IMG/VR virus record: IMGVR_UViG_3300046006_005023
Location: 1 to 27,767 of that record
Source of the DNA: a virus
Length of the DNA: 27,767 bases
Strand: one strand, 5' to 3'
Numbering within the stretch: the stretch's first letter is position 1; each line of letters starts with the position of its first letter. This document shows positions 1 through 27,767 of the stretch, in pieces. A program made the position numbers and the translations under genes. The notes beneath the pieces are model-generated. The model saw only the letters and a program-made list of their open reading frames with translations. It searched no databases and was not told where the DNA came from.

Positions 1-61
1 AAAACTCATCAAATATATAAAAGCGATTAATGAATCTTTGTGATTTTTCATATATAATTGC

Positions 62-442
62 ATGAAAAGCTTTAGCCAATTTATTGATTTGATAAAAGAA
101 GATGCACCACCACCTCCACCACCTCCTGCTGGCGGTGCGGCTCCACCACCTCCTGCTGGCGGTGGAATGCCACCTATGGGCGGTGGAATGCCACCTATGG
201 GCGGTGGAGCGCCACCTATGGGCGGTGGAGCGCCACCTATGGGTGGTGGAATGCCGGGAGGTGCGCCAACTGGAAAAAGTGTTGCAAAAAAAATAAAAAC
301 CTCTGATGTTTGGTCTTCTTTAAGAAATATGTTTAAAGCACAAGATGGCGAAACAACAGACAAAAAAGAGCAGCCAAACCAACCAAAAGATCAGCCAGAG
401 CAACCAAAAGAGCAACCAAAAGAAATAGAACAACCTAAATAG
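62..442 (+). CDS. Small Pro/Gly/Met-rich protein with capsid-targeting-like N-terminus
   Basis: This 126-residue protein has three parts. The N-terminus is short and amphipathic (F4, F7, I8, L10, I11) and ends in I11-K-E13. A low-complexity block of poly-proline and PPMGGG repeats follows to about residue 70, and a charged tail with repeated QPK/QPE units closes it. The N-terminus resembles the capsid-targeting sequences of T4 internal head proteins, which the prohead protease gp21 cuts after (L/I)-X-E; that is a family analogy, not proof. Two other genes here (at 9092 and 26622) have the same plan. No clear Shine-Dalgarno sequence precedes the ATG; an AT-rich TATATAATT run lies just upstream. 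The protein is probably disordered after cleavage. Function is unknown; a packaged or virion-associated protein is the best inference. Confidence 0.7.
   Translation: MKSFSQFIDLIKEDAPPPPPPPAGGAAPPPPAGGGMPPMGGGMPPMGGGAPPMGGGAPPMGGGMPGGAPTGKSVAKKIKTSDVWSSLRNMFKAQDGETTDKKEQPNQPKDQPEQPKEQPKEIEQPK
176..259 (+). repeat. 21-bp tandem repeat, four copies, in the P/G-rich gene
   Basis: Four head-to-tail 21-bp units start at 176, 197, 218 and 239. Each encodes M-G-G-G-(M/A)-P-P, with the fourth unit diverging at its end. Copies 1 and 2 match each other and copies 3 and 4 share most bases, so recent unit duplication or slippage is likely. A related C/T-rich PPPPAGG duplication lies just upstream (about 115-165). 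Confidence 0.9.
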
Positions 443-497
443 CATTGATTTATATCCATTTTTAGTTTAGTTTATAAAACTAATGGAGATTTTATCA

Positions 498-1556
498 ATG
501 AATGAAGTTTTGCTTTTTACAGATATCCATATACACCCACACAAAAGAAGAAATGAGAGACTGGAAGATTGTCTCAAGGTTCTTGATTGGGTTTTTGAAA
601 CCGCAGAAAAAAGAAAAATAAAATCAATTCTATTTGGTGGAGATCTTTTTCATGATCGCCAGAAAATAGATGTTTACACATACCAAAAAACTTTTGAAAT
701 TTTACAGAAGTGGCTGAAAAAAGATATTTTTCATTTATATCTTGTTTTGGGAAATCATGACCTTTGGTTCAACGACCAAACTTCCATCAGTAGTGTCACT
801 CCTTTGTCGTCTTTGCCAAATGTTAAAGTTATTGATAAGCCTCTTAGGTTGAATATAGAGGAAAGTCTATGGGATATGATTCCTTTTACGCATGATCCAA
901 TTAGTGCAATAACAAAACTCGATAGTGAAAATGGAGATCCAAAGTACGCTCTTGGTCATTTGGCTATTGATGGTGCTATTTTACATGGAAGTTCAATTGC
1001 AGATGTTGCAATAGAGCATGATGGCGAGATGGTAAAGATTAGCCCAAATTTGTTTAAAAAGTACAAACATGTATATCTTGGTCATTATCATTGCTCTCAA
1101 GTTCTGGAGCCTAATGTTGAATACATTGGTTCTCCTCTTGAACTTTCTTTTGGAGAGGCATTCCAAGAAAAACATATTATTATTTTAAATTGTAAGAGTG
1201 GGAAAAAAGAATATATAACAAATGATTTTTCGCCAAAACACCTTGTCATATCTCCAGAGGACATAGAAAAATATGATTTAGATAAGAATTTCGTTCGAGT
1301 TGTTGTAGATGATATCTCCGCCACAGATTTGTTGGATATGCGTAAAGACATATCTAAGGATAAAAATTTGGGAAGTCTTGAAATTAGACAACAGAAAAGA
1401 AAAATTGATATTGATTCTATTGATAATGCAAAGGCAATAATATTTAAAGAAGACGAAATGATCACTCAGTATGTTGACATTGTTGGCACTGGCGATCTTG
1501 ATAGAGATAAGCTTATACAGATTGGAAAAATCATTTGCGAGAAGGAGATAAGTTGA
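498..1556 (+). CDS. 47: Recombination nuclease subunit gp47-like (SbcD/Mre11 family)
   Basis: This is a metallophosphoesterase of the SbcD/Mre11/T4 gp47 family. It is the nuclease subunit that works with gp46 to resect DNA ends for recombination-dependent replication. The conserved motifs are in order: T8-D9-x-H11, G47-G48-D49, G85-N-H-D88 and G195-H-x-H198. The length of 352 residues is close to T4 gp47 (about 340). The ATG at 498 is preferred over the in-frame ATG at 483 because GGAGA at 485-489 sits 8 nt upstream of 498, whereas 483 overlaps that site. The 3' end overlaps the TTG start of the next gene (TTGA at 1553-1556). The partner gp46-like gene lies two genes downstream. Confidence 0.92.
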   Translation: MNEVLLFTDIHIHPHKRRNERLEDCLKVLDWVFETAEKRKIKSILFGGDLFHDRQKIDVYTYQKTFEILQKWLKKDIFHLYLVLGNHDLWFNDQTSISSVTPLSSLPNVKVIDKPLRLNIEESLWDMIPFTHDPISAITKLDSENGDPKYALGHLAIDGAILHGSSIADVAIEHDGEMVKISPNLFKKYKHVYLGHYHCSQVLEPNVEYIGSPLELSFGEAFQEKHIIILNCKSGKKEYITNDFSPKHLVISPEDIEKYDLDKNFVRVVVDDISATDLLDMRKDISKDKNLGSLEIRQQKRKIDIDSIDNAKAIIFKEDEMITQYVDIVGTGDLDRDKLIQIGKIICEKEIS

Positions 1557-2260
1557 ATAAATTTTTAGTATCTTCATTTGATGAAGCTTATTTTGTGAAA
1601 TATGGCATTTCTTGGTTTGCATCCCTCAAGGAAATTGCAAATTTTGATGGCATGGTTATTTTGCTTGCCTTTGACATCGAAAATCAAAAAATTATAGATG
1701 TTTTAAAATTAAACAATATCGTTGTTCTGTCTAAGAAAAATGTCACTGATAAAAGACGAGAGGTATTTGATACCATCTCTGAGTTACAGGCTCATAGTCA
1801 AGGAATGTTTTCTTATTTTGACATAGATGGTTATTTCAATGATGACATCTCTGATTTATTTGAAATAAAAACTGATGAATACTTAATGTTTGCCAGTGAT
1901 TATAACATGGGCTTTTGTTATGGTTCTAACTTTGGATGGCAAATGTATCGTGACTATAGAACCTTTGAAAAGTTCTTTCAATTTGAACATTCCATATCTG
2001 GTTTTGTCAATTTCAATAAAAGAATAGCTCAGATCGATAATATTTGGAATTGCTTAGAACCTAATAGATTGTCTTCTGATGTAAAGCCAAAATTTATTCA
2101 TTACAATCGTAGTATTAAGCAGGTTACTGATAATATCTCTGATCTGGACTTCTCCTTCCAAAAAAAATATCCAGACTTATATGAAAAGTGGCAATTTGAA
2201 TTTTATGGTCATCCAAAGACAACTATGAAAAATTTTCTTGTAAGGAAGAAAAGTAATTGA
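1553..2260 (+). CDS. Glycosyltransferase-like protein (GT-A type), TTG start
   Basis: This 235-residue protein looks like a GT-A nucleotide-sugar transferase. It has an early beta-strand/helix region, then an F-D90-I-D92-G motif that fits the metal-binding DxD, and a late KFIHYN segment where these families often have a metal/substrate-binding His. The acceptor is unknown. The start is TTG at 1553: AAGGAG at 1542-1547 has ideal spacing, and the TTG overlaps the stop of the gp47-like gene as TTGA. A longer reading from a TTG at 1535 would place the start upstream of that ribosome-binding site. The gene forms one unit with 47, the next transferase and 46. The family call rests on motif recognition only. 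Confidence 0.65.
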   Translation: MNKFLVSSFDEAYFVKYGISWFASLKEIANFDGMVILLAFDIENQKIIDVLKLNNIVVLSKKNVTDKRREVFDTISELQAHSQGMFSYFDIDGYFNDDISDLFEIKTDEYLMFASDYNMGFCYGSNFGWQMYRDYRTFEKFFQFEHSISGFVNFNKRIAQIDNIWNCLEPNRLSSDVKPKFIHYNRSIKQVTDNISDLDFSFQKKYPDLYEKWQFEFYGHPKTTMKNFLVRKKSN

Positions 2261-3033
2261 ACCTATATCTAACTTGGGCTAACAATATTGATGATCTTAA
2301 TTGGAATCAATATCAGGTTTACTTTTCATCTATATCTAAAATAAAATTCAATAATAAATTTATTTGTTTGACGGATGGGATTGATTCTAAATACATATCA
2401 AAAATTGAGGAATATGGTTGTGAAATAATAACCGAACCTCGAAAAAATAAAAAAATATTTACAAATCGTTGGCATTCTTTTTGGAAATATTTATCTAAAT
2501 CTAATTGTGACAAGGTAATCATTACTGACTCTAGAGATATTCTTTTCCAGCACGACCCATTCTCATATTGTCCAGAATTTGCAGTTGGAGTTTGTTGTGA
2601 GGGATTTGAGCATCAATCATCTTCATTCAATATGATTGATCAAATGAATTTGCAAAAAAATCAAATGGATTTAGAAAATTACACAGATTGGTGTGTAGTT
2701 AATGGTGGTGTTTGTATTTCTTACAGAAAAAACATCATTGATTTTTGTTTTTTGATGTGGTCAAACTGCCTCGGAAGACCATTTTGTACAGACCAAGCGG
2801 TTTTAAATTTTATTTATAACAATCTTAAATCTACCGGAAAGATGCATTTATTCGATCCTCGAAAAGATAGCTTTTGTCTCACTGGCGAAGCAGAAAAAGA
2901 ATTTTTGCTTCCTTATGATGTACAAATGATTGATGGATTGGTTGAAAATCAAAAAAAAGATAGGTTTTGCGTTTTTCATCAATGGGATCGAACAAAATTT
3001 TCAAATCAAATCTTGAAAAGATTTATAAAATAA
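2257..3033 (+). CDS. Second glycosyltransferase-like protein, TTG start
   Basis: This 258-residue protein also has features of a nucleotide-diphospho-sugar transferase. The T90-D91-S-R-D94 motif ending a hydrophobic strand (VIITDSRDILF) fits the metal-binding acidic motif, and a later CTDQAVLNF segment resembles the acceptor-side aspartate region of GT8-like enzymes. The TTG at 2257 overlaps the stop of the previous gene (TTGA at 2257-2260) and is preceded by AAGGAAG at 2242-2248. It is not an obvious copy of the upstream gene. Two sugar-transferase genes between 47 and 46 recall T4, where from memory the DNA alpha-glucosyltransferase gene lies near 47. Substrate and acceptor are unknown. Confidence 0.6.
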   Translation: MNLYLTWANNIDDLNWNQYQVYFSSISKIKFNNKFICLTDGIDSKYISKIEEYGCEIITEPRKNKKIFTNRWHSFWKYLSKSNCDKVIITDSRDILFQHDPFSYCPEFAVGVCCEGFEHQSSSFNMIDQMNLQKNQMDLENYTDWCVVNGGVCISYRKNIIDFCFLMWSNCLGRPFCTDQAVLNFIYNNLKSTGKMHLFDPRKDSFCLTGEAEKEFLLPYDVQMIDGLVENQKKDRFCVFHQWDRTKFSNQILKRFIK

Positions 3034-3047
3034 ATTATCCTTACAGA

Positions 3048-5072
3048 ATGAAAAGTTTAAAATTTAAATATCTGACTGCTAAGAATTTTTTGTGTTTTGG
3101 ACCCAAAGGTATCGAATTAAAATTCGATGACTATGGATCTATCGTTTTCATCAGAGGTGAAAATAGAGATGTCAAAAAAACAGAAGAAAGCCCTACTTGC
3201 GATGAAGTAAAGATAAGTTCTAATGGCTCTGGAAAGAGCAGCATTCAAGAAATTATCTCTTATGGGTTGTATGGAAAGACAATTAAGAAGCCTTCAGCAA
3301 TAACCAAAGATGGTGTTATCAACAATCTTGTTGGTAAAAACTGTATGGTTGAATTGCAATGGGGCAATTACAGAATTGTTCGATGTCGAAAAAAGAATTC
3401 TTTGCAATTTTGGGAAAGTGAATCACAAGAATGGAATGATACCACCGAAATAACAACTGGCAGTATGGATGAAACTCAAGTCTTAATTGAAGACTCCATA
3501 GGCTTGTCTTATGAGGCATTTGTAAATATATGTATATTCACAGATGACCAGTCATCGTCATTTTTAGAAGCTAATGCTGCATTAAAAAGAGAAATTGTTG
3601 AAAACCTTTTGGCTCTTTCCTCTTATCGTGAAAAACAAGAAAGAGCAAAAAAGTTTGTTTCTGAAACAACAGCAAACATAAAGATGTTAACTAGAGAGTA
3701 TGATATTCTTCGAACTAACGAAGATCAATCGAAAAGGCGATTACAACAAGCAGAACAAAAAGAATCAGATTGGAAGAGAACTAAGAAATCAGAAGTTGAT
3801 AATTTACAAAAATCATTAGATGATAAAAAAGAAAAATTAGGAAAAACATCTCATGGAGCAGAATTGCTTGCCTATCAAGATGCACAAAAAACAATACAAG
3901 AATCATCTAAAATTATTGATGAATTAGATAAATTGATTGAAGATGAACAAGGAAAAATAAAGTTAGCCAAAGAAAAAGAAGAAAAGATACGAGAAGTTGC
4001 TTTGGAATTAAGATCCAAAGGAGAAGAAATAAAGCTTGGAGTAAATACACATCGTAGATTTATAGAAAATAAAAAACAACACATAGCATCATTGGGTTCT
4101 AACGAACATGGATCAACCTGCGATCATTGTTATGGAGTTATTGATTCTAAAAATATCAAAAGAGTTATAGATGAAGATCAAAAAGAAATAGACGAAGCAA
4201 ATAGAGACTTGTCTGTCCTAATCACCAGTGCCAGTGAACTCTCAACAAAAATGCAAGATATTGCAGATAAACAAAATAAGATAAAAGAATTTATTTCTAC
4301 AAAAGAATCTTTATCAAATAGCCATATAACAAAGATAAAATTAGAAAGAAATAAAATATCAGTTGCAATGAAGGTTAAGGAACCAAAGGCTGATAGCTAC
4401 GAATTGCTTATGGAGCAGGAGATATCACAAATAAGAGATTCAATCACTGCAAAAAACGAAGAATTAAATGGCAAAAGTCCATTTGAAGATATCATCGTTT
4501 CTGAAAAAGAATTTGTAAAGACTAACGAAGAATCATGTCAAGAAAAGTCGAAATCTATTAAAGAATCAGAAGACAATCTGAAATATTATCAATATTGGCA
4601 AGCTGGATTTGGAGAAAAAGGAATTAGAAAGATAGTTGTTGATGGAATTATACCACAACTCAACAACAGAATTGCTTATTGGTTGCAATTCTTGATTGAT
4701 AATAAGCTTACACTTAAGTTTGATAATGAATTTAATGAAACGATAGAACGAAATCCACAAAATGGCGATCCGTATATTTACCATGCAATGTCTGCTGGTC
4801 AGCGTAGAAGATTAAATCTTGCCGTTTCTCAGGCATTTGCAGACATCATGATGATTAGTTGTGGAACCATACCATCCATTGTTTTCTTGGACGAAGTTAC
4901 AACAAATATTGATCCGTTAGGCGTACAAGGGATTTACAATATGATTCAGGAACTGTCACAAGAAAAGCAAGTATTTATTACGACTCATGATAAAGATTTG
5001 ATAAAAATGCTGGAAACTGCTGATACTATAAATTTGATACATGAAGATGGTTTTACAATTTTAAATAAATAG
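3048..5072 (+). CDS. 46: Recombination ATPase subunit gp46-like (SbcC/Rad50 family)
   Basis: This 674-residue SMC-like ATPase pairs with gp47 in end resection and recombination-dependent replication. Walker A is N59-G-S-G-K63-S64. A long central coiled coil flanks a zinc hook C358-D-H-C361. The ABC signature S582-A-G-Q-R and Walker B with D615-E616 follow, then an H-loop THD. It is longer than T4 gp46 (560 residues), mostly in the coiled coil. Between the first strands and Walker A is a roughly 20-residue insertion after GENRD. The ATG at 3048 begins directly before the N-terminal strand; a TTG 27 codons upstream lies inside the previous gene and adds residues unlike the family, so it was rejected. 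No strong Shine-Dalgarno is visible. Confidence 0.93.
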   Translation: MKSLKFKYLTAKNFLCFGPKGIELKFDDYGSIVFIRGENRDVKKTEESPTCDEVKISSNGSGKSSIQEIISYGLYGKTIKKPSAITKDGVINNLVGKNCMVELQWGNYRIVRCRKKNSLQFWESESQEWNDTTEITTGSMDETQVLIEDSIGLSYEAFVNICIFTDDQSSSFLEANAALKREIVENLLALSSYREKQERAKKFVSETTANIKMLTREYDILRTNEDQSKRRLQQAEQKESDWKRTKKSEVDNLQKSLDDKKEKLGKTSHGAELLAYQDAQKTIQESSKIIDELDKLIEDEQGKIKLAKEKEEKIREVALELRSKGEEIKLGVNTHRRFIENKKQHIASLGSNEHGSTCDHCYGVIDSKNIKRVIDEDQKEIDEANRDLSVLITSASELSTKMQDIADKQNKIKEFISTKESLSNSHITKIKLERNKISVAMKVKEPKADSYELLMEQEISQIRDSITAKNEELNGKSPFEDIIVSEKEFVKTNEESCQEKSKSIKESEDNLKYYQYWQAGFGEKGIRKIVVDGIIPQLNNRIAYWLQFLIDNKLTLKFDNEFNETIERNPQNGDPYIYHAMSAGQRRRLNLAVSQAFADIMMISCGTIPSIVFLDEVTTNIDPLGVQGIYNMIQELSQEKQVFITTHDKDLIKMLETADTINLIHEDGFTILNK

Positions 5073-5143
5073 TTTTTTTTGAAAAAAATTCAACCTTCTT
5101 TCTTACATATATTCCCAACACAATTAAATTAAAGAGGCATCAA

Positions 5144-7396
5144 ATGTCAACTAAAGCATTGTCGGATTATACATTCGTTTCTCGTTATGCTCGTTATAAC
5201 AAAGAATTAGGAAGAAGAGAAACTTGGCATGAAGCTATTGAGCGTGTCAAAAACATGCATTTGACAAAATTTCCCATGGTTGCAGATGAGATAAATTTCG
5301 CATTTGAGCATGTTCATAATAAAGTGGCACTTGGAAGTCAAAGAGCATTGCAGTTTGGTGGAACTCCAATTTTGAAAAAAGAAGCTAGAATTTATAATTG
5401 TTCTGCTGGTTATTGTGATCGACCTAGTTTTTTTCAAGAAGCGATTTGGCTTTTGCTTTGCGGTTGTGGTGTTGGCGTTAGCGTGACTAAAAATCATGTT
5501 GATAAAATGCCTAATTTCCACAATGGTTTGAAAAGTGCAAAAGATTTTTCCGAAGAAAAGATTTACGAAATAGAAGATTCAATAGAAGGATGGGCGGATG
5601 CATTTGGTGTTTTACTTGCGTCTTATTTGCCACATTTGCAATTTCATGAATATTATGGGAAAAGAGTATCTTTCAATTATTCCAAAATAAGACCTCAAGG
5701 TTCGCCTTTGTCTTATGGAATTGGAAAAGCTCCGGGTCCTAAACCTTTGGAAAATAGTTTAGAAAAATGCCGTTCATTAATGAATAATTGTTTGGAATTG
5801 AATCTTAGAAAAATTAGACCAATAGATTGCATGGATTATCTTTTGCATGCAAGTGATTGCGTTCTTAGCGGTGGAATTAGAAGATCTGCTGTTATTGTTT
5901 TGTTTTCTAAAGAAGACAATGAAATGATGACTGCAAAAACTGGGTCTTGGTATTATGAAAATCCACAAAGAGCTAGAAGCAATAATTCGGTTTTGCTAGA
6001 CAAAGCAACAACTACATTTGAAGAATATCACAAATTATTTGAATCAACCAAACAATTTGGAGAGCCGGGAATTGTTTGGACGGATTGTGTTAACGAACAA
6101 TTATTTAATCCTTGCAACGAAATTAGTTTGCGTGGATATGACGAATTTGGAAACTCTGGATTCCAATTTTGTAATTTGACTGAAATAAATGGAAGCAAAT
6201 TAACATCAAAAGAAAATTTTGCTTTGGCTGTAAGAGTTGCTTCTATAATTGGAACTTTGCAATCTGGATATACAAAGTTTGATTATTTGGGTTCTATAAG
6301 TGAAAGCATAACAAAGAAAGAATCTTTGCTTGGTGTTTCGATCACAGGCATGATGGATAATCCTAAGATTTGCTTTGATCCTTCTATTCAGAGAGAAATG
6401 GCTGGATTGGTATTAGAAGTAAATGCTGATATTGCAAATAAGATTGGAATTAATTTATCAGCAAGAAGCACAACAGTAAAACCTGCTGGAACTACTTCTT
6501 GTATTTTACAAACATCGAGTGGTATTCATCCACATCATGCTGAAAGATATATCCGTAGAGTTCAAAGTAACGCTATGGAAAATCCAATTCAACATTTCTC
6601 AACGATAAATCCAAGCGCAATAGATACATCGGTATGGAGTGCAAATGGAACAGACAAAGTTATAAGTTTTCTCATAGAGACTCATAAGGATGCTCTAACT
6701 AAAGCTAACATTGATGCGATTCAATTGCTTGAATATGTAAAACTCACACAAGAAAATTGGATTGAGAGTGGAAAAAGAAAAGAGATATGTGCTGCTCCTT
6801 GGTTGTCTCACAATGTTAGCAATACCATTAATGTTCATGATCATGAATGGTCAGCAGTTGAAAGCTTTATTTATGATAATAGAAAAAGTTTCGCTGGAAT
6901 ATCTTTGCTTGGTTCCACGGGAGATTTGGATTATCCACAAGCTCCATTCACGAGAGTTCTTACAGTTGACGAAATAGTCATTAAATATGGAAAAGGTTGC
7001 ATCTTTGCATCTGGATTGATTGTCGATGCACTTCATGCATTTCATAATAACTTATGGCGAGCTTGTGATGCTGCCTTGGGTGTTTTCGAGGTTCAAGAGC
7101 CAAAGGTTCCAGAAAAATTAAATGATGAAATAATGCAAAAATTACAATCAGAATGGGTTCATTGCAACTTACAAAAAGATTGGGTTAGAAGAGCAAAACA
7201 ATTTGCCGAAAGACATTTACAGAATAATGTCAAAGAACTTACTTATCTTTTGAAAGACATAAACAACAATAAATTATGGGAAGATTTGAGTAGAGTTTAC
7301 AAGGATGTAGATTATACTGCCATGTACGAAGAAGAAGATAACACTAAGCTTATGGAAAATGTTGCTTGTGCTGGAGGTGCGTGTCAATTATTTTAA
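5144..7396 (+). CDS. nrdJ: Adenosylcobalamin-dependent (class II) ribonucleotide reductase
   Basis: This 750-residue enzyme would reduce ribonucleoside triphosphates to deoxyribonucleotides using a B12-derived thiyl radical. Visible catalytic elements are C86 (RIYNCS), the N-P-C324-N-E326 radical cysteine and glutamate, C343 (FQFCN), a GGIRRSA segment, the VKPAGTT phosphate-binding loop, and the C-terminal redox pair C742/C747 (CAGGACQLF). The length matches the monomeric RTPR type (739 residues in Lactobacillus leichmannii). No NrdB radical-generating subunit or NrdG activase is in the window, consistent with class II. AGAGG precedes the ATG. The host would need to make or import cobalamin. 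CTP synthase follows 58 nt downstream, so both may form a nucleotide-supply unit. Confidence 0.87.
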   Translation: MSTKALSDYTFVSRYARYNKELGRRETWHEAIERVKNMHLTKFPMVADEINFAFEHVHNKVALGSQRALQFGGTPILKKEARIYNCSAGYCDRPSFFQEAIWLLLCGCGVGVSVTKNHVDKMPNFHNGLKSAKDFSEEKIYEIEDSIEGWADAFGVLLASYLPHLQFHEYYGKRVSFNYSKIRPQGSPLSYGIGKAPGPKPLENSLEKCRSLMNNCLELNLRKIRPIDCMDYLLHASDCVLSGGIRRSAVIVLFSKEDNEMMTAKTGSWYYENPQRARSNNSVLLDKATTTFEEYHKLFESTKQFGEPGIVWTDCVNEQLFNPCNEISLRGYDEFGNSGFQFCNLTEINGSKLTSKENFALAVRVASIIGTLQSGYTKFDYLGSISESITKKESLLGVSITGMMDNPKICFDPSIQREMAGLVLEVNADIANKIGINLSARSTTVKPAGTTSCILQTSSGIHPHHAERYIRRVQSNAMENPIQHFSTINPSAIDTSVWSANGTDKVISFLIETHKDALTKANIDAIQLLEYVKLTQENWIESGKRKEICAAPWLSHNVSNTINVHDHEWSAVESFIYDNRKSFAGISLLGSTGDLDYPQAPFTRVLTVDEIVIKYGKGCIFASGLIVDALHAFHNNLWRACDAALGVFEVQEPKVPEKLNDEIMQKLQSEWVHCNLQKDWVRRAKQFAERHLQNNVKELTYLLKDINNNKLWEDLSRVYKDVDYTAMYEEEDNTKLMENVACAGGACQLF

Positions 7397-7454
7397 TTTG
7401 GCATTTTTTTTAAGCTTACTCTAATAGAAAATATAGATTTAATGAGGCTTTAGA

Positions 7455-9095
7455 ATGGCTAAATACATTTTTGTAGTTGGTGGCGTTATCTCTGGAACAG
7501 GCAAAGGTGTCGCAGCTGCTAGTATAGGTCTTCTACTAAGACTTCGTGGTCATAATATTACGCTAGTTAAGTTTGATCCATATTACAATATCAACGCTGG
7601 CATTCTTGGACCCGGAGAACATGGTGAATGTTTTCTCTGTGATGACGGAACTGAAACAGATTTGGATCTTGGACATTACGAAAGAATTGCTGGAATAACT
7701 GTTAGTAAAAATAATATTTGCACACATGGGATTCTTCAAAAAGAATTAATTGAAGAGCAAGAGCATGGCAAATATCTTGGTGAAACTATTCAAGTTAATC
7801 CTCATCTAACCGATAAGATTGAAAAAAGATTAGTTGATTTGGGTAAAAGTCACGATATTGTTATCGCAGAAGTCGGTGGCACAGTCGGAGACTCGGAAAG
7901 CTTTGCGTTTTTTGAATCTATTCGACTATTTAAACAAATTCATCGTGCTAATGTTTTGATTGTTATGGTTGCTCCAATTCTTTGGGTTAAAACAATCAAG
8001 GAGTTCAAGACTAAGCCTTTGCAAAATGCTGTAAAAGAATTGCAAAGACACGGACTTCAGCCAGATGTTCTTTTTTGCAGAACAGAAAGCTCCGTGCCAG
8101 AAAAGATCATGAAAAAAGTTTCTCAACTTTCTAATGTAACTAGAGAATGTGTTTTTGATGCTCCTGACTTTGAATCAATTTATCAAGTTCCTCTTTCGTT
8201 TTATGATCGTCATGTAGATGATTTGTTTGTTGATTTGTTACATTTAAATAGAAGTTCTTGCAGAATACACAAGTATCGAGATGTGGTTGAAAAATATACC
8301 AACAACAATCTTCAGCCTGTGACTATTGGAATTTTTGGGAAGTATGATAATTGCGATGAAGCATACATTTCTTTAAAAGAAGCGTTACTACATGCTGGAA
8401 TCGTTAATGATGCTAAAGTTCTAATCAAGTGGTATAAAAGCGAAGAATTAGAAAAATACAAAGACAACAGAGGGTTGCACAAAATTTTTGATGAGTTGGA
8501 TGGCATTATTATTCCCGGCGGTTTTGACAATCGTGGTATTGAGGGGAAAATAAAAGCCATTCAATATGTTCGTGAAAAGAAAATTCCATTTTTAGGAATA
8601 TGCTTAGGGTTGCAGTGTGCCGTCATCGAATTTTCCAGAAATGTTTGCAAATTAGATGATGCAAATAGCATGGAATTTGACAAAGAAACAAAACATCCTG
8701 TTGTTAAGTTCGTTCAAGGACAAGAGGCTATTGTCAAAAAAGCTGCAAGTATGAGGCTTGGGTCATATGATTGCGAATTGAAAAAAGATTCAATTGTTTA
8801 TGACTTATATGGTCAAAAAATCATTCAAGAAAGACACAGGCATCGTTACGAAGTTAATGAGGAATATGTTTCTCAGCTTGAAACCAAAGGTTTTATTGTA
8901 AGTGGCAGAAACCCTCAAACTAATCTTGTGGAAATTATGGAATTAAATAGGGATATTCATCCTTATTTTGTAGGAACGCAAGCCCATCCAGAATTTAAAA
9001 GCAAATTAACAGCTGCAGCACCTTTGTTCGTAGGATTGATTGCTTTTTCACTTAAAAACAAAAAACTTGAAGCTGAAACCATAAATAAAGTATGA
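7455..9095 (+). CDS. pyrG: CTP synthase (glutamine-hydrolysing)
   Basis: This 546-residue protein aminates UTP to CTP using glutamine ammonia and ATP. The N-terminal amidoligase domain carries the P-loop GGVISGTGKG, where bacterial enzymes usually read SSLGKG. It also has GE-x-F-x-CDDG-x-ETDLDLGHYER and VGGTVGDSES. The C-terminal class I amidotransferase domain has the triad C383 (GICLGLQ), H511 and E513 (AHPEF). Length and domain order match cellular PyrG, so it appears intact. The segment after KFDPYY differs from the usual Y-I-N-V-D-P-G-T-M-S-P reading. Start is ATG after GAGG. The stop overlaps the next ATG as ATGA. It was probably acquired from a cellular genome long ago. Confidence 0.95.
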   Translation: MAKYIFVVGGVISGTGKGVAAASIGLLLRLRGHNITLVKFDPYYNINAGILGPGEHGECFLCDDGTETDLDLGHYERIAGITVSKNNICTHGILQKELIEEQEHGKYLGETIQVNPHLTDKIEKRLVDLGKSHDIVIAEVGGTVGDSESFAFFESIRLFKQIHRANVLIVMVAPILWVKTIKEFKTKPLQNAVKELQRHGLQPDVLFCRTESSVPEKIMKKVSQLSNVTRECVFDAPDFESIYQVPLSFYDRHVDDLFVDLLHLNRSSCRIHKYRDVVEKYTNNNLQPVTIGIFGKYDNCDEAYISLKEALLHAGIVNDAKVLIKWYKSEELEKYKDNRGLHKIFDELDGIIIPGGFDNRGIEGKIKAIQYVREKKIPFLGICLGLQCAVIEFSRNVCKLDDANSMEFDKETKHPVVKFVQGQEAIVKKAASMRLGSYDCELKKDSIVYDLYGQKIIQERHRHRYEVNEEYVSQLETKGFIVSGRNPQTNLVEIMELNRDIHPYFVGTQAHPEFKSKLTAAAPLFVGLIAFSLKNKKLEAETINKV

Positions 9096-9616
9096 ATTTT
9101 AAACAGTTCCTTATAAATGAAGATACAAGAGATTTAGCAAATAGGATTGGCGATATTTACAATGCTTTGCAAAATCTAGGTGATATAGCTCAAAAAAAGG
9201 GCAAAGCCACCATTGTTGCAACTCAAAATATTGTTGGTCAAATTCGCAAAATTATAAGAAGCATGGATGTTAAAGAACACAAAGAACATTTAGAGAAGCT
9301 TTCAAATATTGGTGTGATGCTATTGAAGTCTATAGATGGAACAAATGACATTTCGCTCGAAGATGCGTTATCAAAATCAAATATGGCAATAAAAAATATT
9401 GTCAATAAATTGGGTTCACCAATCAATGATATTGCATCAGCAGATATACAAAAAACAAAAGATGATAAGGGAACTTCCGATAAAATTAAAAAATCCGCAA
9501 AAGCGGTTGTTCCTCCATCTGATCAAAGTGTCATTCAACCAACAAGCCCCGGCGGACCACCACAGCAAGAAGTTCCTACATTGGGAGGAAGCACAGGGGA
9601 TTTGAAAAACATATAG
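9092..9616 (+). CDS. Small helical protein with capsid-targeting-like N-terminus
   Basis: This 174-residue protein starts with F3-x-x-F6-L7 and an I8-N-E10 site followed by D, matching the (L/I)-X-E cleavage pattern of T4 prohead protease substrates. Residues about 11-120 look helical (heptad-like, Lys-rich). The last 50 residues are disordered and rich in Pro, Gly, Gln and Ser. Its ATG overlaps the pyrG stop as ATGA, so it is translationally coupled to pyrG. It shares plan, not sequence, with the proteins at 62 and 26622. Function is unknown; an internal head or virion-associated protein is inferred. Confidence 0.7.
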   Translation: MNFKQFLINEDTRDLANRIGDIYNALQNLGDIAQKKGKATIVATQNIVGQIRKIIRSMDVKEHKEHLEKLSNIGVMLLKSIDGTNDISLEDALSKSNMAIKNIVNKLGSPINDIASADIQKTKDDKGTSDKIKKSAKAVVPPSDQSVIQPTSPGGPPQQEVPTLGGSTGDLKNI

Positions 9617-9625
9617 GAGAATTCC

Positions 9626-10759
9626 ATGTGCGGAATAGCTGGCTTTATAGGGAAATCTAAAAACAACACATTATCATTTGAACTTTTATCTGAATTATTC
9701 GAAAGGCTAGATTCTCGTGGCATAGATGCTTCTGGATATTGGTTGGCAGAAAGCGGAGATAATGGAAGTGTTTATACTCACAAACAACCGGGAAGATCTA
9801 GCGAATTTGTAAATTCTGATATTTGGAAATCTAACAAAAATGTCGAAGTGAATTTAGCTTTGGTTCATGCCCGTGGAGCTAGTCGTGGCTCTGGAAATCC
9901 GATGGTAAATAAAAATAATCATCCATTCTTAAGCGAAAAAAGCAATATAGCATTAATTCACAACGGCAGAATTGATGAATATGATTCTTTGAAAAAGAAA
10001 TATCATGTTCATTCCCAATGTGATTCTGAAATTCTTTTGAGAATATTCGAACAAGCTAAACACCAATACTCTGAAAATTTCTTAAATGAATATATCGGAA
10101 TCTTGCCAGAACGAGAAAGAATGGCTGGAATTAAAGACATATTTTCTTATGTAACTCAAGGTCATATGGCAGTTGCTATTGGAGAGTGGAAAAATAATAA
10201 TGGTAGAAATTTATGGTTATTTAGAAATGAACATAGACCATTATGGATTGCTGATGCGAGAAATAATCTTGGTCAAATATTTTTCTTTTCAGACCCTTCA
10301 ATTTGGAAAAGTGCAGCCAATGCTTTAGGTGATAAATCAATAATCAATTCAAAAATAATTGAAGTTATAGATCATGAGATTTGGCATTTTTCATTAGATT
10401 CTGAAAAACAAAATATTACATATCCTAGCAAATATTATGTAACTTCATCTGAATGTAAAGAATGGTCTTATAGCGGAAATGCATTATCTCTTGCAAAAGA
10501 TGATATAGAAGTAAATATAATAACTCCATTATCTACAGGGGAAGATTATGTTCCTGCAGCTGATGATGATGCTGATAAGCTCCTTGATGAAATGGAAAAA
10601 AAAATCGAGAAGATACAAGAGACATGCAGAAACATTTATGCAAATTCCCAAGTATTACTTAGGAACAATTCTATTTCTGTTAGTGATGTGGAACAAATTT
10701 TATCTTTGTTAGATGAACAGAAAAAATCATTTTTAGATATAGAAAATATTTTCGACTAG
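9626..10759 (+). CDS. Class II glutamine amidotransferase (Ntn hydrolase)
   Basis: The protein starts M-C2-G-I-A-G-F, so C2 is the N-terminal nucleophile exposed after Met removal. The glutaminase signature continues with H81-A-R83-G-A-S, H112-N113-G114 and an S-x-C-D-S-E motif, as in the glutaminase halves of GlmS, PurF and AsnB. It would release ammonia from glutamine. No synthetase or isomerase domain is attached: the remaining 377-residue chain ends in an acidic, coiled-coil-like tail from about 300. The acceptor of the ammonia is therefore unknown. YafJ-like stand-alone amidotransferases are the closest known arrangement. AGGAGA precedes the ATG, 10 nt after the previous gene. Confidence 0.85.
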   Translation: MCGIAGFIGKSKNNTLSFELLSELFERLDSRGIDASGYWLAESGDNGSVYTHKQPGRSSEFVNSDIWKSNKNVEVNLALVHARGASRGSGNPMVNKNNHPFLSEKSNIALIHNGRIDEYDSLKKKYHVHSQCDSEILLRIFEQAKHQYSENFLNEYIGILPERERMAGIKDIFSYVTQGHMAVAIGEWKNNNGRNLWLFRNEHRPLWIADARNNLGQIFFFSDPSIWKSAANALGDKSIINSKIIEVIDHEIWHFSLDSEKQNITYPSKYYVTSSECKEWSYSGNALSLAKDDIEVNIITPLSTGEDYVPAADDDADKLLDEMEKKIEKIQETCRNIYANSQVLLRNNSISVSDVEQILSLLDEQKKSFLDIENIFD

Positions 10760-10766
10760 AGGTTAC

Positions 10767-11324
10767 ATGGAAAATAATTATGATGATGAGGATTTTGTTG
10801 TTGATGACATATTGAAAAATAAAGAAAAAAAGAAAAAAAAAGTAAATGGCAAACAAAAAGGTGGAAGAGTCGAAAGAGAACTAACTAAAATATTAAACAC
10901 CAGATTTAATTGTCAAGATTTTTCCAGATCGGTTGGATCTGGAAATAGATGGGGTCAAGTCAGTCATCTTCCTAAACATGCTAGAGATGTTTTTTCTGGC
11001 GATCTAATTGTTCCTGCTAATTTTATATTTTGTTTAGAATCAAAGGGCGGTTATGACGGCATTGATTTGAATGGAATTTTTGAACATGGATCAACAGAAT
11101 TAGATCATTTCTTGGATCAGGTTGTTGCAGATTCTGTTAGATGTGAAAGAAAACCTATGCTTTGTTGGAAAAGAACAAGAAAATCTTGGCTTGTTTTTTT
11201 GAAGACTGAAGAATTAAAAGGAAGAGAATTCAAGTACATGCTTAAATATAGAGAGTGGACTGGAATTTTGCTTAATGATCTTTTGAGGATTGAAAATGAA
11301 TTCTTTATAAATCTTGGAGGATAA
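10767..11324 (+). CDS. PD-(D/E)XK nuclease, Holliday-junction-resolvase-like
   Basis: This 185-residue protein has an acidic and Lys-rich N-terminus followed by a compact nuclease core. Residues consistent with the PD-(D/E)XK active site are E36 (GGRVERE helix), D79 (FSGDL) and E91-S-K93 (CLESKGG), with the S-R-S-x-G-S-G pattern between the first two typical of archaeal-type resolvases. A role in cutting branched DNA before packaging, as T4 endonuclease VII does, is inferred; T4 gp49 itself belongs to a different fold. GAGG precedes the ATG, and the stop overlaps the next gene as TAATG. Confidence 0.72.
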   Translation: MENNYDDEDFVVDDILKNKEKKKKKVNGKQKGGRVERELTKILNTRFNCQDFSRSVGSGNRWGQVSHLPKHARDVFSGDLIVPANFIFCLESKGGYDGIDLNGIFEHGSTELDHFLDQVVADSVRCERKPMLCWKRTRKSWLVFLKTEELKGREFKYMLKYREWTGILLNDLLRIENEFFINLGG

Positions 11325-11644
11325 TGAAATTTTTATCTGTTTTCACGGAAGAAACTTTTACTTTGGTAAAATTTACAAATGGAAGAATGTTTGATGAAGC
11401 TTCAATATCAGAATTAGGATCAGAATTATTAGAGGTAGTAGAAGCAACACCAGAAAAGAGCAAGGTAATCTTAGATTTCACTGGTGTTGATTATTTATCA
11501 AGTGCAGCACTTGGCAAAATGATCACAATGAATAAGAAATTAAAAGAGAAAGAAATAATTTTGATTCTTAAAAATATGAGCGAAAACATTCATGAGGTTT
11601 TTGTAATAACACGATTAGATAAGTTTTTTAAAATAGAAGTATGA
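11324..11644 (+). CDS. STAS-domain protein (anti-sigma-factor-antagonist-like)
   Basis: The whole 106-residue protein is one STAS domain of the SpoIIAA/RsbV type. Residues 46-70 read as strand-loop-helix (VILDFTGVDYLSSAALGKMI) with the Ser59-Ser60 pair where kinases such as SpoIIAB or RsbW phosphorylate these proteins. The end (EVFVITRLDKFFKI) is typical of bacterial stand-alone antagonists. In bacteria such proteins free sigma factors or regulate phosphatases by partner switching. No anti-sigma kinase is seen here, so a host partner is inferred. GGAGG precedes the ATG, which overlaps the previous stop. STAS proteins are unusual among phage genes. Confidence 0.85.
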   Translation: MKFLSVFTEETFTLVKFTNGRMFDEASISELGSELLEVVEATPEKSKVILDFTGVDYLSSAALGKMITMNKKLKEKEIILILKNMSENIHEVFVITRLDKFFKIEV

Positions 11645-11838
11645 ACAAAGAAGATCCAAAACCAGAAGAAGAAGTTTGCTTCAATTGCAAGCATTTATTT
11701 TGGGGTATTGGTCTTGGTCTTGGCTTGAGATGTAGCAATGCATTCAACAAAAAGGCTGATCAAAAAGAATTTTTACCACTTGTTCCAAGCAGAAGACATA
11801 CTTGTGAATATTTTTCAAATAAAAAAAATCATTCATAA
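11641..11838 (+). CDS. Small Cys-containing protein, probable metal binder
   Basis: This 65-residue protein has a CxxC pair near the N-terminus (VCFNCKH) and two further cysteines (RCSN and HTCEYF), a spacing that could bind one zinc or iron centre. The ATG overlaps the STAS stop (ATGA), so the two are likely co-translated. The 3' end overlaps the convergent metallopeptidase gene by 10 nt. No family name can be given. Confidence 0.7.
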   Translation: MNKEDPKPEEEVCFNCKHLFWGIGLGLGLRCSNAFNKKADQKEFLPLVPSRRHTCEYFSNKKNHS

Positions 11839-13124
11839 TCTTTCAAATTATAAATATTGCAATTTTTATCTATCCACAACTTTGTTCCATCGGCAGTTAA
11901 AAACCAATGCCATTTTTCTGGTTTATCTACTTTTATAGTATCTCCAAATCCATCCGTTAAAACAAACACATAAGGATGCTTGGACATATTATTTTCTATT
12001 TCTTTTTTAATGTAGTTTTTAATTACACTGAATGAAGTTCCTCCGCCACCATATATTTTATTTGATTTCAATGATGTTTCTTGAACTTTTGTATCAAAAC
12101 AAAAAAGTCGTACTTTGAATTTTTGCGAGTCTAAACTAGAGGCACACTTAAAAAACCTATCTTTTAATCCAAAACAACTTCCAGATGTGTCCATAAAGAA
12201 AAAAACATTAATTTTGTCTTCTTCTGTAATTCTTTGATATGTTTCTATTTCGCATGGTAAAAATAAATTATCATCAATGTTTACATATCTTCTAGATTTT
12301 CTAAGCCATTGCTCTGCGGAACCATAACAATCTTTTGATTGTTTAATTTCCCAAGATCTTATAATGGTTTCCCATTTCTTTTTTATTTGTTTCGATAAAG
12401 AACCTAAAGAGTGCCACCAACCAACACCAGATCCAGCAGGACTTATGTCTTGATTTTTTTTAGCAAAATTAGCTATAGCTTCTATTTCGTCTTTACTTAG
12501 ACTTGATATTATTTTCCCAACAAATTTGTCGTAATCTTCTTCGGACAATTGCGAATGATCATCTAGACAACCTTGATTTGGATTGCTTGCTTGATTTGAA
12601 TGACCATCACCATATTTTTCATTATATTTATTGAAATAAAATTCAAAACATTCGTCTTCTGGATATTTCTCATCTGGAAATATATTGTCAACCCAACACA
12701 AAATACTTTTTTCATTATTTTCTGAATTTAAATTTATAGCATTACGAATTCCTACTTCTATATTATTTTTTTCAAATCCAAAATTATTTATCAAGCTATG
12801 ATTTACGACAATATCAAGACATATGTTTGCTGTTACTTTTTTTTGTATGTTGAGATTTTTTGATCTTTTGCCATGATTTAGTATTACATGTAACATTTCG
12901 TGACATATTACGAATAGCTTTGAATCTAATGATAGGTTAGACCAGAAGATGGGATTGAAAGAAAATTGTATATAATTTCCATTACGATCAAATTCAATAG
13001 CTGCCGTTTCAATCTCATCTTTAAAAATTGGTTTGCCAACAGCCCACAACTTATAAAAGATTGCATGATGTTGTTCTAATTTGTTGGATATTTCCAACCA
13101 TTCATCGGGATTTATCTTATGCAT
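11829..13124 (-). CDS. Metallopeptidase-like plus VWA domain protein (DUF2201 type)
   Basis: This 431-residue protein joins an N-terminal zincin-like domain with H75-E-x-x-H79 (ICHEMLHV, extra His84) to a C-terminal von Willebrand A domain. The VWA part has a complete metal-ion-dependent adhesion site: D312-x-S314-x-S316, T363 (GGGTSF) and D391-G (LTDGFGD). A charged, Gly/Asn-rich linker lies between. Such proteins are typically encoded beside a MoxR AAA+ ATPase, exactly as here: the ATPase gene is upstream with a 1-nt gap. MoxR-VWA pairs act as chaperone or metal-loading systems in bacteria. Whether the HExxH site cleaves peptides is unknown. No good Shine-Dalgarno precedes the ATG, so coupling to the ATPase gene is likely. 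Confidence 0.8.
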   Translation of the reverse strand: MHKINPDEWLEISNKLEQHHAIFYKLWAVGKPIFKDEIETAAIEFDRNGNYIQFSFNPIFWSNLSLDSKLFVICHEMLHVILNHGKRSKNLNIQKKVTANICLDIVVNHSLINNFGFEKNNIEVGIRNAINLNSENNEKSILCWVDNIFPDEKYPEDECFEFYFNKYNEKYGDGHSNQASNPNQGCLDDHSQLSEEDYDKFVGKIISSLSKDEIEAIANFAKKNQDISPAGSGVGWWHSLGSLSKQIKKKWETIIRSWEIKQSKDCYGSAEQWLRKSRRYVNIDDNLFLPCEIETYQRITEEDKINVFFFMDTSGSCFGLKDRFFKCASSLDSQKFKVRLFCFDTKVQETSLKSNKIYGGGGTSFSVIKNYIKKEIENNMSKHPYVFVLTDGFGDTIKVDKPEKWHWFLTADGTKLWIDKNCNIYNLKDYE

Positions 13125-13125
13125 A

Positions 13126-14172
13126 TTAATCTTCAGATAAAAATTTTGCCATGTCGGGATTTTGAGTCATAAATCGTTTAATTTTATTTGACATCTTGTA
13201 GTCAGTTTTTGCATTTAATATTTCTTTACAAATTTCCATATATGTTTTTTCAGAATTGACATTAGACATAACATGTTTTGCTAATTTTTCATTAGAAGTC
13301 ATTAATGATATGATTTTCTCTTTAGGAACTAATGGCAAAAACCAATCGCAAAGAGTTTTGCTTTCTATGATATATTTTGATGCTGAAGAAAAATTGTTCT
13401 CATTTTTTAGCCAAATTTTAGCACCACCAGAATCTTCTTCTGACATAAATCTTGCTAATTTATCACTTGTAGGACCGTCTTTTAAAGCCTGTAAAAGCTT
13501 CGAAACACCACTTTCTTGTGGCAAATGATCTCTTAGATCTCCTTGTCTAGAAAATGAGTTTAAAGCGTATTCTAATCTTCTAGGAGATACTAAATTTTTG
13601 GTGGAATCATCCAATTCTGACCACCAAGCAATTGCACTGTCCGCAATGGTCTTTCCAAACTTAACTCTAAAGAACTCAACATCTGGCTTGTAATCAATTT
13701 TTCTATGAACTTCAAAACGATCCATTTGAGCCATATCAAGTTTTTCAACATCGTAAGACTCTGGATCATCTTCTGGATTTATCGCAGCCCAAACCATCCT
13801 TAAATTTGGAAATTTTTCTCCATTTATGCTTTTGAATTGAATCAATTCGAGAACTGCATTTCTAACTTTCTTTGGAGACCTGTTGAATTCATCCATGAAA
13901 ATTGCTTCTACTTCACCAAGAACAAAGTCCAAAGGACGAATCATCTTTATGTAACTTACAGATTGATCGCCTATAACTTTTGTTGCTTCTTTTGGAATAC
14001 CAACAAAATCAGTCCAAGGGTCCATAGTGGCTGCACTAAAGTATCTCCACTTCAAACCATTTCTTTCAAATGCTTTTTTTATGAGTGCGGTTTTCCCAAC
14101 ACCATGCTTTCCAATCATCAAAACATTTTGATTGTATTTTATCCAATTGTCTAACTTGTAATCTAAGTTCAT
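13126..14172 (-). CDS. MoxR-type AAA+ ATPase
   Basis: This 348-residue ATPase has Walker A G21-K-H-G-V-G-K27-T28, Walker B with D94-E95 (IFMDEFNR), a sensor-1 asparagine N132 (AAINP) and an MDRFEVHRKI segment typical of MoxR proteins. It likely remodels or activates a target together with the VWA partner encoded 1 nt downstream. GGAGAAGG precedes the ATG; this site sits in one arm of a small GCCTT/AAGGC inverted repeat, so access could be modulated. It follows the minus-strand virion genes by 61 nt. Confidence 0.88.
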   Translation of the reverse strand: MNLDYKLDNWIKYNQNVLMIGKHGVGKTALIKKAFERNGLKWRYFSAATMDPWTDFVGIPKEATKVIGDQSVSYIKMIRPLDFVLGEVEAIFMDEFNRSPKKVRNAVLELIQFKSINGEKFPNLRMVWAAINPEDDPESYDVEKLDMAQMDRFEVHRKIDYKPDVEFFRVKFGKTIADSAIAWWSELDDSTKNLVSPRRLEYALNSFSRQGDLRDHLPQESGVSKLLQALKDGPTSDKLARFMSEEDSGGAKIWLKNENNFSSASKYIIESKTLCDWFLPLVPKEKIISLMTSNEKLAKHVMSNVNSEKTYMEICKEILNAKTDYKMSNKIKRFMTQNPDMAKFLSED

Positions 14173-14233
14173 AAAGCCTTCTCCAAAATTGAAAAAGGCA
14201 TGATATCACGAATTGTTTAGTTTTTAAATACAA

Positions 14234-14977
14234 TCATTCGAAAATTTGGATTTGATTTTTCTCAGAGATGAATGTGTTTTCTGCATATTGTAATTCAAAC
14301 CACACATTGTATATTCCAGAATCGTAATCTGATGTGTCAATAAAGTAATACCCATACATTTTTTCACGATAATCCACAAGTTGCCGATCTACTACCAATC
14401 GGAGATCTTTTTCCTGTGGGACACAATCCCCGCAGTTTTTTTCGATTGAAATACGCAAATCTGAGACTATGGCGAGATTTTCGTAATATGGTAGTAAATC
14501 GGCTCCTCGTGGAACATTTGGTGAAATTTGGATCACCAAATATCTTTTAGACCCTTTTACAATTCTGTTGGGTCTAAATCCAAATGAAAAATCATAAACA
14601 GGCGGAACAGGACTTGTGAACCACAAGTTGGGATAAATTCTAAATCTATTTTGAATTTCCGCCAAAGAACAATGGTCGCTTTCAAAGCTTACTGCCCACA
14701 CATCAACATAATCTCCAATTGTGTAAAGTGGAGAATCTGCAGATATATCGACATAATAAGATCCAGCAGATTCAGAAATCACATCGGCACCATCTATGGT
14801 TGCAACTAACCTTCGACCATCAGGATTAGCTTGTGATATTTCGTTAGGATCAAGTGTGTAAATGTCCACTTTTTGAATGTCTTGTAAATTGGCTCGATTG
14901 TTGCTATTGTAGGAGAATAGACGCAATCTAATCGTGTCGTTACAAGTTGGATTTTGCAATCTTTCTTTTAGTGGCAT
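14234..14977 (-). CDS. Probable virion structural protein, unknown family
   Basis: This 247-residue protein is predicted mostly beta. Repeated strand patterns (GSYYVDIS, YVDVWAVSF, GIYNVWFELQY) suggest two or three Ig-like or jelly-roll domains, with a middle segment around SPVPPVYDFSFGFRPN. It starts 2 nt after the stop of the -1 frameshift ORF, with AAGAAGG as ribosome-binding site, so it probably belongs to the same late tail/baseplate transcript as the gp26-like gene. No family was recognised. The 61 bases downstream hold no gene. Confidence 0.65.
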   Translation of the reverse strand: MPLKERLQNPTCNDTIRLRLFSYNSNNRANLQDIQKVDIYTLDPNEISQANPDGRRLVATIDGADVISESAGSYYVDISADSPLYTIGDYVDVWAVSFESDHCSLAEIQNRFRIYPNLWFTSPVPPVYDFSFGFRPNRIVKGSKRYLVIQISPNVPRGADLLPYYENLAIVSDLRISIEKNCGDCVPQEKDLRLVVDRQLVDYREKMYGYYFIDTSDYDSGIYNVWFELQYAENTFISEKNQIQIFE

Positions 14978-14979
14978 AT

Positions 14980-15207
14980 TTACCTTCTTTTACTACTAGA
15001 TTTTCTTCGCTCTGCTTCCATTGCTTGATTTTCTTTTTCTTTTTGCTCTATAAATCTCTGCACCATCCATTGCCTGATATTGATTGGCATGAACAATGTC
15101 TTCTGCATGTCTTGGTGCAGATGATATGAAAAGAAAAATATTTCTTCTAGGAGGTTTTTTCCAAGGGTTATGCTTGGGTGTTCTTTTCCTTCTTCCTCCG
15201 GGGGAAG
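14980..15207 (-). CDS. -1 frame extension of the gp26-like gene (probable frameshift product)
   Basis: This 75-codon ORF in the -1 frame is entered by re-reading C15207 after the slippery heptamer, giving a fusion of 333 + 75 = 408 residues. It has no ATG, GTG or TTG at its 5' end; the first ATG is 34 codons in, with no Shine-Dalgarno. The sequence looks real: an acidic start, a helical LLEEIFFF segment, then MPINIRQWMVQRFIEQKEKE and a Lys/Arg-rich end. It fills the otherwise empty 190 bases and stops 2 nt before the next start. This mirrors the G/GT tail-assembly-chaperone arrangement of lambda. A small internally started 42-residue protein from the ATG at 15108 is the alternative. Confidence 0.75.
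   Translation of the reverse strand, partial: LPPEEEGKEHPSITLGKNLLEEIFFFSYHLHQDMQKTLFMPINIRQWMVQRFIEQKEKENQAMEAERRKSSSKRR
15150..15199 (-). other. Possible RNA structure downstream of the slippery site
   Basis: In minus-strand RNA, GGAGG (15199-15195) begins 7 nt after the heptamer and can pair with CCUCC (15154-15150). Nested inside is a CCAAG/CUUGG hairpin (15177-15173 with 15165-15161, 7-nt loop containing the zero-frame stop). A spacer of this size is usual for stimulatory structures, but the stems are only 5 bp. Confidence 0.4.
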
Positions 15208-16205
15208 AAAAAATTTGCTTCAAGAGGCAAATCGATTGAAAATTCTGCAGAACAACTTGGGCAATTAATTTCTACATTTGTATCTACACCAAATGGAGGC
15301 TCGTTGATGATGCCACGAATATAAGAAACATCATTGATTGGAAGGTTCTTCAATAAAATTTGAAGTTCCATCTTATCGGTGATTCCATCAATTTCTTCTA
15401 ATAGTTGAGCAGTTCTATAAGTCAATGTATCATCAGTAGCATTATCGCCAAACATCTTCATTCTGCGTTCACGATATTCATTGATTTCTTGCTCATCACG
15501 ACCAGTTGAAAGGCGATACTTGAATCGATATTTTGAATTTGGCAAAACATCTTCAAGAATTGGTCCAAAATCATGAGGACATTGATTTACAAACAAAGCA
15601 CTTAAATCAACATTTGTGCTGAATTTGGCACCGCATTCGGGACACTTTACTTCGACATCGTAGCTATGAGAATAAGAGATGCCACGAAGATAAAGTAATA
15701 GATAGGTTCGATCTACAGTGAGTAAATTTTCTGCCTTAAAATCTTCTTTAATGCATTTTTGAAAGATCATGTTGATTGCTTGTCCTTTACGGACAAATCT
15801 AGGAGTCGCTAAAATTTGCTCTTCTTCGCCTGTCATTGGACGAATATGAATAATGCCATCTGCAGGTCCATTTGTACCATCATAGAATCTTCCTTTTGAT
15901 GGTAATTGCAATTCTTCATATTGTGCAAGTGATCCCTTGAGGGATTCAAGAATTTCTTTAAGTCTTCCACTTTGATTGTTTTGCGGATATGACGATGGTG
16001 CTTTAGCCACACTAGGAGCATTTGTATTGCCATTATCCCTATCTCGCAAATTTGCAAAAGATTGATTGGGTTTTTGCAAGGTAGATTGTGGAGCATCTTG
16101 ATTGCCTTGACTTCCTTGATTTTTTAAAACTTGCAAAAATTCTTGTGGTACATTCCCTTGAATGTTGATTGGGCTTCCTTCTTTGTTCAAATTACTATCT
16201 GCCAT
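15168..16205 (-). CDS. 26: gp26-like baseplate/tail assembly protein (zero-frame product)
   Basis: Residues about 1-80 are Gln/Asn/Ser-rich and probably disordered. From about 90 the protein follows the T4 baseplate gp26 family pattern, with LPSKGRFY, the IRPMTGEEEQILATPR motif and a helical core. Two CPxC pairs (C188/C191 and C315/C318) could form a zinc ribbon. At 345 residues it is longer than T4 gp26 (208). GGAG lies 7 nt before the ATG. Near the 3' end codons N331-F332-F333 hold an in-frame T-TTT-TTC heptamer; a -1 shift there would replace the last 12 residues with 75 others. The family assignment is from memory of its motifs. Confidence 0.75.
   Translation of the reverse strand: MADSNLNKEGSPINIQGNVPQEFLQVLKNQGSQGNQDAPQSTLQKPNQSFANLRDRDNGNTNAPSVAKAPSSYPQNNQSGRLKEILESLKGSLAQYEELQLPSKGRFYDGTNGPADGIIHIRPMTGEEEQILATPRFVRKGQAINMIFQKCIKEDFKAENLLTVDRTYLLLYLRGISYSHSYDVEVKCPECGAKFSTNVDLSALFVNQCPHDFGPILEDVLPNSKYRFKYRLSTGRDEQEINEYRERRMKMFGDNATDDTLTYRTAQLLEEIDGITDKMELQILLKNLPINDVSYIRGIINEPPFGVDTNVEINCPSCSAEFSIDLPLEANFFFPRRKKEKNTQA
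15207..15213 (-). other. Programmed -1 frameshift slippery heptamer T-TTT-TTC
   Basis: Read on the minus strand, the zero-frame codons are AAT-TTT-TTC, so T TTT TTC fits the X-XXY-YYZ rule in the right frame. It lies 12 sense codons before the zero-frame stop and opens exactly the frame that continues to 14980. Confidence 0.78.
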
Positions 16206-16258
16206 TATTGACTCCTATGTTGTTGCTAAAATTCACCTTTGCCTTTAAAATAGTGTGT
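16206..16258. promoter_or_regulatory. Divergent intergenic region
   Basis: These 53 bases separate the start of the minus-strand gp26-like gene from the plus-strand gene at 16259. Promoters for both directions would be expected here or inside the adjoining genes. It holds the gp26-like ribosome-binding site; no T4-type TATAAATA late element or clear sigma70 pair was found. Confidence 0.3.
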
Positions 16259-16621
16259 ATGAAAATAAATTTTCAAAATATCGAAGAAATAATTTTTTAT
16301 AATTCAAAAGTATGGCAACATATACCAGAATTAAGTCAATGTTATAATAATTGGTTGCTATCAATAAGAGTTCCGGGGTTGAGAGATTTAGGAAAAAGGG
16401 CTATACTAGATTTCTTAAATAACATTAAAGAAGAGTCTGTTGAGAAATTAGCATCTTTTTTTGGAGAACCTATTTTTATTGACAAGATGAGTGACAAGTT
16501 GACTGAAAGCTTTTCATTTAATATTGATGAATTGGAAGAAAAAATTTGTAAGTTTGATAGCTTTAATGATTTTTGTTTGACAAGGCGTGGAAACACAGTT
16601 TTTATAACCACTTGGAGATGA
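16259..16621 (+). CDS. Hypothetical protein, 120 aa
   Basis: No family was recognised. The protein looks mixed alpha/beta, with a central basic helix (GLRDLGKRAILDFLNN), a charged helical stretch and a C-terminal strand TVFITTWR. The ATG at 16259 is chosen over a longer reading from 16169 because the extra N-terminus overlaps the divergent gp26-like gene. The ribosome-binding site is weak. The stop is followed after 2 nt by the next start, forming a four-gene plus-strand cluster of small proteins. Confidence 0.65.
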   Translation: MKINFQNIEEIIFYNSKVWQHIPELSQCYNNWLLSIRVPGLRDLGKRAILDFLNNIKEESVEKLASFFGEPIFIDKMSDKLTESFSFNIDELEEKICKFDSFNDFCLTRRGNTVFITTWR

Positions 16622-16623
16622 TA

Positions 16624-16977
16624 ATGGAAAATTTTCTTTTGTTTGCTTTTGGATCTATTGGAATGGCTCATATTATTGTGGATGGATCAATTCTCGAATC
16701 ATTTAGAGATTTTGTGAAGTCATTTACGAAAAAGATTAATTTGCCAAAACTTGGCGAAATTGTCGAATGCTACATGTGTTCTGGAACATGGGCTGGATTT
16801 TTTATGGGATATATTGTTTATGGATATTTTATAAACAATATAACTCTTAGCATCTTGACAACATTCGCCTGTGGTTGTGCTGGCGGATTTCTTTCAAATT
16901 TGGCTGCAATGATTTTGAATTATATCGAATCAGCAACCATAATTAATTTACCAGAACAAAAAAATGAAAATATATAA
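16624..16977 (+). CDS. Small membrane protein with CxxCxGxW motif (DUF1360-like)
   Basis: This 117-residue protein has a hydrophobic N-terminal segment, a GEIVEC-YMC-SGTW motif directly before a transmembrane helix (AGFFMGYIVYGYFI) and a second long hydrophobic segment (ILTTFACGCAGGFLSNLAAMIL). The CxxCxGxW-plus-helix pattern resembles the DUF1360 membrane family known from phages and bacteria; its role is unknown. The ATG at 16624 is selected because GGAG at 16614-16617 is correctly spaced, while the upstream ATGs at 16573 and 16618 are not. It overlaps the next gene by 14 nt. Confidence 0.72.
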   Translation: MENFLLFAFGSIGMAHIIVDGSILESFRDFVKSFTKKINLPKLGEIVECYMCSGTWAGFFMGYIVYGYFINNITLSILTTFACGCAGGFLSNLAAMILNYIESATIINLPEQKNENI

Positions 16978-17227
16978 GTATCAAATCTATTGTCAGACAT
17001 GTCACTATAAAAAAATATTTGGAGATGAAGATGTGAAAGATCTTTCTCTCCAAAAAAGTGTTGATATACAATCTGGAATACCAATATTGAATCCTTTTAC
17101 AAAGAAAATAGAAACACCTAAGCAAAAAAAAGGAAAATCAAAAATCAAATGTCCAAAATGTGGTCACATTACATTTATAATGAGGTACAATGAGCCAAAA
17201 CAAGACGATAACTCTTCTGGATATTAA
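16964..17227 (+). CDS. Small zinc-ribbon protein
   Basis: This 87-residue protein has two CxxC knuckles: C-Q-T-C near residue 10 and C-P-K-C-G-H near residue 63, separated by a Lys-rich linker. They form a plausible zinc ribbon of the FmdB/rubredoxin-like class. It could bind nucleic acid or protein. It overlaps its upstream neighbour by 14 nt and its downstream neighbour by 38 nt. Confidence 0.72.
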   Translation: MKIYKYQIYCQTCHYKKIFGDEDVKDLSLQKSVDIQSGIPILNPFTKKIETPKQKKGKSKIKCPKCGHITFIMRYNEPKQDDNSSGY

Positions 17228-17576
17228 GCAAGCACTTAAGGATTCAAGATTTAGAGATACTTTACCACCAGACATGATGGAAGAAGTACATAAATTTTTA
17301 AAAAACCCCGGATGTGCATGCAACATGCCATTGTATCGAAAAATTTTATCTGATTGTTCCGATCAAATAAAACAGTATTTTCCAAATCGTGAAATTAGTA
17401 ATATTCAAGAAGAAGTAAAAAGACTCGCACAGAATAAATTTTCAGTTATAAATTGTTCTGTAGATGATCTTGAAGGTCATTTGAGAAAACTTGGAGTTGG
17501 AAGAAAACAAATTGCGATATCAAGATACGAAGACCAAGTTACTGTTATTGTGAATGATTTAGATGTTATTTATTAG
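17190..17576 (+). CDS. Conserved-looking phage protein, 128 aa, unknown function
   Basis: The protein has an N-terminal helical region, an N-P-G-C-A-C-N motif near residue 40, a central charged helix, and a C-terminal part ending in strand-like VTVIVNDLDVIY. The two close cysteines might bind metal. GAGG at 17182-17185 supports the ATG at 17190, which lies inside the zinc-ribbon gene. The last 11 bases overlap the convergent GT2-TPR gene. No family name can be given. Confidence 0.65.
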   Translation: MSQNKTITLLDIKQALKDSRFRDTLPPDMMEEVHKFLKNPGCACNMPLYRKILSDCSDQIKQYFPNREISNIQEEVKRLAQNKFSVINCSVDDLEGHLRKLGVGRKQIAISRYEDQVTVIVNDLDVIY

Positions 17577-18522
17577 ACTTATACAATTTAGAGGAATTTA
17601 TAACATTTTTACAATTTAACATCATTTCTTCTGGATGCTTTTTATATTTTTCAATATGGAATGGAAATTCATCATCCTTAAGTCTTCGTGAACCTAAAAG
17701 CATTGCATTTTCATAAAAATGAAATGCTTTTTCAAATTTATCTAAGGAATAATATATGTCTCCTAGCAAACACCAATATTCAGCCATCAGAGGCTTTTCT
17801 ATAATAATTTCAAACAAGATTTGTGATGCTAATTTGTAATTCTTTTCAACATATGCATAAATCATTGCAAGATAATATTTTGTCATAAAATATGACATAG
17901 GTTTGTTCTTTTCTAAAAACAAATAATGATTGGCAGTTCTAATGAAATCATTCCATTTATTTTTTCCAAGATAAATACAACTCAAGTAATAGTGAGTTTG
18001 TGCCACTAGTGGCTTTTCTCTCATCCAATTTTTTATGATCTCCATGTTCTCTTCATAACGATCAATTGTTTGAGATTTCACGAATATATCACTATGTTTA
18101 GAAGAATGAGATATGTGTTCGAATACTGGATTTGAAAAAATACAATTATTTGATTTATTTATCAAACGAATTGGTTTTGTAATAACCTGTTCTTGTATGA
18201 CACTTATTCTTCTGCAATCTTTACCTTCAATATATTCTTGTATTTTATCTAAACCTTTTAATATAATTTCATTGGCATTTAAAAACATCATCCATTCTGT
18301 TTCGCATTGATTTATAATTTTGTTTTTTATTTTTGCGTAATCGTTGTGAAATCCAAAGAATATAGTCTTGCATCCAATCTTTTCGATGATATCAGAAGAT
18401 TTATCCGAACTGTTTATGTCAGCAATAAGTATTTCGGAATCTAATTTCTTACATGAATCAATACACTCGGCAAGTGTAGATTCATTATTTCTGCATGTTA
18501 TTACGAATGTGAAATTTTTCAT
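17566..18522 (-). CDS. GT2-like glycosyltransferase fused to TPR repeats, altered DxD
   Basis: This 318-residue protein begins with a GT2 Rossmann half (FTFVITCRNNESTLAECI, then ILIADINSSD). From about residue 150 it continues with TPR-like helical pairs (QTHYYLSCIYLGK, YYLAMIYAYVEKNYKLA, AEYWCLLGDIYYSLDKFEKA). Enzymes of this plan usually carry an L-D-A-D-E metal site; here the same place reads L-N82-A-N84-E85, so the metal-binding aspartates are both asparagine. It may be inactive, metal-independent or a binding protein. The ATG at 18522 starts right before the first strand; a TTG at 18537 is possible. It overlaps an upstream TPR-like small ORF by 38 nt. Confidence 0.75.
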   Translation of the reverse strand: MKNFTFVITCRNNESTLAECIDSCKKLDSEILIADINSSDKSSDIIEKIGCKTIFFGFHNDYAKIKNKIINQCETEWMMFLNANEIILKGLDKIQEYIEGKDCRRISVIQEQVITKPIRLINKSNNCIFSNPVFEHISHSSKHSDIFVKSQTIDRYEENMEIIKNWMREKPLVAQTHYYLSCIYLGKNKWNDFIRTANHYLFLEKNKPMSYFMTKYYLAMIYAYVEKNYKLASQILFEIIIEKPLMAEYWCLLGDIYYSLDKFEKAFHFYENAMLLGSRRLKDDEFPFHIEKYKKHPEEMMLNCKNVINSSKLYKSNK

Positions 18523-18667
18523 TAAATTTCGTTTCAATTAAATGTATAATGGCTTCGGCTTCGTTGTACCTTCCAATATGATTATAATACAGACATAATT
18601 CTTTGTAATACTTTGGCGAATGAGGATTTTCAATGATTCCTAACATTATATCAGATATTTTCAACAA
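18485..18667 (-). CDS. Small TPR-like protein, TTG start
   Basis: This 60-codon ORF reads like one TPR unit plus capping helices (PKYYKELCLYYNHIGRYNEAEAIIHLIE). It begins at TTG 18667 with AGGAG 5 nt upstream, a context seen for other TTG starts in this window. It overlaps the GT2-TPR gene downstream by 38 nt in another frame, suggesting coupled translation. Its 5' end also overlaps the divergent GT2 gene (starting 18633) by 35 nt. It may be a helper of the GT2-TPR protein, or the remnant of a once longer TPR protein. Confidence 0.55.
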   Translation of the reverse strand: MLKISDIMLGIIENPHSPKYYKELCLYYNHIGRYNEAEAIIHLIETKFNEKFHIRNNMQK

Positions 18668-19538
18668 ATTCGCTCCTACTCGTAATGTCCTTACGCTAAA
18701 GAAACCATGGGAAGGAAGTATCGAAAAAAAACCTTGGCATCACAAAGTTACAGCGGTTATTCCAGTCATGGATACATTCGAACAACTTAACATATGTATT
18801 CAACTGTTGAAAGAACAATCATCAAAGCCATTTGTTGTAATTGTAGATACTGGTAGCAATGAAGAAGAATACAAAAAGATATGTGGCTTAAGGAATGATG
18901 ATGTTGAGGTTCACAGTTTGAAATTTAATGGCGTTCTCCATCCAAGTGACTTTCCAGCTATTGCCATGGATTTAGCATTTTCATGCTGTCGAACTGAATA
19001 TTTATTTGCCACTCATTCTGATGTTTTTTTAAGAAAAAAAACACTTTTAAATGAGATGATCGATTTGTGCAAAACAAATTCTCCAGTTGTTGGATATGAA
19101 ATATCGCCTAGAGCGCACGAAGATTGGAAGGGAATGGTTTCTCATACCGCTACCATGTACCACATTCCAACAATGGATATAATCGGCTTTGGATGGAGTT
19201 TACGCAGACTTTGCAACATATTTAATATCAAAGATCCAATACCAGATCCAAGACGACCTTGTTGGCCAGATACGGAGTTGTTGGGTAATTATATTTTAAG
19301 ATCACACAAAATTGAACCACACTTAATTGGCAAAGAAGAAAATTTCAAAAGAACATTAGATGATAATATTGATCACTTTAGAAGTTTTACATCAGGAAAA
19401 TTGTATAGTCGTTCCTACTATAAGATATGCGACAAATGGTATGAAGATGCCAAAAAAGAAGCTCTTGAACGAATTGAAGAATGGAAGAAAGAAAATAACA
19501 TGAACATTCATTTAAAATCTAAGGAACTTAATGGCTAA
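18633..19538 (+). CDS. GT2-family glycosyltransferase
   Basis: This 301-residue protein has a GT-A Rossmann core starting at about residue 37 (KVTAVIPVMDTFEQ), a VVIVDTGSNEEE strand, and an A-T-H-S-D-V-F segment in the place of the DxD metal site. A later aromatic, charged acceptor region includes RRPCWPDTE. The first 35 residues precede the domain. GAGG at 18622-18625 is 7 nt before ATG 18633, supporting this start although it lies within the divergent small TPR ORF. The donor sugar and acceptor are unknown. It overlaps the sigma-factor gene by 8 nt. Confidence 0.78.
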   Translation: MIPNIISDIFNKFAPTRNVLTLKKPWEGSIEKKPWHHKVTAVIPVMDTFEQLNICIQLLKEQSSKPFVVIVDTGSNEEEYKKICGLRNDDVEVHSLKFNGVLHPSDFPAIAMDLAFSCCRTEYLFATHSDVFLRKKTLLNEMIDLCKTNSPVVGYEISPRAHEDWKGMVSHTATMYHIPTMDIIGFGWSLRRLCNIFNIKDPIPDPRRPCWPDTELLGNYILRSHKIEPHLIGKEENFKRTLDDNIDHFRSFTSGKLYSRSYYKICDKWYEDAKKEALERIEEWKKENNMNIHLKSKELNG

Positions 19539-20067
19539 TGAATATCTAAATAACAAAAATTTTGAAGTCATTATTTCTGAATTTATAAAAATTAAAAGAA
19601 ATAAAGTAAAATTCGAAACACTTATAGAAGAAATAAAAGCTACAGAAGAAAGAACATCTAAAAGAGATAATTTTGTAAGACCAGAATCTTGGGATTCTTA
19701 TGAAAGAGAATTCCAATTTTATTTTGCAGAATACAACAAATTAAAAGATAAATTGACCACTGCTTTTTATTTATTGTCGGAAAATATTGTTAGATATAGA
19801 AAATTTAACCTTATTGATCCAGATGATGCAGTTCAAGAAGGTGTTCTCATATGCTTTGAAAAAGTTGATAGATTTGATCCAAGTAAAGGAAAAGCATTCA
19901 ACTATATGACAACTTGCATTATCAATCACTTCAGACAATTGTATAGAACAGCAAGAAATTACAATGAACTTAAAAAAAAATATCAAGATCACTTAAGCGT
20001 GAGCATGGAACAGAGCCAGAGACAGATTAAAGGAACATATAAAAATTATCAATCAAATGATAGGTAA
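19531..20067 (+). CDS. 55: Late-transcription sigma factor, gp55-like
   Basis: Residues about 80-132 match sigma region 2: NIVRYRKF, then DPDDAVQEGVLICFEKVDRFDPSKG and an aromatic-rich NYMTTCIINHF segment that would melt promoter DNA and bind the beta' clamp. No region 4 is present. The length of 178 residues matches T4 gp55 (185), the minimal sigma for late genes. The N-terminus is a charged helix. AAGGA precedes the ATG, which overlaps the GT2 stop. By T4 analogy it works with gp33 and the sliding clamp; a gp33 candidate follows, but no clamp gene is in the window. Confidence 0.85.
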   Translation: MANEYLNNKNFEVIISEFIKIKRNKVKFETLIEEIKATEERTSKRDNFVRPESWDSYEREFQFYFAEYNKLKDKLTTAFYLLSENIVRYRKFNLIDPDDAVQEGVLICFEKVDRFDPSKGKAFNYMTTCIINHFRQLYRTARNYNELKKKYQDHLSVSMEQSQRQIKGTYKNYQSNDR

Positions 20068-20152
20068 CTTTTATTTGATTGCTTGAAAAATATTTCCAGC
20101 ATACTTATAATTTTAATAGTGGATATTGTACGCCACTTAATTTAGGTAACAT

Positions 20153-20410
20153 ATGAGCAATCTTATTGAGCAATTAGAAAAACAAGAACTTATACAAAAA
20201 TTAATGGAAAAGGGATATGCACCACTTATAGATGCACTTCTTGAAAATGAAAAAGATGTGTACACTAAAAAGGGAAGACTCAACAAGAGTGGTGCGTGTC
20301 GAGTTTTGGGATGGAAACCAAAAGAACTCGAACAGGCACTTGAAGAGTGTAGAGAAATTTTAAAGAATGATCTTTATTTTAGTAGCTCAACAGATCCAGA
20401 AGAAGATTAA
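20153..20410 (+). CDS. Small helical protein, candidate gp33-like late coactivator
   Basis: This 85-residue, largely helical protein has an acidic C-terminus and a helix-turn-helix-like core (KGRLNKSGACRVLGWKPKELEQALEECREIL). Its position after the gp55-like gene and its resemblance, from memory, to small proteins of T4-like marine phages annotated as gp33 suggest a coactivator that bridges RNA polymerase and the clamp. A direct DNA-binding role is the alternative. AGG lies before the ATG. Its last 4 nt overlap the convergent tube gene. The 85 bases upstream hold no gene; they contain an AGTGG/CCACT inverted repeat (20118-20122 and 20133-20137) of unknown meaning. Confidence 0.5.
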   Translation: MSNLIEQLEKQELIQKLMEKGYAPLIDALLENEKDVYTKKGRLNKSGACRVLGWKPKELEQALEECREILKNDLYFSSSTDPEED

Positions 20411-20919
20411 ACTGGCTCATAATAAGCTCTGTCGTATCTTAAGCTAAGATCTACATAAATTATATTTGAATCGCTGTGATCTAATTCACCGAATTCTACT
20501 GTTTCTGGATACATGTTTTCAAATATCCACTTTTCTATTATTTCGCCACAGCCATCATATAGTTCTAATTTTCCTTGTTTTTTAAATCCATTGGTCGCAG
20601 TTTTAAGTTTGACACCAGAAGAATTTACTTCGTAATATTCATTGATCCATTCTATTACTGGATGTTTGTTTTTTTTTAAATCAAATAAAGTTAAATTTAT
20701 AGGTTTCCAATCTGGTTTGCCGGGAAAATAAATGGTTTCATGAAAATGTTGTGCTTCCATGCTTTTAAATGTTAAGCTTGGACGACCAGATTTGGTTGGA
20801 GGCAAAGCATCAATTCCTTCTGCCGAAACACCATCAATTTTTAAAAGCCATCTATACTTGCGTTTGAAGCAAGCGGTTGTTTTGTCCAATCCGAAATCAA
20901 AACTCATTCTTTGTGCCAT
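20407..20919 (-). CDS. Second tail tube-like protein (gp19 paralogue)
   Basis: This 170-residue protein shares the tube-protein plan with its upstream neighbour: KRKYRW strand near the start, a G-K-x-x-W segment, L-Y-D-G-C-G, an E-x-W loop, V-x-F-G-x-L-D and a final SLRYDRAYY strand. The two are clearly diverged. T4 gp19 is about 163 residues. It may form a tube cap, an alternative tube ring or an initiator. It is separated from the first tube gene by a strong terminator, so it likely has its own promoter or read-through level. GAGG precedes the ATG. Confidence 0.8.
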   Translation of the reverse strand: MAQRMSFDFGLDKTTACFKRKYRWLLKIDGVSAEGIDALPPTKSGRPSLTFKSMEAQHFHETIYFPGKPDWKPINLTLFDLKKNKHPVIEWINEYYEVNSSGVKLKTATNGFKKQGKLELYDGCGEIIEKWIFENMYPETVEFGELDHSDSNIIYVDLSLRYDRAYYEPV

Positions 20920-20938
20920 TATCGCCTCTTATGAAAAT

Positions 20939-20971
20939 AAAGCTCCGTATCTTTATAAGATTCGGAGCTTT
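20939..20971 (-). terminator. Rho-independent terminator after the main tail tube gene
   Basis: A near-perfect hairpin: AAAGCTCCG pairs with CGGAGCTTT (9 bp), then a T-T mismatch, then ATCTT pairs with AAGAT around a TAT loop. Read on the minus strand it is followed by a T-rich run (TTTATTTTC), as expected for termination after the gene ending at 20994. On the plus strand a weaker T-run (ATTTTT) follows, so it may work both ways. Confidence 0.78.
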
Positions 20972-20993
20972 ACAATTTTTGAAAGGATTATTA

Positions 20994-21578
20994 TTATGAA
21001 CAACCTATGCATTGTGGTTGAGGATTCGTTCCACAAAGATTGTTGTATATAGCTTGGTAATATCTAAGGGTCAACTCGATAGTTGCTTCTTCAGAAGAAC
21101 TATAGTCGAGATCGCCAAAGTTTACGGCTGATGGCCAAACGCCTCGAAGTTCCCAAGATTCGAGTTCTGTTCCGCAACCATCATACATAAGCAAAGTACC
21201 TTTGCCAGCCCAACCACCATTATTACCATCACCTTGGACGGTGGTCTGCTGCATCATCTTTTCGCCTTGATCTTGAAAATTATAGATCGAAGCTAACCAG
21301 CTGTAAAGATCTGTCATGCCGTTGCCTGTTGAGCGAGCAACATCATAATAGGTTACAGTGATGGTTTCCCAACTTGCCTTGCCCGGAATCCACATTTTTC
21401 CGTGCAAGTAGTTGATTTCAGTTTCTTCGATTGTTAAATTAGGACGACTAGCCAACTTTACAAAGTTTTTGCCGACCTTTTTGCCGTTCCACTGAACTTC
21501 GAATGTCCATCTATATTTTCTTTTGAATACCAAGTTGGTGTTTGTAGCCAACTCATTTAAGTGCATTAACTGTGCCAT
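20994..21578 (-). CDS. 19: Tail tube protein gp19-like
   Basis: This 194-residue protein is the main tail tube subunit: rings of it stack inside the sheath and carry the DNA. Visible signatures are FKRKYRW, PGKASWETITVTYYD, LLMYDGCG, VNFGDLDYS and the closing LTLRYYQAIY strand. It is longer than T4 gp19, with a Gln/Gly-rich loop (about 105-125) and a Cys-containing tail. AAAGGGGAA precedes the ATG. It follows the sheath gene by 22 nt and ends in front of a terminator, as expected for a highly expressed late gene. Confidence 0.88.
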   Translation of the reverse strand: MAQLMHLNELATNTNLVFKRKYRWTFEVQWNGKKVGKNFVKLASRPNLTIEETEINYLHGKMWIPGKASWETITVTYYDVARSTGNGMTDLYSWLASIYNFQDQGEKMMQQTTVQGDGNNGGWAGKGTLLMYDGCGTELESWELRGVWPSAVNFGDLDYSSSEEATIELTLRYYQAIYNNLCGTNPQPQCIGCS

Positions 21579-21600
21579 TTTTTAATTCCCCTTTCAAAAA

Positions 21601-23952
21601 TTAGAATGCATCTGTGCTTTCGGTGAAGTCACTGCCGGTTCGATGAATACTGAACTCAAGGAACATGAATTCAACTGCTCTTGTTGGCTGTACACCAATT
21701 CTTGCTCTAAACTCATTCCTATCGATCACATCGGAAGTATTGAGTTCGGCATCAGCCTTAATTTTAAAGGCTGTAATACCTCGGTCAGTCTGAACCTCTT
21801 GAAGAACTAAAGTTGCAATTCTTATGAACTCTGCTCTAAATTGTTCATCATGTGGTTCAAACAATAGAATTCGTGACTTAGCCTTGATTTGCTTTTCAAT
21901 ATAAAACATTAAGCGTCTTACATTTACACGATCAAGAGCAGTGGGTCTTCTCTGCATAGTTTTCTGACCCCAAACCACGAAACCTTCAGTATCTACAAAC
22001 TGTACGATAGGATTAATGCAGTTCCTATAGCCATACATCAAGTCTCTTTCTTCTTGCGAAGGGCGAGAATAAACATCATTAATACCGGGAACAACACCAC
22101 GGGTGATACCTGCAGGAGCAAACCAAGGACGAGCCAAGCGATCACTCTGTGCATAAACTGCCATTATAGATCCGCTAGGTGGCGCCCAAATGTCTACTCT
22201 GTTGAAGTTGTCACGAATACGAACCCATGGCCAGTAAAGCGCACCAAAGTCACTATCGAATCTAGTGGTGTTTAAAGGATGAGTTCCATTTTGCCATGCA
22301 ATGATTTCATTTACGGTCAAGCCGAATGGAGCATCAATAATTGCCATGCAGTCTTGGCGGAAATTTTGACACATGTAAAGCAATTCTGTCACTACAGTCG
22401 TGCTGCTATGTCCGGGAACCGCAATTAAATCGATGTCATATTGTTCAGATTCAGATACAGCATAAATACCACTGTATCCAACAGAACTACCGATCAATAA
22501 AGAATCTTGTAAATCTGGATCTGAAGGAATACCATCAGAACCACCAGACAATGTATATGTTCCGTCTGCGGGTCCAGCAAGAACATCTGTGTTGTCTACT
22601 GATCGAATATAATCAGATACTAAAGATAAGTAGCTTCCAATATAGAATGTACTTGCAGAATCTTTTGTGAGTTGACCCCAAGATTCTACTTGATTTCCAT
22701 TGTTGTAAACTTCTAGAATCCAATTGCTGTCACGAGTGTTGTTTTTAACAACAACTTGAGTGAAGTTTCCTTCAATACCAACTGAGTCTGCAGTAACCAA
22801 GAAAGAAATAGATCCATCGTTATTGGTATCGCCAGCCACTCTACCAAATGTCCAAAGGGATGCCTCACTCATATCGCCGGGAGGAGTGTCACCACTTGCG
22901 GTTGTTGTCGGCAATCCGAATATAAGTTCGCCAGTGCTATCTGGTTTAATACGCAATCTAGCATCACGACCACTATGAAGCGTTTCAAACTTCAAAGATG
23001 TTCCTCCAAATACAGAAGCTATCCAACCACCGGGAAGACTTCCACTTTCTACTTGGCTATTGATTTCAGTAACGATATCATCAATATCTACATCGCCCAT
23101 GCCGTCAAAGGCTGAAAGATCAATAACTTGAACTACATTGTCGATAAGAACATTATCTGTTCCATCAACAACGATATTGAGAGTAATGCCAGTTAATCCA
23201 TCAAAGTTATAATACCCTGATGTTGTATAAGTAACATCGGGATAATGAGACGCAGTGCCTTGGATTTCAGCAACTAACATATCTGTTCCAAGACCAGTAG
23301 ATCCTTCGGAACCACAAATGGAGTTCTGTACAGCAACAAATTCAAGTTCTGCAGAAGGACCATAAGCCCAAAGAGTTCTTATTCCTATATTATCATCTGC
23401 TCCACCAAAAAATTGAATGCCATCATTCTGAAAATCAATTTGATCGTTCAGTAATTCTACAAGTTCATCTGTATCGTAACCTGTGCCATTTTCTTCAACT
23501 ATCAAAGTTCTTTCGCTGAGTACACCATTAAGTCTCCAACGGAAAAAGCTAGTTTGATCGAAAACATATGGTGAAGGAGTATCAGAAACAATTTCGATAA
23601 TTGTACCAGCAGAAGGAACTTCTACTTCTGCCATAGTCGCAGATTCATCGCTAACTGGATCGGTATCTGCAACACGAACAACATACAATTCATTTGCAAT
23701 AAGCAAATAACTTTCTGCAGCGTAGATAAGATATGGATCTCCATTTTCTGGATGAGGATTACCAAAGGTTCTACGAAGCTGTCTTTGGCTTGCAATTATA
23801 GTAGGAATATTAATTGGACCTTTGCTTGCGAATCCAATTAAAGCCGCCCTGTGCAAAGATTGCTCTGGTGCGACAAAACTCAAGTCCTTTTCGGCAATGC
23901 GAACACTTGGACTGATTGTGTTTGATGGTGGAAAACCTCTAAGTATCGCCAT
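21601..23952 (-). CDS. 18: Contractile tail sheath protein gp18-like
   Basis: This 783-residue protein forms the contractile sheath. The N-terminus has the usual PSNTISPSVRI-E-D and an AALIGFASKGP segment. The C-terminal third holds the conserved core (WGQKTMQRRPTALDRVNVRRL, IEKQIKAKSRILLFEP) and the final strand-helix region that links neighbours. It is longer than T4 gp18 (659), with the extra length in the variable central part (about 130-480) that faces outward. GGGAGAA precedes the ATG. Gene order gp15-75 aa-gp18-gp19 is T4-like. Confidence 0.95.
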   Translation of the reverse strand: MAILRGFPPSNTISPSVRIAEKDLSFVAPEQSLHRAALIGFASKGPINIPTIIASQRQLRRTFGNPHPENGDPYLIYAAESYLLIANELYVVRVADTDPVSDESATMAEVEVPSAGTIIEIVSDTPSPYVFDQTSFFRWRLNGVLSERTLIVEENGTGYDTDELVELLNDQIDFQNDGIQFFGGADDNIGIRTLWAYGPSAELEFVAVQNSICGSEGSTGLGTDMLVAEIQGTASHYPDVTYTTSGYYNFDGLTGITLNIVVDGTDNVLIDNVVQVIDLSAFDGMGDVDIDDIVTEINSQVESGSLPGGWIASVFGGTSLKFETLHSGRDARLRIKPDSTGELIFGLPTTTASGDTPPGDMSEASLWTFGRVAGDTNNDGSISFLVTADSVGIEGNFTQVVVKNNTRDSNWILEVYNNGNQVESWGQLTKDSASTFYIGSYLSLVSDYIRSVDNTDVLAGPADGTYTLSGGSDGIPSDPDLQDSLLIGSSVGYSGIYAVSESEQYDIDLIAVPGHSSTTVVTELLYMCQNFRQDCMAIIDAPFGLTVNEIIAWQNGTHPLNTTRFDSDFGALYWPWVRIRDNFNRVDIWAPPSGSIMAVYAQSDRLARPWFAPAGITRGVVPGINDVYSRPSQEERDLMYGYRNCINPIVQFVDTEGFVVWGQKTMQRRPTALDRVNVRRLMFYIEKQIKAKSRILLFEPHDEQFRAEFIRIATLVLQEVQTDRGITAFKIKADAELNTSDVIDRNEFRARIGVQPTRAVEFMFLEFSIHRTGSDFTESTDAF

Positions 23953-23955
23953 AGT

Positions 23956-24183
23956 CTATTCTCCCTTTTTTAACAAAATATTGTTCGGTACATGCTTGAC
24001 AGAGATAAATCCGTCAGTTACTGCTCTGTCTATATATTCAGTTGCTCGTTCATCTTCTAAATAAAAAATATTTTTTCCACAACCTATTCCCGGAATATTC
24101 AAAGTTGTGAAAGCACGAGGAGCCTTCCTTGACCTTATGATTAATTGAACTGGAAATCTATGCTTGTTCTTAATTTCTAACAT
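23956..24183 (-). CDS. Small protein before the sheath gene, 75 aa
   Basis: No family was recognised. It is a short, basic, beta-rich protein (PVQLIIRSRKAPRAFTTLNIPGIG) with a helical ERATEYIDRAV segment. AAAGGAA precedes the ATG. It overlaps the gp15-like gene by 7 nt and ends 3 nt before the sheath start, so it is translated with the tail genes; a small virion or tail-assembly part is inferred. Confidence 0.65.
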   Translation of the reverse strand: MLEIKNKHRFPVQLIIRSRKAPRAFTTLNIPGIGCGKNIFYLEDERATEYIDRAVTDGFISVKHVPNNILLKKGE

Positions 24184-25169
24184 TTAAGTTCCTTTACACT
24201 TTCTTCCAATCTCGCCATAACCTGCTGAATTTCGTTTTCTTCTAAGCCATCAACAAAATCAATTTTTGTTTTTAGTACGGCTTTTTGTCTGGTGATCGGT
24301 TGAGGTATATATGTTTCAGTTGTCATATTAAACTGATATTTTATAACTCTGATTGCTTGATCTCCGGGTTCATAATCCAAATTATTAGCAATCGAATCAA
24401 GCTTTACTATTATCTCATACGGAACGCCAGTTACGCTTATATATGCTGTTTGACTAAATTTTAACAAAATTTGTTCTAAAATTTGATTCATATCTTCGAC
24501 ATATAATGTCCAAGCATAAAGAGTATATGTAATATCTACTGGTATTCCACGAGCAAATCCAAGCACTGTGTCTCTATTGTATTTTTCATCAATTGTAAAT
24601 CCCGGCTTATTATCTTCTCTTAGATATCTTCTATAATCTAAAGCCTTGTGATATGTATATCTGCTTGTATTGAACTGAATGTCCGAATCATGAATTGCTA
24701 ACATCGGTAATTTAATTCTATCAACAACTAATGTTTCATCTTTTCTTACATTGTCTAAAAGAATTGCTGCAACTGCTTTTTCTTGTGTACCCCAAATAAT
24801 TGGAATTGGATGAGCTTTTGCATTTTCATCAATAACAACAATATCTGTAAAAAGGTCTCTCATCGCATCATCGCAACCACGCTTCGCTTTTGAATAACGA
24901 TAAATGGTGTCACGACTAGTTTTACTAGGATCATTTAAAATAGATCCAGTCTGCATAGGATCACAATTTGCAGCAGCACCCAAACCAACTTTTTTATTTG
25001 TCGTATCTTTAAGCCAATTCAATGATTCGTCATTGACTTGGCGAAAATTGGAATTATTTTCTCCGGGTTTGCAATTTGATGGAAATGAATCAAGATTTTC
25101 ATTATAATTCAAAGGGCTTTTATCATTGCATTCATTGAGACCTTTTGATGGATGATTAATATCGTTCAT
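24177..25169 (-). CDS. 15: Tail completion/sheath stabiliser protein gp15-like
   Basis: From about residue 90 the protein follows the T4 gp15 pattern: RDLFTDIVVI, a PIPIIWGTQEKAVA segment, LPMLAIHDSDIQFN, VDITYTLYAWTLYVEDMNQILEQIL, then a beta-rich half. In T4 gp15 forms the ring at the tail tip that joins the neck. The first 80 residues are Asn/Ser-rich and may be flexible; this makes the 330-residue chain longer than T4 gp15 (272). The ATG at 25169 is preferred to one 13 codons upstream, because AAGGA is correctly placed and the longer reading would overlap the divergent gene. Confidence 0.82.
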   Translation of the reverse strand: MNDINHPSKGLNECNDKSPLNYNENLDSFPSNCKPGENNSNFRQVNDESLNWLKDTTNKKVGLGAAANCDPMQTGSILNDPSKTSRDTIYRYSKAKRGCDDAMRDLFTDIVVIDENAKAHPIPIIWGTQEKAVAAILLDNVRKDETLVVDRIKLPMLAIHDSDIQFNTSRYTYHKALDYRRYLREDNKPGFTIDEKYNRDTVLGFARGIPVDITYTLYAWTLYVEDMNQILEQILLKFSQTAYISVTGVPYEIIVKLDSIANNLDYEPGDQAIRVIKYQFNMTTETYIPQPITRQKAVLKTKIDFVDGLEENEIQQVMARLEESVKELKC

Positions 25170-25210
25170 TTTTTTTCCTTTATACCTAGTTATGGAGTGT
25201 GACACCAAAA
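25170..25210. promoter_or_regulatory. Divergent intergenic region between tail module and plus-strand gene
   Basis: These 41 bases separate the gp15-like start and the plus-strand gene. They hold the gp15-like ribosome-binding site (AAGGA, minus strand) and a minus-strand TATAAAG just upstream that could be part of a late promoter, but the distance to the start is very short. Promoter identity is not established. Confidence 0.3.
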
Positions 25211-26071
25211 ATGTCTGAAACTATTAGAGTTAAGTGTCGAACATGGCATTTGGGAAAACCACCAAAATCTATAAAACTTCAAATTCCCGGCTGGAGTGGT
25301 TGTGATCACACACACACAAATGGAAGTAAGGCACAACCATGGCACTGCCAGCCATTTATCGATGGTTCAACTTATGGGATGGAATTAACATTTCCGTTTG
25401 AAACGGAATTTCACGCTACAATGCGTGATGGCAAGATGCATTTTGAAGGTGATTTCGCAGCAGAAAATGAAATTACAAAATCACAAGGAGTTCATCTCCC
25501 TCCATTTGCTTGTTTTGCTGATGGTCATTTTGGAATGACATCATGCTTAGACATACAAGTTCCAGATGGATATGTACTAAGAATGGAGTCTCATCCAAGA
25601 TTTTATACCGACACAACAAATACTGTTCCATGTGTAGTTCCGGGGCATTTGCAAACTAGTTGGTGGTCAAAAATATTTTTTGTTGTTTTCAAAAATCCAG
25701 TTGAAGGACAAAAATATATATTTAGAAAAGACGAGCCATATGCACAAATTTTAATTTTGCCAAAAAAAGTCTCTTATGAAGTAGAGCCTATGACAGAACA
25801 AGAAATTTTTAAAAGAGGATCGCAAGACGGAATAATTGCAGATAACGCAAGAAGTATTGCTGGCTTAACATGGACATCTGAAGGCGGTCACCAGTTTGAC
25901 GATAAATATAAAAAACTTGCATCTGTTGCTGCGAAACATGGATGTCCTCATGTTCAAAAACATTTAGAAGAAATAAAAGCAAAACCAAGGGGTCGTATAG
26001 CTAGAAAATTAGTAAAAGGAAAAAATGAAAATCCCACCATTCAAACTGAAAAAAAAGACCAAGAGTTATAA
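25211..26071 (+). CDS. Hypothetical protein, possibly DUF6065-like
   Basis: This 286-residue protein has an N-terminal beta-rich domain with many aromatic and Gly residues (CRTWHLGKPP, QPFIDGSTYGMELTFPF, GYVLRMESHPRF, WWSKIFFVVF, FRKDEPYAQILILP). Its layout suggests a cupin-like or DUF6065-type fold, but I am not sure. The C-terminal part (from about 190) is charged and Lys-rich. The ATG at 25211 is preferred, although a GTG at 25199 lies in frame; GGAG is at 25194-25197. It stands alone on the plus strand between minus-strand tail genes, which suggests insertion or separate regulation. Confidence 0.55.
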   Translation: MSETIRVKCRTWHLGKPPKSIKLQIPGWSGCDHTHTNGSKAQPWHCQPFIDGSTYGMELTFPFETEFHATMRDGKMHFEGDFAAENEITKSQGVHLPPFACFADGHFGMTSCLDIQVPDGYVLRMESHPRFYTDTTNTVPCVVPGHLQTSWWSKIFFVVFKNPVEGQKYIFRKDEPYAQILILPKKVSYEVEPMTEQEIFKRGSQDGIIADNARSIAGLTWTSEGGHQFDDKYKKLASVAAKHGCPHVQKHLEEIKAKPRGRIARKLVKGKNENPTIQTEKKDQEL

Positions 26072-26201
26072 ACCCTTGATCTTTCAAAGCGAAAGACTGA
26101 TACAGCCAAAAATACCTTTGTCGCTTATAACAAATGTACATAAGCCTAATCTATATGAAAAACAAAACTTCACTACATTTGTGGAGCAGCCATCTGGTTA
26201 G
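26025..26201 (+). CDS. Small basic protein, 58 aa
   Basis: This is a short ORF with a good ribosome-binding site (AAGG at 26016-26019, 5 nt before the ATG). The protein starts with a basic segment (KIPPFKLKKKTKSY) and contains no cysteine. It overlaps the end of the previous gene by 47 nt and the convergent gene by 29 nt, and it fills the only unexplained stretch between them. No homologue can be named. Confidence 0.5.
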   Translation: MKIPPFKLKKKTKSYKPLIFQSERLIQPKIPLSLITNVHKPNLYEKQNFTTFVEQPSG

Positions 26202-26622
26202 GTTGTGCTGGCATTCCTGATTGATCGCCCATTCCTGTTGGCGGTGCTTGACCCTGACTTTGGTCTTGACCCTGACTTTGGTCTTGGTCTTGGGAATCTT
26301 TTTTAGGTTCATCTCCGCCAGATAAATTATTTGTTTTTAAAAATGCATCAATAATTTTTCTATTTTCTGGTTTCAAATCTGGCAAAGCTTGTTTCATAAT
26401 ATCAATTAATTTTGAAAAATTATCGTCATGAGCAGTTGGAGATAGACCACTTTCTTCGCCTTGACCAGAACTTGAATCTTGCTGTTCTGGAGGAGCGTCT
26501 GGTGCTGTCATATTTCCTTGATCTTGAGGATTACCACCTTGTGGCGATCCTTGTGGTGCATCTTGTTCTAATAACATTTTTTCAATACGAATTTTTTCTA
26601 AGAATTCAAAAAATATACCCAT
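26173..26622 (-). CDS. Small Pro/Gln/Gly-rich protein with capsid-targeting-like N-terminus
   Basis: This 149-residue protein opens with a hydrophobic stretch containing F4-F5-x-F7-L8 and an L17-L-E19 site. A disordered Q/G/P/D-rich part, one short helical domain (LIDIMKQALPDLKPENRKIIDAFLK) and a Gln/Met/Pro-rich tail follow. An AGGAGA site precedes the ATG. It lies between the neck and tail genes and belongs to the late transcript. With the proteins at 62 and 9092 it forms a trio sharing plan and low-complexity C-terminus. Confidence 0.7.
   Translation of the reverse strand: MGIFFEFLEKIRIEKMLLEQDAPQGSPQGGNPQDQGNMTAPDAPPEQQDSSSGQGEESGLSPTAHDDNFSKLIDIMKQALPDLKPENRKIIDAFLKTNNLSGGDEPKKDSQDQDQSQGQDQSQGQAPPTGMGDQSGMPAQPNQMAAPQM
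26248..26283 (-). repeat. 18-bp tandem repeat in the Q-rich gene
   Basis: Two identical 18-bp units (26248-26265 and 26266-26283) encode repeated D-Q-S-Q-G-Q. A further partial copy follows. Probably the result of replication slippage in a low-complexity coding region. Confidence 0.85.
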
Positions 26623-26630
26623 GAAATCTC

Positions 26631-27173
26631 CTATACAATTTTAATTTTAAGGTCTGGTTGTTTCTGTGTAACTTCGCCTTCGCCAGTCGTAACAGATTCT
26701 TGGAATCTCTGACAAATGAGTTCCATTCTTAATGCTCCCCACAATTTAAACTCACCTAAGTTTCGTTGGATAATTACCCAATTTTCTCTTAAGTGAGGAC
26801 TAAAAATTCTTGATCCAATCTTTGGAGGATGTCCTATAGATTGAAGAACAGCCTTGTAATTTACTTCAAATACCATTTCGTCTGGTGAATCTATACCAAA
26901 TTGACTTAATGCATTTTGAGATGGTATTGGTTCGTAACTACACCACAATTGAATTGGATTGTTTGAAAATATTTTACCACGATCTTCCAAATAAAGTGGA
27001 TCTACAGTTTGTTGTTGAATAAAAACTTCATAGTAATACAAAGGAGATCCACCACGCCTGATAGATTCTTGATCCCATTGATTGAAAAGATCATGTTCTG
27101 GTGCATTGGGATTGTACTGTTGCACACTTCCTAAAGGCTTATAACAAGTTCCATCTGTATTTTTTAATGCCAT
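26631..27173 (-). CDS. 14: Neck protein gp14-like
   Basis: This 180-residue protein matches the T4 gp14 order of motifs: a Y-Y-x-E/V strand, a D-P-L-Y-L-E-D region, F-G-I...DE-M-V-F-E-V, then P-K-I-G-S-R-I-x-x-P and a late strand ending in an F-x-x-S segment. In T4 gp14 forms the neck between portal/gp13 and the tail. It is shorter than T4 gp14 (256), lacking the C-terminal arm. It lies upstream of the gp15-like gene on the same strand, as in T4. The ribosome-binding site is weak. The match is by memory of the pattern, so moderate confidence. Confidence 0.6.
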   Translation of the reverse strand: MALKNTDGTCYKPLGSVQQYNPNAPEHDLFNQWDQESIRRGGSPLYYYEVFIQQQTVDPLYLEDRGKIFSNNPIQLWCSYEPIPSQNALSQFGIDSPDEMVFEVNYKAVLQSIGHPPKIGSRIFSPHLRENWVIIQRNLGEFKLWGALRMELICQRFQESVTTGEGEVTQKQPDLKIKIV

Positions 27174-27185
27174 TTTTATTTATCT

Positions 27186-27767
27186 TTATAAAATATGAGA
27201 AATCATAGGAAGAAAATTCTTGCTATATGCGTAATCTTTAAGTTCTTGTTTATATTTTTCTGCTGTAAATCTTGCCCAATTAGTTTTTACTTTTTTAGCA
27301 TTCACAGGCAATGAAGTTTCTTTTTCTGAAAACAAATTCTTCAAAATAGTCACTTTAACTTTAGATTTAACATTTCCAATAAGTTTATCAGTAATTTCAA
27401 TAAATAATTTGCGATAGAATTCTTCTATTTCAAGATCATACTTATTTTCATTATTTCTTGAAATAAAAGTATGATTTTTTGTAATTAGGCTTCCTAATGT
27501 TTTTGTTGTTCCTAAATATTCTTTAAATAATGTTAGACCAGATTCTATATCCATTATTGGTTTTTCTTGATCTATTATTGGTTTTTTTTGAGGACTTTTA
27601 ATGCCAGCATTATCAATTGGTTTTGTGGTTTCGTAATCACCATACCTTTTAATTTCAGCATCATATTCTTTAGATTTAGTTTCAGCATCATATTCTTTAG
27701 AACTATACTCACTATCTGGATCTAATGGATTTTCTTCTTTTTCTCTTCCTTCTACATCATGTTCATA
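27186..27767 (-). CDS. 5'-truncated gene, unknown function
   Basis: The frame stays open to the window edge, so the gene starts beyond 27767; an ATG at 27554 is only internal. The visible 193 residues begin with an acidic, Lys/Glu/Asp-rich, probably disordered part with a duplicated SKEYDAE-x-K unit and Pro-rich spacers, followed by a helical C-terminal domain (about 75-193: LFKEYLG, EFYRKLFIEITDKL, WARFTAEKYKQELKDYAYS). It ends 12 nt before the gp14-like gene. In T4 gp13 lies here, but no resemblance to gp13 was recognised. Confidence 0.65.
   Translation of the reverse strand, partial: YEHDVEGREKEENPLDPDSEYSSKEYDAETKSKEYDAEIKRYGDYETTKPIDNAGIKSPQKKPIIDQEKPIMDIESGLTLFKEYLGTTKTLGSLITKNHTFISRNNENKYDLEIEEFYRKLFIEITDKLIGNVKSKVKVTILKNLFSEKETSLPVNAKKVKTNWARFTAEKYKQELKDYAYSKNFLPMISHIL
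27648..27701 (-). repeat. 27-bp tandem duplication in the truncated gene
   Basis: Two 27-bp units (27648-27674 and 27675-27701) differ at a single base and encode SKEYDAE(T/I)K twice in a row. The near identity points to a recent in-frame duplication. Confidence 0.88.

Follow-up and report, generated by a model that had tools for sequence, protein, structure and literature searches.

The gp26-like tail gene of an IMG/VR virus (record IMGVR_UViG_3300046006_005023) almost certainly yields two proteins from a single message via a -1 slip near its end, and on comparative evidence the programmed -1 frameshift can be regarded as real with high confidence. The gene very probably encodes a tail assembly chaperone (TAC) and would yield a short form of 345 residues (TAC-N) and, by the slip, a long form of 408 residues (TAC-NC). 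The whole stretch of DNA that was analysed, i.e. positions 1 to 27,767 of the record, is referred to as the window.

Gene layout and conservation of the slip site

A previous sequence-only reading had proposed a frameshift in this gene; its coordinates hold, and the strand, which had not been given, was added here. According to a check of the ORFs and their translations, the whole locus lies on the minus strand, where the gp26-like ORF runs from 16205 to 15168 and encodes 345 aa. The gp26-like identity was confirmed by a match of the zero-frame protein to the PF12322 (T4_baseplate) profile with 70.7 bits against a cut-off of 24.5; the protein also matches PHROG 150, which stands for baseplate hub. 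The same strand carries the genes for a gp15-type tail sheath stabiliser, the sheath and the tube, and these surroundings are those of a T4-like phage with a contractile tail. The features of the locus are as follows.

15168..16205, minus strand: gp26-like gene, predicted zero-frame product TAC-N, 345 aa (PF12322 E=1.8e-19, PHROG 150 E=2.5e-24)
15213..15905, minus strand: PF12322 (T4_baseplate) domain by profile match, residues 101-331, its end coinciding with the slip site
15207..15213, minus strand: slippery heptamer T_TTT_TTC in the zero frame, invariant in 44/44 relatives
15210..15216, minus strand: A_AAT_TTT, in frame and overlapping the heptamer, which may be a second slip site and is lost in 5 relatives
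15168..15206, minus strand: dual-coded stretch, in which the zero-frame tail FPRRKKEKNTQA and its stop overlap the start of the -1 ORF
14980..15207, minus strand: -1 frame ORF of 75 codons plus stop with a start-less head, encoding a T-like C-terminal domain (pN/pS, AlphaFold, alignment)
14234..14977, minus strand: next gene, function unknown, 247 aa, starting 2 nt past the stop of the -1 ORF

The 3' end of the gene reads ...GCA AAT TTT TTC TTC CCC CGG AGG ... TAA, and the codons N331-F332-F333 (AAT TTT TTC) indeed place T_TTT_TTC in the zero frame, 12 codons 5' of the TAA. Residues 328-345 of the zero-frame product have no confident structure in an AlphaFold model that is of low confidence overall (pTM 0.38). 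Two CxxC motifs of zinc-ribbon-like appearance (residues 188-191 and 315-318) are nearly invariant across the window group, and several distant gp26 homologues contain similar Cys pairs. A usable in-frame slip site combined with a -1 extension of at least 60 codons was found in one of the 27 window genes checked, namely in the gp26-like gene only.

Conservation of the heptamer and of the -1 ORF in homologous phages had been put forward as a check of the proposed frameshift. Searching IMG/VR with the zero-frame protein returned 45 loci (52-100% identical), one of which breaks off before the 3' end, leaving 44 assessable relatives with 30 distinct 3' ends. All 44 retain a homologous -1 ORF and, 10-14 codons ahead of the stop, an in-frame TTTTTTC. 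Among the 30 distinct 3' ends, 85 codon columns are invariant at the amino-acid level and only two of these are free of synonymous variation, both of them heptamer codons (TTT 30/30, TTC 30/30; Phe codons gene-wide: 205 TTT and 232 TTC); the sequences are not mutually independent, and the robust part of this result is the comparison of the heptamer with its neighbouring codons. The heptamer is therefore constrained. The codon right after it is TTC in 29/30, and the overlapping A_AAT_TTT is absent from L019, L020, L025, L035 and L040 and is therefore not essential. The gene thus combines what is expected of a TAC, a conserved in-frame slip site near the 3' end and a conserved, start-less ORF in the new frame.

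A downstream RNA structure had been suggested as a stimulator of the slip:

15150..15199, minus strand: GGAGG/CCUCC pairing (arms 15199-15195 and 15154-15150) with a nested hairpin, unsupported as a conserved signal (z = -0.91)

The MFE fold contains the pairing, but 36 of 200 shuffled sequences reach a fold as good as that of this region, and most relatives lack the pairing; on the basis of the z value and this absence we discarded the hairpin as a stimulator. No downstream stimulatory stem-loop of the canonical -1 frameshifting cassette emerged from folding and from the relatives, the modelling covering structures other than pseudoknots. Upstream of the heptamer, inspection of the window by eye revealed no Shine-Dalgarno-like element, and Rfam returned two weak matches only, far below the gathering scores. 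The heptamer may suffice for the shift, or it may act together with signals that escaped recognition here.

The -1 frame domain and its relation to T4 gp26 and gp51

The translation of the -1 frame is LPPEEEGKEHPSITLGKNLLEEIFFFSYHLHQDMQKTLFMPINIRQWMVQRFIEQKEKENQAMEAERRKSSSKRR, with the stop at 14982..14980, and the predicted slip product would comprise 333 + 75 = 408 residues with the junction peptide ANFFLPPEEEGK. As originally described, the 75-codon ORF fills the 190-nt gap, stops 2 nt before the next ATG (14977) and has no ATG, GTG or TTG at its head; its first in-frame start codon follows 105 nt past the start of the heptamer and falls inside the conserved domain. Across the window group, a start codon is hardly ever located ahead of the domain, and the first one usually follows at least 84 nt past the heptamer start, within a conserved helix.

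The pN/pS ratio of the -1 ORF (0.32, compared to 0.27 for gp26) indicates purifying selection, although both values are only rough because the synonymous sites are close to saturated. Beyond the zero-frame stop, the differences by codon position (0.34/0.20/0.51) display the coding periodicity of the -1 frame, and AlphaFold predicts three helices for the domain (pLDDT 84). Since T runs are common, with 37 copies of TTTTTTC on both strands of the window, one could regard the heptamer as a product of chance or of an assembly artefact and the -1 ORF as the decayed remnant of a fusion or of a separate gene. The probability of this is negligible, as the 44 relatives, which derive from many assemblies, all keep the heptamer and the -1 ORF and the latter is under purifying selection; conservation already refutes such a reading.

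In Pfam, the -1 ORF matched Tma16 below the cut-off (E=0.0012), which we took as a chance match of a charged helix. A fold search with the C-terminal domain gave no significant match, its weak matches including a Microbacterium tail assembly chaperone and gp51 of cyanophage P-HM1, and a PDB search with the same domain returned nothing useful.

Both T4 gp26 (E=8.8e-64) and T4 gp51 (E=3.9e-52) match PF12322, and gp51 extends about 48 residues beyond this domain, which represents an extra C-terminal domain. With hhalign, the -1 domain of the window was related to the domains of the Microcystis-phage group (96% probability) and of the SP-15 group (94%), and a merged profile of these matched a merged profile of the jumbo, cyanophage and gp51 C-terminal domains with 94.5% (E=8e-8), shuffled controls staying below 1%. 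A direct hhalign comparison of the window domain with the gp51 C-terminus was not significant alone, and the link runs through intermediates; independently of this profile chain, PHROG 634 unites the gp51 C-terminus with the cyanophage downstream ORF. A gp51-type C-terminal domain on the long form is thus indicated by the profile chain and PHROG 634 (the cyanophage link), not by a direct pairwise match, and we assign the -1 ORF to the domain family of the T4 gp51 C-terminus on these profile comparisons.

The number of PF12322 genes was counted in relatives and named phages, the window itself being a genome fragment. One such gene is present in the 225- and 254-kb relatives (G001, G002), 121Q, RaK2, PA5oct, GAP32, Atu_ph07 and LR756511, and two are present in T4 and RB43; two genomes of the Microcystis/Flavobacterium type fall below the PF12322 threshold, yet are related by protein search. 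This pattern is as expected if frameshifting and duplication are alternative routes to a short and a long chaperone. Because of the PF12322 kinship with gp26/gp51 and the one-gene versus two-gene pattern, the best reading of the product pair is that of two tail assembly chaperones, TAC-N and TAC-NC, which correspond to lambda G/GT, a function that is likely by family and layout. The lambda-like mode of working that had been suggested for the gp26-like frameshift is strongly supported by the conservation and by the relation to T4 gp26/gp51.

We infer that the ribosome itself shifts. Most ribosomes would end at the zero-frame stop and release the 345-residue TAC-N (gp26), while a smaller share, holding tRNA-Phe on U UUU UUC in both the P and the A site, would move one base back, read past the stop and append the 75-residue helical domain to give the 408-residue TAC-NC. 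If lambda gpG/gpGT is a guide, the tape measure protein would be coated by numerous TAC-N and a small number of TAC-NC molecules, the latter would recruit the tail-tube protein through their additional domain, and both proteins would leave before the virion is completed.

In SP-15, LIS04 and immuto, the gp26 homologue is encoded between the tail tube gene and an annotated putative tail or tape measure gene. The interval from tube to tape measure is the classic chaperone position, and in SP-15 and LIS04 the gene is located directly upstream of the tape measure region. In the window phage, the gp26-like gene adjoins neither the tube gene nor any gene recognised as encoding a tape measure protein, and G001, the 225-kb relative, likewise yielded no recognisable tape measure gene. 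Downstream of the chaperone locus, the window carries a MoxR-like AAA ATPase gene and a DUF2201 metallopeptidase-like gene (11829-14172, minus strand), and a similar-looking pair follows gp26 in G001 (77891-80850).

Proposed routes to the long product in other lineages

TTTTTTC followed by a -1 ORF was also found in LR756511, 121Q, RaK2, Atu_ph07, PA5oct, GAP32, Serratia BF, Rhizobium IC12 and cyanophage Sf-FS3 (L147), and variant heptamers occur in Stenotrophomonas RAS14 (TTTTTTT) and Rhizobium RL38J1 (TTTTTTG). In the cyanophage-type gp26 (L158-L237; Sf-FS3), TTTTTTC stands one codon before the stop. Over the 64 distinct genes of the cyanophage-type IMG/VR loci, both heptamer codons are invariant (TTT 64/64, TTC 64/64). 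Here the downstream ORF, which is annotated as a gp51 gene in its own right, has an ATG about 5 nt past the start of the gp26 stop codon; therefore, both routes are open in this type. These relatives lend some support to the idea that the downstream ORF of the window is likewise a separate gene, whose translation would start by re-initiation or by coupling once the gp26 stop is reached, without any fusion. We consider this very unlikely, since the window group hardly ever offers a start codon before the domain and since such translation would leave unexplained why the heptamer codons are frozen, in the cyanophage-type group as well as here.

In the Microcystis/Flavobacterium-phage lineage (L060-L139; L053, L056), the +1 frame encodes the homologous domain, and the 3' end of gp26 carries a nearly unchanging TTT-TTT-TGG-CCT (TTT 70/70, TTT 72/72, CCT 73/73 among consensus-matching residues). 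This is probably a separate recoding site, which operates by +1 or by -2, as the frame alone fits both. The domain is also in the +1 frame in Streptococcus GXN1 (L049), Bacillus SP-15 (L050) and Listeria LIS04 (L052), which share NCC-CGA-TTY near the end of gp26; that NCC-CGA is the shift site of the SP-15 group is a guess, because three sequences only are at hand. Downstream of the gp26 homologue of Alishewanella phage Slicko01 (L055), no T-like domain was recognisable in any frame, and this phage is a possible exception to the pattern.

These lineages also bear on whether RNA polymerase rather than the ribosome slips, adding a U in the T6 run such that the mRNA is already in the -1 frame and the same fusion protein results. 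The run is a homopolymer, and another gp26 lineage combines a T6-T8 run with a +1 frame, both of which would suit transcriptional slippage. However, T6 is shorter than the runs that transcriptional slippage usually needs in bacteria, slippage needs neither the C after T6 nor the X_XXY_YYZ register, yet both are invariant, and the SP-15 type site of GXN1 has no T run at all. We therefore regard transcriptional slippage as unlikely and retain ribosomal frameshifting as the preferred reading.

A quick tree of the N-terminal domains, unrooted and with long branches and low identity, requires four mode changes, the minimum possible being three. In this tree, the two-gene T4 group forms one cluster beside the -1 phages of the cyanophage and Rhizobium types. 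A -1 ancestor is thereby suggested, not shown, because of the missing root, the long branches and the low identity. We lean slightly towards the view that, throughout the gp26 superfamily, one conserved protein pair is made by four interchangeable routes, i.e. -1 at T_TTT_TTC (window group, jumbo, cyanophage and Rhizobium phages), +1/-2 at TTT-TTT-TGG-CCT (Microcystis/Flavobacterium phages), +1 at NCC-CGA (SP-15 group) and duplication (T4 and its kin), T4 being derived from a frameshifting ancestor.

Comparison with known tail chaperone systems

Frameshifting in tail chaperone genes is well known, and the window gene is a member of that known kind. It resembles lambda gpG/gpGT and relatives (Levin 1993; Xu 2004; reviewed in PMC5009743) in that one gene with a -1 heptamer near its 3' end yields a minor product with an extra C-terminal domain. 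In contrast to lambda, the heptamer is a different one, no recognised tape measure gene directly follows the window gene, and Pfam and PHROG scans gave no match of the window proteins to lambda families. The E/E+E' pair of P2 is said to use a U_UUU_UU-type heptamer in a contractile-tail chaperone gene (Christie 2002), which is similar to the one described here, but its protein is small and apparently unrelated.

According to a review, tail-chaperone frameshifting is conserved among long-tailed phages, T4 excepted (PMC5009743). The TAC of Pakpunavirus Adele and the Andersonviridae, with a conserved -1 shift at the poly-T motif GTTTTT (PMC12846349), is alike in being a myovirus system with a poly-T -1 shift and the same kind of conservation argument, but belongs to other phage lineages. 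Vladimirov, Gautam and Davidson 2022, as cited in PMC10885494 and PMC12846349, identified tail-chaperone genes in T4-like phages, and their title proposes a mechanism other than frameshifting. According to PMC10885494, this work describes some T4-like phages as having, besides a short gene, a long fusion gene that is encoded separately, and PMC12846349 attributes to it the finding of poly-T -1 signals in T4-like TAC-N genes. Going by these two accounts, part of the pattern may already be reported there, and the earlier statement that such frameshifting had not been described for gp26-like proteins is only partly right in view of the credited poly-T signals. In the open literature, with most subscription journals outside the search, we found no description of the +1 groups or of the single-gene/two-gene contrast.

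What makes the gene worth following is that it is of the gp26 type and that the route changes inside a single family. T4's own protein family makes wide use of frameshifting, which runs in both directions and joins domains that are homologous on either side, and thus offers a natural series for how recoding sites arise, switch direction and give way to gene duplication. It also corrects annotation, as many genomes of jumbo phages, of cyanophages and from metagenomes leave the -1 or +1 ORF unannotated or list it as a hypothetical protein of its own. The closest comparison is T4 itself, in which, as here, a PF12322 protein occurs with and without a C-terminal helical extension; T4, however, encodes the two forms in two paralogous genes on opposite strands, whereas the window phage would obtain both from one gene and a -1 shift.
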